Assembly (NCBI RefSeq): GCF_022532105.1
Contig: NZ_CP092832.1
Span: 124,001 to 188,000 of the forward strand
Length of the DNA stretch: 64,000 nucleotides
Direction: 5' to 3'
Source of the DNA: Flavobacterium sp. HJ-32-4
GTDB taxonomy: Bacteria; Bacteroidota; Bacteroidia; Flavobacteriales; Flavobacteriaceae
A program made the translations under genes and the position numbers. Below, in pieces: positions 1 through 64,000 of this stretch. The notes below the pieces were generated by a model. The model was not told where the DNA came from and did no database searches. It saw only the letters and a program-made list of their open reading frames with translations. The number at the start of each line of letters is the position of its first letter. Position 1 is the first letter of the stretch.

Positions 1-1
1 G

Positions 2-625
2 TATAACAAATGGCTGTTCTTCTATCTGAAGAACACTCTGGAAGACGAACTTGGAAAGGAAAATTTCGATCTGTTGATCGGCACGCATGTGGTCAAGCAA
101 ATGATCGAACGACAGTTAGCCAACCCGGCATCACCCTGGTGGGATGATATCAGGACGAAAAAGCGGGAAAACCGCAGTGAGATCCTGACGCGTTCCTTCC
201 ATGATGCGATGGCCAGCCTCACCACCCAACTGGGCCCTGAACTAGACGGATGGAAATGGGGTGACGTCCACCAACTCGAACACCCGCACCCCTTAGGCGC
301 CGTCGCCCTCTTTCGACCTTTCTTCAATGTGGGACCTACGCCTGTCTCAGGATCGAATGAAGTGATCAACAACCAACTGTTCCTGTATTCCGACGACGCA
401 AAACACACCATAAAAGCCGGCCCCTCGACCCGTCGGATTATCGACTTTTCGAACATCGAAAACAGCCGTGCGGTGCTACCTACCGGGGAATCCGGTGTGT
501 TTACAAGTCCGCATTATGACGATCAGGCAGCGTTATATGTAGAAGGGAAATTCAGGCCGATGCTATTGAATGAAGCGAAAATCAGGTCACTTCGGCAAAA
601 GATGCAGTTTTCGCCGAAACGATAA
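2..625 (+). CDS. Penicillin acylase family protein, C-terminal part
   Basis: This is the 3' end of a gene that begins outside the window; the frame is open from base 2. The 207 visible residues match the C-terminal part of the penicillin acylase (Ntn-hydrolase amidase) beta chain: WGDVHQLEHPHPLG, then RPFFNVGPTPVSGSNEV, then AGPSTRRIIDF and SPHYDDQAALY, which is the usual end of this family. Members are periplasmic or secreted amidases cleaved into two chains. The catalytic serine at the start of the beta chain is not in the window, so activity and substrate cannot be judged. A loose stem-loop follows the stop. Confidence 0.85.
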   Translation, partial: YNKWLFFYLKNTLEDELGKENFDLLIGTHVVKQMIERQLANPASPWWDDIRTKKRENRSEILTRSFHDAMASLTTQLGPELDGWKWGDVHQLEHPHPLGAVALFRPFFNVGPTPVSGSNEVINNQLFLYSDDAKHTIKAGPSTRRIIDFSNIENSRAVLPTGESGVFTSPHYDDQAALYVEGKFRPMLLNEAKIRSLRQKMQFSPKR

Positions 626-626
626 G

Positions 627-663
627 GGTCAGGATCCGGAAGCAGTCTCTTTTTTTCCTGACC
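627..663 (+). terminator. Possible stem-loop after the penicillin acylase gene
   Basis: GGTCAGG at 627-633 pairs with CCTGACC at 657-663. The T-run lies inside the loop, not after the stem, so this is not a classical intrinsic terminator. It is simply the only structure seen between the stop and the next gene. Confidence 0.3.
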
Positions 664-882
664 GGCACCGATCCGAACAATACCGCACCTGCTCCCAGTC
701 GCGTTCCCATTTTTTCCGCCATGTGAACGGCCGGCCACAGGTGACACATATCTTGGTTGGCAAATCCTGTTTACGTACGCCCCGCATACTGCAAATATAG
801 CCTCACACCCTTAATATATCGGCTCCATTCAGGAATGTTTAGGCGATTAATGATTACTTTTACACACTTTTCGAACGGAGTG

Positions 883-2233
883 ATGCAAAAACCCCAAAAA
901 ATCGCGGTTGTTGGTTCCGGATTGGTCGGTTCGCTTTTGGCCATTTACCTGCGCCGCCACGGACATACCGTACATGTTTTCGACCGAAGCGCAGACATCC
1001 GAACCGTCAATTTTACCGGCCGATCCATCAACCTTGCTATGTCCGATCGCGGATGGAAAGCCCTTGATGGTGTAGGTATTGGGGAGGAAGTGCGAAAGAT
1101 CGCCATCCCAATGGACAAACGCGCCATTCACCTCAAAGACCGCATGACCTACCAGCCGTATGGTTTTGCACGGGGAGGCGATTTACTCGATCTCGCGCGG
1201 CGTACTGAATCGGAAGATGATCGACCTGGCAGAAGAGGCTGGCGCAACCTTCTTTTTCAACCACCGCATTTGGGATGTGACGCTGGCCGATGCTACGCTG
1301 CATATGGGGGAAACGGAACAGGGTGCCTGGACCGATCTCCCGTACGACAAAGTGTTTGGCGCCGATGGGGCCTTCTCGCGGATCCGCCACCGGATGCAAC
1401 GCCAGAATATGTACAATTATTCACAGGAATTCCTAGCAACCGGATACAAAGAACTAAACATCCCGCCCAACGCGGACGGTTCGCACAAACTCGATAAGAA
1501 TTCATTCCACATCTGGCCTCGCGGTGACTATATGCTGATCGCCCTGCCCAATTTGGATGGCAGCTTTACCTGCACCCTTTTCATGCCGTTTGAAGGCGAC
1601 AATTCGTTTGCCTCTCTCGTGAATCGCGAGTCGGTCGAGCGGTTCTTTGAAGAGAATTTCCCTGATTCAGTGGAAGTGATTCCGGAACTCGCCAATGATT
1701 TCTTTAAAAACCCGACGAGTTCATTGGTTACGATGAAGTGTTTCCCGTGGACCTCCACCGATAAAGTGGCGCTCATCGGCGATGCCTGCCATGCCATCGT
1801 GCCTTTTTACGGTCAGGGCATGAATGCAGGGTTCGAAGACATCACCATCCTCAACGAAATGATCGAAGCGTATGGGGATGATTGGCAGAAAGTATTTTCG
1901 GAATATGAAAAATCCCGGAAACCGAATGCCGACGCCATTGCTGAGCTGTCCTACCGTAACTTTATGGAAATGAGTTCGAAGACAGCGGATGACCGGTTCC
2001 TCTTACAAAAGAAAATCGAGAAACGCTTCGCCGAACGCCATCCGGATAAATGGCTGCCGTTGTATAGCCGCGTCACGTTTTCCCACCGCCCCTATGCCGA
2101 AGCGCTTGAATTAGGTAACTTCCAGAATGCCATTATGGATAAGGTGATGGATATGGACGATATCGAAAACCAATGGGACAGCGAAGCCGTTGAGCAACGC
2201 ATCCTACACCTCCTGGCGAACGGTCTCGGATAA
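883..2233 (+). pseudogene. kmo: Kynurenine 3-monooxygenase, interrupted by a frameshift
   Basis: FAD-dependent hydroxylase of tryptophan breakdown (L-kynurenine to 3-hydroxykynurenine). The N-terminal part, from ATG 883, has the FAD-binding VVGSGLVGSLLA and the family motif GRSINLAMSDRG, and runs to TYQPYG at about 1165. The rest lies one frame over, starting EAIYSISRG at about 1176, and continues through VALIGDACHAIVPFYGQGMNAG to the stop at 2233. One extra base between about 1165 and 1178 (within GCACGGGGAGG) explains the break; without it the gene would give one protein of about 450 residues, the normal length. Both halves are well conserved, so this is either a sequencing error or a very recent mutation. 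The 3' end overlaps the convergent NADH dehydrogenase gene by 30 nt. Confidence 0.88.
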
Positions 2234-3499
2234 GGGCAGCACGGCTTTCTTGCTGGCCGGTTTCAATAAAATCCGAAGCGTACTGTCGTTGTTCAGGTAG
2301 CTGTACATCCATGTGATGAAGATGACAATCTTATTCTTCACACTCAAAATGAGCATGAGGTGAACGAACATCCAGGTCAACCACGCAAGCCGGCCTTGAA
2401 AACTGAAATTGGGTAGGTCGACCACCGCTTTGCGTTTACCGACCGTCGCCATTGAACCTTTGTCACGGTATTCAAAATCCGGTAGCGTTTCCTGTTTCAG
2501 CATCCGTTTGAAATTGCGGGCCAAATGCTGTCCCTGCTGAATCGCAACGGCCGCCAACTGCGGATGTCCATGCGGATACTTCGGCGTTTCCATATACGCG
2601 ATGTCACCTAATGCAAACACGCCTTCCATCCCAACAATCCTGTTCTGTCTATCGGTACGAAGACGGCGCCCGCGCGCGAGGGCTTCTGCCGGGATGCCCT
2701 CCAGGCTATTCCCAATGACACCCGCCGCCCAGATGACGTTTCGCGCCGGAATCGTTTCACCTGACTGGAAGGTGACAATTCTACCATCGAAATTGCTGAC
2801 CAAAGTGTTGGTTCGGACGATTACACCCAACTTCTCGAGATACTCCTGCGACTTGTTCTGCGAAGCCGCACTCATCGGGTTCAAAGTGTGCGGGGAACTT
2901 TCTACGAGGTAAATCGTCAGTCGCGAAAAATCCTTATCGGGATAATCTTTCGGCAGTACATTGACCTTCATTTCGGCCAATGCCCCGGCGAGTTCCACTC
3001 CGGTTGGGCCGCCGCCGACGATAACGAAGTTGAGCATGGCCTGAAGTTCCTCCTCGGATGCCCCGAGCGTATCTTCGAAGGTCTGCAATATACGGTTGCG
3101 AAGTTGCAGCGCTTCCGGCACCGATTTCATGGGAAACGCATGTGCTTCCACCTCAGCATTTCCGAAGTAATTCGTCGTACACCCCTGGGCCAAAACGAGA
3201 TAGTCGTAGGAAAATGACCCGATAGAGGTGTCGAGGATGTGCTTGTCCGCCTGCACACGCGTGACTTCTGCAATCCGGATCCGCACGTTTTTGGTGTGAT
3301 GGAAGACTTTCCGTAACGGAAATGATATACTCGCCGGTTCCAGGCGCGCAGTGGCCACCTGATACATGAGCGGTTGAAATTGGTGGAAGTTATACTTATC
3401 GATCAGCAACACTTCATAGGGTGTTCCTTCGAGATCCTGTGCAAGTCGGAGACCGGCAAATCCGGCGCCGACGATGATGATACGTTTTTGACGTTCCAT
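2204..3499 (-). CDS. Type II NADH dehydrogenase (NAD(P)/FAD-dependent oxidoreductase)
   Basis: A 431-residue single-subunit flavoprotein, probably non-proton-pumping NADH:quinone oxidoreductase. The FAD site IIIVGAGFAGLRLA is at the N-terminus, the NAD site FVIVGGGPTGVELAG near residue 170, and the second FAD motif EGVFALGDIAYM near residue 290. The hydrophobic C-terminal part (WLTWMFVHLMLILSV) fits peripheral membrane binding. The start at MERQKRI was chosen because an upstream in-frame start would add ten residues before the first beta strand. The 3' end overlaps the convergent kmo gene. Confidence 0.88.
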   Translation of the reverse strand: MERQKRIIIVGAGFAGLRLAQDLEGTPYEVLLIDKYNFHQFQPLMYQVATARLEPASISFPLRKVFHHTKNVRIRIAEVTRVQADKHILDTSIGSFSYDYLVLAQGCTTNYFGNAEVEAHAFPMKSVPEALQLRNRILQTFEDTLGASEEELQAMLNFVIVGGGPTGVELAGALAEMKVNVLPKDYPDKDFSRLTIYLVESSPHTLNPMSAASQNKSQEYLEKLGVIVRTNTLVSNFDGRIVTFQSGETIPARNVIWAAGVIGNSLEGIPAEALARGRRLRTDRQNRIVGMEGVFALGDIAYMETPKYPHGHPQLAAVAIQQGQHLARNFKRMLKQETLPDFEYRDKGSMATVGKRKAVVDLPNFSFQGRLAWLTWMFVHLMLILSVKNKIVIFITWMYSYLNNDSTLRILLKPASKKAVLPLSETVRQEV

Positions 3500-3568
3500 G
3501 ATGTGAATTTGGCACCTTAAAGGTACCAAATAACCCCCAACCGAACAGGCAGATTAACGTTTTGTAAG

Positions 3569-3937
3569 CTATTTACGGAACATAAAATACACCGCCAGCA
3601 CGAGGCATACACAACCAAGGATATGGTTCCAGCGAAACGTCTCGCCCTTGAAGAAAAGGATCGAAAAGACTACGAAAACCACGAGCGTTATAACTTCCTG
3701 TAAGACTTTTAATTGCAACAGGCTGAAAGGCCCTCCGTTACCGGAATACCCTATCCGGTTGGCCGGTACCTGGAAACAATATTCGAAGAAAGCAAGTCCC
3801 CAACTGATAAGGATGATGGTGATGATACCCGCATTCTCAAACCACTTCATTTCGCGAAAACGAAGGTGGCCGTACCATGCCAATGTCATAAATACATTTG
3901 AAATAATTAGCAATACTAAGGTCAGGGCGGTCTTCAT
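3569..3937 (-). CDS. DMT (DUF486) family small membrane protein
   Basis: A 122-residue protein with four predicted membrane segments (LTLVLLIISNVFMTLAWYG, AGIITIILISWGLAF, LQEVITLVVFVVFSILFF, HILGCVCLVLAVYFMF). The order and the FEYCFQVPANRIGY loop are typical of the DUF486 family of small drug/metabolite-type proteins. Its function is unknown. The start at 3937 (MKTALT) is preferred over ATG 3949, which would add four residues. It is transcribed in the same direction as the NADH dehydrogenase gene and upstream of it. Confidence 0.8.
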   Translation of the reverse strand: MKTALTLVLLIISNVFMTLAWYGHLRFREMKWFENAGIITIILISWGLAFFEYCFQVPANRIGYSGNGGPFSLLQLKVLQEVITLVVFVVFSILFFKGETFRWNHILGCVCLVLAVYFMFRK

Positions 3938-3949
3938 AGGAAACAACAT

Positions 3950-4331
3950 TTACGGCAAAAATAGCGGCTCACGGCGGGATTTGACCTTGTCTCCTAATAT
4001 TAAATTAAGGTTAAGTCGGAACTTTAACAGGACGGTTACAACCCTGCGTCACGGTTGCAGCATCCTCAACACAAAAGCCCCCAAGCCGCGAATCAGGCTA
4101 AAGATTTTTAAAAAAAACACCAAACAGAAACATTATTATCAATTATGAAAAAAATGCACCCCCGTAGCCCACCCTGAAAACGTTTGCGATTAGGCGTTAA
4201 GGGGTTTCTAAAAAAGCCGGTTTAATTTTTTTTTATCACCTAAAAATATAAATTTGTCGGTCTGTTAAAGAATAATTGTAATTTAACTAACCAAAAAAAT
4301 CCCTTAAATTAAAATCTAAAATCTTAAGAAA
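3950..4331. other. Gene-free region upstream of the ExbB operon
   Basis: About 380 bases with no convincing gene. The last 130 bases are very A+T rich and contain the probable operon promoter at 4249-4256. The untranslated leader of about 70 bases is A-rich, typical of strongly expressed flavobacterial genes. A short ORF at about 4145 (MKKMHPRSPP) was seen but has no supporting context. Confidence 0.6.
4249..4256 (+). promoter_or_regulatory. -7 element of the ExbB operon promoter
   Basis: TAAATTTG matches the Bacteroidota -7 consensus TAnnTTTG and lies 75 bases before the ExbB start, behind a T-rich run. Confidence 0.6.
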
Positions 4332-5171
4332 ATGGCAAAAGCAGCAAACGCTCCTGTAGCAAAAAAAGACGGAGGTTCGAATGGAGGCAATATCTTCTCC
4401 ACCCTGGTGATCGTAGGATGTATCGTGATCGGATGGCTGGTGTGGCAATTCATCATGGGAGCCGGCTCCAACTTTGAAGGCGGCACGAACGAAGGCCACC
4501 CAAAACCAGGTAACTATCTTGCGATGGTATACAAGGGAGGACCGATTGTACCGGTGCTTATGGGACTTCTCCTGATGGTGGTTTCTTTCTCCATCGAGCG
4601 TTTCTTCGTGATTTCGAAAGCTGCTGGAAAAGGCCCTCTCGATAAGTTCATGGCGAACGTACAAGGCAACATCAAAAACGGAAACATCGAAGCTGCGATT
4701 GCGGATTGTGACCGTCAACAAGGATCAGTAGCCAACGCTATCAAAGCGGCACTCGTTAAGTATCAGGAAGTGAAGCAGGAAGGTTTCGACAGCGAAACGG
4801 CTGCTGAGACACTCCACAAAGAAATCGAAGAGGCTACCTCACTGGAAATGCCGATGCTCGAGAAAAACCTGACCATCCTTTCGACACTTGTTTCTCTCGG
4901 AACACTGGCAGGTCTCCTCGGAACGGTAACCGGTATGATCAAGGCCTTCGGCGCCCTTGCAACAGCAGGAACCCCAGACCAGGCCATGCTTGCAAACGGT
5001 ATCTCTGAAGCACTTATCAACACGGCTACGGGAATCTCAACCTCTGCGTTGGCGATCATCACGTACAACCTGTTTACCTCTAAAATCGATACCCTGACCT
5101 ACTCTATCGACGAGGCTGGATCTACGATCGTGAACACGTACCGCAAATTCCGCGGAGCACAAAAAGGATAA
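4332..5171 (+). CDS. exbB: MotA/TolQ/ExbB proton channel family protein
   Basis: A 279-residue inner-membrane channel subunit that uses the proton gradient to drive TonB. An N-terminal segment (IFSTLVIVGCIVIGWLVWQFI) precedes the ExbB core, which has a membrane helix at GGPIVPVLMGLLLMVVSFSIE and the conserved cytoplasmic-to-membrane block LSTLVSLGTLAGLLGTVTGM followed by ISEALINTATGI. First gene of a seven-gene operon; the ExbD gene follows after 26 bases. Confidence 0.92.
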   Translation: MAKAANAPVAKKDGGSNGGNIFSTLVIVGCIVIGWLVWQFIMGAGSNFEGGTNEGHPKPGNYLAMVYKGGPIVPVLMGLLLMVVSFSIERFFVISKAAGKGPLDKFMANVQGNIKNGNIEAAIADCDRQQGSVANAIKAALVKYQEVKQEGFDSETAAETLHKEIEEATSLEMPMLEKNLTILSTLVSLGTLAGLLGTVTGMIKAFGALATAGTPDQAMLANGISEALINTATGISTSALAIITYNLFTSKIDTLTYSIDEAGSTIVNTYRKFRGAQKG

Positions 5172-5197
5172 TCCAATCCTAAAACGAAACCGAAGAA

Positions 5198-5812
5198 ATG
5201 GCTAAAGTAAAAATGTCAAAGAAAGCGACGTCCATCGACATGACAGCGATGTGTGACGTAGCGTTTCTACTCCTGACGTTCTTTATCCTTACTGCGACTG
5301 CCAAAATGCCGGAACCGCTTCCGGTCGACACCCCGAATTCGACGGTGCAGACCAAATTGCCGGATACCGACCTGAGCACGATCACAGTAGGAGATGGAAA
5401 GGTGTTTTTTGGCGTAACCGACAGGGAAGTACGCAAAAAGACGCTGGAACTCATGGGAGATCAATTCAACATAAAGTTCAACGACGACGACAAGGCGAAA
5501 TTCGCACTGATCGAAACCTTCGGCGTCCCGGTGAACCAGGTAAAAAGTCTGTTGGCGCTTAAAGCGTCTGACCGGAATAAAGCAGGGATTCAACCTGGCA
5601 TTCCGCATGACTCACTCGACAACCAACTGAAAGAATGGATATTGAACGCCCGTCGGGCCAACGATGAAATCCGTGGCAATCAGTTGAACTTCGCTATCAA
5701 AGGCGATATGAAGGAAGATTATCCGGAAATCAAGAAGATCATGGATATCTTACAGGACCAGAACGTCAACAAGTTCAACCTGGTGACGGGTCTGCGAAAC
5801 GAAAACTTCTAA
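5198..5812 (+). CDS. ExbD/TolR family biopolymer transporter, first copy
   Basis: A 204-residue protein with a short cytoplasmic N-terminus, one membrane helix (VAFLLLTFFILTATA) and a periplasmic domain. The aspartate in SIDMTAMCDVAFLLL matches the proton-carrying residue of ExbD/TolR. The periplasmic part is longer than in the classical 140-residue ExbD. A second ExbD follows after 11 bases, an arrangement common in Bacteroidota. Confidence 0.9.
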   Translation: MAKVKMSKKATSIDMTAMCDVAFLLLTFFILTATAKMPEPLPVDTPNSTVQTKLPDTDLSTITVGDGKVFFGVTDREVRKKTLELMGDQFNIKFNDDDKAKFALIETFGVPVNQVKSLLALKASDRNKAGIQPGIPHDSLDNQLKEWILNARRANDEIRGNQLNFAIKGDMKEDYPEIKKIMDILQDQNVNKFNLVTGLRNENF

Positions 5813-5823
5813 TATAAAAGAAC

Positions 5824-6384
5824 ATGGCAGAATTAAATACCGGCGACGGTGGCGGCGGCAAGAAAGGCAGTAAGAAGGTACGCAGTAAGAAAAGCAATGC
5901 AAAGGTAGACCTCACCGCGATGGTGGACCTGGCGTTCCTCCTCATCACCTTCTTCATGCTGACTACGTCGCTGTCAAAACCTCAGTCGATGGACTTGGGG
6001 ATGCCGGATAAAAACAAAGAAGACGAGCCGAAGGACGAAATCAAAGTAGCCGACGACCGTACCATGACCATTTTGGTGGGTGGCGACAACAAACTGATGG
6101 CCTATACAGGTCAGTTCGACACGCCGCTGATCGCACCGAAAGAATATGCCTATGGCAAAAACGGCATCCGTAAATTGATCCTTCAGGAAGAAGAGCGCCT
6201 TACCAGAACGTACGGCGATCCTAAAACCTCTAAAAAAGGCATCATCGTCATCATTAAGCCGAGCAAGAAGTCCAAGTATAAAAATATCGTGGACATCCTC
6301 GACGAAATGGCGATTACGAAAGTACCGACCTATGCCATCGTGGACATCGAGCCGAAAGAGTTGGCATTGTTAGAAAACAAATAG
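5824..6384 (+). CDS. ExbD/TolR family biopolymer transporter, second copy
   Basis: A 186-residue paralogue of the preceding gene. It has a lysine-rich N-terminus, the helix LTAMVDLAFLLITFFMLTTS with the key aspartate, and a periplasmic domain ending in a region rich in charged residues. It probably forms mixed ExbD assemblies with the first copy. The TonB gene follows after 16 bases. Confidence 0.9.
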   Translation: MAELNTGDGGGGKKGSKKVRSKKSNAKVDLTAMVDLAFLLITFFMLTTSLSKPQSMDLGMPDKNKEDEPKDEIKVADDRTMTILVGGDNKLMAYTGQFDTPLIAPKEYAYGKNGIRKLILQEEERLTRTYGDPKTSKKGIIVIIKPSKKSKYKNIVDILDEMAITKVPTYAIVDIEPKELALLENK

Positions 6385-6400
6385 ACCCTAAAAGACACGT

Positions 6401-7201
6401 ATGAAACTAGATATTTTCAAGAAAGACTGGCTTGACATCGTCTTCGAGGGCAGAAACAAAAGCTACGGCGCCTACGAACTTCGCAAAGAAAACCCAAAGA
6501 CGACACTGATCGCCCTGTTGATCGGCGGCGCCATCTTTGCGACAACGATGGTCCTCCCGATGATTGACTTCGGTGGCCTTAGCGACGATGACCAGGAAAA
6601 AGTAACGATGGTGGATATGGCGAAATTGGCGCCACCACCTGAAGAGAAAAAGCCTTTGGTACCGCCACCGCCACCGCCACCACCTGCCCCGAAAATCGAC
6701 GAAGTAAAATTCGTGAAACCGGTGGTCGTGAAAAAAGAGGAAGTGGTTGAGGAAATCAAGACCATCGAGGAACTGAAAGACAAGAACGTCGGCGACAAAG
6801 ACATCAAGGGTCGTGAAGACGGCCAAGCCGTTATCATCGACGAAGCCGGTGAAGGTGATAAGAATGCAACCGTAGTAGAAGACACCAACCAGATTTACCA
6901 ATCGGTGGAAGTGCAGCCCGAATTCCCTGGTGGTATGCAGGCATTCTACAAGTGGGTGCAGAACAATTACCACACACCGGAAGATGCCGCTGACCTCAAA
7001 GGACGTATCATTGTGACGTTCGTTGTAGAGAAAGACGGAAGCCTTACCGACATCCGCGTACTTCGTGACCTCGGATACGGAACAGGTAAAGAAGCCGAAC
7101 GCATGCTACGCAAGTCTCCTAAATGGAAAGCGGGTGTACAAAACGGCCGGAGTGTTCGGGTACAGTATTCACTACCTATCATGATCACGCCACAGAACTA
7201 A
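6401..7201 (+). CDS. tonB: Energy transducer TonB
   Basis: A 266-residue protein linking the ExbB/ExbD motor to outer-membrane receptors. It has the Bacteroidota-type N-terminal cytoplasmic part (VFEGRNKSYGAYELRKENP), a membrane helix near residues 35-55, a proline stretch (VPPPPPPPPAP) followed by a K/E-rich spacer, and a C-terminal TonB domain (EVQPEFPGGMQAFYKWV, then GRIIVTFVVEKDGSLTDIRV). The stop abuts the start of the next gene. Confidence 0.93.
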   Translation: MKLDIFKKDWLDIVFEGRNKSYGAYELRKENPKTTLIALLIGGAIFATTMVLPMIDFGGLSDDDQEKVTMVDMAKLAPPPEEKKPLVPPPPPPPPAPKIDEVKFVKPVVVKKEEVVEEIKTIEELKDKNVGDKDIKGREDGQAVIIDEAGEGDKNATVVEDTNQIYQSVEVQPEFPGGMQAFYKWVQNNYHTPEDAADLKGRIIVTFVVEKDGSLTDIRVLRDLGYGTGKEAERMLRKSPKWKAGVQNGRSVRVQYSLPIMITPQN

Positions 7202-7429
7202 ATGTCAAACCTCCATCATACGGATGAACGACTACAGAAATCGCCAAAACGGCGATTTCTGTCTATTATAGGCGGGGCACTGCTGTTGCTTTGTACCGCC
7301 ATGGGGCTGTTGATTATCTTCTGGGATAAACTCCCGTTGGAAAATCTTGGAAGATATCGCACCCCCTTCGGAATTCTTATTATTGTGTACGGATGGCTGC
7401 GATTCCCCCGACTGATCTGGAGGAAATGA
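7202..7429 (+). CDS. Small membrane protein in the TonB operon
   Basis: A 75-residue protein with two hydrophobic segments (SIIGGALLLLCTAMGLLIIFW and TPFGILIIVYGWLRF). I do not recognise a named family. It starts immediately after the TonB stop and its own stop overlaps an ATG of the next gene (ATGA at 7426-7429), which supports translation coupling and a real gene. Confidence 0.75.
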   Translation: MSNLHHTDERLQKSPKRRFLSIIGGALLLLCTAMGLLIIFWDKLPLENLGRYRTPFGILIIVYGWLRFPRLIWRK

Positions 7430-7434
7430 TTGTT

Positions 7435-8343
7435 ATGAAAAGAACCGTTTTTTTTGCTTTTATAATAGGCTTTGTTTTGTTGGGATGCAAGCAGGATCCC
7501 GAAGAACAGACTATCCTGAAAGGGCACGCCCGAATCATCGTTGACGAAGAGGTTTTTCCGATCGTGGAAGATGCCTACTGGGTATTTAAAACGCAGTACC
7601 CGGCTGAACTCACGCTTGACAGCTTACCTGAATCGGAAAGCGTAAATGCCCTTTTGTCGGGTAAAGCCGAAATCGCGGTACTGACACGGAAGCTGACGAA
7701 AAAAGAAGAAGGCAAATTCAGGTCGGAAGGCATCCAACCGCGGATCACGCCCTTCGCTAAGGACGCCGTCGTGTTTCTCACCAATGTGGCCTCCCGTGAC
7801 ACGGTAATCAATCTTTCGGACGTCATTTCATTCCTAAGGGGTGAGTCCTCCCCTATCAAGAAATTGGTGTTCGAAAACCCCAACTCAGGCAGCGTCCGTT
7901 TGCTCGATTCGTTGGCCGGACTCAATAAAAGCCCTAAGAAAAACGTTTATTCTTTAGACTCACACGAATCGGTACTGAAGTACATCGCCGAAAATGAAAA
8001 TGTTATTGCCGTAACGGCCCTGAATCCGATACTGCAACCCTATGAAAAATGGGAACCGTATATGAAGAAAGTGAAGGTAATGGGCGTACGGAATGTTAAA
8101 AGTGCAAAAAAAGACGACACCTATTACAAACCCAACCAAACCAATCTGGCGTTGGGAACCTACCCACTTATCCGAACACTTTACCTGTTAAATTATCAGG
8201 GGAAAGCGGGCCTGGGTACGGGTTTTGCTTCTTATCTTGCGGGTCAGGACGGACAGCGAATCGTTTTGAAATCCGGTTTGCTTCCAGAGCGTACGCCGTC
8301 CCGGATCATCAACATTAGAAAAGAAATAAATACAACTAAATAA
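7435..8343 (+). CDS. PstS-like substrate-binding lipoprotein
   Basis: A 302-residue protein with a lipoprotein signal (MKRTVFFAFIIGFVLLGCKQ). The body resembles phosphate-type periplasmic binding proteins: IIVDEEVFPIVEDAYWVF, LLSGKAEIAVLTRKLTKKE, and a late NLALGTYPLIRTLYLLN block. No transporter genes are nearby, so it may work with the TonB system instead of an ABC importer. ATG 7426, which overlaps the previous stop just after a GGAGG, is an alternative start adding three residues. Confidence 0.82.
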   Translation: MKRTVFFAFIIGFVLLGCKQDPEEQTILKGHARIIVDEEVFPIVEDAYWVFKTQYPAELTLDSLPESESVNALLSGKAEIAVLTRKLTKKEEGKFRSEGIQPRITPFAKDAVVFLTNVASRDTVINLSDVISFLRGESSPIKKLVFENPNSGSVRLLDSLAGLNKSPKKNVYSLDSHESVLKYIAENENVIAVTALNPILQPYEKWEPYMKKVKVMGVRNVKSAKKDDTYYKPNQTNLALGTYPLIRTLYLLNYQGKAGLGTGFASYLAGQDGQRIVLKSGLLPERTPSRIINIRKEINTTK

Positions 8344-8351
8344 TTCAAGTT

Positions 8352-10055
8352 ATGAGAAAGCACATCGTATTAAGCATCACTTTCCTTGCTGCGGCCACTG
8401 CCCTTCAGGCGCAGGATCTGGATGCTGCCAAAAAGGCCATCGATGCGGAACAATATGCAAAGGCGAAAGGCATCCTGAAAAGCCTTACCGCCTCAAAACC
8501 CGATGAAGGGAAAAACTATTTCATCCTCGGAAATCTCTACCTCACAGAAAAAGTAGAGGACTCGGCCACATGGGCGTACCAAAAAGGCCTGACCGCCAAA
8601 ATAAACGCCCACTTCAATAACATTGGTTTGGGCCAGATCGCGCTACAAGACGGTAACAACGGTGACGCGGAAGGCAAATTTGCGTTGGCGTTGACCAATA
8701 CCAAAAAGAAGGATTACGAAGAACTGCTCTATATCGGACGCGCCTATCTCAATCCGGAAAAACCGAACTACAAAAAAGCCATTGAGTTTCTTACGAAGGC
8801 CAAAACCGTTGCCCCCAATAATGCCCAGGTATTGCTCTCGTTGGGAGATGCCTACTATGGCGACAAAAATGTGAACGAGGCCTACTCGGCTTATCGTAAT
8901 GCGTATGACGCCGACAACACCGTGCTTCGCGCCAAAATTCAATTGGGTGTAATTACAAAGTATTCCAAAGCGTTTGCGGAAGCGAAAGCCGAATTTGAAA
9001 AGGTACTGACTGCGAATCCGAATTACGGACCGGCGTATCGCGAATTAGCGGAAACGTATTACCTGTGGGCGTTGAACGATAAGGCGAAATATGCCGATTA
9101 CAACAAAACGGCCATCAGCTACTACGAAAAGTATATGTCGCTGACGGATTATTCACTGGCATCCCGTATGCGTCATGCCGACTTCCTCATCCTGACCAAA
9201 GACTACAAAGCCCTTGAGGCGGAAGCCAATGCGATGGAGAAATTGGATAAAGTAAATCCACGTATCCTACGCTACCTCGGGTATGCAGCGTATGAAAACG
9301 GCAATATTGACCGTGCGATCAGCGCTTTGAATTCTTTCCTTTCGAAAAGCAACGCCAAAATCATTGGCCGTGACTACCTATACCTTGGTTTCGCCAAAGC
9401 GATGAAAGCACTTACGGTGACGAAGGACGCAGAAGGAAAACAGAGCGGCACGGTTGATGCTGCGTTGTTTGCCGACGCCATTACCAACATTCGCAAAGGT
9501 GTTGAACTGGATGCAACAATGGCCAACGAATTGAACGAATTCGGCAAAAAGTTCTTTGACCTGAAGTTGTATAAGGAAGCTGCTGCTATCTATGAAATTG
9601 CGGTGAGCATCCCGAATACGCGCAACAACCTGTATGACAACTTCTATCTCGGCTATTCACTGTATTTTGAAAATGCACGCCTTGAGCCTTCAAAAGTAGA
9701 CGTGGCCGCCGTACAGAAAGCGAATACAGCGTTTGACAATGTTATCAAAGCGTCACCTACCACACAGGACGCCTACATCTATAAAGCCCGTCTTAACTCG
9801 CTGTTGCAAAGCGATGCCGTTGCACAACAGGAGATGGTAAAGTATTACCAGGAATACATCCGGGTTGTAACGGAAAAAGGCGAAGCGGAACTTGCCAAGG
9901 AAGCCAACAAGAAGAAATTTGTTGAGGCGTATGACAACATCGGTATTTTCTATTTCGATACCGATAAGGCAAAAGCGAAAGAGAATTTCCAGAAGGCACT
10001 CGCGATCAATCCAGAGGACGAAACTGCCAAACAGTATATGGCCAAAATAAAATAA
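8352..10055 (+). CDS. Secreted tetratricopeptide-repeat protein
   Basis: A 567-residue protein with a signal peptide (MRKHIVLSITFLAAATALQAQ) followed by many TPR-like helical pairs, for example YAKAKGILKSLTASKPDEGKN, NPNYGPAYRELAETYYLWA and the last unit AKENFQKALAINPEDETAK. Such repeats bind proteins. Last gene of the ExbB-TonB operon, so it is probably a periplasmic scaffold for the same machinery. A terminator follows. Confidence 0.85.
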   Translation: MRKHIVLSITFLAAATALQAQDLDAAKKAIDAEQYAKAKGILKSLTASKPDEGKNYFILGNLYLTEKVEDSATWAYQKGLTAKINAHFNNIGLGQIALQDGNNGDAEGKFALALTNTKKKDYEELLYIGRAYLNPEKPNYKKAIEFLTKAKTVAPNNAQVLLSLGDAYYGDKNVNEAYSAYRNAYDADNTVLRAKIQLGVITKYSKAFAEAKAEFEKVLTANPNYGPAYRELAETYYLWALNDKAKYADYNKTAISYYEKYMSLTDYSLASRMRHADFLILTKDYKALEAEANAMEKLDKVNPRILRYLGYAAYENGNIDRAISALNSFLSKSNAKIIGRDYLYLGFAKAMKALTVTKDAEGKQSGTVDAALFADAITNIRKGVELDATMANELNEFGKKFFDLKLYKEAAAIYEIAVSIPNTRNNLYDNFYLGYSLYFENARLEPSKVDVAAVQKANTAFDNVIKASPTTQDAYIYKARLNSLLQSDAVAQQEMVKYYQEYIRVVTEKGEAELAKEANKKKFVEAYDNIGIFYFDTDKAKAKENFQKALAINPEDETAKQYMAKIK

Positions 10056-10074
10056 GGTCTTTTTACCAAACATC

Positions 10075-10104
10075 AAAAAGCCGGTGCTCTGTCGCCGGCT
10101 TTTT
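10075..10104 (+). terminator. Intrinsic terminator after the TPR gene
   Basis: AAAAAGCCGG pairs with CCGGCTTTTT around a ten-base loop and ends in a T-run, 20 bases after the TPR stop. Confidence 0.85.
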
Positions 10105-10132
10105 CGTTTCTAGTACTTCCACAGGAAATGCG

Positions 10133-10140
10133 TAACTTTG
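10133..10140 (+). promoter_or_regulatory. -7 element of the queE promoter
   Basis: TAACTTTG matches TAnnTTTG. It overlaps the TTG at 10138 that would otherwise be a possible start, which points to ATG 10159 as the true start. Confidence 0.65.
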
Positions 10141-10158
10141 CAGCCCACAAAAGATAGC

Positions 10159-10788
10159 ATGACCGACGAGATCCGATCCGCAGTTGACCAAGGCCTTTCC
10201 CTTCCCCTTATGGAAGCCTTTTACACCATCCAGGGTGAAGGTTATCACACGGGTACCTCCGCCTATTTCATTCGCGTAGGAGGCTGTGACGTGGGTTGTC
10301 ATTGGTGTGATGTAAAGGAAAGCTGGAATGCGGATTTACATCCCCCCACACCCATCCAGTCAATCGTGGCAGAAGCGAAAGCCTATAGCGATACCATTGT
10401 CGTGACGGGAGGCGAACCGCTGACCTGGGATATGGCACCGCTTACCAGAATGCTTCATGAGTCAGGATGCAAAGTCCATATTGAAACGTCGGGCGCCTAC
10501 GAAGTTACCGGTGAATGGGATTGGTTCTGTTTATCTCCTAAAAAGACCAAGTTGCCGGTTCAGGGTGCGTATGACCGTGCCCACGAACTGAAGGTCATCA
10601 TCTATAACAAGCACGATTTTATCTTTGCGGAAGAGCAGGCGGCACGGGTAAATCCGGATGCGATTCTTTTCTTGCAACCCGAGTGGAGTCGCCGGGAGGA
10701 AGTAACGCCCCTTATCGTCGAGTATGTCATGCAACATCCCAAGTGGAGAGTATCCTTGCAAACGCATAAATATCTCAACATCCCATAA
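10159..10788 (+). CDS. queE: 7-carboxy-7-deazaguanine synthase
   Basis: Radical SAM enzyme of queuosine biosynthesis that contracts 6-carboxytetrahydropterin to 7-carboxy-7-deazaguanine. The 209-residue protein begins with substrate-binding PLMEAFYTIQGEGYHTGTSA, then the cluster-binding CDVGCHWCD (CxxxCxxC), then VVTGGEPLTWD. The length is normal. queA, a later step of the same pathway, lies 3 kb away on the other strand. A terminator directly follows. Confidence 0.93.
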   Translation: MTDEIRSAVDQGLSLPLMEAFYTIQGEGYHTGTSAYFIRVGGCDVGCHWCDVKESWNADLHPPTPIQSIVAEAKAYSDTIVVTGGEPLTWDMAPLTRMLHESGCKVHIETSGAYEVTGEWDWFCLSPKKTKLPVQGAYDRAHELKVIIYNKHDFIFAEEQAARVNPDAILFLQPEWSRREEVTPLIVEYVMQHPKWRVSLQTHKYLNIP

Positions 10789-10819
10789 AAAAACCCGGAA
10801 TGATCCGGGTTTCTTTTTC
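10787..10819. terminator. Bidirectional intrinsic terminator
   Basis: ACCCGGA (10793-10799) pairs with TCCGGGT (10804-10810). T-runs on both sides serve queE on the plus strand and the glycine-zipper gene on the minus strand. Confidence 0.85.
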
Positions 10820-10830
10820 AGGCTGTAGTA

Positions 10831-11262
10831 TTACTGCTTCTTTTTCTTGTCATCTATAATGGCTCCGGTTCCGGCACCAACTGCGGCACCTGCCAATCCA
10901 CCGATAATAGCGCCTTCCCCTTTTTTCTTGGAAACGGCGGCTCCGGTTATCGCTCCGGCTCCGGCACCGATCAGGGCACCTTTCGCTGCAGAACTCATTC
11001 CTTTACGTTGGGTGGTCGTAGTGGTCGTTGTACTGGTAGTCGTGTGAGACGCTACCGAACGTGCTGCTGCTTCTCTCTGGATGGTTACGGCGTTCATCGA
11101 GTCGATGATACGCTGTCTTTCCGCTTCGCGTTGTTGTTGTTCTACTGCTACTTTCAGGGAATCGATAGACCGCTCCTGTTGTATTCTGGCCTGTTCTGCG
11201 GCTTTGTCTTTACAGCCGACCGTCATAACGGCTACGGCACAAATCAGCATCAACTTTCTCAT
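10831..11262 (-). CDS. Glycine-zipper lipoprotein
   Basis: A 143-residue protein with a lipoprotein signal (MRKLMLICAVAVMTVGCKDK). A Q/E/R-rich probable coiled coil (QARIQQERSIDSLKVAVEQQ) follows, then a threonine-rich linker, then a glycine-zipper membrane hairpin (GALIGAGAGAITGAAVSKKK, AIIGGLAGAAVGAGTGA). Its function is unknown; envelope-stress or structural roles are typical for such proteins. The start at 11262 places the signal peptide at the N-terminus; an upstream in-frame start at 11304 would bury it. Confidence 0.8.
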   Translation of the reverse strand: MRKLMLICAVAVMTVGCKDKAAEQARIQQERSIDSLKVAVEQQQREAERQRIIDSMNAVTIQREAAARSVASHTTTSTTTTTTTQRKGMSSAAKGALIGAGAGAITGAAVSKKKGEGAIIGGLAGAAVGAGTGAIIDDKKKKQ

Positions 11263-11350
11263 AAGATTTCGTTTTATATGGGTATAGGCCAAAGGTATAC
11301 CCACCGAAGTCCTGCCGCGTTACAACCTGCGATCCGATTCTTACATCTTC

Positions 11351-11911
11351 TTACTCGAAAAAAGACAACTGCCTTGCTCCGTTCGGGGACGATGAAAATA
11401 CGAAATCTTTCACCCTTCGGTATTGCTGGCGATACGGATCGAATTTACGAAGTGTGATCCTGTCGCATTCGAAATCCATCTTTACTTCCGACGACAGCAG
11501 TCTTCGTGCCTGCGAGAGGCGGTCGGCCGTGAGCTGGCGCGCGATGGAAATGTGGGGGTCATATGTTTTGTGTGCGCGCACGGGAAAAGACTTATTAAGA
11601 AGTGCCATCATTTCTTTCAAGCGCGTAGCGGATGCATCGTCAGGCGTCAGAAACAAGGTCTGTGCATGGGTGCCACCGGAACGAACCGATACCGGTTCAG
11701 GCTTCGTCTTACGGGCAAAGGCTTCCAAATACGACATGATATTCTCTAACTGGGTAGCATCAGCGGTAAATACATTCACCGTAAGCTGTCCATCCGCTCC
11801 CGCACCCGGATACCATCCGATGGCCTCCTTTAGTGTTTCCTGCATCTCCCTTATGGCCTGCTGGCATTCCTCTGAAGGATAAAAAGCCACTGAATATAAA
11901 CTTGTCATCAT
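11351..11911 (-). CDS. 2'-5' RNA ligase (2H phosphoesterase) family protein
   Basis: A 186-residue protein of the LigT/2H superfamily, which acts on 2'-5' or cyclic phosphodiester bonds in RNA or nucleotides. The second catalytic motif is intact (HISI at residues 120-123). At the first, where H-x-T/S is expected, the protein has Q42-L-T44, so one catalytic histidine appears to be missing. It is divergent from the XRE/S24 repressor gene with a putative operator between them. ATG 11908 is an equally good start. Confidence 0.75.
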   Translation of the reverse strand: MMTSLYSVAFYPSEECQQAIREMQETLKEAIGWYPGAGADGQLTVNVFTADATQLENIMSYLEAFARKTKPEPVSVRSGGTHAQTLFLTPDDASATRLKEMMALLNKSFPVRAHKTYDPHISIARQLTADRLSQARRLLSSEVKMDFECDRITLRKFDPYRQQYRRVKDFVFSSSPNGARQLSFFE

Positions 11912-11958
11912 AGTCTGTCTACATTTGGTTTGTACTCAATCTATTATCTTTCACGAAG

Positions 11959-11970
11959 GTAGTACGTTAC
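11959..11970. promoter_or_regulatory. Putative operator for the XRE/S24 repressor, site 1
   Basis: GTAGTACGTTAC is the exact reverse complement of the 12-mer at 12861-12872. It lies between the divergent 2H and repressor genes, 14 bases upstream of the repressor's -7 element, so it would overlap the -33 region. Binding by the repressor is inferred. Confidence 0.5.
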
Positions 11971-11984
11971 ATATCTATTTTATT

Positions 11985-11992
11985 TATATTTG
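11985..11992 (+). promoter_or_regulatory. -7 element of the repressor promoter
   Basis: TATATTTG matches TAnnTTTG, 27 bases before the ATG at 12020. An imperfect inverted repeat (TTGTTGGTAC ... GTAACAA) follows it. Confidence 0.6.
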
Positions 11993-12019
11993 TTGGTACA
12001 AATTGTAACAATTTACAGT

Positions 12020-12781
12020 ATGTCCATTTTTTCCGACAATCTCCGCCACCTGCGACTGGGTCGTTCTTTCTCCCAACAGAAACTCGCCAACGACCTCATC
12101 ATCACCCGCGAACGCCTTGCCAAGTATGAGGAAGGCCGATCGGAGCCTCCGTTTGAAATCCTTCGTCGCATCGCGCTTTTCTTTAATGTCAGCATCGATC
12201 TGCTGTTGTCGGTCGATATCCGGAAAGTGGAGATTGACCGATTATTGAAAACGGCGGATAATCGCATCCTCCTGCCGATTACAGTCGATGCCAGCGGTAA
12301 TGATACGATTGAGATCATTCCGTATAAGGCGCGGGCGGGCTACACGACAGGATACGCTGATCCGGAGTTCATCGAAAACCTGCAGCGCATTTCCCTGCCG
12401 TTCCTAACGAATGGCAAATTCCGGGCATTTCCTGTGGAAGGTGATTCGATGCCGCCGCATCGCGAGGGGTCTTTCATCATCGGAAAATATGTCGAGAACC
12501 TCGGTGACGTGCGCGACGGTAAGACCTATATCGTCCTGACGCGCAACGACGGCATCGTTTACAAACGACTGAATCGCAACGGCAAGAACAGCCTTATGCT
12601 GCATTCGGACAATGCGGTTTACCGTCCGTATGAGATAAAAGCATCCGAGATACTTGAGATTTGGGAATTCGCCTGCAGTCTTTCGACTAAAGAAGCCGAA
12701 CCTGAGGACCTTTCCAACGAAAACATCCGCGATATCCTACAGGAGCTCCGGAAAGACATCCGTAGACTGAAAGAGAATTAA
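12020..12781 (+). CDS. LexA-like XRE/S24 repressor
   Basis: A 253-residue regulator. An N-terminal XRE helix-turn-helix (FSDNLRHLRLGRSFSQQKLA to residue 62) is joined to a C-terminal S24/LexA peptidase-like domain. The features for self-cleavage are present: an Ala106-Gly107 bond in KARAGY, the nucleophile Ser143 in EGDSMPP and the base Lys182 in VYKRL, with spacings close to those of LexA. It is therefore predicted to cleave itself after DNA damage or another signal. ATG 12020 was chosen because it lies downstream of the -7 element, whereas the possible start at 11990 lies within it. A shared 12-bp motif suggests it controls itself and its neighbours. Confidence 0.9.
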   Translation: MSIFSDNLRHLRLGRSFSQQKLANDLIITRERLAKYEEGRSEPPFEILRRIALFFNVSIDLLLSVDIRKVEIDRLLKTADNRILLPITVDASGNDTIEIIPYKARAGYTTGYADPEFIENLQRISLPFLTNGKFRAFPVEGDSMPPHREGSFIIGKYVENLGDVRDGKTYIVLTRNDGIVYKRLNRNGKNSLMLHSDNAVYRPYEIKASEILEIWEFACSLSTKEAEPEDLSNENIRDILQELRKDIRRLKEN

Positions 12782-12839
12782 ACCGCCAAAGTGCAACATT
12801 CCGCCCGTTTGGTGTAAACCGTAGGGGTTTCGGCATTTC

Positions 12840-12847
12840 TATCTTTG
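12840..12847 (+). promoter_or_regulatory. -7 element of the acidic-protein promoter
   Basis: TATCTTTG matches TAnnTTTG, 41 bases before the ATG at 12889. Confidence 0.6.
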
Positions 12848-12860
12848 AAATACTACCCCA

Positions 12861-12872
12861 GTAACGTACTAC
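12861..12872. promoter_or_regulatory. Putative operator for the XRE/S24 repressor, site 2
   Basis: GTAACGTACTAC is the reverse complement of the site at 11959-11970. It starts 13 bases after the -7 element, in the early transcribed region of the acidic-protein gene, a good position for repression. Confidence 0.5.
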
Positions 12873-12888
12873 ATTAAACTCTTACACT

Positions 12889-13191
12889 ATGGAAACTTCC
12901 AACAACCGCGGCGCCTTCCAAAATCAGGGAAACCGCAACGATGAAGCTATGAACGAACGCAACGACTCACGTATGTCAGGCCAGGACGGTAATGGCCGTA
13001 TGGGACAGTCTGAAGGCACTGAAGAAGGCTTCGACATCGACCGTGATACGCGTGACACAGAACAACAGGACCGGGAAGACGGTATGGAGACCGACCTGAA
13101 CGAAGGCAACGAAAATGACGATCTGGGGTATACCTCAGACGACGAAGCCCCAGACGACCGGTCTACTTCCCAACCGGGTCGTGGCCTCTAA
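12889..13191 (+). CDS. Small acidic, probably disordered protein
   Basis: A 100-residue protein with about 28 Asp/Glu and no Lys, Cys, His or Trp. It is rich in Asn, Gly, Gln and Ser, and is probably unfolded. It has no signal peptide. The family is unknown to me. It has its own promoter, a strong terminator and a putative operator for the upstream repressor, so it is likely a real, regulated gene, perhaps stress-induced. Confidence 0.7.
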   Translation: METSNNRGAFQNQGNRNDEAMNERNDSRMSGQDGNGRMGQSEGTEEGFDIDRDTRDTEQQDREDGMETDLNEGNENDDLGYTSDDEAPDDRSTSQPGRGL

Positions 13192-13194
13192 AAA

Positions 13195-13230
13195 AGAAAG
13201 GCGATACAGTTGTATCGCCTTTTCTTTTTA
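13195..13230. terminator. Bidirectional intrinsic terminator
   Basis: AAAGGCGATAC pairs with GTATCGCCTTT around a short loop, with A-rich and T-rich flanks. It ends the acidic-protein gene on the plus strand and the queA cluster on the minus strand. Confidence 0.88.
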
Positions 13231-13242
13231 TGGATTTACTCC

Positions 13243-14292
13243 TTACAGAATGAGCATCGCGTCGCCATACGAGTAGAATCGGTAGCCTTCTTTAATGGCC
13301 TCTTCGTATGCTTTCTTCATGAGATCGTGGCCCATGAACGCAGAGATCATCATTAGCAATGTCGACTTTGGTGTATGGAAATTGGTGATCATACAGTCGG
13401 CGATACTGAAATCGTAGGGCGGGAAAATGAACTTGTTCGTCCAGCCTTCATACGGATTCAGGTTGCGGGACGAGGACACCGAGCTTTCGATGGCGCGCAT
13501 TGTGGTGGTGCCTACCGCGCATACCTTTTTCTTTTCGTCTTTGGCTTTGTTGACGATATCACATGCTTCCTGGGTAATGCGAAGTTCTTCCGAATCCATC
13601 TTGTGCTTGGAAAGATCTTCGACCTCAACCGGATTGAAGGTTCCTAGTCCGACGTGCAGCGTAATCTCAGCAAAATTCACGCCTTTGATTTCCATCCGTT
13701 TCAGCAGGTGCTTCGAAAAGTGCAACCCTGCGGTCGGCGCGGCTACCGCTCCTTCTTCCTTCGCATAAATCGTCTGGTAGCGCTCGGCATCTTCCGGTAC
13801 CACTTCGCGGTTGATATACTTTGGGATTGGCGTTTCACCCAACTCTGTCAACTTATTGCGGAACTCATCATACGAACCGTCATACAGGAACCGCAGCGTT
13901 CGCCCACGGGAAGTCGTATTATCGATTACTTCCGCCACAAGCGAATCGTCATCTCCAAAATACAACTTATTGCCAATACGGATTTTACGTGCCGGATCGA
14001 CCAATACATCCCAAAGGCGTTGTTCCGCATTCAGTTCCCGAAGGAGGAACACCTCGATACGGGCGCCGGTTTTCTCTTTGTTTCCGTAGAGACGGGCCGG
14101 GAAGACTTTTGTATTGTTGAGGATGAAAACGTCGCCTTCATCGAAGTAATCGATCAGGTCTTTAAACATCTTATGTTCGATTGTCTTCGTCTTGCGGTCG
14201 ATGACCATTAGGCGCGACTCATCGCGGTTTTCAACGGGGTATTCGGCAAGTAGTTCTTTCGGAAGGTTGAAATTGAAGTTGGATAATTTCAT
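13243..14292 (-). CDS. queA: S-adenosylmethionine:tRNA ribosyltransferase-isomerase
   Basis: A 349-residue enzyme of queuosine synthesis; it transfers and isomerises the ribosyl part of SAM onto 7-aminomethyl-7-deazaguanine in tRNA to give epoxyqueuosine. Recognised by [21 protein letters not shown], the central [25 protein letters not shown] and the C-terminal [19 protein letters not shown]. Full length. Last gene of a minus-strand cluster from rsgA to queA, separated from aroA by about 80 bases. Confidence 0.95.
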
Positions 14293-14370
14293 TTACAGTT
14301 TTTTAGCGGGCAAATATACGATGGCGCCGGAGGCGTTGTCAAGTGTTTTGGGTATTTTTTGGAAACTGTT

Positions 14371-15597
14371 TTAGGCGATCTCGGAAATAGTGAACCCTAC
14401 GTGTGCCAAATCGTTCCAGAATGTCGGATAGGATTTCGACACCACCCCGGCGTCCTGTATCACCACATCTGTCCGCAACGCCAGTGGTGCAAAGGAAAGC
14501 GCCATGCGATGGTCGTGATAAGTGGCTACGTGAATCATGTCCGGAAGTGGCCCTGATGCATCGAGATGGAAGCTTGCGTCCGTTACCCGAACCGAAGCAC
14601 CCGTTGCCGCCAATTCGTGGCGGAGCGCTTCGAGACGATCGGTTTCCTTTATTTTCAAGGTGTGTAATCCATAGAGATCACAACGTATACCCAGTCCACG
14701 GCAGGTAACCGCGATGGTTTGCGCGATATCCGGCGTATTTGACAGGTCCAATTCCAGGCTTGATTCGGCATCCCCCACTTTCGATAAGACAATGCGCCCG
14801 TCTTCGTGAAACGTGGTTTCGACCCCGAACCGCTGGTATAGGTCGGCGACGGCCCGATCGCCCTGTCGGCTATCCTTACGAAAAGACGATAACGCGAGTC
14901 GTGTCCCTTTTGGTGATAGCGCGACTATCGAATGGAAATACGACGCCGAGGACCAGTCCGATTCAACGGTAATATTAATTGGCTGAATAGGAGCCGGGAA
15001 TATGCGAATCGTTTGGTTGTCAAATGCCACCCTTACACCCACCCTTTCGAGTAGAGACAGCGTCATCATGAGATAGGAAGCGGAAGTGAGCGTTCCCTCC
15101 AAGCGGATTTCGATACCGTTCGCCAGTGCCGGCGCTACCAATGCCAGTGCGGAAAGATATTGGCTACTGACATCCGCCCTAACGACCGTTTGATAGCGAT
15201 CAATCTGCCGACCCAGGATGCGAAGCGGGGGAAAGCCCTCTTCTCCTTCGTAGTGGATATCCGCTCCGAGTTGACGGAGGGCATCGACCAGGATGCCGAT
15301 CGGGCGTTGTTTCATCCTTGGGGAGCCCGTCAGGATGACATCGATGCCCGGGGTTACGGCGTAAAAGGCGGTGAGGAAACGCATGGCTGTTCCGGCATGT
15401 CCGACATCGACCGTGCCGCTGGTTTGGGCGATACCATTGCGCATGGCGAAGGAATCGTCGGAATCCGATGCGTTATCGATTTGTAGGGAGGGACATAAGG
15501 CCTGTAGCAGCAGCAAACGATTGGTTTCCGATTTGGAGCCCGCAATCCGGACGGTGGTGCCGGATGACAGTTGTGCGGCCGATAGGCGGAGATCCAT
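14371..15597 (-). CDS. aroA: 3-phosphoshikimate 1-carboxyvinyltransferase (EPSP synthase)
   Basis: A 408-residue shikimate-pathway enzyme that joins phosphoenolpyruvate to shikimate 3-phosphate. Motifs seen in order: GSKSETNRLLLLQAL, HAGTAMRFLTAF, SPRMKQRP, KETDRLEALRHEL and DHRMALSFA. The start at MDLRLSAAQL (15597) was chosen because upstream in-frame codons lie inside the MazG-like gene and add 45 residues without similarity. It begins four bases after the MazG-like stop, so the two are co-transcribed. Confidence 0.94.
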   Translation of the reverse strand: MDLRLSAAQLSSGTTVRIAGSKSETNRLLLLQALCPSLQIDNASDSDDSFAMRNGIAQTSGTVDVGHAGTAMRFLTAFYAVTPGIDVILTGSPRMKQRPIGILVDALRQLGADIHYEGEEGFPPLRILGRQIDRYQTVVRADVSSQYLSALALVAPALANGIEIRLEGTLTSASYLMMTLSLLERVGVRVAFDNQTIRIFPAPIQPINITVESDWSSASYFHSIVALSPKGTRLALSSFRKDSRQGDRAVADLYQRFGVETTFHEDGRIVLSKVGDAESSLELDLSNTPDIAQTIAVTCRGLGIRCDLYGLHTLKIKETDRLEALRHELAATGASVRVTDASFHLDASGPLPDMIHVATYHDHRMALSFAPLALRTDVVIQDAGVVSKSYPTFWNDLAHVGFTISEIA

Positions 15598-15601
15598 TGG
15601 A

Positions 15602-15928
15602 TCAGCGGAGTTTTTCGTTGCCGTGGTGCCGGTCGTGGTCGCGTTTCGTCTTGACGTCCATTTTGCGGTCGAACGCCGCTTGTAGGTCCACGCCGGTTTG
15701 ATTCGCCAGGCACAATACCACGAATACCACATCGGCCAGTTCTTCCCCGAGGTCTTTGTTCCGGTCGCTTTCCTTCTCAGACTGCTCCCCGTATCGTCGG
15801 GCGATGATGCGGGCCACCTCGCCTACTTCCTCCGTAAGCTGGGCCATATTGGTCAGTTCATTGAAATACCGGACCCCGTGGGTCTTGATCCAGTTGTCAA
15901 CGTCCAACTGGGCGTTCCGTATATCCAT
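15602..15928 (-). CDS. MazG-like nucleotide pyrophosphohydrolase
   Basis: A 108-residue all-alpha NTP pyrophosphohydrolase, probably for housecleaning of non-canonical nucleotides. The metal-binding EEVGEVARIIARRYGEQ and the following LGEELADVVFVV give the ExxE...ExxD pattern. Start MDIRNAQLDVDNW (15928) matches the family N-terminus; an upstream start would add 14 residues. It sits between the DUF3857 genes and aroA, apparently in one operon. Confidence 0.88.
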   Translation of the reverse strand: MDIRNAQLDVDNWIKTHGVRYFNELTNMAQLTEEVGEVARIIARRYGEQSEKESDRNKDLGEELADVVFVVLCLANQTGVDLQAAFDRKMDVKTKRDHDRHHGNEKLR

Positions 15929-16068
15929 GTCAGGCTTTTTTGAGGACGATCTTCTGCTGTTGGCTGACAATCATCCGTGACTAAATCTCCTGCAATATCG
16001 GATAAAAATCAGCGGTTAGCAAGGCCCGCTTTTACGATCCTGAACCTATACCGAAACAATCGTATTTA

Positions 16069-17979
16069 CTATGCTTTTTTCAGGATAATCTTCTCTTTCT
16101 CTTTGTCGATCATACTTTGGAAAAACGTCTTCAGGATACCATAATGATCCGCGACGACAAAAGGTTTACTCATCGTCGTGGTCACCATAATCTGGAGTTT
16201 AGTTCCCTGTGCGGAGACCACAAACTTGAAAACTCCCAGTTCTTCATCCGCGACCATGCTTACATTGGACGGCACACTTTCCACCACATACCCTTCCGGC
16301 AGGTTCACACTCAGAATCATACGCTTCTCGAATGGAAATCCAAAATTAACGGGATAGGAACGGGTTTCGGATTTAAATGGACTCTCGTCCATGGTTAGGA
16401 AAAACAGGGGAGACACATAGAGTTTATCGCCAATTTTTTCGGCGGCGGCTGTCTTACGGAAATCGTATCCTTCAGACGCCGGTTTGGAAAGTTCTGCCGC
16501 GTCTGATGCGTAATTACTGATTTCGATACCATTCATTTCCTTTTCAAGACGTTCGAGATACCTGTCCTCTTTTTCATTCTTCCGGTCTTCGCGAAAACGG
16601 CGCGCCCATTGTTCGGTCATCGTATGACGCAGCTGTCCCTGCAACGCACCATCAGTCGACAGGGATGCAGTCATCGAAACATTATCCCTCGAAAAGGTCG
16701 AAGGGATGACATCAATTATCTCATACGCACCATCATCCTTCAGCCGATAGCCTTGCCAGTTCAAGGTCCTAAAAGGCAATACGCCGGGCGACGAGAACTC
16801 ATCGGAAGCATCCAGCAATGTAAAGGTTTCTCCTTCCTTTACACTGGCCAAAACGTAGTCGAACGTACCGCGACTGGGGAAAAACGCTACTCCATTATCC
16901 CTTGTGCTGATCAACACCGGCGCCGCGTCTAACCCTGCATGCCGCAGCATGGCCGTAAGTATCAGGTTAATTTCCGAAATGTTACCGATTTTGTCTTTAT
17001 AGGCTTTTTTGACGCCGTTATCGCAGAATATACCCGTCTCTTCGTTCCACTTTATCTTCCCTTTGACAAAGGCCAGGATGGCCTCTATCTTGTCTTTCGG
17101 GGTCAGCCGGTTGGCGAGGACGGGGGCCAGTTCTTCTTCAAAGTAGCCTTTTTTCTTAAGTTCACCGCCAAAGTCTTCGTGCTTCGCGATGGACCTCAGG
17201 AGCGACCCCCATGTAAGGCGGTACTTATCCGTCGTATATCCCGGGAAGTTGACATCTGACATTTCATACTGTACACTGGAGGCGTAATTGTCAATATTGT
17301 CTACATACTGTTCCTCCAACAGTGCCGGCACATCTCTTAGCATAAAAACGACTTTGTCGTAAGGTTCGGCAAAGCGGGTGATGGTTTCCCGGGTAGTTTC
17401 CGGGGCGATAAACCCTTTGAAATTGGGTGAATATATCAGTTCGCGAGGCGTCACCAGTGTGAACTGCGAGAAATTAACCGGAATCTCATCCTGGAAACTC
17501 CAGCTAGGTATTGAAACAAACTCCGACGTCGTATATACGTATTCATACTCGATAATAGAGCCCTCGCGTACCGCGGGAAAGGTGAATTTTTTTCGGCTCA
17601 CATACTTGCTCACTTTTTCGATGAGTTCGTTCTCTTTTTTGAGTTTGGTCTTGACAATCTGTCCGTTTTCCAGATTATAGGTCACCGCGTCGCTCACTCG
17701 TACGGATTCTCCCACATAAAAAGGTACGGAAACATCCGCCTGGTCGTAACCTTCTTTTTTATAGATTTTTATGCGTTTCTGGACGGTATACGTCAATTCG
17801 AGCCCATTATTATAGTCGACCGAAGCATGGCCTTTTGCAAACAATACTTCCGCAGCGGCATTGGGTTCCTTGGCGCTGCTTGTGGACTTGAGTTCTTCGA
17901 TTGTTACCTTACCCAACTCAAAGTTTTGAGCGGAAAGGAAATAGCTCGTGAAAAACAGAAAAAAAAGAAAACGCTTCAT
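16069..17979 (-). CDS. DUF3857 protein with a degenerate transglutaminase-like domain
   Basis: A 636-residue exported protein (signal MKRFLFFLFFTSYFLSAQ). It has an N-terminal DUF3857 beta domain (GLELTYTVQKRIKIYKKEGY) and a transglutaminase-like core. The catalytic Cys is replaced (GNISEIN at 332-338) and the His position is Tyr375 (FDYV), while the Asp remains (Asp390 in LLDASD). It is therefore probably a non-enzymatic paralogue. The upstream gene encodes a protein of identical length with Cys and His intact and ends one base before this start. Its function is unknown. Confidence 0.85.
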   Translation of the reverse strand: MKRFLFFLFFTSYFLSAQNFELGKVTIEELKSTSSAKEPNAAAEVLFAKGHASVDYNNGLELTYTVQKRIKIYKKEGYDQADVSVPFYVGESVRVSDAVTYNLENGQIVKTKLKKENELIEKVSKYVSRKKFTFPAVREGSIIEYEYVYTTSEFVSIPSWSFQDEIPVNFSQFTLVTPRELIYSPNFKGFIAPETTRETITRFAEPYDKVVFMLRDVPALLEEQYVDNIDNYASSVQYEMSDVNFPGYTTDKYRLTWGSLLRSIAKHEDFGGELKKKGYFEEELAPVLANRLTPKDKIEAILAFVKGKIKWNEETGIFCDNGVKKAYKDKIGNISEINLILTAMLRHAGLDAAPVLISTRDNGVAFFPSRGTFDYVLASVKEGETFTLLDASDEFSSPGVLPFRTLNWQGYRLKDDGAYEIIDVIPSTFSRDNVSMTASLSTDGALQGQLRHTMTEQWARRFREDRKNEKEDRYLERLEKEMNGIEISNYASDAAELSKPASEGYDFRKTAAAEKIGDKLYVSPLFFLTMDESPFKSETRSYPVNFGFPFEKRMILSVNLPEGYVVESVPSNVSMVADEELGVFKFVVSAQGTKLQIMVTTTMSKPFVVADHYGILKTFFQSMIDKEKEKIILKKA

Positions 17980-17980
17980 A

Positions 17981-19891
17981 CTACGACTTTTTACTCATTA
18001 CTATTTTGACGGCATCGTATTGGGCGACCTGCTCGCGAAACAACCGATACGCTTCGTATTCACTGCGATCATAAACACCTTCGTTCAAAGAGAACCGCCT
18101 TTGGTATACCAATGTCCCATTGGCCCCCTTGCTCACCTTGGCATGGTAGGCCCCGAACTTCCCTACCAATTCATACGGTTCGGGCAGGGTTTCTATTGTA
18201 TAGCCCTCAGGAATAGCGATGGTGAACTCGTCTTCATCCTGGTATCCCCTGGTAATCTCAAATGGAAGGACGCGGCTCCGATAGCGGCGTAACCCTGTTT
18301 CTTTCTGGTCAAATGCATTCACCGGGAATAGAAAAGCGCCCCCTGAAGACGTGGCATAGTACGGTACGGTCAGGGATATATCTTCATTAAAAACCACGCT
18401 GTCCGGATCATTTGTGTGTTTGATTTCGTCGAGGTGGACGCCATTCAACTTACTAAAACGCTCCTTGTAGAAGCGTTCCTGTTCTAACTTGGGTAGTGTC
18501 GCTACCTGATAGATCTGATCGTACATAAGTCCGGTTGACGTAACCCGTAACGTCCCTTTCAAATTACCTTCTGCGTCAAGGCTATATTGTGCTTGGGTTT
18601 TGGATTTGTTGTCCTCGACTTTGTAACGACGGGTTCTTACGAGTTCGCCGCCCTCTGGTTTTACGATCAGTACCGTCCGGTCATCGGTAAAACCGCCCTG
18701 GAATCCGAAGGGTATCGACTGGTTGGTGCATTCAAGCCATAACAACGTATCATTTGTGGGAAGCGCCAGTATAATGTGATTTCCCTGCACCGAAGCAAAG
18801 TCGTCCATGAGGCTGTACTTCGAAGCTGCGTCGGCGTGTACGATGGTATAGTACGATTCGATCCCGACTGCCTTCAGAAGTGCCCGCGTGTAATTCGATA
18901 ATGCCTTACAATCCCCATATCCCAATCGATCTACGTCTTTTGCGGCAACCGGTTTGAAACCACCCAGACCAACGGCGATATTGACATACCTTGTGTGATC
19001 CTGGACGTAGCGGTAAATTTTTCGGGCGATGACCAAAGGATCGGTCTCGTTGGCGACGAGGGCTTTCGTCCGGGCTACGGTTTCGGGTGTCAACACGTCC
19101 GAACCTTCCAACATAGTGGTATACATAAACCTGCCGAAATCGTGCCAATCGCCGGCCTCTCCGTCAACCCCTTCCAAACTGAACTTTTTCACTTTAGAAT
19201 GCACGGTCGGAGCAAATATGTCAAATTCGGGTGCTGCATCCTCATAGCGGATCGCCTTCAAATTCGAAGCGGTATATAGGCTTTCGCCCGTCTTAGCGTG
19301 TTTCGTAATAAGGTAGGAGGGTCCAAAATTGACTTCTTTTTGCTCAAACCCCAGTTGTGTGTCATACACTACCCGAAAAGAGGCTTGTTCGGTGCTAACC
19401 ATATACGCTTTCAACGGACTCCATTCCGGAATAACGGCAGTATTGGATGTCGTAACGTCCGATTCAAACTCCATCGTAAACGGATAAGACGCCGGTGTAA
19501 AAGGAAGATACATAACACGGTCATCTGTATAAAGGGAAAAACCGTCGGCTCTGCTGTGGTCCCGGAAGTCCTTTTTTCTATATGATTTGACTTCCTTGCC
19601 CTCACTGTCGTACAGTGTTGCTTCTATTGACGTAATGTGATACGATTTCGAGTAGGCCTCAACCGGAAGTCCAAATCGAAGTCCCTCCTCATTTAAAACC
19701 GTTACCACCCACCGCCTGTGAATCGTCATGCTCCGCTGTGATGACACCATAATGTCCCACCCTTCGTAGCGAATGACGGCATTGGCGTTGTCTTTCAACT
19801 CCGCTGGCAGTGAAGCGACATCTTTTTTGATTTCCTGGGCCTGGCAATAACCTACTGCAAGTAGGCAGAAAAGAAATAAGAATCGGTACAT
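17981..19891 (-). CDS. DUF3857 protein with an intact transglutaminase-like Cys/His pair
   Basis: A 636-residue exported protein (signal MYRFLFLFCLLAVGYCQAQ), with DUF3857 followed by a transglutaminase-like core. Cys328 in YGDCKALSNY and His372 in GNHIILALP are in place. The usual Asp position appears to be Glu387 (WLECTNQ). It is probably a periplasmic protease- or transglutaminase-like enzyme of unknown substrate. It pairs with the downstream inactive paralogue; the one-base gap suggests the two proteins work together. Confidence 0.85.
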   Translation of the reverse strand: MYRFLFLFCLLAVGYCQAQEIKKDVASLPAELKDNANAVIRYEGWDIMVSSQRSMTIHRRWVVTVLNEEGLRFGLPVEAYSKSYHITSIEATLYDSEGKEVKSYRKKDFRDHSRADGFSLYTDDRVMYLPFTPASYPFTMEFESDVTTSNTAVIPEWSPLKAYMVSTEQASFRVVYDTQLGFEQKEVNFGPSYLITKHAKTGESLYTASNLKAIRYEDAAPEFDIFAPTVHSKVKKFSLEGVDGEAGDWHDFGRFMYTTMLEGSDVLTPETVARTKALVANETDPLVIARKIYRYVQDHTRYVNIAVGLGGFKPVAAKDVDRLGYGDCKALSNYTRALLKAVGIESYYTIVHADAASKYSLMDDFASVQGNHIILALPTNDTLLWLECTNQSIPFGFQGGFTDDRTVLIVKPEGGELVRTRRYKVEDNKSKTQAQYSLDAEGNLKGTLRVTSTGLMYDQIYQVATLPKLEQERFYKERFSKLNGVHLDEIKHTNDPDSVVFNEDISLTVPYYATSSGGAFLFPVNAFDQKETGLRRYRSRVLPFEITRGYQDEDEFTIAIPEGYTIETLPEPYELVGKFGAYHAKVSKGANGTLVYQRRFSLNEGVYDRSEYEAYRLFREQVAQYDAVKIVMSKKS

Positions 19892-19944
19892 AAGGTCACT
19901 AGGAATACACTTTCGTAAGGCCTAAAGTAGGAAAAAAAGTATAA

Positions 19945-20397
19945 CTACTCTTTATTTTTTGTATCCATCACAATCGTAACGGGCCCATCGTTTAAAAGGC
20001 GTACTTTCATATCGGCTCCGAAAATACCCGTAAAGACCTCACAACCCGATTGTTTCCTGACTTCCGAAACAAACGACTCATACAGCGGGATAGCCGTTTC
20101 CGGTCGGGCGGCCCGTATATAGGAAGGGCGATTCCCTTTCTTGGTCTGGGCGTGGAGGGTAAACTGGCTTACCACGATAATAGCGCCCGCAACGTCAATT
20201 ACCGAGCGGTTCATGACGCCATTGTCGTCATTGAATATGCGAAGTTGCGCGATTTTTGCGGCCAACCATGTGACATCTTCCTGTTGGTCAGCTTCTTCAA
20301 CGCCGAGCAGCACCAACAATCCGGTGCCGATGTTGGCTACTACTGTACCTTCTACGGTGACAGATGCTTCCGAAACCCGCTGTATAACGCTTCTCAT
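19945..20397 (-). CDS. dtd: D-aminoacyl-tRNA deacylase
   Basis: A 150-residue proofreading enzyme that removes D-amino acids (and glycine) from tRNA. It has the family start [15 protein letters not shown], the [17 protein letters not shown] active-site block and the late NDGPVTI Gly-Pro motif. Full length. It begins directly after the rsgA stop, with no spacer, so the two are translated from one message. Confidence 0.95.
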
Positions 20398-21354
20398 TTA
20401 GTCGCCTTCCTGTTCCTGCTCTTTAGTGCGGTACGTTTCTTCATCGCCGTCCAGCAATTGTGTGTAACTTTTATAGCGCGACCAGGCAACCTCATCGCGT
20501 TCGAGTGCTCCCTTTACGGCGCAACCCGGTTCTTCGCGGTGGAGGCAGTTGTTGAAGCGACATGCTTCCTTGAGGCGGAAAAACTCGGGAAAGTAGTCGC
20601 CGATTTCGTCTTTTTCCATATCCACGATGCCGAATCCGCGGATGCCGGGCGTATCGATAATTCGGGCGCCAAACCCAAGATCGAACATCTCAGCAAAGGT
20701 GGTGGTATGTTGACCCTGTGCATGCTGCTCCGACAACTCCTTGGTGCGGAGGTTGAGTCCGGGTTCGAGCGCATTCACCAACGTTGACTTGCCCACTCCG
20801 GAGTGCCCCGAGAACATGCTCGTTTTGCCCGTCATTTTCTCTTTGAGCCCGTCGATTCCGGCACCCGTTGTAGCAGAAACGCGTAAACACGTATACCCAA
20901 TCTGCGAATAGATGTATTGCAGGAACAACTTTTCGTCGAGGGCGTCTCCGTCGAGGGTATCGATTTTATTGAAAACCAGCACGGCTTCGATTCCGTAGGC
21001 TTCCGCTGTAACCAGAAACCGGTCGATAAAACTAGTCGTGGTAACCGGATTGTCGATCGTGACCAACAAAAACAAGGTATCGACGTTACAGGCAATGATG
21101 TGTACTTGTTTGGAAAGATTTACCGACTTACGAACGATATAGTTATCCCGGTCGTGAATGTGATAAATCACGCCCCGCACCACGTCGCCGGCGTCTTCCC
21201 ACTCAAAATCGACGCGGTCGCCCACTGCAACTGGGTTGGTACTTTTGATTCCTTTGATGCGGAACTTGCCTTTTATACGGCATTCATGGAACTGACCGTC
21301 ATCGGTTTTGACTACATACCAGCTTCCGGTAGACTTATAAACAGTTCCTGTCAT
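20398..21354 (-). CDS. rsgA: Ribosome small-subunit-dependent GTPase
   Basis: A 318-residue circularly permuted GTPase that helps mature the 30S subunit. An N-terminal OB fold (VYKSTGSWYVVKTDDGQ) is followed by G-motifs in permuted order: FNKIDTL, then GHSGVGKSTLVN, then DTPGI. The C-terminal zinc site is CRFNNCLHREEPGC. First gene of the minus-strand rsgA-dtd-DUF3857-DUF3857-MazG-aroA-queA series. Confidence 0.95.
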   Translation of the reverse strand: MTGTVYKSTGSWYVVKTDDGQFHECRIKGKFRIKGIKSTNPVAVGDRVDFEWEDAGDVVRGVIYHIHDRDNYIVRKSVNLSKQVHIIACNVDTLFLLVTIDNPVTTTSFIDRFLVTAEAYGIEAVLVFNKIDTLDGDALDEKLFLQYIYSQIGYTCLRVSATTGAGIDGLKEKMTGKTSMFSGHSGVGKSTLVNALEPGLNLRTKELSEQHAQGQHTTTFAEMFDLGFGARIIDTPGIRGFGIVDMEKDEIGDYFPEFFRLKEACRFNNCLHREEPGCAVKGALERDEVAWSRYKSYTQLLDGDEETYRTKEQEQEGD

Positions 21355-21388
21355 GCCGCAAAGGTACGACTTCGCTTATTTCAAACAA

Positions 21389-21420
21389 TAAAAAAAGGGC
21401 TACCAGACGGCAACCCTTTT
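21389..21420 (-). terminator. Intrinsic terminator after the secreted hypothetical gene
   Basis: On the minus strand AAAAGGG pairs with CCCTTTT, with weaker inner pairs, followed by a T-run just past the stop at 21439. Confidence 0.7.
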
Positions 21421-21438
21421 GCTTTGATAATGCGTTTC

Positions 21439-21960
21439 TTAGTAACGATACGCGACACCTGTCTTGATGTTCTGCGAACCACCCAGCGAGTTGGAGCTGG
21501 CACCTACTGTCGCCTTATCCGCTGTAAGAAGCACAAACGGACAGCCCAGTTTGGCAGCGTCCATTTTCAGTTTTTTAGCGGCTTTCTTGTCGCCGGTATT
21601 TCCTGTCTGGAAGTTGATTAGACCTGTCTTACCGCGTACTTCGCCTTGCTTTTTCAATCCGGCGATATAGGCTTTATCTTCAAGGATTACAACCTTCTCC
21701 CAGTCGTCTTCGCCTTTCACGACAATTTTGTCGGTAACTTGCTCTACACGTCCGCTTTTTCCATAAACGATTTTTTCGATGGCATACTTACTTACGACGT
21801 TTTCGGCGTCTTCTCCATCATAAATAAACGTGATGGTGTACTCCTCCAGACGCACTACTTTTCCTTTAAGAACCGAACCGTCATGTTTGTACACCTGATC
21901 AGCCTGTGCAGACACCATGCCTGCCACAAGCAGCAACATCGCTGCAAATAGTTTTCTCAT
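21439..21960 (-). CDS. Secreted protein of unknown function
   Basis: A 173-residue protein with a signal peptide (MRKLFAAMLLLVAGMVSAQA). The front part (DQVYKHDGSVLKGKVVRLEEYTI) is a small beta-rich unit seen in many Bacteroidota secreted proteins of unknown role. The rest has a Lys-rich helix and a Gly/Ser-rich tail. Own terminator. Confidence 0.72.
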   Translation of the reverse strand: MRKLFAAMLLLVAGMVSAQADQVYKHDGSVLKGKVVRLEEYTITFIYDGEDAENVVSKYAIEKIVYGKSGRVEQVTDKIVVKGEDDWEKVVILEDKAYIAGLKKQGEVRGKTGLINFQTGNTGDKKAAKKLKMDAAKLGCPFVLLTADKATVGASSNSLGGSQNIKTGVAYRY

Positions 21961-22019
21961 TTTTTATTTTGTTTTGTATTAAGATGTGCAAATCTATCAA
22001 AATTCCCCATGCTCAGCAC

Positions 22020-23108
22020 TTATTTTGGAGAATTGATGATTTTTTCCTGATGGGCAATACTCTCATCGTGGATGGCGCGGAAGATGGTCAGGATAAAGTC
22101 GCTGCCCAAACCATGCAACGCTCCATCGGTTGTCATGCGTTCCAGCACTTCCATCCAGCGTTTGTTCTGGAGTACGGCTACGTTTCGGGATTTCTTCAGC
22201 GCACCGATTTCCTCGGCTATTTTCATACGATGTCCGAGTATCTGTAGCAACTCGCTGTCGGCCCGGTCAATCCGTTCCCGAAGTAAATCCATCGTTTGGT
22301 TGAAGTGATCGTCATCGGTTGAGACTTCCTTCACCTTAAGGTTTTTCAGTATTTCCTTTAGCACCGATGGTGTCACTTGTTGGGCCGCGTCACTCCACGC
22401 ATGTTCCGGATCGATATGCGTCTCGATCATAAGCCCGTCGTAATTCAGGTCGAGCATCTGCTGCGATACTTCGGCAATCAGGGCCCGTCGACCGGTAATG
22501 TGGGAAGGATCACCTATGAGGGGAAGATCCGGAAAACGGTTTTGCAATTCAATTGGAATCTGCCATTCGGGGCTATTTCGGTATTTGACCTTCTGGTAGG
22601 TGGAAAAACCGCGGTGCACGACGCCTAACTTACGGATACCCGCGTGATACAGGCGCTCGACACCGCCCAGCCAAAGGGCCAGATCGGGGTTTACCGGATT
22701 CTTTACAAGTACGATGCGGTCCGTATCCCGAAGCGCGTCGGCAATTTCCTGCACGGCGAAGGGGTTTACGGTGGTGCGGGCGCCAATCCACAACACATCG
22801 ATATCGTGATCGAGTGCGAGTTTCACGTGGTGCGCGTTCGCCACTTCGGTTGCCATGAGTAATCCGGTTTCCTGTTTGGCTTTCTGCAGCCATTTCAGTC
22901 CGATTTGCCCTACTCCCTCAAAACCACCGGGCCGGGTGCGGGGTTTCCAGATACCGGCGCGGTAGATACTGACGTCGGATTCACGTAGTTCCTCCGCGAT
23001 CTGCATGACCTGCGTTTCCGTTTCAGCGCTACACGGACCGGCGATCACCAAGGGGTGTTCCAATTTGAAAGCGTCAAGCCAATGGCGGAAGGTAGGATTG
23101 TTTTCCAT
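22020..23108 (-). CDS. Bifunctional DAHP synthase/chorismate mutase
   Basis: A 362-residue fusion. The N-terminal 3-deoxy-7-phosphoheptulonate synthase (VIAGPCSAETETQ, YRAGIWKPRTRPGGFEGVG, IGDPSHITGRR) makes the first shikimate-pathway intermediate. The C-terminal AroQ-type chorismate mutase (LRERIDRADSELLQILGHRM, then VLQNKRWMEVLERM) makes prephenate. The fusion probably allows feedback control of the synthase. ATG 23108 is preferred over the GTG one codon upstream. A leader with a terminator hairpin lies just upstream. Confidence 0.94.
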   Translation of the reverse strand: MENNPTFRHWLDAFKLEHPLVIAGPCSAETETQVMQIAEELRESDVSIYRAGIWKPRTRPGGFEGVGQIGLKWLQKAKQETGLLMATEVANAHHVKLALDHDIDVLWIGARTTVNPFAVQEIADALRDTDRIVLVKNPVNPDLALWLGGVERLYHAGIRKLGVVHRGFSTYQKVKYRNSPEWQIPIELQNRFPDLPLIGDPSHITGRRALIAEVSQQMLDLNYDGLMIETHIDPEHAWSDAAQQVTPSVLKEILKNLKVKEVSTDDDHFNQTMDLLRERIDRADSELLQILGHRMKIAEEIGALKKSRNVAVLQNKRWMEVLERMTTDGALHGLGSDFILTIFRAIHDESIAHQEKIINSPK

Positions 23109-23144
23109 CACAAAAAAAGAGTTGCAAACCGTTGGGATATATCC

Positions 23145-23170
23145 ATAAAAAATCCCGATTTACACCGGGA
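23145..23170 (-). terminator. Terminator hairpin in the DAHP synthase leader
   Basis: On the minus strand TCCCG...CGGGA is followed by a run of six T, 37 bases before the DAHP synthase start. It may end the lipocalin-like transcript or act as an attenuator for DAHP synthase. Confidence 0.65.
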
Positions 23171-23252
23171 CTGATCATCTGAATTAACAATTAACCGTGC
23201 GGCGGCTATTTCCTTCGTCCATCTTCTTACTATATAAAGCCTTCGCACCACG

Positions 23253-23283
23253 CTAAGATACGAACTTTTACGAAGGCCGTCAA
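23253..23283 (-). promoter_or_regulatory. Probable promoter for DAHP synthase/chorismate mutase
   Basis: On the minus strand TTG (23281-23283), 20 bases, then TATCTTAG (23253-23260), one base off TAnnTTTG. It places transcription start upstream of the hairpin at 23145-23170. Confidence 0.5.
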
Positions 23284-23300
23284 GCGGAAAACGGAAAAAG

Positions 23301-23720
23301 TCAGTTCGCGCGCTCGAGATAATAGAATATAATTGTGGAAGTACCATCAGCAGCCGGGATTTCCTCCCGAAGCCAGAGCTCGTTTGCGTTATAATTGTCG
23401 ACGGTGAAGGTACCGTCGAGGTAGGCTGCCGGATCCAGGTCGAGTACCTGAATCGTCTTTCCCTGGCGGCTCCAGTGTCCGGACTCGGAGACGAACGGTT
23501 CGCAGTCACTGCCATAGAGCGTGGTGCCATAGGTTCCATCCGCGCCAAAAACATATAAATCGTTGGCAGAACTGCAGTCTTCGTTATAGGCCGCGTATGT
23601 ACCATTGACCTTTTTCCCGGCCATATGCCAGGTTCCGATGATATTTGTGGCATCCACCCCTGCTTTTTCATCGGAACACGACACTGCTGCCAATGCCGCT
23701 AAAAATAATAATCGTCTCAT
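23301..23720 (-). CDS. Lipocalin-like lipoprotein
   Basis: A 139-residue protein with a lipoprotein signal (MRRLLFLAALAAVSCSDEKA). The lipocalin-type opening IIGTWHMAGKK is followed by alternating beta strands (LYVFGADGTYGTTLYGS, GHWSRQGKTIQVLDLDP, LWLREEIPAADGTSTIIFYY). This pattern is widespread in Bacteroidota lipoproteins; the ligand is unknown. It is divergent from gldA. Confidence 0.78.
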   Translation of the reverse strand: MRRLLFLAALAAVSCSDEKAGVDATNIIGTWHMAGKKVNGTYAAYNEDCSSANDLYVFGADGTYGTTLYGSDCEPFVSESGHWSRQGKTIQVLDLDPAAYLDGTFTVDNYNANELWLREEIPAADGTSTIIFYYLERAN

Positions 23721-23777
23721 TTCGTTTTGTTTCGGGGCGCTAAGATAATCATACTGACGAAAACCACCTATATTTCA

Positions 23778-23785
23778 TACTTTTG
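23778..23785 (+). promoter_or_regulatory. -7 element of the gldA promoter
   Basis: TACTTTTG matches TAnnTTTG, 30 bases before the gldA ATG. Confidence 0.6.
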
Positions 23786-23815
23786 CCCATACGGCTACGA
23801 CCACAATAACCCACT

Positions 23816-24715
23816 ATGTCTATTACGGTTCAAAATATCACCAAGCAGTACGGCGCCCAAAAAGCGCTGGACGATGTATCCTTCGAAGTGCGAAAAGGCG
23901 AGATTGTAGGTTTCCTCGGCCCGAATGGCGCGGGGAAGTCGACGTTGATGAAAATCCTCACGACGTATCTCGATGCCGACACGGGCACGGCGACCGTCAA
24001 CGGTTTCGACGTGGTGTCGGAAGCCCGCAATGCCCAGCGTTCTGTAGGGTACCTTCCCGAGCACAACCCTCTTTACACCGAGCTTTATATCCGCGAGTAC
24101 CTGGCGTTCAATGCCGATGTATACGGCGTGCCGAAGTCGCGTATTGAGGAAGTGATCGCGCTCACCGGCCTCACGCCGGAGCGTCATAAGAAAATCGGAC
24201 AGCTGTCAAAAGGCTATCGCCAGCGGGTGGGTCTTGCGAACGCCTTGCTGCACGATCCGGAGGTGTTGATTTTGGATGAGCCGACTACCGGACTCGACCC
24301 GAACCAATTGGTTGAAATCCGGAATGTGATACGCAACGCCGGGAAGAATAAGACCGTATTCCTGTCGACCCACATCATGCAGGAAGTGGAAGCGATTTGC
24401 GACCGCATCCTGATCATCGACAAAGGGCGCATCGTAAAAGACATCCAACTCGACCAAAAAGAACCGCAGCCCGAACAGTTTATTACCGTTGAGTTTGACC
24501 AACCAGTGGCGGAAGAAGCATTGGCTACTCTACCCTACCTTACCTCGTATCGAAACGAGAGCGGCAACCAGTGGGAACTGGTGTTTTCAACAGAGGAAGA
24601 CATGCGCACAGCCGTGTTTGATTTTGCAACGACACAGGGCGTTCGTACGCTGCAATTAAACCGTAAGGAGCGTGATCTGGAAACCGTCTTCCGCGAAGCC
24701 ACAAAAAAGAAGTGA
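23816..24715 (+). CDS. gldA: Gliding motility ABC transporter ATP-binding protein GldA
   Basis: A 299-residue ATPase. Walker A GPNGAGKS, signature LSKGYRQRVGLANALLHDPEVLILDEPT and Walker B/D-loop are intact, and the C-terminal extension is that of GldA-type ATPases. With GldF and GldG it forms a transporter needed for gliding in some Flavobacteria; those partners are not in the window. A DUF1801 gene follows after one base. Confidence 0.85.
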   Translation: MSITVQNITKQYGAQKALDDVSFEVRKGEIVGFLGPNGAGKSTLMKILTTYLDADTGTATVNGFDVVSEARNAQRSVGYLPEHNPLYTELYIREYLAFNADVYGVPKSRIEEVIALTGLTPERHKKIGQLSKGYRQRVGLANALLHDPEVLILDEPTTGLDPNQLVEIRNVIRNAGKNKTVFLSTHIMQEVEAICDRILIIDKGRIVKDIQLDQKEPQPEQFITVEFDQPVAEEALATLPYLTSYRNESGNQWELVFSTEEDMRTAVFDFATTQGVRTLQLNRKERDLETVFREATKKK

Positions 24716-24716
24716 T

Positions 24717-25142
24717 ATGGCCGAAACGAAAACCAAACCTACCGAGATCAAGGTCGCTGATTTTTTGAATGCCCTTGACAATGAACAGAAAAAGCAGGAT
24801 GCCTTTCGCCTGGTCGAGATCCTGAAAGAGATCACCGGATGTGAGCCTTACATGTGGGGCGGCAGCATCGTAGGGTTCGGCAACTACCACTATAAGTACG
24901 ACTCGGGCCATGAGGGCGACGCACCGGTTTTGGCATTCTCACCGCGGAAGGCGGAGTTTTCGCTTTACATCTATGCGCAGGGTTCAGAAAGTGAGGCGCT
25001 ACTGGACAAGCTTGGAAAGTTCAAGATGGGCAAGGCATGTATCTACATGAAAAAACTGGCCGACCTTGACGAAGCGGTACTCCGCAACATTGCGGTCAAC
25101 ACGGTGCGGTTTATCTCCGAAAAGTACGAACGCACCGCGTAA
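24717..25142 (+). CDS. DUF1801 domain protein
   Basis: A 141-residue cytoplasmic protein with the DUF1801 pattern (DAFRLVEILKEITGCEPYMWG, VGFGNYHYKYDSGHEGDAP, FSPRKAEFSLYIY, KMGKACIYMKKLADLD). The molecular role is unknown. ATG 24717 lies one base past the gldA stop, so the two are co-translated. Its stop is only 3 bases from the convergent metF stop. Confidence 0.85.
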   Translation: MAETKTKPTEIKVADFLNALDNEQKKQDAFRLVEILKEITGCEPYMWGGSIVGFGNYHYKYDSGHEGDAPVLAFSPRKAEFSLYIYAQGSESEALLDKLGKFKMGKACIYMKKLADLDEAVLRNIAVNTVRFISEKYERTA

Positions 25143-25145
25143 TCC

Positions 25146-26099
25146 CTAAAAAATTTCCTTGGCAATCGCCTTGATGTTCTCCGCTTTTCCCATCGAATAG
25201 TAGTGTAAGACTGGAATGCCCGCCTGCACCAATTCACGGCTTTGGGCGATACACCATTCAATCCCCACCTGTTTTACCGCGGCATCGTCCTTTGCCTTCA
25301 CAACCGCCATGATGAGGTCGTCGGGAAGGTCAACCTTGAAGCGGTGTGGAATCAGGTTCAATTGCTTCTTGGTCGCGATAGGCTTCAGTCCGGGAATAAT
25401 CGGTACCGTAATACCCTCGGCGCGGCATTTATCTACAAACTCAAAGAATTTCTGGTTGTCGAAGAACATCTGCGTGATGATGTAATGCGCCCCATTGGCG
25501 ATTTTTTGCTTCAGGAAGTAAATGTCGCTGTCCAGACTCGGTGCCTCCATATGTTTTTCAGGGTAGCCCGCGACGCCGATACAGAAATCGGTTTGGTGGG
25601 TGTTCTGGAGGTCTTCATCAAGGTAAACCCCTTTATTGAGGTTGTCGATCTGGCTTACCAATTCGGATGCATAGGCATGACCTTCGCGTTCGGGCCGGAA
25701 ATAAATCTCACTTTTGATGGCATCTCCGCGCAGGGCGACGACATTCTCGATTCCCAAAAAGTCAATGTCGATGAGAAAGTTCTCGGTGTCTTCCTTCGTA
25801 AACCCACCACAGAGGATGTGCGGAATGGCGTCGACGTGGTATTTGTTCTGGATGGCCGCACAGATACCCACGGTTCCGGGCCGCTTTTTCACGATTTTCT
25901 TTTGAAGCAAACCACTGGGTAGTTCCTTGAACTCGTATTCTTCACGGTGGTAGGTGACATCGATAAAAGGCGGGTTGAATTCCATCAATGGGTCGATGCT
26001 GTCAAAAATTGACTGGATGTTCTGCCCTTTCAATGGCGGTAATATTTCAAAAGAGAAAAGGGTCTTTTCGGCGTTTTGGATATGTTCGGTGACTTTCAT
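25146..26099 (-). CDS. metF: 5,10-methylenetetrahydrofolate reductase
   Basis: A 317-residue FAD enzyme that makes 5-methyltetrahydrofolate, the methyl donor used by MetH. Typical segments are LFSFEILPPLKGQ, PFIDVTYHREE, VVALRGDAIKSE, CIGVAGYPEKHMEAP, YIITQMFFDNQKFFEFV and VPIIPGLKPI. It lies downstream of the two metH parts on the same strand, separated by a four-helix-bundle gene, and is probably controlled by the SAM-I riboswitch. Confidence 0.95.
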   Translation of the reverse strand: MKVTEHIQNAEKTLFSFEILPPLKGQNIQSIFDSIDPLMEFNPPFIDVTYHREEYEFKELPSGLLQKKIVKKRPGTVGICAAIQNKYHVDAIPHILCGGFTKEDTENFLIDIDFLGIENVVALRGDAIKSEIYFRPEREGHAYASELVSQIDNLNKGVYLDEDLQNTHQTDFCIGVAGYPEKHMEAPSLDSDIYFLKQKIANGAHYIITQMFFDNQKFFEFVDKCRAEGITVPIIPGLKPIATKKQLNLIPHRFKVDLPDDLIMAVVKAKDDAAVKQVGIEWCIAQSRELVQAGIPVLHYYSMGKAENIKAIAKEIF

Positions 26100-26131
26100 G
26101 GATTAGGTCGTTGGTATTGGGTCGTTGGACA

Positions 26132-26491
26132 TTAGGAGATTTTGACGGCATAAAATCGTATTAGACCGTTCAGTAAACGTTTGCAACTTTGGATGGTTTC
26201 AAAAACGTGCTGGAAGTGACTTTCGTCGATATACCGTCTGTCAAAGGAAAGATAACAATGCGTCTCAAGTTCGAATAGTGAACCCCTGGCGATATGCCAG
26301 AACCGCAGTGCATCCCGCAGGCTTTGTCTGCCGCAGCCCTCGGCTATATTGGCGGGTACAGATACAGCCGCGCGCCGCATCTGGTCGCATAACCCGAAGG
26401 ACTCTTCTTTCGGGAAGACCATTAAAAGGTCGTAAATTTCGTTAGTAAGTTGTCGTGCTGATTGCCAAGCCTCGAATTTGGTATAGTCCAT
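26132..26491 (-). CDS. Four-helix-bundle protein (S23 / rRNA intervening-sequence type)
   Basis: A 119-residue protein with the family pattern FEAWQSARQLTNEIYDLLMVFP, SFGLCDQMRRAAVSVPANIAEG and GSLFELETHCYL. Relatives are found in 23S rRNA intervening sequences and, more often, as free-standing genes with unknown function. The start MDYTKFEAW (26491) gives the normal length; the open frame extends to 26593 but that part is unlike the family. It sits inside the metH-metF gene series, an unusual neighbour. Confidence 0.85.
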   Translation of the reverse strand: MDYTKFEAWQSARQLTNEIYDLLMVFPKEESFGLCDQMRRAAVSVPANIAEGCGRQSLRDALRFWHIARGSLFELETHCYLSFDRRYIDESHFQHVFETIQSCKRLLNGLIRFYAVKIS

Positions 26492-26595
26492 TCGCGATTT
26501 TTGATGCAATATGGATAAACCCGACGACTCGATAGTACGGTTTTCCCGCACTTTTGTACCAATGTCCAGCCACCTTTTACCAACTACCTCCATAC

Positions 26596-29310
26596 TTACG
26601 CGATATTAGGACCTAACCATCTCAAAGCCTGTTCCGTCGAAATTCCGCGTCGGTTGGCGTAATCGGCAACCTGGTCGTGTTTGATTTTGCCGAGTCCGAA
26701 ATACTTACTTTGCGGATGGGCAAAGTAGTAACCGGAGACGGAAGACGCCGGCCACATCGCCATGCTTTCCGTCAGGCGGACGCCAATCCGGTTTTCCACA
26801 TCGAGCAATTGCCAGATCGTGGGCTTTTCGAGATGGTCCGGACAGGCCGGATAACCTGGTGCAGGCCGGATGCCCTGATAGGCTTCCGAAATCAGGTCTT
26901 GGTTTGTAAGCGATTCATCGGCGGCGTATCCCCAGATTTCTTTGCGGACGCGCTCGTGCAGGTATTCGGCAAACGCTTCTGCGAGACGGTCTCCGAGGGC
27001 TTTTACGAGAATGGAGTTGTAATCATCATGGTCGGCTTCGAACTCTTTGGCCTTCTCATCAACGCCAAAGCCCGTCGTGACGCAAAAACAACCGATATAG
27101 TCCGGCGTGCCTTCCGGCGCAACGAAATCGGCCAACGCCAGGTTGGGCGCACCGGCCGTCTTACGGGATTGCTGCCGCAGGGTCAGAAAACGGGCGCTTT
27201 CGTTTCCGTCTGCATCCCAAATGGCAATATCGTCGTCGTTGACCTGGTTGGCCGGAAAGATGCCTATGATGCCTTTTGCCGACAACCATTGCTCGTCGAG
27301 TATTTTTTGGAGCATGACTTTCGCATCCACAAAAAGCGCGGTAGCCTGCTCGCCCACAACCTCATCCGTTAAGATTGCCGGGTATTTCCCATACAATTCC
27401 CACGACTGGAAAAACGGCGTCCAGTCGATATAAGCGACCAGGTCCGACAAGGCTACTTCGATTTCCTTCACGCCGATGAAATTCGGGCGTACAGGGGCGA
27501 AATCGAGCGCTAACTTGTTTTTCCGGGCTTCCTCCAACGTCAGGAATTCCTTTTCCCGGCCGCGGCTCAGGTAGCCTTCCCGCAATTGGTCGTATTCGGT
27601 TCGCAGCGAGGCTACATAGGCTTCTTTGGTATCGGGTTGCAGCAAACTACTGGCGACCGTCACGGCGCGCGAAGCGTCGTTTACGTGCACGACCGCTCCA
27701 CCGTACTCGGGTGCGATCTTCACGGCGGTGTGGGCACGCGAGGTGGTCGCGCCCCCTATCATGACCGGAATTTTAATGTTGAGGCGATCGAGTTCCCTGG
27801 CGAGGTACACCATCTCGTCGAGTGAAGGCGTGATGAGTCCGGACAACCCGATCACGTCAACACTTTCTCTCACTGCCGTCTCAATGATTTTTTCAGGCGG
27901 CACCATAACCCCCAAATCAATGATTTCGAAGTTATTACATGCTAAAACAACCGATACGATATTTTTACCGATATCGTGCACGTCGCCTTTCACGGTTGCC
28001 ATCAGGATCCGTCCGGCGCCCCTTGTTTCTTCCGTGCCGGTTTTCTGGGCTTCTATAAACGGTAACAGATAGGCTACGGCCTTCTTCATCACCCGGGCCG
28101 ATTTCACGACCTGGGGCAGAAACATCTTCCCGCTTCCGAAAAGGTCGCCCACCACATTCATGCCGTCCATCAGGTGCTGTTCGATCACTTCGATGGGTTT
28201 GGCGACCGAAAGCCGGGCTTCTTCGACATCAATTTCGATGAACTCATCAATACCCTTCACGAGCGAATGCGTGAGCCGTTCGCGTACCGTGCCGTTGCGC
28301 CATTCCTGGGTTTGTTTTTCGACTTGGGCGTTGTTTCCCCTTACCGTTTCGGCGTAGGCCAGCAGTCGTTCGGTAGCATCGTCACGACGGTCCAGCAGCA
28401 CGTCTTCCACATACTCCAGCAGTTCTTTGTCGATTTCGTCATAGATTTCCAACATCTCCGGATTTACGATACCCATGGTCATGCCGTGGCGAATCGCGTG
28501 GTAGAGGAAGGCTGAGTGCATCGCTTCCCGCACACGGTCATTGCCGCGGAAGGAAAAGGATACGTTACTGACCCCGCCACTCACATGGGCGTAGGGCAGG
28601 TTCTTCCGTATCCATTGGGTGGCGCGGAAGAAGTCGAGGGCGTTGCGGCGGTGTTCGTCCATACCCGTCGCCACAGGGAAGATATTGGGGTCGAAGATGA
28701 TATCTTCCGGCGGAAAACCAACGGTTCCGACCAAAAGGTCATACGATCGTTTGCAGATTTCGATGCGTCGTTCGAAGGTGTCGGCCTGGCCCGCTTCGTC
28801 GAAGGCCATCACGATCACCGCGGCGCCATATCGACGGATTTTGCGGGCGTGGTCGAGGAAAGCCGCTTCGCCTTCCTTCAGTGAAATCGAATTGACGACC
28901 CCTTTTCCCTGGATGACTTTCAGTCCGGCTTCGATGATTTCCCATTTCGAGCTGTCGATCATGACCGGCACCCGTGCGATATCCGGCTCGGCCGCAATCA
29001 GGTTAAGGAAACGGGTCATGGCCTGCACGCCATCGAGCATCCCCTCGTCCATATTGACATCAATGATCTGCGCGCCACCTTCTACCTGGGCCCGTGCGAT
29101 GTCGAGTGCTTCCTCATAGTTCTCTTCCCGGATAAGACGCAGAAACTTACGGGATCCGGTGACATTGGTGCGTTCGCCTACGTTGACGAAGTTCGTTTCC
29201 GGCGTAACGATCAGCGGCTCGAGGCCGGATAGCGTCAGGTAACGCGGAAGCGCAGTAGTGGCACTGTCGGTGAAGTCGGAGGCGTTCGTAGGGCTGTAGG
29301 GCGTGTTCAT
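26596..29310 (-). CDS. metH: Methionine synthase, folate/cobalamin/activation part
   Basis: A 904-residue part of cobalamin-dependent methionine synthase: methyltetrahydrofolate-binding domain ([16 protein letters not shown]), B12 cap, B12-binding domain with GDVHDIGKN (His445 as the lower cobalt ligand) and a C-terminal SAM-binding reactivation domain ([13 protein letters not shown]). The homocysteine-binding part is a separate gene directly upstream (three-base gap). This two-gene arrangement is common in Flavobacteria. Both lie behind a SAM-I riboswitch. Confidence 0.94.
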
Positions 29311-29313
29311 GGC

Positions 29314-30309
29314 TTATATCGTTACGGCTTCGGGACGTTTTCTGGGTTCAAATTCAGCAGCCACCGAGGCAATCAGGCGAATGTGTTCGGGCGTCGTGCC
29401 GCAACAGCCGCCTATTATATTGACAAGATTTTCATTTAGGTATTCCCGAATCAATGCCTGCATTTCCTCAGGTGTCTGGTCATACTGCCCGAAAGCATTG
29501 GGCAATCCGGCGTTCGGATGCGCGGAAATGTTCAGTGACGTCCGGAGTCCGAGTCGCTTCAGGTACGGCTTGAGTTGGTCGGCTCCCAAAGCACAATTGA
29601 ATCCGACGCTGAGCAGCGGAATATGTGAGATAGAGATGAGGAACGCTTCGACCGTCTGGCCTGAGAGCGTGCGACCCGACGCATCGGTGATGGTACCCGA
29701 CACCATAACCGGAATATCGAGGTGACGCGCTTCCTTCACTTCTTCGATGGCGAAAAGAGCGGCTTTGGCGTTTAGGGTATCGAAAATCGTCTCAACGAGA
29801 AGCAGATCAACACCACCGTCGATAAGGGCTTCGACCTGTTCTTTGTAGGCGATGCGGAGTTCATCGAAGGTGACCGCGCGGAATCCGGGATCGTTGACAT
29901 CGGGCGACATGCTTGCGGTGCGGTTGGTCGGACCTATCGATCCGGCAACAAAACGCGGCCGATCGGTGAACTCATCGGCCACGGCGCGTGCGATTCGGGC
30001 TGATTCATAGTTCAGTTCACACACGAGGCTTTCCAGATGGTAGTCGGCCATTCCGATGGTCGTGCCCGAAAACGTATTGGTTTCCACAATATCGGCGCCG
30101 GCCTCGAAATACGCCCGGTGCACCGATTTCACTGCTTCGGGTTGGGTGATCGAGAGCAAATCGTTGTTGCCTTTAAGGGGATGCGGGAAATCACGGAACC
30201 GCTCACCGCGAAAATCCGCCTCTTCGAATCGGTGGCGTTGCAACATCGTCCCCATGGCCCCGTCTAAGACGAGGATGCGTTTTTCTAATTCTTTTCGGAT
30301 ATCAGCCAT
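29314..30309 (-). CDS. Homocysteine S-methyltransferase part of methionine synthase
   Basis: A 331-residue barrel domain equal to the N-terminal module of MetH. It has [23 protein letters not shown] and the zinc-binding cysteines in GFNCALG and GGCCGTT (Cys302 and Cys303). It supplies activated homocysteine to the cobalamin part encoded next door. First gene after the SAM-I riboswitch. Confidence 0.93.
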
Positions 30310-30417
30310 CTTTCAATCAATAGTACCAATGAAATGTCCAGCACCACCGCGTCCCGTGTTTCGGGCGGGGCGTTCTGCTTGTAAAGGTTATCATGAAAGA
30401 GAGGGAATAATCCCGGG

Positions 30418-30518
30418 TTATCTTTCCCCATCAACGATTAGGGTAGAATGCAGCACCTTCTGCGGGAGCAGGGTTGCTAAGGCGTCACCGGGTCTAGTCC
30501 CTCGGCCTTTCGTGATAA
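30418..30518 (-). ncRNA. SAM-I (S-box) riboswitch upstream of metH
   Basis: Read on the minus strand, the sequence shows the SAM-I landmarks in order: P1 start TTATC, AAAGGCCGAGGGA, a GACCCGGTGACGCC arm, GCAACC, GGTGCT with a matching ATTC strand, and the closing GGAAAGATAA. It ends about 110 bases before the homocysteine methyltransferase start. No clear terminator with a T-run follows, so control may act on translation or through a different alternative structure. Confidence 0.9.
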
Positions 30519-30606
30519 CAAACACTAAATATATGAACGCTGCAAAGGTCGGCAATGGGTTTGGATTTCGCAAACAAATCGTCGCAAACGATTGAGAAAG
30601 TAGACG

Positions 30607-30696
30607 GTGGTCAGTAGCCAGTAGTCTGTAGGGGTCGACCCGACCACAGACTACCAACCACTGACTACCAACTACTGACAACTGACTACTAACAAC
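30607..30696. repeat. Imperfect inverted repeat merging into heptamer repeats
   Basis: 30607-30638 is an imperfect inverted copy of about 30639-30669 (shared words GTCAGT and GTAGTCTGT). From 30661 the sequence runs in units of seven (CTGACTA, CCAACTA, CTGACAA, CTGACTA, CTAACAA) up to the metK promoter. Confidence 0.7.
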
Positions 30697-30728
30697 TTTT
30701 GCACTTCCGAACTTTTCCCCTATCTTTG
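30697..30728 (+). promoter_or_regulatory. metK promoter
   Basis: A TTTTG element (30697-30701) and TATCTTTG (30721-30728) with 19 bases between TTG and TAT: a full match to the Bacteroidota promoter consensus. Transcription should begin just before the SAM-II aptamer. Confidence 0.75.
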
Positions 30729-30740
30729 CAACCGAAAATC

Positions 30741-30800
30741 CCGGGAGGAAAAATTTGCCTGATTGCAACCTCGCTAAAAAATGCTAAAGCAGTGATCCTC
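30741..30800 (+). ncRNA. SAM-II-type riboswitch upstream of metK
   Basis: P1 is GAGG (30745-30748) with CCTC (30769-30772). The loop ATTTGCCTGATTGCAA is followed by CGCTAAAAAATGCTAAAGC, the SAM-II signature (ATTTG, TTGCA, TAAAAA, GCTAAAG). It sits at the very 5' end of the metK message, as expected for a SAM-dependent control of SAM synthetase. A Rfam SAM-II or SAM-II long-loop scan was not possible here. Confidence 0.8.
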
Positions 30801-30851
30801 TTTAGCCCCGCGACGTCTTCACGAATCTCCTCCCGCCATAAAAAAATAACT

Positions 30852-32102
30852 ATGGCCTATCTTTTTACGTCGGAATCTGTCAGTGAAGGACATCCCGACA
30901 AAGTTGCCGACCAGATTTCGGACGCGCTCATCGATCATTTCCTCGCCTTCGACCCCGAGTCGAAAGTAGCCTGCGAAACGCTTGTCACCACCGGACAGGT
31001 CATCCTGGCGGGCGAAGTGAAATCGAACACTTACCTTGACGTACAACAAATCGCACGTGATGTCATCCGTAAGATCGGATACACGAAAAGCGAATATATG
31101 TTCGAAGCCAACTCGTGTGGCATCCTGTCGGCCATCCACGAACAATCGGCGGATATCAACCAGGGCGTTGACCGTGCCAATAAAGAAGAGCAAGGCGCCG
31201 GCGACCAGGGCATGATGTTCGGATACGCCACCAATGAAACGGCCGACTATATGCCATTGGCGCTCAACCTATCGCACAAGTTGCTGCAGGAATTGGCAGA
31301 ACTGCGTCGCGAGAACAAAGAGATTACCTACCTCCGCCCGGACGCCAAGTCACAGGTAACATTAGAATACGACGACAACAACAAACCGGTACGGATCGAC
31401 GCGATCGTGATCTCTACCCAACACGACGACTTCGACCAGGAAGCCGCGATGTTGGCCAAGATCAAAAAAGATATTATCGAAATCCTCATTCCGCGCATCA
31501 TCGCGAAGAATCCGGAATACGCACACTTGTTTAACGACGCCATCCACTACCACATCAATCCTACAGGGAAATTTGTGATTGGCGGGCCTCACGGCGATAC
31601 CGGACTCACGGGCCGTAAGATCATCGTGGATACCTACGGTGGAAAAGGCGCACACGGAGGCGGGGCTTTCTCAGGAAAAGATCCGTCGAAAGTAGACCGT
31701 TCCGCTGCCTACGCTACCCGTCACATCGCGAAAAACCTCGTGGCTGCCGGTATAGCAGATGAAATCCTCGTGCAGGTTTCCTACGCAATCGGCGTAGCCA
31801 AACCGATGGGTATTTATATTAACACATACGGAACGGCAAAAGTCGGACTGAGTGACGGTGAAATCGCGAAGAAAGTAGAAGCGCTGTTTGATATGCGCCC
31901 GTACTTCATCGAGCAACGCCTGAAGCTGCGTAACCCGATTTATTCAGAAACGGCGGCATACGGTCACATGGGCCGCACACCGGAAACCGTCACTAAGAAA
32001 TTCCGTTCGCCCGATGGTTCTGAGAAAGCCGTAACAGTCGAACTGTTTACATGGGAAAAACTCGACTATGTTGACGCTGTGAAAAGCGCTTTCGGACTCT
32101 AA
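30852..32102 (+). CDS. metK: S-adenosylmethionine synthetase
   Basis: A 416-residue enzyme making SAM from methionine and ATP. It begins [21 protein letters not shown] and contains the family hexapeptide-like [29 protein letters not shown] and [16 protein letters not shown]. The start at 30852 is set by the standard N-terminus; an ORF upstream covers the riboswitch and is not coding. SAM made here is the signal for the riboswitches on both sides. Confidence 0.97.
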
Positions 32103-32121
32103 CAATTCCATCCCTACATAG

Positions 32122-32151
32122 AAAAAGCCCGTCATTTGAACGGGCTTTTTT
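32122..32151. terminator. Bidirectional intrinsic terminator
   Basis: AAAAAGCCCG pairs with CGGGCTTTTT. It ends metK and the convergent outer-membrane protein gene. Confidence 0.88.
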
Positions 32152-32167
32152 ATGTTTGGGCAGTTCC

Positions 32168-34864
32168 TTACAAATTGTACTTCATCGAGAAGATCAGGTA
32201 ACGCGGCTGGACCCGGTATTGTTGGGTGCTTGTAATGAATTGGGAAAAACTGTCACTGTTGAGTGTCGTCGTATTCAAAAGGTTGGTGGCCGAGAATTTA
32301 TACTCCCACTTGCTGTCTTTCTTCTGGTAAATCAGGCTGGCCGAAAGGAAGTCGTACTCGTTATCGACGGTATTATCCGCATCGTGGTAATGGTTGTATT
32401 GGTAGTCCGCGCTAAACGAAAAGGCATCCAGGAAATAGTAGTCCAATCGCACAAACGGACTCTCATTGGTAAACGTATTCTGGTCGTAGTAATTCATCGT
32501 CAGCGTATACCCCACTTCCAGGTTCGGGAACTTCCGGTAGTTGGTGGAGGCCGTCACCGTGTAATTCTGCGAGAAACTTTCCCGCGTGTCACGTTGGCCC
32601 ACGAAGAGGTTGTTTGATTTATTCCAGTTAAGTCCGGCGCTGAGGGACGCTTTGTAATACCGGAGAAAGGAACGCCCATACATCCCATTCCCCGAAAGCG
32701 ATTCATCCGCATAGAAAAGGTTCAACGGCCGGGAAAACTGGTTGATACCGTCGAAAATCGAATTCGATTTTACGCCATCAACGGTCTTGACATAAGAAAG
32801 GTTACCGAAGATGTTTTCCTGGTTGAACATGTTGAATTTGAAATACCGAAGCGAATGCGTCTGAACGGTCGAGCTTCCCAGGAACGGGTTGCCCGTAGAG
32901 AGGCTCCGGTAACTATTGAACAAGAGTCCGGTGATCAGCTGGTTGACATCCGTAAAGTTGTTGCTGATGGAAAAGTTATAGGTAAGCGTCTCCGACTTCT
33001 TGATTTGCCACAAAGCGTAAAAATCGGGCAACAGCCGCACGAAACTATTCGAGAAGTCGACGGTCGGCTGGATGTTGTGCATATCATAGTAATGTACGCT
33101 AAAACCCGGATTGAAGGTAAATTTCCCCGTCAGGATTTTATAATGGAAGGCGGCAAAGACATCTTCATACCGATAATCGACGTCGTTCAGTGCCGTTGAC
33201 GGCGTGGCAGTCTGCGATCCGTTGTCGAGCACCTGGTAAAAACGCGAATCAAACGACTGGCGCGAATAGGTATTCCCGATCGTCACGTTGATGTTGCTTT
33301 TCGGTGTCGCCACGAAGTAGTAGTCGACCTTGGCATCGGCTTTATGGGTTTTCACAAAGCGATACTGATTGAGATCGTACCGTCCGGACGCTTCGTCTAC
33401 GATGCCGAGGTTACCCGTCGGGAACGGATTGTTGCCTAGATTCGCCGTATAGAGCGGATCCTCCTCCTGATACAGGTGCTGGAATTCGAATGCAAAGATG
33501 TGGCGTTCGCTCTTCGTCCAGTAGGCACTCAGGTTCTGGTTGATCGAAAAGGGCTTCTGCTGTTTATCGGTCAGGATTTGCTGTCCGCTGCTGGTACCAT
33601 CGGCGAGTCGGGTCGTTTGGAAGAGGTCTGTGACTTCCCCTTGGTCCGATCCTTTAATTAACGCATCGTAATCGAACTGGAAATTGGCGCTGGGTTTGTA
33701 ATTCGCGCTCAACTTCGCCATGGCCAACCGGGTCTCCTGAAGCGCCTTTTCCGTGGTTTCCTGGGTGGTATTTGTTTGCAATACCGTGCTTCGTGAGGCG
33801 GTTTCGACCTCATTTGTAGAAGAGGAGAAAATACCGAATCCGCTTAGCGTCCAGGCCTTTGACGGACTCCAGCTCGCGTTCGCCGCCCCGAAACGGGTTT
33901 CGATTTCCTTCGCCCGGTTGTTCCGGAGGGTAAGCAAACCGATATCATTTGATGACACATTGAAATTGCTGTTGCTCTTTCGCATCATCGCCCGAAACCC
34001 GCCGGTAAACTTGAAGTAATCCTGCATGGTGAGCGGCAACTCGCCGATGTTATTGAAATTGGTGATCAGGTTGACGCTATACTCCGGGTTGTAGTAAAAC
34101 ACCTTGGGGTTGACGATATAGCGACTCTCCTTATGGCCCACACCCGATCCGGCCGTCATGTCGCCGAACCAGAAGTTCTTCTTCCCGTCTTTGAGTTTGA
34201 TGTTCATCGCCACGCTTTCCTCGTTGTTTTCAACGGGCTTCAGTTGACTGATTTCGTTGTAATTCCGCAACACCTGTACTTTGTCAACCGCATCCGCAGG
34301 GATATTCTTGACCCCGAGTTTGGTGTCGCCGTCGAAGAAATCTTTCCCTTCGACCATCAGTTTACTCACCTTCTTCCCCTCCACTTCCACCTCGCCGTCG
34401 GCATTGACCTGCACGCCGGGGAGCTTTTTCAACACATCCTCAAGTTTTCGTTCAGTTCCGGTTTTAAATGAATCGGCGTTGTACACAATGGTATCCCCAC
34501 TGATGGACACCGGCATTTCGTTGACGATCTCCACCCCTTCCAGTTCGATGCCACCCTCTTCCATGACGATTTCCTGCCGCATGTCAGAGCTGCCCGTGTT
34601 GATGGTCAGTTCTTTGGGTTTGAATCCGAGGAAACTCAACTTGACCGTGTAGGCCGTATTGGGTTTCAGGTTTAGGTAAAAGCGTCCTTTGTCGTTGGTG
34701 ATGGCATAGGCATCCATGGCTTTGGTAGCCTGGTTGATGGCCATCACGTTGGCCATTTCAAGTGGTGCTTTTTTGTCGTCGGTGACGGTTCCGTCCAGAC
34801 GAATGGTTTGCGACCGTGCGGTAAGTGCCGTCACGAGTGCCAGCAGGGCAAAAAGTGGCTTCAT
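32168..34864 (-). CDS. Outer-membrane beta-barrel (TonB-dependent-receptor-like) protein
   Basis: An 898-residue protein: signal peptide (MKPLFALLALVTALTARSQ), carboxypeptidase-like regulatory domain (IRLDGTVTDDKKAPLEMANV), a plug-like region (DTIVYNADSFKTGTERKLEDVL, KKLPGVQV) and a long beta-barrel with alternating aromatic strands ending YRVQPRYLIFSMKYNL. It belongs to the outer-membrane beta-barrel family close to TonB-dependent receptors. The GLPGLI gene lies directly upstream in the same operon. The start at 34864 was chosen by the signal peptide. Confidence 0.87.
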   Translation of the reverse strand: MKPLFALLALVTALTARSQTIRLDGTVTDDKKAPLEMANVMAINQATKAMDAYAITNDKGRFYLNLKPNTAYTVKLSFLGFKPKELTINTGSSDMRQEIVMEEGGIELEGVEIVNEMPVSISGDTIVYNADSFKTGTERKLEDVLKKLPGVQVNADGEVEVEGKKVSKLMVEGKDFFDGDTKLGVKNIPADAVDKVQVLRNYNEISQLKPVENNEESVAMNIKLKDGKKNFWFGDMTAGSGVGHKESRYIVNPKVFYYNPEYSVNLITNFNNIGELPLTMQDYFKFTGGFRAMMRKSNSNFNVSSNDIGLLTLRNNRAKEIETRFGAANASWSPSKAWTLSGFGIFSSSTNEVETASRSTVLQTNTTQETTEKALQETRLAMAKLSANYKPSANFQFDYDALIKGSDQGEVTDLFQTTRLADGTSSGQQILTDKQQKPFSINQNLSAYWTKSERHIFAFEFQHLYQEEDPLYTANLGNNPFPTGNLGIVDEASGRYDLNQYRFVKTHKADAKVDYYFVATPKSNINVTIGNTYSRQSFDSRFYQVLDNGSQTATPSTALNDVDYRYEDVFAAFHYKILTGKFTFNPGFSVHYYDMHNIQPTVDFSNSFVRLLPDFYALWQIKKSETLTYNFSISNNFTDVNQLITGLLFNSYRSLSTGNPFLGSSTVQTHSLRYFKFNMFNQENIFGNLSYVKTVDGVKSNSIFDGINQFSRPLNLFYADESLSGNGMYGRSFLRYYKASLSAGLNWNKSNNLFVGQRDTRESFSQNYTVTASTNYRKFPNLEVGYTLTMNYYDQNTFTNESPFVRLDYYFLDAFSFSADYQYNHYHDADNTVDNEYDFLSASLIYQKKDSKWEYKFSATNLLNTTTLNSDSFSQFITSTQQYRVQPRYLIFSMKYNL

Positions 34865-34881
34865 GGTAACCTTTCCCGGGA

Positions 34882-35778
34882 TCAACGTCCCATTCGTATT
34901 TGCATCCGGTTATTGCCGCCAGGTCCCATACCCTGTTCCTTTAGTTCCTCCATCTTCTTGACCACAATGTCGTCGTATTCTTTCTGGCTGACGACCTTGC
35001 CGGAAGACGGCTCTTTGATGTCGGCTTTTTCCTTGACATTCAACACCACCTTCGAACACAGGATCACCGTTTTTCCATCCGATACCTCCAAAATCAAACC
35101 CGGAAGCCCCCAATAGTCGCCCGGGCCCTGGTTGATGGGGATATCCGGGGTGTACCACGCTGTGATCGTGATTTCTTTCTGCATTTCAAATTGATCAGTG
35201 AAGTTGGTCGACTTCTTTTCGTCTTTCTCCTCTTTCTTCTCCTCTGGCTTCCCCTTGAAACGGAAGTTCCGGAAATCGGCCGGAGAGGCAGGACGTACCG
35301 CCGTAGCTTTGTAGCAGGTGTATCCGCCTATTTGCCGTGTTTCCCCTTCGAGTTTCCACTCTAATTTCGGGAGTGAATCTTTTACGAGGAACTCTTTCCC
35401 CATGAACTCTTTATCAACGACGTAGCGTTTCTCTTTTACATTTTTATAATAGGTGCCGCCACCACCCATGAATGACATCATCATCCGGCGACCGCCCCCC
35501 ATGCCGTCGCCGCCGGGAGTGTCGAGTTTTTCCTCTTCTTTATAAATCGAGGCACTGCGGTCAAAATTCAGGATGAAAGTCTTTTCGAACATCGCTTTCA
35601 TCCGATCTTCGATCATCTTTCGCATTTCAGGCGTGATCTCGCGGTTGCCGCCCATGGCCGAATTGAAATCGGCGGTGCTGGTCTTTGATTCGTAAACAGC
35701 CATGCCCTGGAAGTCTTTCTGGGCGACAGCGGAAGCTGACACCAGAAAAAGGGCCATAAAATAGTGGAGGTGTTTCAT
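34882..35778 (-). CDS. GLPGLI family protein
   Basis: A 298-residue exported protein (signal ending SASAVAQ) with the family motif in GDYWGLPGLILEVSDG. A Gly/Met-rich segment (GGDGMGGGRRMMMSFMGGGG) lies in the middle, and there is a Lys/Glu-rich insert before the motif. GLPGLI proteins are of unknown function and often lie beside TonB-dependent-receptor-like genes, as here. Confidence 0.9.
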   Translation of the reverse strand: MKHLHYFMALFLVSASAVAQKDFQGMAVYESKTSTADFNSAMGGNREITPEMRKMIEDRMKAMFEKTFILNFDRSASIYKEEEKLDTPGGDGMGGGRRMMMSFMGGGGTYYKNVKEKRYVVDKEFMGKEFLVKDSLPKLEWKLEGETRQIGGYTCYKATAVRPASPADFRNFRFKGKPEEKKEEKDEKKSTNFTDQFEMQKEITITAWYTPDIPINQGPGDYWGLPGLILEVSDGKTVILCSKVVLNVKEKADIKEPSSGKVVSQKEYDDIVVKKMEELKEQGMGPGGNNRMQIRMGR

Positions 35779-35907
35779 TGGGAGGAATTTAATCTCGGCA
35801 AATATGACAAAAAGCGAAGGCGAATGTTACGAAAACTGTGTTAATTTATGGGGTCCTGTGTAAAAAAACACCCCTGTTGCCCAAGTGGTTTTTTGTACCT
35901 TCGGAAC

Positions 35908-36675
35908 ATGAAAAAGTGGTTGCTTTTACTTTGGATTTCAGCCGGATGGTGCCAGACACCTGCAAAAGACAGCGCTTCCATTCCCTTCGACGCCGATGTG
36001 TTCTGCGGGCGGGACGCGTCGGGTGCCCTATATGGCATCCTCGACAATACCTTTTTCCGGCAAACCGGCGCGGATCGGGTGGAATACCGAAACGTGTCGC
36101 TCGGCCATCTGCTGCGGGTCGACCTTCGAAACCCGTTACGGATGGTGCTGTTCTACAGCGACTTCAACACGGCGGTTTTGTTGGACAATCAATTGAACGA
36201 AATCCAGCGCATACCGTTTGCGGAGAAAGACCCGGCGTTGCTGGTGACCGCGTGTGGACTCGCCTCGCAAAACCGGATTTGGCTATACGACAGCCTGACG
36301 TTGCGACTGGGGCTTTACGACCTGAACTCGGGTAAAACAACCTTCATTACACAACCGATTCCACGACCCGTGACCTATGCCTCCGATTTCAACGACTTCT
36401 ACTGGATCGACGAAAAAGGGATTTACTACACCTGCAATGTCTTCGGACGGATGGTGACGGTCGGACGGGTGGCCACCGGCGACGGCCTGCAACTGGAAAA
36501 CGGTCGGATATGGCGCGTTGACGGCACCTCCATCCGGTTTTTTCCCGACGGTTCAGGCGTGGAAAAAACGGTATTGGACGCCGGAAAAAGCATTAAAAAT
36601 TTCGCGGTCTCCGACGGAATTTTAAGTATTTTTACCGACCACGAAATTACGAACTACAAAATCCCATTACGCTGA
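35908..36675 (+). CDS. Exported protein of unknown function, upstream of the nucleoside kinase
   Basis: A 255-residue protein with a signal peptide (MKKWLLLLWISAGWCQTPA). Repeating short beta strands (LRVDLRNPLRMVLFYSDFN, RIWLYDSLTLRLGLYDLNSG) suggest a propeller-like fold. I do not recognise a named family. ATG 35908 lies just after a TACCTTCG element (35896-35903). Its TGA overlaps the kinase ATG. Confidence 0.78.
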   Translation: MKKWLLLLWISAGWCQTPAKDSASIPFDADVFCGRDASGALYGILDNTFFRQTGADRVEYRNVSLGHLLRVDLRNPLRMVLFYSDFNTAVLLDNQLNEIQRIPFAEKDPALLVTACGLASQNRIWLYDSLTLRLGLYDLNSGKTTFITQPIPRPVTYASDFNDFYWIDEKGIYYTCNVFGRMVTVGRVATGDGLQLENGRIWRVDGTSIRFFPDGSGVEKTVLDAGKSIKNFAVSDGILSIFTDHEITNYKIPLR

Positions 36676-37289
36676 TGCACATCGCGATTGCCGGAAACAT
36701 CGGTGCCGGAAAAACGACCCTGACCCGCCTTTTGGCCAAGCACTTCAACTGGGAACCGCATTATGAGGATGTGGTCGACAATCCGTATCTCGACGACTTT
36801 TACCACCAGATGGAACGTTGGTCGTTCAACCTGCAGATTTACTTCCTGAACAGTCGTTTCCGCCAGATTCTGCAGTTTCGTGAAAGTGGTAAGAAAATCA
36901 TACAGGACCGTACTATTTACGAGGATGCGCACATTTTTGCGCCTAACCTCCACGCGATGGGGCTCATGACCAATCGCGACTTCCAGAACTACACCATGCT
37001 GTTCGAATTGATGGAAAGTCTGGTCAGTTCACCGGATATGTTGATTTATCTGCGCAGTTCGATTCCCAACCTGGTATCGCAGATCCATAAAAGAGGGCGG
37101 GATTACGAAAACTCGATCTCCATCGATTACCTCAGTCGCCTTAACGAACGCTATGAAGCCTGGATCCAGAAATACGACAAAGGCAAACTGCTGATCATCG
37201 ACGTCGATAAAATTGACTTCGTCAACAACCCTGAAGACTTGGGGAATGTGATCAACCGGATTAATGCGGAGTTGAACGGGTTGTTTTAG
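36675..37289 (+). CDS. Deoxynucleoside kinase
   Basis: A 204-residue salvage kinase of the dGK/dCK/TK2 family. It has the P-loop AIAGNIGAGKTTL at the N-terminus, the DRTIYEDAHIFA motif in the middle (catalytic Glu and Arg region) and a late GRDYENSISIDYLSRLNERYE. It phosphorylates deoxynucleosides; the preferred base cannot be told. An 8-base tandem repeat starts two bases after the stop. Confidence 0.9.
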   Translation: MHIAIAGNIGAGKTTLTRLLAKHFNWEPHYEDVVDNPYLDDFYHQMERWSFNLQIYFLNSRFRQILQFRESGKKIIQDRTIYEDAHIFAPNLHAMGLMTNRDFQNYTMLFELMESLVSSPDMLIYLRSSIPNLVSQIHKRGRDYENSISIDYLSRLNERYEAWIQKYDKGKLLIIDVDKIDFVNNPEDLGNVINRINAELNGLF

Positions 37290-37291
37290 TG

Positions 37292-37377
37292 GAGTAACTG
37301 AGTAAATGAGTAAATGAGTAACTGAGTAACTGAGTAACTGAGTAACTGAGTAACTGAGTAACTGAGTAACTGAGTAC
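37292..37377. repeat. Tandem repeat, 8-bp unit
   Basis: Ten full copies of GAGTAACT (two read GAGTAAAT) plus a partial copy, directly after the kinase stop. Every reading frame on the plus strand meets TAA or TGA. Confidence 0.95.
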
Positions 37378-37490
37378 AAATTTACGGGGTACTGGGAAGG
37401 CGTCCCATTTTCCCTTCTTTTTTTCGTTGCATTTTTTAACAAAATAGGTGGTTTTCCCGTACCGCTGTTTTCCGCATTTCGGGTACCTTT

Positions 37491-37525
37491 CAGACCTCAA
37501 AGGTTTTGAAAACCTTTGAGGTCTG
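37491..37525. repeat. Perfect 17-bp inverted repeat
   Basis: CAGACCTCAAAGGTTTT, one base, then its exact reverse complement. It lies in a gene-free stretch between the kinase and pyrophosphatase genes. It looks like a REP-type dispersed palindrome; no T-run follows, so it is not a classical terminator. Confidence 0.9.
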
Positions 37526-37654
37526 GGGGCTCCTCCACTTCAAAAAATTCTCGACCGCCTCCGCGGGTTTTACTGAGCGCGTCTTCGCAACATACGCTCC
37601 ATCCCAAATCCCACCGCCGATACGCACTAGCTGCATCACACCCTAAACCATAAA

Positions 37655-37684
37655 TAAAAAAACCTCCCGATTAGGAGGTTTTTC
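37655..37684. terminator. Intrinsic terminator after the pyrophosphatase gene
   Basis: AACCTCC (37661-37667) pairs with GGAGGTT (37674-37680). On the minus strand it lies 20 bases past the stop and is followed by a T-run. Confidence 0.85.
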
Positions 37685-37703
37685 TTTATCTGTGTAAGAA
37701 CGC

Positions 37704-40067
37704 TTAGTTCTCTGTCGCTTCTGTTTCTTCAGCTGCAGGTTCAACAGCAGCAGGTGCAGCAGGCGCAGCGGTTTCGGCCCCTACACGGTGCTCGCAAGAC
37801 GCATTGGTGCAGCCTTTTGCTTTGCACTCTTCTGCGCTCATCGACTGGCATTTGCCCGAATCAACCGAACAACAAGAAGCCGTTTGCACACCTTCTTTTA
37901 CGGTTGTGGCATGATGACCACCTAGGATCGGCGCAATCACAAGTCCAACAAGACACGTAAGCTTGATCAGGATGTTCATAGACGGACCTGATGTATCTTT
38001 AAACGGATCACCCACAGTATCACCTGTTACAGCCGCTTTGTGTGCATCCGAACCTTTATAGGTCATTTCGCCGTTGATCATAACACCGGCTTCGAACGAT
38101 TTCTTCGCATTATCCCAAGCACCACCGGCGTTGTTCTGGAAAATCGCCCAAAGAACGCCTGAAACGCACACACCGGCCATATAACCACCCAAGGCCTCAG
38201 CCCCCATGAAAATCCCCACAAGGATTGGAACGGTGATGGTGATGGCGCCCGGAAGCATCATCTCGCGCAGCGCAGCACGGGTAGAGATATCCACACACTT
38301 ACCGTAGTCAGGTTTGCCGGTTCCTTCCATGATACCCGGAATTTCGCGGAACTGACGACGTACTTCGTTCACCATATCCATAGCTGCCTTACCTACCGAT
38401 TGCATCGCAAGGGCCGAGAAAACAACTGGAATCATACCACCGATGAACAGCGCCGACAATACATCAGCCTTGAAGATGTTGATACCGTCGATGCCGGTAA
38501 ATGTTACATACGCTGCAAAAAGCGCCAGTGCCGTAAGGGCAGCAGATGCAATTGCAAAACCTTTACCAACGGCCGCTGTGGTGTTACCCACTGAGTCAAG
38601 AACGTCGGTACGCTGACGTACTTCTTTCGGAAGCTCGCTCATTTCAGCTACACCACCTGCGTTATCCGCAATCGGGCCAAACGCGTCAATTGCCAACTGC
38701 ATAGCCGTAGTCGCCATCATGGCCGACGCGGCAATCGCTACACCGTAGAAACCCGCGAGTGCATACGATCCCCAGATCGCCGCAGCGAAAAGGAGTACGG
38801 ATGAGAACGTCGACTTCATACCGGTAGCTAAACCTGCAATGATGTTGGTAGCGGCACCGGTTGACGAGTTCTGCACGATGTTCAACACCGGCTTTTTGCC
38901 AAGGGCCGTATAGAATTCAGTGAATGCCGAAATCAATAGTCCTACTGCCAAGCCTACCAGGGTGGCATAGAATACGTTCATCTTCGGAATGGTCACCATG
39001 CCTTCACCGAAGAACTTCATCTGGATCTCAGCTGGCAACATATAATCAATCAGGAAGTAACAAGCGACTACCGTAAGCCCAAGCGACACATAATTCCCCA
39101 GGTTAAGGGCACCCTGCACCTGTGCTTCTTTGGCGTCATTGTTTTTGATACGGACGAAGAAGGTTCCGATGATAGAAGAAAGGATACCTACACCGGCAAT
39201 AACCAGCGGAAGTACGATCGGTCCCATATTATTGAATTTGTCGGTGAACTGTGCGCCACCAGCTTCTGTCATGTCTTTGATAATGTAGTTACCCAACACC
39301 ATTGAGGCGAGTACGGTAGCCACATACGAACCGAAAAGGTCAGCACCCATACCGGCTACGTCACCAACGTTATCACCTACGTTATCGGCAATCGTGGCAG
39401 GGTTACGCGGGTCATCCTCAGGGATTCCGGCTTCAACTTTACCCACGAGGTCAGCACCTACGTCAGCTGCTTTTGTATAGATACCTCCACCCACACGGGC
39501 GAAGAGTGCAATCGATTCAGCACCCAGTGAGAACCCGGCAAGGGTTTCCAGCACCAGGGTCATCTGTGTGTAAAAGTCACCGCCTTCGGTCACAAATTGT
39601 GATACGAAGAACAGGAAGAAAAGGGAGAGGCCCAATACGGCAAGACCGGCAACACCCAGACCCATAACCGTTCCGCCACCGAAGGAAACCTTAAGGGCGT
39701 CAGGAAGGCTGGTACGAGCGGCCTGTGTAGTACGGACATTTGATTTCGTTGCAATACGCATCCCGATGTTACCGGCAAGCGCTGAAAACACGGCGCCGAA
39801 AACAAAGGCTACGACAATCATCCAGTGCGATGTCTCAACTAGTTGGGATACAGCGAAGAGCGCACCTCCTGCCAATACGACGAAAATACCCAGAATGCGG
39901 TACTCGGCGTTAAGGAACGCAAGAGCGCCCTCTGCAATGGCTTTCGAAATGCCTTGCATTTTCTCATCACCTGCAGGCTGTTTGTTTACCCACATCGCCT
40001 TGACCAGCATGAACGCAAGTCCGATAACCGCCATAGCGACAGGAACATAAACGATAAATTTCTCCAT
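37704..40067 (-). CDS. hppA: Membrane-bound ion-pumping pyrophosphatase
   Basis: A 787-residue integral membrane pump that uses pyrophosphate hydrolysis to export H+ or Na+. It has about 16 membrane helices and the substrate-binding [22 protein letters not shown]. Alanine in [18 protein letters not shown] marks the potassium-dependent class. The C-terminus carries an unusual Cys-rich stretch (six Cys within [18 protein letters not shown] and the next 12 residues) and an Ala/Pro/Glu tail, beyond the normal family end. Confidence 0.94.
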
Positions 40068-40179
40068 AAGTTCTTAGTCTTTTATTAACGGGTGCAAAAA
40101 TAACAAATTTTTAAGATGCGGAAGGGGTTTTCGCCGGAAATAAAAGCCGCCTTTTCCCGTCGCTGGCCAAACGGCCGTT

Positions 40180-40779
40180 TTACATATCAAAACGACCTCT
40201 GCTGCGAAGATAATGATGCCACAACAGGTACGCCGCCGCTGTGCGATACGGCTTCCAGGTTGCCGCTTTCGCTTCCCTTTCGGCAGCCGACAGGTCGGGC
40301 CAGAATTCTTTCATGGTGTTGACGATGGCGATGTCGCCCAGCGGCAGTATATCTTCTGATTGCAGGCAAAACATGAGGTAGACATCAATCGACCAGTGCC
40401 CGACGCCTTTTATTTGAAGCAGTTCGGCCCGCACCTCAGCTTCCGTCTTAGCTGACAGACTTTCAAAGTAGAGGATGCCTGACACTACCCGTTGCGCCAT
40501 GTCACGGATATACGCCGTTTTCTGTCGCGATACGCCGGCTTCGCGGAATACCTCATCCGGCGCAGCCAGGCTTTTTTCAGGGGTCACCGATTCCAGGGCG
40601 AGTTCGAGTTTCCGATAGGTGGCCTTCGCCGATGCAATCGACACCTGTTGCTCCAGGATGATGTGCACCATGGCCGCGAAACCGGGTGCGCGCAATTGAG
40701 GTGTGGGATAACCGTAGGTGGCCACTATTTCATGGAAAGTAACATCTGCCGCGGTAAGGTGGTCGAACGCATGTTTCAT
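40180..40779 (-). CDS. DNA-3-methyladenine glycosylase (AlkA/HhH-GPD type)
   Basis: A 199-residue base-excision repair enzyme. The helix-hairpin-helix is LLQIKGVGHWSIDVYLMF and the catalytic aspartate is in LPLGDIAIV. The early PGFAAMVHIILEQQVSIASA is also typical. Shorter than E. coli AlkA because the N-terminal beta domain is absent. Confidence 0.88.
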   Translation of the reverse strand: MKHAFDHLTAADVTFHEIVATYGYPTPQLRAPGFAAMVHIILEQQVSIASAKATYRKLELALESVTPEKSLAAPDEVFREAGVSRQKTAYIRDMAQRVVSGILYFESLSAKTEAEVRAELLQIKGVGHWSIDVYLMFCLQSEDILPLGDIAIVNTMKEFWPDLSAAEREAKAATWKPYRTAAAYLLWHHYLRSRGRFDM

Positions 40780-40802
40780 GAAAATGGGATTTGGCGTACC
40801 CG

Positions 40803-43286
40803 CTAGAAATAAAACCCAAACGATCCCTTCACCCCGAAGTTGTTGGAAGTCGGACTGATATAGGATCCCCTCCAGGCGAACTCAATACGGAACACCTTGA
40901 AGATGTTTCCGATACCGGCATTCCACTCCCAATAGAAGTTTTCCGGCGCACGGTATTCGAGTCCGGAGGGGATATTAATCAGCTTGTTCTTATCACTGAT
41001 CGTCCCCACCACGCCCTTGAAGCCAATCGTTTCACGCCAGTTGAGTTTGCGCAACGGACCGATCCGCGAGAAAATGCGCCCACCGAAATTGTGCTGCAAC
41101 TGCAACGTAGCATAGGTATCAGCGGCGAACTCGTAGAAGTCAAGCAGGTTAAACGTGTTCTCAATCGTAAAGTACGTTTGGTTACCCGGCACAATCGTCA
41201 TGAGGCCCAGCGGAATGTAACTATAGGTCTTCCCCAACTCCGTAATGACATCCAGACGGCCCAGCCCCCCGATGTTCAGCGGCTGTTTGTAATACAACTG
41301 GAAGCGCTCGTAATCGAAGTCGCTGTCGAAGACGCCTTTGAAGCCCTGGCTGTAGTTAAGGAACAGGCGTGTATACGGACTGTCGACGATGTTGCGCTCG
41401 ACGCCATACCCGACGGTTTTACGCTTCGGCGTCCAGTCGAGCTGTATACTCATTTCCGACTGCCGGATATTGCTCTTCACTTCCTGTTGCGTAAGATCGG
41501 TGTAATACGCAAGGCTGAACGTAGGCGAGGCCGACTCCAGCGTTCGATAGGAAAAACCACCCTGGAAGGTCAGGTTCTTCACCGGCTCGATTTCCAACGA
41601 CACCGAACTCAGGCTAATGGTCGTCAGTTTGCCATTACTGCCGTTGGTGAACAACGCCGATGAAGCGAAACTCCGGCCCAGGATATCATTCGTCGTCGTA
41701 AGGCTCGCACCAATCTGTTCTACATCGCGTCGATGACCACCTGTCAGTATGAGACGCTTGTTCTTATCGAGCAACCACCGGCCCGACACGCCATATTTTA
41801 CTTTATCGTCCTTAAAACCATACGCCAGGTAGCCCTGGAGACGCCACGGGTCGTTCTGGCCGAAATACGTACGCCCGCCCGCCCGAATCCGCAGGCCTTC
41901 CACTTCATTAAATCCGAAAGTAGAGAAAATCGGGCCGTAATCGAAATGCCCGAACTGCACGTAGCCACTTCCGAGGATCGACACCAAATCGTATAATCGC
42001 TGGAACTTCCGGTTGTGCTGCAGGCTGTCGAGCATGTTGTAAACACCCTTTTCGTCTTTATTGAGTTCCTCGAAGCGGTTCTCCGCCCAGAAATCGTCGT
42101 CGCGCTTGTAGACCGATTCATCAAACGAGTTCACCTCCGGCCGGTAGAATTCCTCCGGATGTTCCTTATTGAACACGTGATTGCGGAAAAGTGTCGTCCG
42201 CTTCCCATAAATCCCTTTTGATTTCTCCTTCTTGTTCAGGGCGAAATCGGTCATCATATAGTCGCGCGTCAGCAAAAACACCGAATCGTTCACCACGTCA
42301 AACTCCTGCTCAATATAGATGTCTTTCACCCAGTTGATGTTCGCGCTTTTCGTCGCCGCCATACTGATTGACTTGATGGCAAAGGTCGTGTCGGCCACCC
42401 AGAAGTCGCCTTTGAATGTCAACTCGCCCTTTCGTCGGGGGTAAAACACAATATTATAACACCACTTTTTATCCACAAAGGCACTATCGGCCAACACATA
42501 GTTATAGACATCAATACCGGTGCGCGACAACGGACTTGTGAAGGCCTTGTCAAAAAACTTCAGGTAGTTGTCGTAAATATCGTATTCAGCATACAGGTCT
42601 TTGATGAAGGCCAGGATCTGTTGGTTCGAACTGAAACCGGAGTTCTTGTTCGCCTTCAGCACCTCCTTGACTTTACTGCGTACGTTGTCGCCATACACAT
42701 TCGAAAGCGCTTCGTTAATGAAGATAGGCAGGTAGGTCTTACCGGTGATGCTCGAGGTATCCATGTAGGTAAAAACGAACTCCATCCCTTTGAACAGCTT
42801 ACTCTTCATCATGGCACTGTCAATGGTGTTCATGTCGAACTCCACCTTCTCATACTTCTCCATTTCATACTGCTTGAACATCTTCAAGCCGTTCTTGCGA
42901 CGTCGCGCCCAGATTTTCCGAAGGATATCAAGCGCGGGGTTGTTCTTTTTCGACGTCTTACCCGTATACACCTTCACCTCTTTCAGCTCCTGTCCATCCG
43001 GAAGTGTCACTTTCATATTATAGCTGACGCTCTTGGTCAGGTCGACCTCCACTGTCTGGTAGCCCACGAACGATACCACCAGCAATTTGCGATTGTAAGG
43101 CGACTCAAGGTAAAAGTGGCCGTCTTCGTTCGTCACCACCCCTTCGGTGGTTCCTTTGAACGACACATTGGCGAAGCCTACCGGGAGTCCCTGGCTGTCA
43201 ACCACGACACCAGACACCTTCGTCTGGCCCATGGCGGTAATCGATAGAAGAAAAAGGAAAAACGGAAGTAGTAATCGGTAATTCAT
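40803..43286 (-). CDS. DUF5686 outer-membrane protein with carboxypeptidase-like domain
   Basis: An 827-residue exported protein (signal MNYRLLLPFFLFLLSITAMGQ). A carboxypeptidase-regulatory-like beta domain (VSGVVVDSQGLPVGFANVSF) is followed by a DUF5686 region (LKEVKVYTGKTSKKNNPALD) and a C-terminal barrel-like half with alternating aromatic strands. Its function is unknown; relatives are common in Bacteroidota outer membranes. The start was chosen by the signal peptide; the 35 codons upstream are not conserved-looking and cross a terminator. Confidence 0.85.
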   Translation of the reverse strand: MNYRLLLPFFLFLLSITAMGQTKVSGVVVDSQGLPVGFANVSFKGTTEGVVTNEDGHFYLESPYNRKLLVVSFVGYQTVEVDLTKSVSYNMKVTLPDGQELKEVKVYTGKTSKKNNPALDILRKIWARRRKNGLKMFKQYEMEKYEKVEFDMNTIDSAMMKSKLFKGMEFVFTYMDTSSITGKTYLPIFINEALSNVYGDNVRSKVKEVLKANKNSGFSSNQQILAFIKDLYAEYDIYDNYLKFFDKAFTSPLSRTGIDVYNYVLADSAFVDKKWCYNIVFYPRRKGELTFKGDFWVADTTFAIKSISMAATKSANINWVKDIYIEQEFDVVNDSVFLLTRDYMMTDFALNKKEKSKGIYGKRTTLFRNHVFNKEHPEEFYRPEVNSFDESVYKRDDDFWAENRFEELNKDEKGVYNMLDSLQHNRKFQRLYDLVSILGSGYVQFGHFDYGPIFSTFGFNEVEGLRIRAGGRTYFGQNDPWRLQGYLAYGFKDDKVKYGVSGRWLLDKNKRLILTGGHRRDVEQIGASLTTTNDILGRSFASSALFTNGSNGKLTTISLSSVSLEIEPVKNLTFQGGFSYRTLESASPTFSLAYYTDLTQQEVKSNIRQSEMSIQLDWTPKRKTVGYGVERNIVDSPYTRLFLNYSQGFKGVFDSDFDYERFQLYYKQPLNIGGLGRLDVITELGKTYSYIPLGLMTIVPGNQTYFTIENTFNLLDFYEFAADTYATLQLQHNFGGRIFSRIGPLRKLNWRETIGFKGVVGTISDKNKLINIPSGLEYRAPENFYWEWNAGIGNIFKVFRIEFAWRGSYISPTSNNFGVKGSFGFYF

Positions 43287-43293
43287 AAAATAA

Positions 43294-43318
43294 AAAGGCT
43301 CCTCGTTAGCAGAGGAGC
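43294..43318 (-). terminator. Intrinsic terminator after pdhB
   Basis: GGCTCCTC pairs with GAGGAGCC; on the minus strand a T-rich run follows. It separates pdhB from the DUF5686 gene. Confidence 0.85.
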
Positions 43319-43388
43319 CCAAAGATACCGTATTAATTGAAAATGGGTAAAGGGTGGGGCGAAATTTACAACACAACCGCCTGTCCCC

Positions 43389-43424
43389 CAATTCTCAATT
43401 ATCAATTGTCAATTATCAATTCTT
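43389..43424. repeat. Heptamer repeat at the end of pdhB
   Basis: Five units of seven on the theme AATTATC/AATTGTC/AATTCTC. The last Asn codon and the TGA stop of pdhB lie inside the array. Confidence 0.85.
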
Positions 43425-44399
43425 CTTATACGCCACTTTGCGAACCGCCTTAATCACGTCGTCCGCATTCGGCAACCATTCTTTCAGCAACACCGGAGAA
43501 TACGGCGCAGGTGTGTCAGCCGTCGTAATACGTTGGATCGGCGCATCGAGGTAGTCAAAAGCACGCTCCTGCACGATATACGTAATCTCGCCCGCCACGC
43601 TCGCAAACGGCCAGGCCTCTTCCAGCACAACCAGGCGATTGGTTTTCTTCACCGAGTTCAGGATCGCGTCATAATCCATCGGACGCACGGTGCGCAGGTC
43701 GATTACTTCGCAGGAAATGCCTTCCGCAGCCAATGTTTCAGCCGCAGCCAACGCTTCCTTGATGATTTTTCCGAACGACACGATAGTCACATCCGAACCC
43801 TCACGTTTGATATCGGCCACACCAAGTGGAATCGTGTATTCCTCTTCCGGCACTTCGCCTTTGTCGCCATACATCTGCTCCGACTCCATGAAAATCACCG
43901 GATCGTTGTCGCGGATCGCCGATTTCAGCAAGCCTTTCGCATCATACGGCGTCGACGGCACCACCACCTTCAGTCCAGGTGTATTGGCAAACCAGTTCTC
44001 GAACGCCTGCGAGTGCGTTGCCGCCAACTGTCCGGCGGAAGCCGTAGGACCGCGGAACACCATCGGCATCGGGAACTGCCCGGCCGACATCTGGCGCATT
44101 TTCGCTGCGTTGTTGATGATCTGGTCGATACCGACGAGCGAGAAGTTAAAGGTCATGAATTCCACGATCGGACGACAGCCGTTCATGGCCGAACCTACCG
44201 CGATACCGGCAAAACCCAATTCGGCAATCGGCGTGTCGATCACGCGCTTCGGCCCGAACTCGTCGAGCATCCCTTTCGACGCTTTGTAGGCGCCGTTATA
44301 CTCGGCCACTTCCTCACCCATCAAATACACCGCTTCGTCGCGGCGCATCTCTTCACTCATCGCTTCGGCTATGGCCTCACGGAACTGTATCGTTCTCAT
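43416..44399 (-). CDS. pdhB: Pyruvate dehydrogenase E1 component, beta subunit
   Basis: A 327-residue beta subunit of the thiamine-dependent decarboxylase. It shows the opening REAIAEAMSEEMRRDEAVYLMGEEV, the TPIAELGFAGIAVG block, and the C-terminal VVLEEAWPFASVAGEI. The alpha subunit and E2 are not in the window. The stop is created within a heptamer repeat array, so the last residues (YKKN) may vary between strains. Confidence 0.93.
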   Translation of the reverse strand: MRTIQFREAIAEAMSEEMRRDEAVYLMGEEVAEYNGAYKASKGMLDEFGPKRVIDTPIAELGFAGIAVGSAMNGCRPIVEFMTFNFSLVGIDQIINNAAKMRQMSAGQFPMPMVFRGPTASAGQLAATHSQAFENWFANTPGLKVVVPSTPYDAKGLLKSAIRDNDPVIFMESEQMYGDKGEVPEEEYTIPLGVADIKREGSDVTIVSFGKIIKEALAAAETLAAEGISCEVIDLRTVRPMDYDAILNSVKKTNRLVVLEEAWPFASVAGEITYIVQERAFDYLDAPIQRITTADTPAPYSPVLLKEWLPNADDVIKAVRKVAYKKN

Positions 44400-44674
44400 A
44401 TATACGTGTTATCAGATTTTCGGATAGCAAAAATAGGGATTTTGTATGATTTGGGAAGTGGTTTCGGCGTTTTTGATAAGGGCGGACAATTCCGGCTGTC
44501 CGCTCTATCTTTCGCCGCGAACCCCGCGGCAAAAGGATGCCGCTTCCATCCGGGCCGCAATCCATGCTCCGAAATCGATATAATAGTGAAATTTAATATG
44601 CATGCATAGTAGTTTTTAGGGAAATACTTCGTACTTTCGCATCCGGAAAACTTCCCCTTTTAATCTGTGATTAC
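44400..44674. other. Structured intergenic region between pdhB and etfB
   Basis: The region holds several hairpin-forming pieces (GCGGACA...TGTCCGC around 44485-44507 and CCGCG...CGCGG at about 44513-44528). The divergent promoters of pdhB and etfB must lie here; TACTTTCG at 44632-44639 is the likely -7 element of etfB. The G+C-rich part resembles a dispersed intergenic element, but this could not be checked. Confidence 0.5.
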
Positions 44675-45421
44675 ATGAAAATATTAGTCTGCATCAGCCA
44701 CGTGCCTGATACAACATCCAAAATCAATTTCACGGACGGTGACACCAAGTTCGACACCAACGGCGTGCAGTTCGTCATCAACCCGAACGATGAATTCGGG
44801 CTCACACGCGCCATTTGGTTCCAGGAGCAGCAAGGTGCTACGGTAACCGTGGTAAACGTCGGCGGACCCGACACCGAGCCTACCCTGCGCAAGGCGTTAG
44901 CAATCGGTGCCAACGAAGGTATCCGCGTGAACGCACAACCCACCGACGGCTTCTTCGTCGCCACGCAACTGGCGGAAGTGGTCAAACAAGGTGGCTACGA
45001 CCTCGTCATCTGCGGCAAAGAGTCACTCGACTACAACGGCGGTATGGTGCCCGGTATGCTGGCAGCCCTAACGGGTATGAACTTCGTCAACTCCTGCATC
45101 GGCCTGACCGTTGACGGCACGACCGCGAAAGCCGTACGCGAAATCGACGGCGGAAAAGAAACGCTGTCGGCTTCCCTGCCGCTTATCGTAGGCGGACAAA
45201 AAGGCATCGTCGAAGAGAAAGACCTTCGTATCCCGAACATGCGCGGTATCATGACGGCCCGTACAAAAGCCATCAACGTACTCGAACCGGTGGGTGTGAC
45301 CGTGGAAACCAAGGCCGTGAAGTTCGAGCGCCCGGCACCGAAATCAGCCGTGAAGCTCTTCACCGTCGACAACCTCGACGAATTGGTGAACGCGTTGCAT
45401 ACGGAAGCGAAGGTGATTTAA
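44675..45421 (+). CDS. etfB: Electron transfer flavoprotein, beta subunit
   Basis: A 248-residue subunit that binds AMP and helps pass electrons from acyl-CoA dehydrogenases to the quinone pool. It begins MKILVCISHVPDTTSKINFTD and contains VICGKESLDYNGGMVPGMLAA and EIDGGKETLSASLPLIVGGQ. The alpha subunit follows after 121 bases that contain a short repeat and a hairpin. Confidence 0.94.
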   Translation: MKILVCISHVPDTTSKINFTDGDTKFDTNGVQFVINPNDEFGLTRAIWFQEQQGATVTVVNVGGPDTEPTLRKALAIGANEGIRVNAQPTDGFFVATQLAEVVKQGGYDLVICGKESLDYNGGMVPGMLAALTGMNFVNSCIGLTVDGTTAKAVREIDGGKETLSASLPLIVGGQKGIVEEKDLRIPNMRGIMTARTKAINVLEPVGVTVETKAVKFERPAPKSAVKLFTVDNLDELVNALHTEAKVI

Positions 45422-45424
45422 GTT

Positions 45425-45454
45425 GAAAGTCTGAAAGTCGAAAGTCTGAAAGTC
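45425..45454. repeat. Short direct repeat after etfB
   Basis: GAAAGTC and GAAAGTCT alternate four times, starting three bases past the etfB stop; TGA occurs between units. Confidence 0.85.
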
Positions 45455-45499
45455 AGGAAGACCGAAAGACTTGGACACTGCAAATAAACATTCATTTCT

Positions 45500-45526
45500 T
45501 CCGGAACCTGTTGCACACGTTCCGGA
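45500..45526 (+). other. Hairpin in the etfB-etfA spacer
   Basis: TCCGGAAC pairs perfectly with GTTCCGGA, 16 bases before the etfA ATG, with no T-run after it. It could stabilise or process the message. Confidence 0.6.
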
Positions 45527-45542
45527 CTAAAACAAAAAATAT

Positions 45543-46508
45543 ATGTCCATTTTAGTATACGCAGAATCTGCGGAAGGCAAATTCAAGAAAGTCGCTTTCG
45601 AATTGGCTTCCTACGCCAAAAAGGTCGCTTCTGACCTGGGTACCACCGTAACAGCGGTAACCGTAAACGCCGGCGACGTGTCCGAACTCGGAAAATACGG
45701 CGTCGACAAAGTGCTGACCGTCAGCGACGACCGTCTGAAAAACTTCAACGCCAAAGCCTATGCCGACCTCCTCAAACAGGCAGCACAGAAAGAAGGCGCG
45801 AGACTGGTCGTGTTGTCTTCGACTACCGACAGCCTTTACATGGCGCCGCTGGTAGCTGTGGGATTGGGTGCAGCCTACGCTTCTAACGTAGTCGGACTGC
45901 CACTCAGCACAGCTCCGTTCCAGGTGAAGCGCACCGCGTTCTCGAACAAAGGCTTCCAGGTAACCGAACTGGCTACCGACGTGAAAGTTATCGGACTCGC
46001 GAAGAACTCCTACGGCATCAAAGAAGAAAGCGCGGCAGCGGCTTCAGAAGCCTTCTCACCTTCTTTGAACGACGCCGACTTCGGTATCAAAACCGAATCG
46101 GTTGAAAAAGGATCCGGTAAAGTAACCATCGCCGATGCTGACATCGTGGTGTCTGGCGGCCGTGGACTCAAAGGTCCTGAAAACTGGGGCATCCTCGAAG
46201 ATATGGCGTCGGTTCTGGGTGCTGCGACTGCCTGCTCAAAACCGGTATCTGACCTCGGTTGGAGACCCCACAGCGAGCACGTAGGCCAAACCGGGAAACC
46301 GGTAGCGACCAACCTGTATATCGCGATCGGTATTTCAGGTGCGATCCAGCATATTGCCGGCATCAACTCATCGAAAGTAAAACTCGTCATCAACTCCGAC
46401 GCCGATGCACCGTTCTTTAAGGTAGCAGACTACGGGGTGGTAGGCGATGCCTTCGAAATCGTACCGAAACTGACGGAAAAACTCCGTGCGTTCAAAGCGA
46501 ACAACTAA
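45543..46508 (+). CDS. etfA: Electron transfer flavoprotein, alpha subunit
   Basis: A 321-residue FAD-binding partner of EtfB. FAD-domain features are DADIVVSGGRGLKGPENWGI, then SKPVSDLGWRPHSEHVGQTGK, YIAIGISGAIQHIAGI and VINSDADAPFFKVADYGVVGD. Full length. Probably co-transcribed with etfB. A terminator follows. Confidence 0.95.
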   Translation: MSILVYAESAEGKFKKVAFELASYAKKVASDLGTTVTAVTVNAGDVSELGKYGVDKVLTVSDDRLKNFNAKAYADLLKQAAQKEGARLVVLSSTTDSLYMAPLVAVGLGAAYASNVVGLPLSTAPFQVKRTAFSNKGFQVTELATDVKVIGLAKNSYGIKEESAAAASEAFSPSLNDADFGIKTESVEKGSGKVTIADADIVVSGGRGLKGPENWGILEDMASVLGAATACSKPVSDLGWRPHSEHVGQTGKPVATNLYIAIGISGAIQHIAGINSSKVKLVINSDADAPFFKVADYGVVGDAFEIVPKLTEKLRAFKANN

Positions 46509-46602
46509 AACGTTCGTTTTCAACCGCGACGGCTCATAACTTTAGCAAAATGTGTGTAGCCGTTCGCGCATCAGAGTAAAATTTTTAGTTAATTTGCCCA
46601 TA

Positions 46603-46641
46603 CAAGGCTGCCCGAAATAGTCGTTTTTGGCAGCCTTTTTT
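46603..46641 (+). terminator. Intrinsic terminator after etfA
   Basis: AGGCTGCC pairs with GGCAGCCT and is followed by a run of T, about 95 bases past the etfA stop. Confidence 0.85.
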
Positions 46642-46656
46642 ACTAATAAACGACAC

Positions 46657-46687
46657 TTGCCCCAATCGTTAAACGATTGTACCTTTG
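46657..46687 (+). promoter_or_regulatory. Promoter with an embedded palindrome, bifunctional-nuclease gene
   Basis: TTG (46657-46659), 20 bases, TACCTTTG (46680-46687). The spacer contains the perfect palindrome CAATCGTT-A-AACGATTG (46663-46679), ending next to the -7 element. The start codon is only five bases after the -7 element, which implies an almost leaderless message. Confidence 0.65.
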
Positions 46688-46691
46688 CCGT

Positions 46692-47318
46692 ATGAGTTTA
46701 GTCAAGTTGACCATAAAAGGGATTTCGTATAGCCAAACGCAAAATGGCGCTTACGCACTGATCCTCAACGAAGTGGATGGCGACCGCAAGCTGCCGATTG
46801 TCATCGGTGCCTTTGAGGCGCAGTCGATTGCCATCGCGCTTGAAAAAGAGATCCGCCCACCGCGTCCGCTGACGCACGACCTTTTCAAAAACTTCGCCGA
46901 CCGGTTCGATATCGTGGTGAAGCAGGTCATCATCCATAAACTCGTCGACGGTGTCTTCTACTCGAGCATCATCTGCGAACGCGATAAGATCGAAGAGATC
47001 ATAGACGCCCGCACCTCCGACGCCATCGCGCTGGCACTTCGTTTTTCGGCTCCGATCTTTACTTACAAGAACATCCTGGACAAGGCGGGTATCTACCTGA
47101 AAGCCAATCCGGCCGATGACCGCGAAACACCGGAAAACGACGACGTACTTTCGAGCCCGGAAACCTTCGGCCTCGAAGAAACCAACCAGGCACCTTCTGA
47201 TACGTATGCCGCCAACAGCCTCTCCGAATTGTACGAGTTGCTGGAGGGAGCAGTCGAAAATGAAGATTATGAGAAAGCGGCGAAGATCCGCGATGAAATC
47301 TCAAGACGGGAATCCTAA
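46692..47318 (+). CDS. Bifunctional nuclease family protein (DUF151) with a UVR motif
   Basis: A 208-residue protein. The DUF151 domain (LVKLTIKGISYSQTQNGAYAL, RKLPIVIGAFEAQSIAIALE, RTSDAIALALRFSAPIF) is followed by an acidic linker and a C-terminal UVR-type helix (LSELYELLEGAVENEDYEKA, then AKIRDEI). Relatives have been described as DNases/RNases; whether this one is a nuclease is not known. ATG 46692 is the likely start; an upstream in-frame start would lie inside the promoter. Confidence 0.88.
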   Translation: MSLVKLTIKGISYSQTQNGAYALILNEVDGDRKLPIVIGAFEAQSIAIALEKEIRPPRPLTHDLFKNFADRFDIVVKQVIIHKLVDGVFYSSIICERDKIEEIIDARTSDAIALALRFSAPIFTYKNILDKAGIYLKANPADDRETPENDDVLSSPETFGLEETNQAPSDTYAANSLSELYELLEGAVENEDYEKAAKIRDEISRRES

Positions 47319-47432
47319 TATGTTGGGCGCGGTACCGGTTTAACGGAAATCGCCCCTTATTGATACAGTTTTTTTGGCCAGGAAACGGATGGCATCCATC
47401 CCAACCCGGCCTCAAAACCCAAAAGTTGTAAA

Positions 47433-48257
47433 GTGAAGCAGTACCACGACCTTGTCCGCCACGTACTCGAAAACGGCAGCCAGAAAGGCGATCGCACCGG
47501 CACGGGCACCATCAGCGTTTTCGGTTACCAGATGCGTTTCGACCTCAGCGAGGGGTTCCCATTGGTAACGACCAAAAAACTGCACGTCAAATCGATCATA
47601 CACGAATTGCTATGGTTCCTGAAAGGCGAAACCAATATTGGTTACCTGAAGGAAAACGGTGTGCGGATCTGGGACGAATGGGCGGATGATAACGGCGACC
47701 TCGGACCCATCTACGGTTTCCAATGGCGCAACTGGGACGGCACCAACCTCGACCAGATCGCCGAAGTGGTCGAGACGCTCAAAACCAACCCCAACAGCCG
47801 CCGGATGCTGGTATCGGCCTGGAACCCGTCGGTATTACCCGATACGACCCAATCGTTTGCCGAGAACGTCGCCAACGGCAAAGCGGCCCTTCCACCCTGT
47901 CATGCCTTTTTCCAGTTTTACGTGGCCGACGGTAAACTCTCTTGCCAGCTCTACCAGCGCAGTGCGGATATTTTCCTCGGTGTACCTTTCAATATTGCAT
48001 CCTACGCGTTGTTCACCATGATGGTCGCGCAGGTAGTCGGATTACAACCCGGCGACTTCATCCATACGTTCGGCGATGCGCATATCTACAACAACCACAT
48101 CGAACAATTGCAGCTGCAACTGTCGCGCGAACCACGCCCGTTGCCGAAAATGTTGATCAATCCCGACATAACCGACATCTTTGGTTTCACCTTCGATGAC
48201 TTCACCTTGGTCGACTACGATCCGCATCCGCACATTAAGGGAATAGTGGCAGTTTGA
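47433..48257 (+). CDS. thyA: Thymidylate synthase
   Basis: A 274-residue enzyme making dTMP from dUMP with methylenetetrahydrofolate. The catalytic cysteine is in [12 protein letters not shown], with phosphate-binding [21 protein letters not shown] and [18 protein letters not shown]. Dihydrofolate from this reaction is recycled by FolA, encoded 6 kb downstream. Confidence 0.96.
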
Positions 48258-48318
48258 CGACGTTTTTTTAACAATTTTCCTCTTTTTTTCATACTTTTCG
48301 AGCCCCTACTCGAAGAAC

Positions 48319-51300
48319 ATGAAAAAATTCGCCTCCTTCTGCCTCCTGTTATGTTCGGTTTTCGCTTTGGCGCAAACCTCGGCCATGTGGACCCGCGTCT
48401 CTTCTGCAAAAGAACTTTCGGCGCCGAAGGTGAACCGCAGTTCGTTTCCGTCCGCATACACCCTGTTTAAACTTGACCTTCAAGCCTTTAAACAGCAGTT
48501 GGCGGGTGTTCCGGTGCGAGGCGATGGCCAACCCCGGGGCCTTCATACCATCTTCTTACCCGGTGCCGATGGCACCCTGGCCGCTTACGACGTGATCGAA
48601 ACGCCCATAATGGAGCCGGAGCTACAGCGCAAGTTCCCGGATATCCGATCATATGCTGCTCAAGGCCTTAACGACCCGACGGCCGTAGCCCGTTTCAGCG
48701 TGACGCAGTTTGGCTTGCACAGTATGACCCTGTCGTCGGGCAACAGTACGGTTTTCATCGATCCCTATACAGAAGACCGGAAGACCTATATAGTATATGA
48801 AAAAGCGGCCTTGTCGGTAGCCGACCTGGGCTTCTCGTGTACGACAGAGGAAGCCGACGCAGGAACGCGCGCCAACCGGGAGTTCCGTCTTGATTCCAAC
48901 GACAAAAAATTACGCACCTATCGCCTCGCGCTCAGTTGCAATGGCGAGTATGCAACGCTCTTCAAAGGCACCGGCACCGTTGCGCAACAAAAGGCGAACG
49001 TGCAGGCCCAGATGGCAATTACCATGACACGGGTAAACGGCGTGTATGAAAAAGACCTGGCTATCACGATGGTGTTCGTTGCCAATAACGACCAAATCAT
49101 TTACCTTGATGCCGCTACCGACCCCTGGACGACGGAGTTCAACACCATGACGGCCCAGACCATCGATTCAGTGATCGGCGTTGCCAATTACGATATCGGG
49201 CACAATTTCAACACGACCGGCGGCGGTAATGCCGGTTGTATCGGATGCGTCTGCTCGGCTACCAACCAGACGAGTTTCCATAAAGGACGTGGCTACACCG
49301 GTCGTTCCAACCCCACGGGCGATGCTTTCGATATCGATTATGTGGCGCACGAAATGGGGCATCAGTTTGGTGGCTACCACACGCAGAGCAACAACTCCTG
49401 CCGTTCGGGCAATAATACAGAAGTCGAAACCGGAAGTGGCTCGAGTATCATGGGCTATGCCGGCATCTGCGCCGCCAACGTACAAAGCAACTCCGATGAC
49501 TATTTCGCCTATGTCAATATCCGCGACATCTCCGCCAATGTGCAGTCGGGGGTGTCATCGTCTTGTGCGCAGATTACCAACTTCACCAATAACCCGCCGA
49601 CTGCCAATGCCGGTGCGGATTATACCATCCCGAAATCAACGCCCTTCTTGCTGACCGCTACCGGATCGGATCCGGATGGCAACGCGATTACCTTTTGTTG
49701 GGAGCAGCGGGATCCCGAGGCTGTATTGCCGACCTCGCAGAACAACGCGGCTCCGACAGCAACGAGAACTGCCGGACCGATGTTCCGTACGTTGCCCGGC
49801 ACCACCAGTCCGACGCGCTACTTCCCGTCCCTTTCCACTATATTGACCGGAGCGACCTCCAACACCTGGGAAGTACTGCCTTCTATCGCACGCACCTTTA
49901 ATTTCTCGGTAACCGTTCGTGACAACGTTGCCGGCGGTGGTCAAACCGCTTCCGACCTGATGGTGGTGAATGTCAACGGCACCGCGGGTCCCTTTCTCGT
50001 AACCGCACCCAACACCGCCGTGTCGTGGGCGGGCGCCTCGAACCAGACCGTCACCTGGGATGTGGCGGGCACCACGGCGAACAACATCAACTGTGCGTAT
50101 GTCGATATTTACCTGTCGACCGACGGAGGCCTGACATTCCCAACATTACTGGCCGCGAAAGTACCGAATGACGGGTCCGAACTCGTTACCCTTCCGGCCG
50201 CGACCGGCACCACCAACCGCATCATGGTAAGGGGCAACGGCAACATTTTCTTTGACATTTCCAACACCCCTTTTACGACCACAGCGCCGGGCTCGACGTT
50301 TGCGTTGTCGTTTGCGGGCGGCGCTGGCGGGCAGAACAAAGCTGCTTGTCAGGGAGTGGATACGTCGTTCAGCTTCGACTATTCTACTACCAGCGGGTTT
50401 TCCGGAACCACCACGCTTGCCGTAGCCGGCGTACCGACACCCGCCGTTGTGAATTTGTCGCAGTCGTCTGTTTCAACTTCCGGAAACGTCATTCTTACCG
50501 TAACAAACACCGGAGGCTGCACACCCGGAATCTACCCTATTACGGTCACGGGCACATCGGGAGCCGTTACCAAATCGGTACGCTTTTACATCGAGATCCT
50601 CAATGCCAATTTTGCTACACCAACCGTTGTCTCCCCTGCTAACGAGGCGTTCGGCCTGTCGCCGGCGCCCACATTGAGTTGGGCGTCCGACGCGGCTGCA
50701 ACCTCCTACCTGATTACCCTGGCGACCGACGCCGACCTTTCGCAAAACGTGCAGGCGTTTGAGACGACCACCAACAGCTTGGCTTTATCCGGACTGGCAA
50801 ACCACACCAACTACTTCTGGACGATACAACCCAAAAACAGCGGCTGTCAGGGAAGTGTCGGTGCCGTTAGCCGATTCACAACCGGCACCGTAAGCTGTAC
50901 GACGACTGCTTCCGCAAATGTTCCAATCGCCATTAGTGCGGGTGCGGGATCTACCGTGAACTCGACACTGAATGTGACGTCTACCAGCCCCATCAGCGAT
51001 GTGAACGTATCGGTGCAGCTCACGCATACGTGGGTCGCCGACCTTACGCTAACACTCATAAGTCCGACCGGCACACAAATACAATTAGTCTCCGGAAAAT
51101 GCAGCTCGAACGACGACATCAACGCCGTTTTCGACGATGCAGGGGTCACGTTGGTCTGCGGGGCTACGCCCACCATTTCCGGATCCGTCAAACCCGCGCA
51201 ATTGCTATCCGCATTGAACGGACAGTCTCCGGCGGGCACCTGGACGCTTCGGGTAGCGGATACCGCCAGTGGCGACGGGGGTTCCCTCAACGCCTGGAGC

Positions 51301-52929
51301 CTGAACATCTGCAGCCAGACCACCACGCAGGTAGCATGTGGGGAGATTACCACCAACTGGAACGGCGCTTCCTGGGACAACGGCGTTCCGCAAGACAACG
51401 TCGCTGCTACCATTTCCGGCGATTTCGTTTCCTCCAAAGACGTAAAGGCCTGCTCGCTGGATGTGGCAGGTACTTCCGCTGTTACCATACAATCCGGACA
51501 TGACCTTATCATCGATGGGGCGGTTTCGGTGGCGCCTACGGCCAATTTGACGCTTGAAAACAATGCGAACCTGTTGCAGGTGAAAGATGTCGCCAATACC
51601 GGAAACATTAAAGTCAAACGCGATGCGACGATGCGACGCCTGGATTATGTATTCTGGAGTGCACCTGTCGGCGGCCAGGACCTGAAGGTGTTTTCACCCA
51701 AGACGGTGTCCCCTTCCGGTGGGCCGTATATCGGAGGATCACGGTTTTACGTACTCAATGAACCAACTAACAGTTTCGTGGCAATCGAACCGGTGGGCAC
51801 TCCATTCGTCGAAGCAAAAGGATATATGATCCGGGCCCCCAATGATTTCCCGGCCAATGGCACCCAGCAAGTGTTCAACGGACTCTTTTCCGGCGTTCCG
51901 AACAACGGTACCGCCACTATTGCGACAACCCGAACACCCGGAACCGGCTATGGTTACAACCTCATCGGGAATCCGTATCCGTCAACGCTGAATGCCTCGT
52001 TGTTTCTCGCGCAAAACCCCGGATCGCTGTATTTCTGGACGCATGCGAGCCAGAATCCGGCTATGGGATCGAACTATGCCTCGTATACCAGCTTTGGCGT
52101 CGCTGCTGCGGCGGGAGGCGCCGTCCCCGACGGTACCATTGCCGTGGGGCAAGGCTTTATTCTGGAAACGGCTGCGTCAGGCACCGCCACGTTCACCAAT
52201 GCTATGCGAACGTCGGCAAACCAGGCGATCTTCTTCAGGGAAGCCAACACCGATCGAAGCCGTTTGTGGCTGAACCTGTCGAACCAAGACGGTCTGCAGA
52301 ACCAGATTTTGGTGGGATATGCCGACGGTGCCACAATGGACGTGGATGTATCCATGGATGCGCCGAGTATGGAAGAGAACATCAACTGCATCGCGTCGTT
52401 GATTAACGGGAAACGCTACAGCATCCAGGCGCGGCCTACACCTTTTGATACCAACGACGAAATTCCGTTAGGCTTCAGGGCAACGGCGGCGGGCACGTTC
52501 ACGATTTCCCTTTTCGAAGCGGATGGTGTTTTTGCCGATGGGGAAGTCCTGGGCCAGGCCGTCTACCTAAAAGATACCGCAACCGGAACCGTGCATGAAC
52601 TTACCGAAACGCCGTATACCTTCGGTTCGGCAGCGGGTGATTACGCTGATCGCTTTTCGATCGTATACCAGAATACAGCGCTCCCACTACCCGATCCCAC
52701 GGCTACGCCGCGCGCAGTGGTGTTCAAACAGGAACAGCATCTACAGATCGAGACATCCGGACACATCGAGCACGTGATCGTTTATGACATACTGGGAAGG
52801 CGACTGTATGAAACCAGAGCGGATCACACGAATCGATTCGCAACAGACGATCTACGCATCGCGAACCAACCGATTGTGGTCAGGGTGACGATTGATGGGC
52901 GAACGCTTGTCAAGAAGATAGTGTTCTAA
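48319..52929 (+). CDS. Secreted zinc metalloprotease with type IX sorting domain
   Basis: A 1536-residue modular protein: signal peptide (MKKFASFCLLLCSVFALAQ); propeptide-like region; reprolysin-type metalloprotease domain with zinc-binding HEMGHQFGGYH (His344, Glu345, His348, His354) and a following IMGYAGIC Met-turn. Next come Ig-like repeats, a fibronectin type III-like unit (residues about 770-850), and a P-domain (VSVQLTHTWVADLTLTLISPT, GTWTLRVADTASGDGGSLNAW). The end (HVIVYDILGRRLYET ... RTLVKKIVF) is a type IX secretion sorting signal. It is probably released or anchored at the cell surface to degrade protein. Confidence 0.92.
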   Translation: MKKFASFCLLLCSVFALAQTSAMWTRVSSAKELSAPKVNRSSFPSAYTLFKLDLQAFKQQLAGVPVRGDGQPRGLHTIFLPGADGTLAAYDVIETPIMEPELQRKFPDIRSYAAQGLNDPTAVARFSVTQFGLHSMTLSSGNSTVFIDPYTEDRKTYIVYEKAALSVADLGFSCTTEEADAGTRANREFRLDSNDKKLRTYRLALSCNGEYATLFKGTGTVAQQKANVQAQMAITMTRVNGVYEKDLAITMVFVANNDQIIYLDAATDPWTTEFNTMTAQTIDSVIGVANYDIGHNFNTTGGGNAGCIGCVCSATNQTSFHKGRGYTGRSNPTGDAFDIDYVAHEMGHQFGGYHTQSNNSCRSGNNTEVETGSGSSIMGYAGICAANVQSNSDDYFAYVNIRDISANVQSGVSSSCAQITNFTNNPPTANAGADYTIPKSTPFLLTATGSDPDGNAITFCWEQRDPEAVLPTSQNNAAPTATRTAGPMFRTLPGTTSPTRYFPSLSTILTGATSNTWEVLPSIARTFNFSVTVRDNVAGGGQTASDLMVVNVNGTAGPFLVTAPNTAVSWAGASNQTVTWDVAGTTANNINCAYVDIYLSTDGGLTFPTLLAAKVPNDGSELVTLPAATGTTNRIMVRGNGNIFFDISNTPFTTTAPGSTFALSFAGGAGGQNKAACQGVDTSFSFDYSTTSGFSGTTTLAVAGVPTPAVVNLSQSSVSTSGNVILTVTNTGGCTPGIYPITVTGTSGAVTKSVRFYIEILNANFATPTVVSPANEAFGLSPAPTLSWASDAAATSYLITLATDADLSQNVQAFETTTNSLALSGLANHTNYFWTIQPKNSGCQGSVGAVSRFTTGTVSCTTTASANVPIAISAGAGSTVNSTLNVTSTSPISDVNVSVQLTHTWVADLTLTLISPTGTQIQLVSGKCSSNDDINAVFDDAGVTLVCGATPTISGSVKPAQLLSALNGQSPAGTWTLRVADTASGDGGSLNAWSLNICSQTTTQVACGEITTNWNGASWDNGVPQDNVAATISGDFVSSKDVKACSLDVAGTSAVTIQSGHDLIIDGAVSVAPTANLTLENNANLLQVKDVANTGNIKVKRDATMRRLDYVFWSAPVGGQDLKVFSPKTVSPSGGPYIGGSRFYVLNEPTNSFVAIEPVGTPFVEAKGYMIRAPNDFPANGTQQVFNGLFSGVPNNGTATIATTRTPGTGYGYNLIGNPYPSTLNASLFLAQNPGSLYFWTHASQNPAMGSNYASYTSFGVAAAAGGAVPDGTIAVGQGFILETAASGTATFTNAMRTSANQAIFFREANTDRSRLWLNLSNQDGLQNQILVGYADGATMDVDVSMDAPSMEENINCIASLINGKRYSIQARPTPFDTNDEIPLGFRATAAGTFTISLFEADGVFADGEVLGQAVYLKDTATGTVHELTETPYTFGSAAGDYADRFSIVYQNTALPLPDPTATPRAVVFKQEQHLQIETSGHIEHVIVYDILGRRLYETRADHTNRFATDDLRIANQPIVVRVTIDGRTLVKKIVF

Positions 52930-52930
52930 A

Positions 52931-52963
52931 AAAAAATCCGCCCCAAGAGGCGGATTCTTTTTT
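52931..52963. terminator. Bidirectional intrinsic terminator
   Basis: AATCCGCC pairs with GGCGGATT, with A-run and T-run flanks. It ends the metalloprotease gene and the convergent CBM48-like gene. Confidence 0.88.
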
Positions 52964-52976
52964 AAGGTCGTGACAC

Positions 52977-53273
52977 TTACAGTGCCAGTACGCTGTTTTC
53001 AGCACCGGCAAACGCGTTGAATTGGAACGCATCGGCTTCTGCTTCGTTTACGTAAGCACCGTCGATCAGGTACTTGAACTCGTAAGAAGCACCGGTCGGA
53101 ACTTCGAACGTACCTTTGAAGGTACCGTTTTTCAGTTTGCCCAGTTCACCTGCTTTCGGATCCCAGTTGTTGAAATCACCGATAACCGAAGCAACAGTGG
53201 CTTCTTTAGCTTCGAATGAAAACGTTACTTTCGCTACTGGCTTTGTTTTTATGAATTGTTTCTTGAGTGCCAT
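52977..53273 (-). CDS. Isoamylase early-set (CBM48-like) domain protein
   Basis: A 98-residue cytoplasmic protein consisting of a single glycogen-binding-like beta sandwich: AKVTFSFEAKEATVASVIGD, FNNWDPKAG, GTFKGTFEVPTGASYEFKYLID. In Bacteroidota these stand-alone domains are of unknown role. No catalytic domain is attached. Confidence 0.85.
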   Translation of the reverse strand: MALKKQFIKTKPVAKVTFSFEAKEATVASVIGDFNNWDPKAGELGKLKNGTFKGTFEVPTGASYEFKYLIDGAYVNEAEADAFQFNAFAGAENSVLAL

Positions 53274-53517
53274 AACTTATTAGTTTATAGATTTCTACGG
53301 GGCAAAGTAAAGGCGTTTTAGTTAAACTTCCACAGCATCTGTTTAGTTTTGAGGCTCTTGCATTTTCCTCCTTAAATTTTCAAGATATCCGTAACCGATA
53401 ACGATGTATTATTTTGGATTTACAGACATACAACGTTTGCCCTTTGCCGGATTATCAGACACGAATTGTTAATTTCCGAAATTAATTTTACTTTTAAATG
53501 CCAAAAAACCGCCCGAA

Positions 53518-53853
53518 ATGGCACAAATGAACCACGAACTTTACGAAAATGCCCGAAAACGCATCCGGCAGAAAAAAGTGCTGTGCTACCACTTCGTTCT
53601 CTTCCTCGTCGGCAGCCTGTTTATGTACGTGGCGAACGAACTCCTGGAAACAGCCGATGATCGGGTCGTTTGGTATCCGTGGACCATTACCATCTGGTTC
53701 TTCCTCATGATCCTCCACTTTATTAAGGTGTATATCATCGACCGCTTCATGAACAAGGAATGGGAGCGCGACCAGATCGAACGCCTCATCGCCCGGCAGG
53801 AAAAGAAAATCGAGCAACTGGAGGCAAGATTGAAACGGGAACAACAGGCTTAG
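53518..53853 (+). CDS. 2TM domain protein
   Basis: A 111-residue membrane protein. After YENARKRIRQKK come two membrane helices (VLCYHFVLFLVGSLFMYVAN and WTITIWFFLMILHFIKVYI) and a basic coiled coil (RLIARQEKKIEQLEARLK). This matches the 2TM domain family, also found attached to histidine kinases. Free-standing here, function unknown. A heptamer repeat region follows. Confidence 0.85.
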   Translation: MAQMNHELYENARKRIRQKKVLCYHFVLFLVGSLFMYVANELLETADDRVVWYPWTITIWFFLMILHFIKVYIIDRFMNKEWERDQIERLIARQEKKIEQLEARLKREQQA

Positions 53854-53883
53854 GTGGTAAGGGTTGGGTGCGTACCGCTCCCC

Positions 53884-54104
53884 ATCAACCATCAACCATC
53901 AACCATGAACTACGAACCATCAACTATCACCTCTCAACCCTCAACTCTCCTTCACCGTTTTGGGTTGTCACACGGCTTTACTACCTTAGTGCCCCACCAA
54001 CTACCAACTACCAACTACCAACTACCAACTACCAACCACCAACCACCAACCACCGACTACTGACCACTGACCACTGACTACTGACTACTGACCACCACCT
54101 ACTC
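53884..54104. repeat. Heptamer repeat region between the 2TM gene and folA
   Basis: Three blocks of 7-base units: ATCAACC x3 from 53884 with degenerate copies after it, CTACCAA x5 at 54001-54035 with CCACCAA variants, and CTGACYA units at about 54056-54098. It runs to within two bases of the folA ATG. Confidence 0.88.
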
Positions 54105-54105
54105 C

Positions 54106-54591
54106 ATGACCATCCTCATCGCCGCCGCCGCCGAAAACAACGCACTCGGAAAAGACAATCAACTGGTCTGGCACCTTCCGGATGATTTCAAACGGTTCAA
54201 GCAATTGACGCGCCACCATTATATTATTATGGGACGGAAGACCTTCGAAAGCTTCCCCCAACCCCTTCCCGACCGCCATCATATTATCATTACCCGGCAG
54301 GCATTTTATGAAGCACCTGGCTGCACTGTCGTCAAAAGTATCGAAGAGGCTTTGGAAGCCGCACCGAAAAACGAAGACGTATATGTCATCGGCGGCGGTG
54401 AAATCTACCATCTGGCGTTGCCCTTAGCCGACGCCATCGAACTGACCCGCGTGCACGGCACGTTCGAGGCCGACGCGTATTTCCCGAACATCGATCCCGA
54501 TGAATGGCAACTCGTAACGTCCGAGTATCATCCGAAAGACGAAAAACACCGGGTCGACTTCACCTACGAAACCTACCACCGAAAAAGGTAA
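54106..54591 (+). CDS. folA: Dihydrofolate reductase
   Basis: A 161-residue enzyme that regenerates tetrahydrofolate. It has the opening ILIAAAAENNALGKDNQLVWHLPDD, IIMGRKTFESFP and YVIGGGEIYHLALPLAD. Full length. Its start codon follows directly on a heptamer repeat, so the promoter is either inside the repeat or upstream of it. Works with thyA and metF in folate metabolism. Confidence 0.94.
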   Translation: MTILIAAAAENNALGKDNQLVWHLPDDFKRFKQLTRHHYIIMGRKTFESFPQPLPDRHHIIITRQAFYEAPGCTVVKSIEEALEAAPKNEDVYVIGGGEIYHLALPLADAIELTRVHGTFEADAYFPNIDPDEWQLVTSEYHPKDEKHRVDFTYETYHRKR

Positions 54592-54645
54592 ACGCCCCCT
54601 GACGGGCTTCCGCATCGAATCTTTCCCCCAAAACCAAATTTCCGT

Positions 54646-54653
54646 TACCTTTG
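54646..54653 (+). promoter_or_regulatory. -7 element of the ubiE/menG promoter
   Basis: TACCTTTG matches TAnnTTTG, 43 bases before the ATG at 54697. Confidence 0.6.
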
Positions 54654-54696
54654 CGCCACGGATGTCAGGAAGATGCCGTAGTGAAAAGAAGATGAC

Positions 54697-55443
54697 ATGT
54701 CAAAAACCGTAACACCGTATAAAGATTCGGGCCTCGGCAAGAAAGAACAGGTGACCCAGATGTTCGATACCATCTCAGGCAACTATGATGGATTGAACCG
54801 GGTGATCTCGTTTGGTGCCGACGTCAAATGGCGCCAGAAGATGTTGCGGATGGTAAGCGACATCCAACCGGATGCGATATTGGACGTGGCGACAGGCACC
54901 GGCGACATTGCGATCCTCATGGCGAAAACCGGGGCATCGAAGATCGTCGGACTCGACATTTCGACCGGTATGCTTGAGATTGGAAAACAGAAAGTAGATG
55001 TGAAAGGACTGTCGGGACAAATCCGGATGGTCGTCGGCGATTCAGAAAACCTGCCGTTCGAAGACGGAACCTTTGACGCCGTCACCGTGGGATTTGGCAT
55101 CCGGAATTTTGAAACCCTTGAAAAAGGACTTTCCGAAATCCTCCGCGTGCTGCGCCCGGGCGGGTTGCTCGTCATCCTGGAAACATCGGTACCGGAAAAA
55201 TTTCCGTGGAAACAAGGTTATCGCTTCCACTCGAAATACATACTGCCGCTGATCGGACGCCTCTTTTCAAAAGACAATTCTGCCTATCGTTACCTGTCAG
55301 AATCGGCTTCTGTCTTCCCGTATGGCGAGGCGCTTAACAATATTTTGCGAAAAACGGGGTTTATAGACGTCAAGGCGATGCCACAGACATTTGGTGTTGC
55401 AACCCTTTATTCCGCTACGAAGAAACGTCCGGACACGCTATGA
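54697..55443 (+). CDS. ubiE: Demethylmenaquinone methyltransferase
   Basis: A 248-residue SAM-dependent C-methyltransferase for the last step of menaquinone synthesis. It has FDTISGNYDGLNRVIS, DVATGTGDIAILMAKTGASK, the family motif TVGFGIRNFE and SEILRVLRPGGLLVILE. The Bacteroidota quinone is menaquinone, so menG is an equally valid name. Its stop overlaps the start of porT, a pairing I recall as common in Flavobacteria. Confidence 0.92.
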   Translation: MSKTVTPYKDSGLGKKEQVTQMFDTISGNYDGLNRVISFGADVKWRQKMLRMVSDIQPDAILDVATGTGDIAILMAKTGASKIVGLDISTGMLEIGKQKVDVKGLSGQIRMVVGDSENLPFEDGTFDAVTVGFGIRNFETLEKGLSEILRVLRPGGLLVILETSVPEKFPWKQGYRFHSKYILPLIGRLFSKDNSAYRYLSESASVFPYGEALNNILRKTGFIDVKAMPQTFGVATLYSATKKRPDTL

Positions 55444-56141
55444 TGAAACGACTTGCGTTCGCTTTTTTGCTACTGGCCTCCTTTGCTGGAAAGGCGCAGG
55501 GCGGCATGTTTTCAAAAGACCCGATCATCAACCTCGAGAATTTTGACAAACAGCGCGTGCACTGGGGCTACTTCCTCGGCTTCAACTCCTATCATTTTAA
55601 ATTCGACTATAAAACGGTCGGTCCCGATGTGCAGGTAGAAAATACCATCGGCTTCAACGTAGGCCTCGTCGGGAACCTACGCCTGCACGAATCCTTCGAC
55701 CTTCGCTTCGAGCCGGGCCTTTACTTCAACCAGCGAAACCTGACGTTTCCGGGCTTTTCAAATGAGTTCGACGCGCTTCGCGAGGTCAAGTCCACCTATA
55801 TCCATTTCCCGCTGTTGTTGAAGTTCTCGGCGAACCGTACCGGTAACGTACGTCCGTATCTCGTAGGGGGTGTGGGTACCGCGCTCAACCTCTCGAGTAA
55901 TGAAAAGTCTAGAGACGACAACGCCAACAACCGTTTCCGGATGACGAAATGGACGAACTTTTATGAGATTGGATTTGGCGTGGACCTCTACCTGCAGTAT
56001 TTCAAATTCTCGCCTTCGATTCGCGGTGTGTTCAGTTTAAACAACGAACTGGTGCCTGACAACGACCCGAATAGTCCGTGGACCTCCAACATCGGCAGCA
56101 TGAAGACACGCGCACTCTTCATCAACTTTACCTTCCACTAA
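55440..56141 (+). CDS. porT: PorT family outer-membrane protein
   Basis: A 233-residue exported beta-barrel (signal MMKRLAFAFLLLASFAGKAQG) with alternating strands (VHWGYFLGFNSYHFKFDY, FDLRFEPGLYFNQRNLTF, YIHFPLLLKFSANR, VRPYLVGGVGTALN). It matches PorT, an outer-membrane protein required for type IX secretion. Start ATG 55440 or the next ATG 55443. Its stop shares bases with the convergent trmH stop. Confidence 0.85.
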   Translation: MMKRLAFAFLLLASFAGKAQGGMFSKDPIINLENFDKQRVHWGYFLGFNSYHFKFDYKTVGPDVQVENTIGFNVGLVGNLRLHESFDLRFEPGLYFNQRNLTFPGFSNEFDALREVKSTYIHFPLLLKFSANRTGNVRPYLVGGVGTALNLSSNEKSRDDNANNRFRMTKWTNFYEIGFGVDLYLQYFKFSPSIRGVFSLNNELVPDNDPNSPWTSNIGSMKTRALFINFTFH

Positions 56142-56866
56142 GAACCTCTGCGGAATTCACTCAGGAAAATCGCGGCGGCCATCGCCACGTTCAGGCTTTC
56201 TGTTTTCTGTTCGGCACCAAACCTGGGTATCGCAAGACGGTTTTGGCAATAGGATACTACCGCGTCTGAAATGCCGTTGGCTTCGTTCCCCAAAACCAAA
56301 ATGCCTTCTTTCGGCAGCGCGGTGTGGTAGACATTCGCTCCATCCATAAACGTCCCAAAAACCGGAACCGAACGTGTCGTAAGTACCTCCTGTAAGGGCA
56401 GGTAGTGCACATTTACGCGTGCCAGCGACCCCATGGTAGCCTGCACGACCTTCGGATTATACACATCCGCCGATTCGGGTGAGCAGACCAGGTGTTTTAC
56501 CCCAAACCAGTCGCACAGCCGGATGATCGTTCCAAGATTCCCCGGGTCGCGCACATCGTCGAGGGCCAGGATGAGTCCGGACAGCTCTAACCCCGCCACT
56601 TGTTTCATTTCGAAAACCGCCAGGCAATCGCTCGGGTTGGTGAGCGCCGTCATACGTGCCATTATATCTTCGGATACCGCCTGGCGAAGGGCAGGCGATA
56701 CCTCGTTGAAGAGATCGGAAGTCACGTATAGCGCATCGAGTGCGAAGCCCGCCTCCAGCAGTTCGGAAATGACTTTTCGTCCTTCTGCGATGAAATAGCC
56801 CGACGACTTACGGAATTTTTTATGGTGCAGTGACGTTATTCGTTTTATTTGGTTTTTCCCAACCAT
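56138..56866 (-). CDS. TrmH/SpoU family RNA methyltransferase
   Basis: A 242-residue knotted 2'-O-methyltransferase. N-terminal substrate-binding part (IKRITSLHHKKFRKSSGYFIAEG) is followed by the three SpoU motifs: LALDDVRDPGNLGTIIR, ILVLGNEANGIS and IPRFGAEQKTESLNVAMAAAI. The target (rRNA or tRNA) cannot be told from sequence. Start 56866 (MVGKNQIKRI) fits the family; an upstream ATG would add eight residues. Confidence 0.9.
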   Translation of the reverse strand: MVGKNQIKRITSLHHKKFRKSSGYFIAEGRKVISELLEAGFALDALYVTSDLFNEVSPALRQAVSEDIMARMTALTNPSDCLAVFEMKQVAGLELSGLILALDDVRDPGNLGTIIRLCDWFGVKHLVCSPESADVYNPKVVQATMGSLARVNVHYLPLQEVLTTRSVPVFGTFMDGANVYHTALPKEGILVLGNEANGISDAVVSYCQNRLAIPRFGAEQKTESLNVAMAAAIFLSEFRRGS

Positions 56867-56876
56867 CGAAATGATG

Positions 56877-56884
56877 TATTTTTG
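56877..56884 (+). promoter_or_regulatory. -7 element of the tamL promoter
   Basis: TATTTTTG matches TAnnTTTG. Transcription should start near 56890, ruling out upstream start codons for tamL. Confidence 0.6.
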
Positions 56885-56902
56885 ATTCAAATCCGCGTGC
56901 CC

Positions 56903-59464
56903 TTGGCAGCTTCCCGTACAAAAATAGCGTTATTTACCGTGATCACCCTGCTACTGGTCGCGTGTAATGCCATACAGAAGGTACCCGAGAACCGGACACT
57001 GCTAACCAAAAACACCATTGTGGTCGACGGCGAGAAGCAGGGGGACGATGTGCTCGAGAACCTGCTCTACCAAAAGCCGAACACTGCCTTCCTCGGATAT
57101 AAACTGCGGTTGAACCTCTACAACCTGGCCAAGGAAAACCCCGATTCCGCCTACAAAGCCAAATTCAGGGACAATCCCCGTAAACTCGCACGCCAAAGCC
57201 GCTTGTTGTCAGCCAAACAAGTCGAACGCAAGGGGCAGTCGTTTCTCTACTCCGGCATCCATGCCTTCCTGAAAAAAGTAGGCGAACCACCTGCCATCAT
57301 CGATACCAACCGGACCCGTCGTTCGGTGGCGCGGTTGGAATCGTGGTTCTTCAACAACGGCTATTTCAAGGCCAAAGGAAGTTATGCCATCGACTCGACC
57401 GGACGTCGACGGGCAGGCGTGACGTATTCCATCACCAAAGGCAACCTCTATCGTATCGATTCGATTACACGAAAGATCCGGACGCCGGCACTTGATTCGT
57501 TGTTTCGGACATCGAAGACCGCCTCTTTCCTGCAACCCGGCGCCCCGTTCAAAAGCGAGAACTTCGATGCGGAGCGGGCCCGGATTACGACCGATTTCCG
57601 GAACCGTGGGGCTTTTTATTTCCAACCGAGCAACATCCTCTTTACCATCGATACCGTCGGAACCGGCACACGGCCGAATGTTGAAATGGAAATCAGCGAC
57701 CAGTCGGTTCGCGAAGGCGACTCCACCAGCACGCGTCCGTTCCGCCTGTACACCATCAGCCGGGTTGACATTTACACCGGTTCGCTTTCCGAAGACGCGC
57801 CACAGACCGTCACCGACAGCACTAGTTACAACGGCTTCACTATTTTCAGTTACGGACCACTGCGTTACAAACCGCGCGCCATCACCGATGCGGTATTCGT
57901 GGCGAAAGGCACCGTATATTCGGATCAGGCCGGCACCTTCACCAGTCGCGCCCTTAGCAACCTGAAGGTCTTCAACTATCCGACGATACAGTACCAGGTC
58001 GATCCGAAAAACCCGGATGCCCTTATTGCAAAAGTCCTGCTGACGCCCCGGAAGAAATACAACTTTGGGGCTTCCATCGACTTTACCCATTCGAATATCC
58101 AGGATTTTGGTATCGAAGCAACCGCCTCGGTGACGATCCGAAACGTATTCCGGCGGGCGGAAATACTGGAGATTGCGGCGCGTGGCAATATCGGTTCCTC
58201 GCGTACGTTCGCCGAACCCGACGGCCGCTTTTTCAATTTGTTGGAATACGGTATCGATACGCGCCTGGCCTTCCCGCGCATCCTGTTCCCATTGGGTACC
58301 GACCGCATCATCCCGAAACGGATGATTCCGTCGACCGTATTCAGTACGGGTTTCGCGAAGCAACAGAACATCGGACTTGACAAAGAGAACCTGACGGGCT
58401 CGTTTACGTATAACTGGACCCCGAAGCGGAACCATACCGCACGCTTTGACCTCATCAACATCCAGTATATCAACAACCTGCGAACCGACCGCTATTTCAA
58501 CGTCTACCGTTCGTCGTTTTCGCGACTCAACGAGCTGGCGCAAGTGTACAACACCGACCAGACAAACTGGGAAGATGCCACGGGCGGTGACCTGCGTCTT
58601 CGCATTCCGGAAGGCACCTCGAACTTCATCAACCAGGTACTGTCGGGACAAACCTCGTTGAGCCCGCAGGACCCCGACTACAAACGCGTGGCCAGCATTG
58701 AAGAGCGTAGACAACGTCTGACGGAAAACAACCTCATCGTCGCGTCGAGTTTCAGTTTTTCAAAGACCACCAAGCAAGGCCTGACCGACAACAACTTCTA
58801 TGTCTTCCGCACCAAACTGGAATCAGCCGGCAACCTGCTCTCGCTGTTTGCCTCGGCTTCACAGACGGCAGGTGCACAGAACAGTGCCAAGCAAATATTG
58901 GGCATTGCGTTTTCACAATACGCCAAAACAGAACTCGAGTACATTAAACACTGGGACCTGAACCACGAACGCGTCGTCGCTATCCGGGGGTTTGTGGGCA
59001 TCGCGATTCCGTATGGTAATTCCGAAAGCGTGCCGTTCTCGCGCAGCTACTTTGCGGGCGGTTCGAACGACATTCGGGCGTGGCAACCCTATAGTCTCGG
59101 CCCGGGCCGCTCAGGTTCGGTGAACGACTTCAACGAAGCCAACCTGAAACTGACCCTCAACGCCGAATACCGCTTCAAGATCCTGAACAGTTTCAAAGGC
59201 GCCTTTTTTGTGGATGCGGGCAATATCTGGAACGTACTCGACAATGTCACCACCCCCGAAAACCAGTTTACCGGCCTGCGGTCACTCGACGATATTGCAG
59301 TGGGCTCGGGCTTTGGTTTCCGTTATGACCTGAGTTTCTTTGTAGTGCGTATCGACATGGGATTCAAAACATTTAACCCGGCTGTCGGGTACGGCCGCAA
59401 ATGGTTCCGTGACTACAATTTCTCGAACGCCGTGCTTAACATTGGCATTAATTATCCGTTCTAA
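56903..59464 (+). CDS. tamL: Translocation and assembly module lipoprotein TamL
   Basis: An outer-membrane protein of the BamA/TamA superfamily, about 853 residues. The lipoprotein signal (KIALFTVITLLLVACNAIQK) is followed by POTRA-like domains and a C-terminal 16-strand-type barrel (FDLINIQYINNL, SRSYFAGGSNDIRAWQPYSLG with the conserved loop-6 region, ending NAVLNIGINYPF). It inserts outer-membrane proteins, with TamB. The start is uncertain: no ATG lies after the -7 element; TTG 56903 or GTG 56897 are the options. Confidence 0.88.
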   Translation: MAASRTKIALFTVITLLLVACNAIQKVPENRTLLTKNTIVVDGEKQGDDVLENLLYQKPNTAFLGYKLRLNLYNLAKENPDSAYKAKFRDNPRKLARQSRLLSAKQVERKGQSFLYSGIHAFLKKVGEPPAIIDTNRTRRSVARLESWFFNNGYFKAKGSYAIDSTGRRRAGVTYSITKGNLYRIDSITRKIRTPALDSLFRTSKTASFLQPGAPFKSENFDAERARITTDFRNRGAFYFQPSNILFTIDTVGTGTRPNVEMEISDQSVREGDSTSTRPFRLYTISRVDIYTGSLSEDAPQTVTDSTSYNGFTIFSYGPLRYKPRAITDAVFVAKGTVYSDQAGTFTSRALSNLKVFNYPTIQYQVDPKNPDALIAKVLLTPRKKYNFGASIDFTHSNIQDFGIEATASVTIRNVFRRAEILEIAARGNIGSSRTFAEPDGRFFNLLEYGIDTRLAFPRILFPLGTDRIIPKRMIPSTVFSTGFAKQQNIGLDKENLTGSFTYNWTPKRNHTARFDLINIQYINNLRTDRYFNVYRSSFSRLNELAQVYNTDQTNWEDATGGDLRLRIPEGTSNFINQVLSGQTSLSPQDPDYKRVASIEERRQRLTENNLIVASSFSFSKTTKQGLTDNNFYVFRTKLESAGNLLSLFASASQTAGAQNSAKQILGIAFSQYAKTELEYIKHWDLNHERVVAIRGFVGIAIPYGNSESVPFSRSYFAGGSNDIRAWQPYSLGPGRSGSVNDFNEANLKLTLNAEYRFKILNSFKGAFFVDAGNIWNVLDNVTTPENQFTGLRSLDDIAVGSGFGFRYDLSFFVVRIDMGFKTFNPAVGYGRKWFRDYNFSNAVLNIGINYPF
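56919..56926 (-). promoter_or_regulatory. -7 element of the trmH promoter
   Basis: On the minus strand TATTTTTG. Transcription would start near 56913, inside the start of tamL. Confidence 0.5.
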
Positions 59465-59506
59465 AATAATTCGTATTTTTACGCCCTTAATCCTAAACCT
59501 GAATAC

Positions 59507-60574
59507 ATGTCACACAACATAAAACCGGGCGTCGCAACAGGCGATGACGTACAGGCAATCTTCCGTTATGCAAAGGAAAAAGGATTCGCCCTTCCTGCCG
59601 TCAATGTCACGGGATCGAGCACTATCAACGGCACACTGGAAACGGCTGCGAAACTCAAAGCCCCTGTCATCATACAGTTTTCAAACGGAGGTTCGGCCTT
59701 CAACGCAGGTAAGGGATTGTCGAACGACAACCAACGTGCTTCCATTGCCGGAGCCATTGCCGGAGCCAAACATATCCACACCCTTGCGGAACTCTATGGT
59801 GCGACGGTGATCCTTCATACCGACCACTGCGCGAAAAACCTTCTTCCATGGATCGACGGTTTGCTGGATGCGTCGGAAAAACACTTCGCCGAAACAGGCA
59901 AACCGCTGTTTAGCTCGCACATGCTCGACCTGTCGGAAGAGCCGATGCACGAAAACATCGAAATCTGTAAAACCTATCTTGAGCGCATGAGCAAGATGGG
60001 AATGACACTCGAAATCGAACTTGGCATTACCGGTGGTGAAGAAGACGGTGTAGACAATTCAGGCGTTGACCATTCGGAACTCTATTCGACTCCGGAAGAT
60101 GTCGACTACGCCTACAGCGAATTGTTGAAAGTGAGTCCGCGTTTCACCATCGCCGCTGCTTTTGGCAACGTACACGGTGTTTACAAACCCGGAAACGTGA
60201 AACTGACCCCGACCATCCTGCGCGATTCGCAAGAGTATATCCAGGCGAAGCACCAAACGGGGAAAAACCCGGTTGATTTCGTCTTCCACGGTGGTTCAGG
60301 ATCGACAGTAGAAGAAATCAGGGAAGCGATCAGCTACGGCGTTATCAAGATGAACATCGACACCGACCTGCAGTTTGCGTTTACAGAAGGTATTCGTGAT
60401 TATATGACGAAAAATATCGATTACCTCCGAACACAAATTGGAAATCCGGACGGACCAGACGCCCCGAACAAAAAGCACTATGATCCACGTAAGTGGGTAC
60501 GCGAAGGCGAACTGACCTTCAACAAACGCCTCGAAGCGGCTTTTGCAGACCTTAACAACGTCAACACTTTATAA
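59507..60574 (+). CDS. fbaA: Class II fructose-bisphosphate aldolase
   Basis: A 355-residue zinc-dependent aldolase of glycolysis and gluconeogenesis. Zinc-binding VILHTDHCAKN, ELGITGGEEDGVDN, VHGVYKPGNVKL and FVFHGGSGSTVEEIREAI are all present, in the long (class IIA) form like E. coli FbaA. A terminator separates it from accD. Confidence 0.95.
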   Translation: MSHNIKPGVATGDDVQAIFRYAKEKGFALPAVNVTGSSTINGTLETAAKLKAPVIIQFSNGGSAFNAGKGLSNDNQRASIAGAIAGAKHIHTLAELYGATVILHTDHCAKNLLPWIDGLLDASEKHFAETGKPLFSSHMLDLSEEPMHENIEICKTYLERMSKMGMTLEIELGITGGEEDGVDNSGVDHSELYSTPEDVDYAYSELLKVSPRFTIAAAFGNVHGVYKPGNVKLTPTILRDSQEYIQAKHQTGKNPVDFVFHGGSGSTVEEIREAISYGVIKMNIDTDLQFAFTEGIRDYMTKNIDYLRTQIGNPDGPDAPNKKHYDPRKWVREGELTFNKRLEAAFADLNNVNTL

Positions 60575-60590
60575 AAAAAACCATCAAAAT

Positions 60591-60621
60591 TGCCGGTGAT
60601 TCATGTCATCGGCATTTTTTA
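60591..60621 (+). terminator. Intrinsic terminator after fbaA
   Basis: TGCCGGTGA pairs with TCATCGGCA (one G-T pair) and is followed by T6. It lies just before accD. Confidence 0.8.
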
Positions 60622-60636
60622 TATACCTGATACAAA

Positions 60637-61491
60637 ATGGCTTGGTTTAAAAGAACGCAAAAAGGAATCACGACGGCTACGGAAGACAAGAAAGATGTTC
60701 CGAAAGGCCTTTGGTACAAATCGCCTACGGGCAAAATCGTGGATGCCGATGAACTGGCCCGAAATCTGTATGTAAGTCCGGAAGACGGTTTCCACGTCCG
60801 CATCGGAAGCAAAGAGTATTTTGAAATTCTGTTCGACAACAACGAGTTTACCGAACTCGATGCCAAGATGACGGCGAAAGACCCCCTTCACTTCGTCGAT
60901 ACCAAAAAATATTCCGACCGTCTTAAAGAGGCGCAGGAAAAAACCAAACTGAAAGACGCCGTGCGCACCGCGGTGGGCAAATCAAAAGGAAAAGACCTGG
61001 TAGTGTGCTGTATGGACTTCGCCTTCATCGGCGGGTCAATGGGTGCGGTGGTCGGCGAGAAGATTGCGCGTGGCATAGACCATTCGATCAAAAACCGCAT
61101 TCCGTTTGTGATGATTTCGAAATCAGGAGGCGCCCGTATGATGGAAGCCGCTTACTCCCTGATGCAGCTCGCCAAGACCTCGGCTAAATTGGCACAATTG
61201 GCGGATGCGAAAATCCCGTATATTTCACTTTGTACCGACCCCACCACAGGCGGAACAACGGCGTCGTATGCGATGCTGGGAGACGTAAACATTTCCGAAC
61301 CCGGCGCGCTTATCGGTTTTGCCGGACCACGGGTTGTGAAGGATACGACAGGTAAAGAACTGCCGGAAGGATTCCAAACGGCAGAGTTTCTTCTCGAGCA
61401 TGGTTTCCTGGATTTCATTGCCCAACGGAAAGAGTTGAAAGACAAAATCAACCTGTTCCTGGACTTGATCCAGAACCAACCGTTACGATAA
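60637..61491 (+). CDS. accD: Acetyl-CoA carboxylase carboxyltransferase, beta subunit
   Basis: A 284-residue subunit that transfers the carboxyl group to acetyl-CoA in fatty-acid synthesis. The core ([63 protein letters not shown]) is intact. The N-terminal zinc ribbon is degenerate: where two Cys pairs are expected, it reads [11 protein letters not shown] with no cysteine. Full length otherwise. Confidence 0.94.
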
Positions 61492-61505
61492 AAGTAAAAC
61501 GATTT

Positions 61506-61532
61506 AAATCCCGGGCTTCCGGGATTTTTTTT
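61506..61532 (+). terminator. Intrinsic terminator after accD
   Basis: AATCCCGG pairs with CCGGGATT around a four-base loop, followed by T8; just before the convergent permease stop. Confidence 0.88.
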
Positions 61533-61535
61533 GAC

Positions 61536-62786
61536 CTATATTCCCGTCCGGATGGCTTCTACCGGATCCAGACGCGAGGCCATCAACGCGGGCACAATAC
61601 CCGATATAAGGCCGATGACAACCGCAAGGAAGGTACCGAAGAAGACATTGTAGAGACTAAGGATAAACTCGAATTCGAGCGCATCCGTCAGGATCACCGT
61701 CGTACCCCATACCATCAGCAAGCCAATCGCTCCACCGAAAAGACAGAGGACCACCGATTCGAAAAGAAACTGCATGAGGATGAACTTATTCTTGGCTCCA
61801 AGTGATTTCTGTATACCAATAAGGTGCGTACGTTCCTTAACCGATACGAACATGATGTTGGCAATGCCGAAGCCACCTACCAACAGGGAGAATCCGGCAA
61901 TGATCCAACCTACCAAATTCAGCACCCCAATGACCTGGTCAAGTGCTTCGGTGAACCCCGCCAGGATATTGACGAAAAAATTGTCGACGTCGCCGGGTTT
62001 GATGCCCCGGTACAGCCGCATTTTCTGGCTCACTTCGCCTTTAAATTCCTGGGCTTCCACATCCGGCTTCGGCTTCATTAGGATCACAGGCGTGAACGAA
62101 GCGGCATTATCACCATAGCGGTGGCGGATGTAATTCACGGGAAGAAACGCAGACGTGTCGTTCGAATCACCGAACAGCCCCTTTCCTTGTTTCTTCAATA
62201 CGCCGATGACCGTAAAACGCTGACCATACATACGGACTTGCTTTCCAATCGGACTGCTGCCCCCGAAGAGTTTCTGTACCACTTCGTACCCGAGTACCAC
62301 AACGGGTGAACCCGAATTCGACTCAGCCTCATTGTAGAAACGTCCCTCTTCAAAATCGAGCTTTTGGATATTGGCAAACTCATACGAAATCGGAACCGTA
62401 TTGATTTCCTTCGCCGTCTCCCCCTCGTATTTGATGGATTCGTGCGGCGCCCAAACCTGGAATGCCACGTCTTCCACAGTATTCAGCGACGATTTCAGGT
62501 AGACATATTCATCGTATTTCACGTCCGGAAACTGCTCAAGCTTCCATTGTGGGATGTCACTTGGCCCAAACGGGAAACGCAACAGGAACGCCGTGTTTTT
62601 GTCGAGCGCACTTAAGTCCTTCTTGAACTTCGCGTCAAGTGAGTCGACCGCCGAAAGCACGGCAATGATCGAGAAAATACCGATCGTGACCCCGAGAAGG
62701 GACAGGAACGTTCGAAGTTTGTTGTTTTTCAGCGCCTGAAGCGCGAAGTGGAAACTTTCCGATAAAAGCCTTAGGTATACCAGCAT
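61536..62786 (-). CDS. ABC transporter permease (MacB/FtsX type)
   Basis: A 416-residue inner-membrane protein. It has one N-terminal helix (RTFLSLLGVTIGIFSIIAVLS), a large periplasmic MacB-like domain (VVVLGYEVVQKLFGGSSPIGK, VIGVLKKQGKGLFG) and three C-terminal helices (IAGFSLLVGGFGIANIMFVSV, GGAIGLLMVWGTTVIL, LAVVIGLISGIVPALMASR). Type VII ABC systems use this fold to export or to act mechanically in the periplasm. The ATPase partner is not adjacent. Start 62786 fits the family; upstream codons are not conserved-looking. Confidence 0.88.
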   Translation of the reverse strand: MLVYLRLLSESFHFALQALKNNKLRTFLSLLGVTIGIFSIIAVLSAVDSLDAKFKKDLSALDKNTAFLLRFPFGPSDIPQWKLEQFPDVKYDEYVYLKSSLNTVEDVAFQVWAPHESIKYEGETAKEINTVPISYEFANIQKLDFEEGRFYNEAESNSGSPVVVLGYEVVQKLFGGSSPIGKQVRMYGQRFTVIGVLKKQGKGLFGDSNDTSAFLPVNYIRHRYGDNAASFTPVILMKPKPDVEAQEFKGEVSQKMRLYRGIKPGDVDNFFVNILAGFTEALDQVIGVLNLVGWIIAGFSLLVGGFGIANIMFVSVKERTHLIGIQKSLGAKNKFILMQFLFESVVLCLFGGAIGLLMVWGTTVILTDALEFEFILSLYNVFFGTFLAVVIGLISGIVPALMASRLDPVEAIRTGI

Positions 62787-62917
62787 CCCGCCCTTTTTTG
62801 CGTTGGATAAAAGTCCGACATTTTCGCGACAAAACCTAATCATGCGGATCCTCTGGTTTAGTGTCGGTAATGGCAAAATTGTTACAGCCCTATCGTGCAT
62901 CTTTGGTCGTAATCAAG

Positions 62918-62925
62918 TACTTTTG
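62918..62925 (+). promoter_or_regulatory. -7 element of the purH promoter
   Basis: TACTTTTG matches TAnnTTTG, 50 bases before the purH ATG. Confidence 0.55.
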
Positions 62926-62975
62926 CAGCCTGGTTGCCCGTTCAGGGTTACTACTTTACCAAACACAACTACTTC

Positions 62976-64000
62976 ATGAGCACGACAAAACCCATCCGGT
63001 CGGCGCTGGTTTCCGTTTTCTATAAAGACGGTCTCGAGCCGATCGCGCGCCTGTTGCACGAGCAGGGCGTCACATTTTATTCAACCGGAGGAACAGAAGA
63101 ATTCCTTCGAAATCTGGGCATCCCGGTCATCCCGGTAGAAGATGTCACCTCCTACCCTTCGATTCTGGGCGGACGCGTCAAAACCCTGCACCCCAAGATT
63201 TTCGGCGGGATCCTGAACCGCCAGAACCATGAGGGTGACGTCGCACAGATGCAGGAATATGATATTCCCCAAATCGACCTCGTGATTGTCGACTTGTATC
63301 CGTTCGAACAAACGGTCGCGTCCGGCGCACCAGAGGCCGACATCATCGAAAAGATCGACATCGGCGGGATTTCCCTCATCCGCGCGGCAGCGAAGAACTT
63401 CAAAGACACCGTCATCATTGCGTCGGTAAACCAATACCCTGAATTTCTTGACATCCTGAAAAAGAACGGTGCCGCCACCAGTTGGGACGAGCGCAAGGAC
63501 TTTGCCACCAAAGCCTTTCAGGTATCGTCACACTATGACACCGCTATTTTCAACTATTTCAACACGGACGAAACGGTGTATAAAGCCAGCATTTCAAACG
63601 GGGAAACCCTTCGGTATGGCGAAAACCCACACCAACGCGGCTGGTTTTTCGGCGACCTCTCCCGGATGTTCGACAAATTGCACGGAAAGGAACTCTCCTA
63701 CAACAACCTCCTTGACGTAGACGCCGCCGTCAACCTCATTCTCGAGTTCAAAGGCGATGCCCCTACGTTTGCGATCCTGAAACACAACAATGCCTGCGGA
63801 ATAGCTACACGCATGACTATGAAAGAAGCGTATTTGGCTGCTTTGGACGGCGATCCGACCTCGGCTTTCGGCGGTGTATTGATTGCTAATGGCCCGATCG
63901 ATGCCGACACCGCCTCGGAAATCAACCAACTGTTCTGCGAAGTGGTGATTGCCCCTTCATTTGACGACGCAGCAGTTGCCATACTGAAAGAGAAAAAGAA
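62976..64000 (+). CDS. purH: Bifunctional AICAR formyltransferase/IMP cyclohydrolase, 5' part
   Basis: The gene starts at ATG 62976 (MSTTKPIRSALVSVFYKDGL) and runs off the window; 341 residues are visible of the usual 500 or so. The N-terminal cyclohydrolase domain has FYSTGGTEEFLRNLGIPV, GGRVKTLHPKIFGGIL, VIVDLYPFEQTV and IDIGGISLIRAAAKN. The transformylase domain begins with LRYGENPHQRG and ILKHNNACGIA. It performs the last two steps of purine synthesis. Confidence 0.96.
   Translation, partial: MSTTKPIRSALVSVFYKDGLEPIARLLHEQGVTFYSTGGTEEFLRNLGIPVIPVEDVTSYPSILGGRVKTLHPKIFGGILNRQNHEGDVAQMQEYDIPQIDLVIVDLYPFEQTVASGAPEADIIEKIDIGGISLIRAAAKNFKDTVIIASVNQYPEFLDILKKNGAATSWDERKDFATKAFQVSSHYDTAIFNYFNTDETVYKASISNGETLRYGENPHQRGWFFGDLSRMFDKLHGKELSYNNLLDVDAAVNLILEFKGDAPTFAILKHNNACGIATRMTMKEAYLAALDGDPTSAFGGVLIANGPIDADTASEINQLFCEVVIAPSFDDAAVAILKEKK

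Follow-up and report, generated by a model that had tools for sequence, protein, structure and literature searches.

Aptamers of two SAM riboswitch classes on the divergent leaders of metH and metK in Flavobacterium sp. HJ-32-4

Why should two unrelated RNA folds for one metabolite lie back to back between the genes that make methionine and the gene that makes SAM? The question is raised by a 64,000-nucleotide stretch of the Flavobacterium sp. HJ-32-4 genome, which was analysed whole and is referred to here as the window. When the window was compared with Rfam 15 by cmscan at gathering thresholds, three matches were obtained, including one to RF00162 (SAM-I) and one to RF01726 (SAM-II), and NCBIfam models identified metK, metH1, metH2 and metF around them. 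The main features of the locus are as follows.

25146..26099, minus strand: metF, methylenetetrahydrofolate reductase (TIGR00676)
26596..29310, minus strand: metH2, rest of methionine synthase, 904 aa (TIGR02082 positions 319-1181)
29314..30309, minus strand: metH1, N-terminal part of methionine synthase, 331 aa (TIGR02082 positions 1-322)
30415..30521, minus strand: SAM-I aptamer (RF00162) of the metH leader (cmscan; aligned with 30 other SAM-I sequences)
30543..30577, minus strand: promoter-like sequence of the metH leader, TTG ... GACCTTTG (pattern match; departs from TAnnTTTG)
30699..30728, plus strand: promoter-like sequence of the metK leader, TTG-N19-TATCTTTG (pattern match)
30739..30797, plus strand: SAM-II aptamer of the long-loop type (RF01726) in the metK leader (cmscan; aligned with 18 other SAM-II sequences)
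30852..32102, plus strand: metK, methionine adenosyltransferase, 416 aa (TIGR01034, 519.5 bits)

A preliminary description of this DNA had placed a SAM-I aptamer on the minus strand before metH and metF and a SAM-II-type aptamer on the plus strand 5' of metK, and the covariance models recovered both, at 30521-30415 and 30739-30797, within three bases of the coordinates it gave. The RF00162 match, at 69.7 bits (cut-off 44.4; E 3.1e-14), spans model positions 1-108 of 108 and lies in the leader 5' of metH1-metH2-metF. The RF01726 match scored 60.8 bits against a cut-off of 44 (E 3.1e-9) and spans positions 1-60 of 60, and the window shares all 38 columns that are invariant in an alignment of 19 sequences, itself included. 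The spacing of 220 bases that had been proposed came out at 217 bp, whereas the accession given for SAM-II with long loops, RF01826, had to be replaced by RF01726; RF01826 is SAM-V. The central claim of that description, namely that a single intergenic region holds two unrelated folds for SAM, one for each divergent gene, agrees with both Rfam matches and with the gene identities, which supports the view that methionine synthesis and SAM synthesis may each read SAM through a separate RNA.

The AUG codons lie at 30309 (minus) for metH1 and at 30852 (plus) for metK. The promoter consensus of Bacteroidota, TAnnTTTG, was used for both leaders, and a sigma-70-like match was also listed in the metH leader (30555-30528, minus). 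With a promoter-like sequence just 5' of each aptamer, the two leaders appear to be separate, divergent and non-overlapping. A single shared RNA or a tandem arrangement on one transcript was ruled out, because the aptamers are on opposite strands, head-to-head, and have separate promoter-like sequences. Methionine synthase is split into two ORFs (26596-30309, minus), a homocysteine-methyltransferase part and the remainder, and its parts likewise gave separate tblastn matches at loci L245 and L246 of the same genus. Between metH2 and metF lies a gene for a four-helix-bundle protein (TIGR02436; 26132-26593, minus), which looks like an insertion in the HJ-32-4 genome because the metH2-metF gap is below 100 bp in L245 and L246. 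The metK frame continues upstream without a stop codon through all of the SAM-II aptamer and as far as a TTG at 30699 (30699-32102, plus), probably by chance. Elsewhere the window carries a Flavo-1 RNA (RF01705; 44485-44560, minus, 67.5 bits), which belongs to an RNA family of Bacteroidota.

We examined what each aptamer could do to its gene by means of duplex tests and folds, in which the bound state was modelled with the aptamer omitted and folding was pseudoknot-free for both leaders. The metH leader contains three elements that bear on this.

30507..30519, minus strand: 5' strand of the SAM-I aptamer, GUUAUCACGAAAG, with which the anti-aptamer strand can pair (sequence; free-state minimum-energy fold)
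30387..30399, minus strand: anti-aptamer strand CUUUCAUGAUAAC, complementary at 12 of 13 positions to 30519-30507 (duplex test, folds)
30309..30315, minus strand: UGAAAGA, whose last base is the A of the metH1 AUG (covered by 30400-30394 in the bound-proxy fold)

Complementarity between the aptamer 5' strand and a downstream strand is conserved among SAM-I leaders: in 59 of the 78 leaders collected (19 were excluded because the ORF was unclear, because of their length or, in one case, as a duplicate), the duplex averaged -14.05 kcal/mol against -7.81 for shuffled sequences, with p<=0.05 in 40 of the 59 and p 0.025 in the window. Compared with strands swapped between loci, p<=0.05 was reached in only 5 of 59, an advantage smaller than that for SAM-II and small in both classes because the aptamers hardly vary. 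According to the folds, the start of the CUUUCAUGAUAAC strand can pair alternatively with 30315-30309, and in the bound-proxy fold the freed anti-aptamer strand pairs with UGAAAGA at the AUG. The start region of the window then has an accessibility of 0.349, against 0.42-0.52 in six shuffled controls, and across 60 SAM-I leaders (a set that counts one locus twice, as L054 and L159) its unpaired fraction is 0.395, compared with 0.473 after shuffling of the leader (p 4.8e-6). A simple duplex test of start pairing gave p 0.30 in the window and p<=0.05 in only 13 of 59 leaders, and the freed post-aptamer segment of metH folds with a z of only -1.37. Free-state start regions of SAM-I leaders are no more open than shuffled controls (0.468 vs 0.500), and 43 of the 60 shuffled controls likewise open up in the free state. 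Excerpts of PMC6847099 describe that F. johnsoniae makes no use of Shine-Dalgarno sequences and that initiation there depends on start-region structure and upstream adenines, which would make covering the bases before the metH AUG a sensible OFF state. It is plausible, judging from these models, that re-pairing of the anti-aptamer strand with the pre-AUG bases acts as a translational OFF switch for metH that needs no Shine-Dalgarno sequence.

The metK leader has a corresponding set of strands.

30742..30749, plus strand: 5' strand of the SAM-II aptamer, CGGGAGGA (sequence; seven bases paired in the free-state fold)
30783..30789, plus strand: GCUAAAG, 3' strand of the SAM-II pseudoknot (sequence; conserved in the aligned SAM-II set)
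30800..30806, plus strand: CUUUAGC, complementary to 30783-30789, which could block the pseudoknot (duplex test; free-state fold)
30828..30835, plus strand: anti-aptamer strand UCCUCCCG, complementary to 30742-30749 (duplex test; leader fold)

The anti-aptamer duplex of the window (-19.8 kcal/mol) was equalled by none of 40 shuffles and by 2 of 40 swapped strands, and the free metK leader folds into an anti-aptamer hairpin (z -3.33) as stable as which none of 200 shuffles was. Here too the complementarity is conserved: over 145 SAM-II leaders the duplex averaged -15.98 kcal/mol against -11.15 when shuffled (p<=0.05 in 91), with a small advantage over strands of other loci (-14.39 when swapped; p<=0.05 in 13 of 145). 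When motifs were counted, GTCAAAT stood downstream of 54 of the 94 aptamers with GATTTG[AG]C, where 0.86 would be expected, and of none of the 51 others, and GCAAT was found in 29 of those 51 (3.66 expected) as well as in 14 of the 94. One variable pair of the anti-aptamer helix covaries among 83 anchored loci, being A-T in 35, G-C in 19, A-C in 4 and G-T in 4 (neither state in the remaining 21), although kinship among the loci inflates both the Fisher p of 1.2e-8 and the total for the flanking pairs, 281 against 265 +/- 3.8 in permutations. Eight path-disjoint pairs on the metK tree comprised three concordant, two partly concordant, three unchanged and no discordant cases. The predicted anti-aptamer fold of the metK leader is well supported. 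The anti-pseudoknot pairing of CUUUAGC was matched by none of 40 shuffles in the window; as a family rule an anti-pseudoknot hairpin is weak, with p<=0.05 in only 26 of 145 leaders, a test blunted by mis-assignment of the pseudoknot strand in some long-loop leaders (e.g., L235).

Ligand-dependent access to the start, as in a SAM-II platform that sequesters a Shine-Dalgarno sequence, was not seen for metK. The start is 0.599 unpaired in both modelled states (0.599 vs 0.599), and covering of the start region as the metK output in HJ-32-4 was not supported. Among the 145 SAM-II leaders the start-pairing test gave p<=0.05 in 15, and start accessibility in the bound state does not differ from that of shuffled controls (p 0.28); the difference in accessibility between free and bound states is 0.030, against -0.009 in shuffled controls (p 7e-6). 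A strand of the GTTGCTTT type follows SAM-II directly in L005, L006, L008, L009, L012, L024 and L162, with two alternative partners, the pseudoknot strand or the bases just before the metK AUG; this pairing was scored in L005, where none of 30 shuffles was as good, and was judged by eye in the other six loci.

We consider it quite probable that two independent cis-acting SAM riboswitches of different class control the divergent transcripts, SAM-I the operon metH1-metH2-metF and SAM-II metK, and that each leader is a two-state anti-aptamer switch. In the absence of SAM, the 5' strand of each aptamer would be captured by the downstream strand of its own leader, as in the predicted minimum-energy fold of both leaders. 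Binding of SAM would hold the 5' strand within the aptamer and free the anti-aptamer strand. The metH strand, once released, is predicted to base-pair with UGAAAGA at the AUG, which would hinder initiation. The metK strand would be largely unstructured when freed, and the candidate routes to lower expression are translation, Rho-type termination and mRNA decay. From family membership we infer SAM binding, the direction of regulation and the set points, and we likewise infer the OFF direction and a translational output. The conserved anti-aptamer strands lead to specific predictions about the effect of mutations, in a genus that is amenable to experiment.

Is the use of two classes peculiar to this genome? 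Searches of the HJ-32-4 genome found two SAM-I aptamers (150 of 268 initial candidates scored) and one SAM-II aptamer (150 of 1079 scored), and with so few copies a chance proximity is very unlikely. By eye, its second SAM-I aptamer precedes a frame resembling a PLP-dependent Cys/Met enzyme. Of 41 genomes of the genus, 39 had SAM-II and 34 had SAM-I. A sample of the family (199 genomes from 198 genera, about one genome per genus) had SAM-II in 187 and SAM-I in 157 genomes, both classes in 151, and SAM-I in 6 of the 12 genomes lacking SAM-II. Across a phylum sample of 296, SAM-II occurred in 45 and SAM-I in 247, including 42 of the 45 with SAM-II; these family and phylum searches used stricter filters, at which weak matches are lost. 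Both classes in one genome is the usual state in the family, which departs from the statement of a 2007 survey, in the excerpts available, that no single species had both SAM-I and SAM-II (PMC2258182).

The two classes are divided by gene. The family loci examined number 130, in sets of 30 and 100 drawn from the better-scoring SAM-II matches listed rather than from all 187 genomes. In 129 of them SAM-II lies before metK (111 assigned by pattern and 18 by reading), including one in which the metK frame is interrupted (L013). The exception, L019 in G004, has SAM-II before a metY-like gene, and its genome lacks a SAM-I match. SAM-II also precedes metK in at least 33 of 80 named metK loci, a lower bound from a strict core pattern. 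SAM-I, sought with a model built here, was present at 35 of 100 loci from the family and, outside that set, at 13 of 81, window included, and never preceded metK in the 47 readable first frames of these 48 loci (L068 is cut off). The first frames behind SAM-I look like metY, metX, metB or metH, mostly by eye and several of them partial; metH was checked by tblastn (window, L195, L090) and one metY-type beginning by Pfam. We propose tentatively, at somewhat less than even confidence, that the lineage splits the task, with SAM-II on the SAM-making gene and SAM-I on methionine-making genes, that both platforms work without Shine-Dalgarno sequences through the strand complementary to the aptamer 5' strand, and that lineages without SAM-I put SAM-II on methionine genes. 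The near-strict division by gene is a natural experiment on why two unrelated folds serve one metabolite.

Small-genome relatives without a SAM-I match (L251, L252, L254, L255) carry an extra SAM-II that precedes a metY-like gene or stands 0.5-0.6 kb upstream of a DUF6580 gene or metH1. For three second SAM-II copies, in G004, G052 and G081, all genomes without a SAM-I match, the distance to the first sizeable frame downstream is 499-602 nt; these copies are outside the count of 130. In L254 and L255 that frame encodes a small membrane protein, which in L254 matches DUF6580, and in L252 it is metH1, preceded by a similar small frame (by eye). The DUF6580 protein might serve as a transporter in methionine or cobalamin metabolism.

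Several other readings were weighed against that of two independent switches. One or both aptamers could be decayed relics that no longer bind SAM, and the SAM-II loop does read GCCTG where aligned relatives have GACTG, GTCTG or similar; yet we judge this very improbable, given two full-length matches well over threshold and intact complementary downstream strands in both leaders. More serious, and still unlikely in our estimate, is that the metK riboswitch acts on transcription, such that SAM frees a C-rich, unstructured strand for Rho loading or for decay and the free-state hairpin hides it. This reading would fit the window, where the post-aptamer segment is nearly unstructured once freed, start accessibility does not change and no intrinsic terminator was found within 30280-30920, which also removed such a terminator as a candidate output; some proteobacterial SAM-II riboswitches use termination, according to excerpts of PMC9373788 and PMC2258182. 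Against it, an excess of C over G in the anti-aptamer strand is expected anyway because the aptamer strand is purine-rich, and in some other clades (L005, L105, L212 and L225) the post-aptamer strand pairs right before the metK AUG, which points to translation there.

The switches could also be real and their adjacency without regulatory meaning, a consequence of clustered methionine genes that each keep their own leader and of an inherited spacer and orientation, and we lean toward this reading. A head-to-head arrangement in which under 500 bp separate the metK AUG and SAM-I occurs at only 12 of 100 family loci; the distance is about 800 bp at 2 more and 1.8-2.4 kb at 6. SAM-I follows metK on the same strand at 15 loci, with a gap of 76-81 bp at 12 of these, and at 65 loci the roughly 3 kb on each side contain no SAM-I. 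The set of 80 named loci includes 4 head-to-head cases (L090, L102, L107, L113) closer than 500 bp. The distance also varies within the genus, as does the partner gene: the nearest pairs are 152 bp to about 19 kb (18.8 kb) apart, four of them, the window, L244, L245 and L246, at less than 220 bp, and the genes are metH in L245 and L246 but metX-like in L244 and L248. In addition, the spacer between the two promoters of the window (30597-30699) contains ACTGACTAC-type units repeated both in inverted and in tandem order; the pattern recurs in the genome about 144 times, and a reversed control gave 3 matches (up to 3 mismatches, overlaps counted). On the other side, of the 34 genus genomes with both classes, 5 have them on different contigs and 29 on one, and the nearest pair is head-to-head in all 29, although common descent may explain this constancy. 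The division of classes by gene is independent of adjacency.

Both aptamer families were already known, and what goes beyond the literature consulted is the division of the classes by gene, the recurring head-to-head placement and, for both classes, a putative anti-aptamer platform without Shine-Dalgarno sequences. Within the excerpts of open-licence literature consulted, neither a SAM-I/SAM-II pair placed head-to-head nor an expression platform for RF01726 is described, and we found no account of riboswitch action in bacteria without Shine-Dalgarno sequences. The long-loop SAM-II family (RF01726; Weinberg et al. 2010, PMC2864571) is tabled there for Bacteroidetes and marine sequences, and the window matches it over its full length; here it stands 5' of metK with an anti-aptamer strand, a feature that the available excerpts of that paper do not describe. 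Two SAM aptamer classes also lie close together in the tandems of SAM-II with SAM-V (PMC9481103) and with SAM-I/IV (PMC2704228), but those, as far as the excerpts tell, sit on one transcript, whereas the pair described here belongs to two divergent transcripts with different genes. The metH leader resembles the S box (SAM-I, RF00162) in its full-length covariance-model match before a methionine-synthesis operon and differs from it in that no Shine-Dalgarno or terminator platform was found; instead, the downstream strand is predicted to cover either the aptamer 5' strand or the pre-AUG bases. SAM-sensing leaders of metK are known with other folds, one of which is the SMK box, different from SAM-II. 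The SAM/SAH RNA on metK in Rhodobacterales, in the excerpts of PMC2864571, is likewise a SAM-sensing metK leader of another fold. What sets the present locus apart from these metK leaders is that its metK leader is paired with a second SAM class on the methionine genes.
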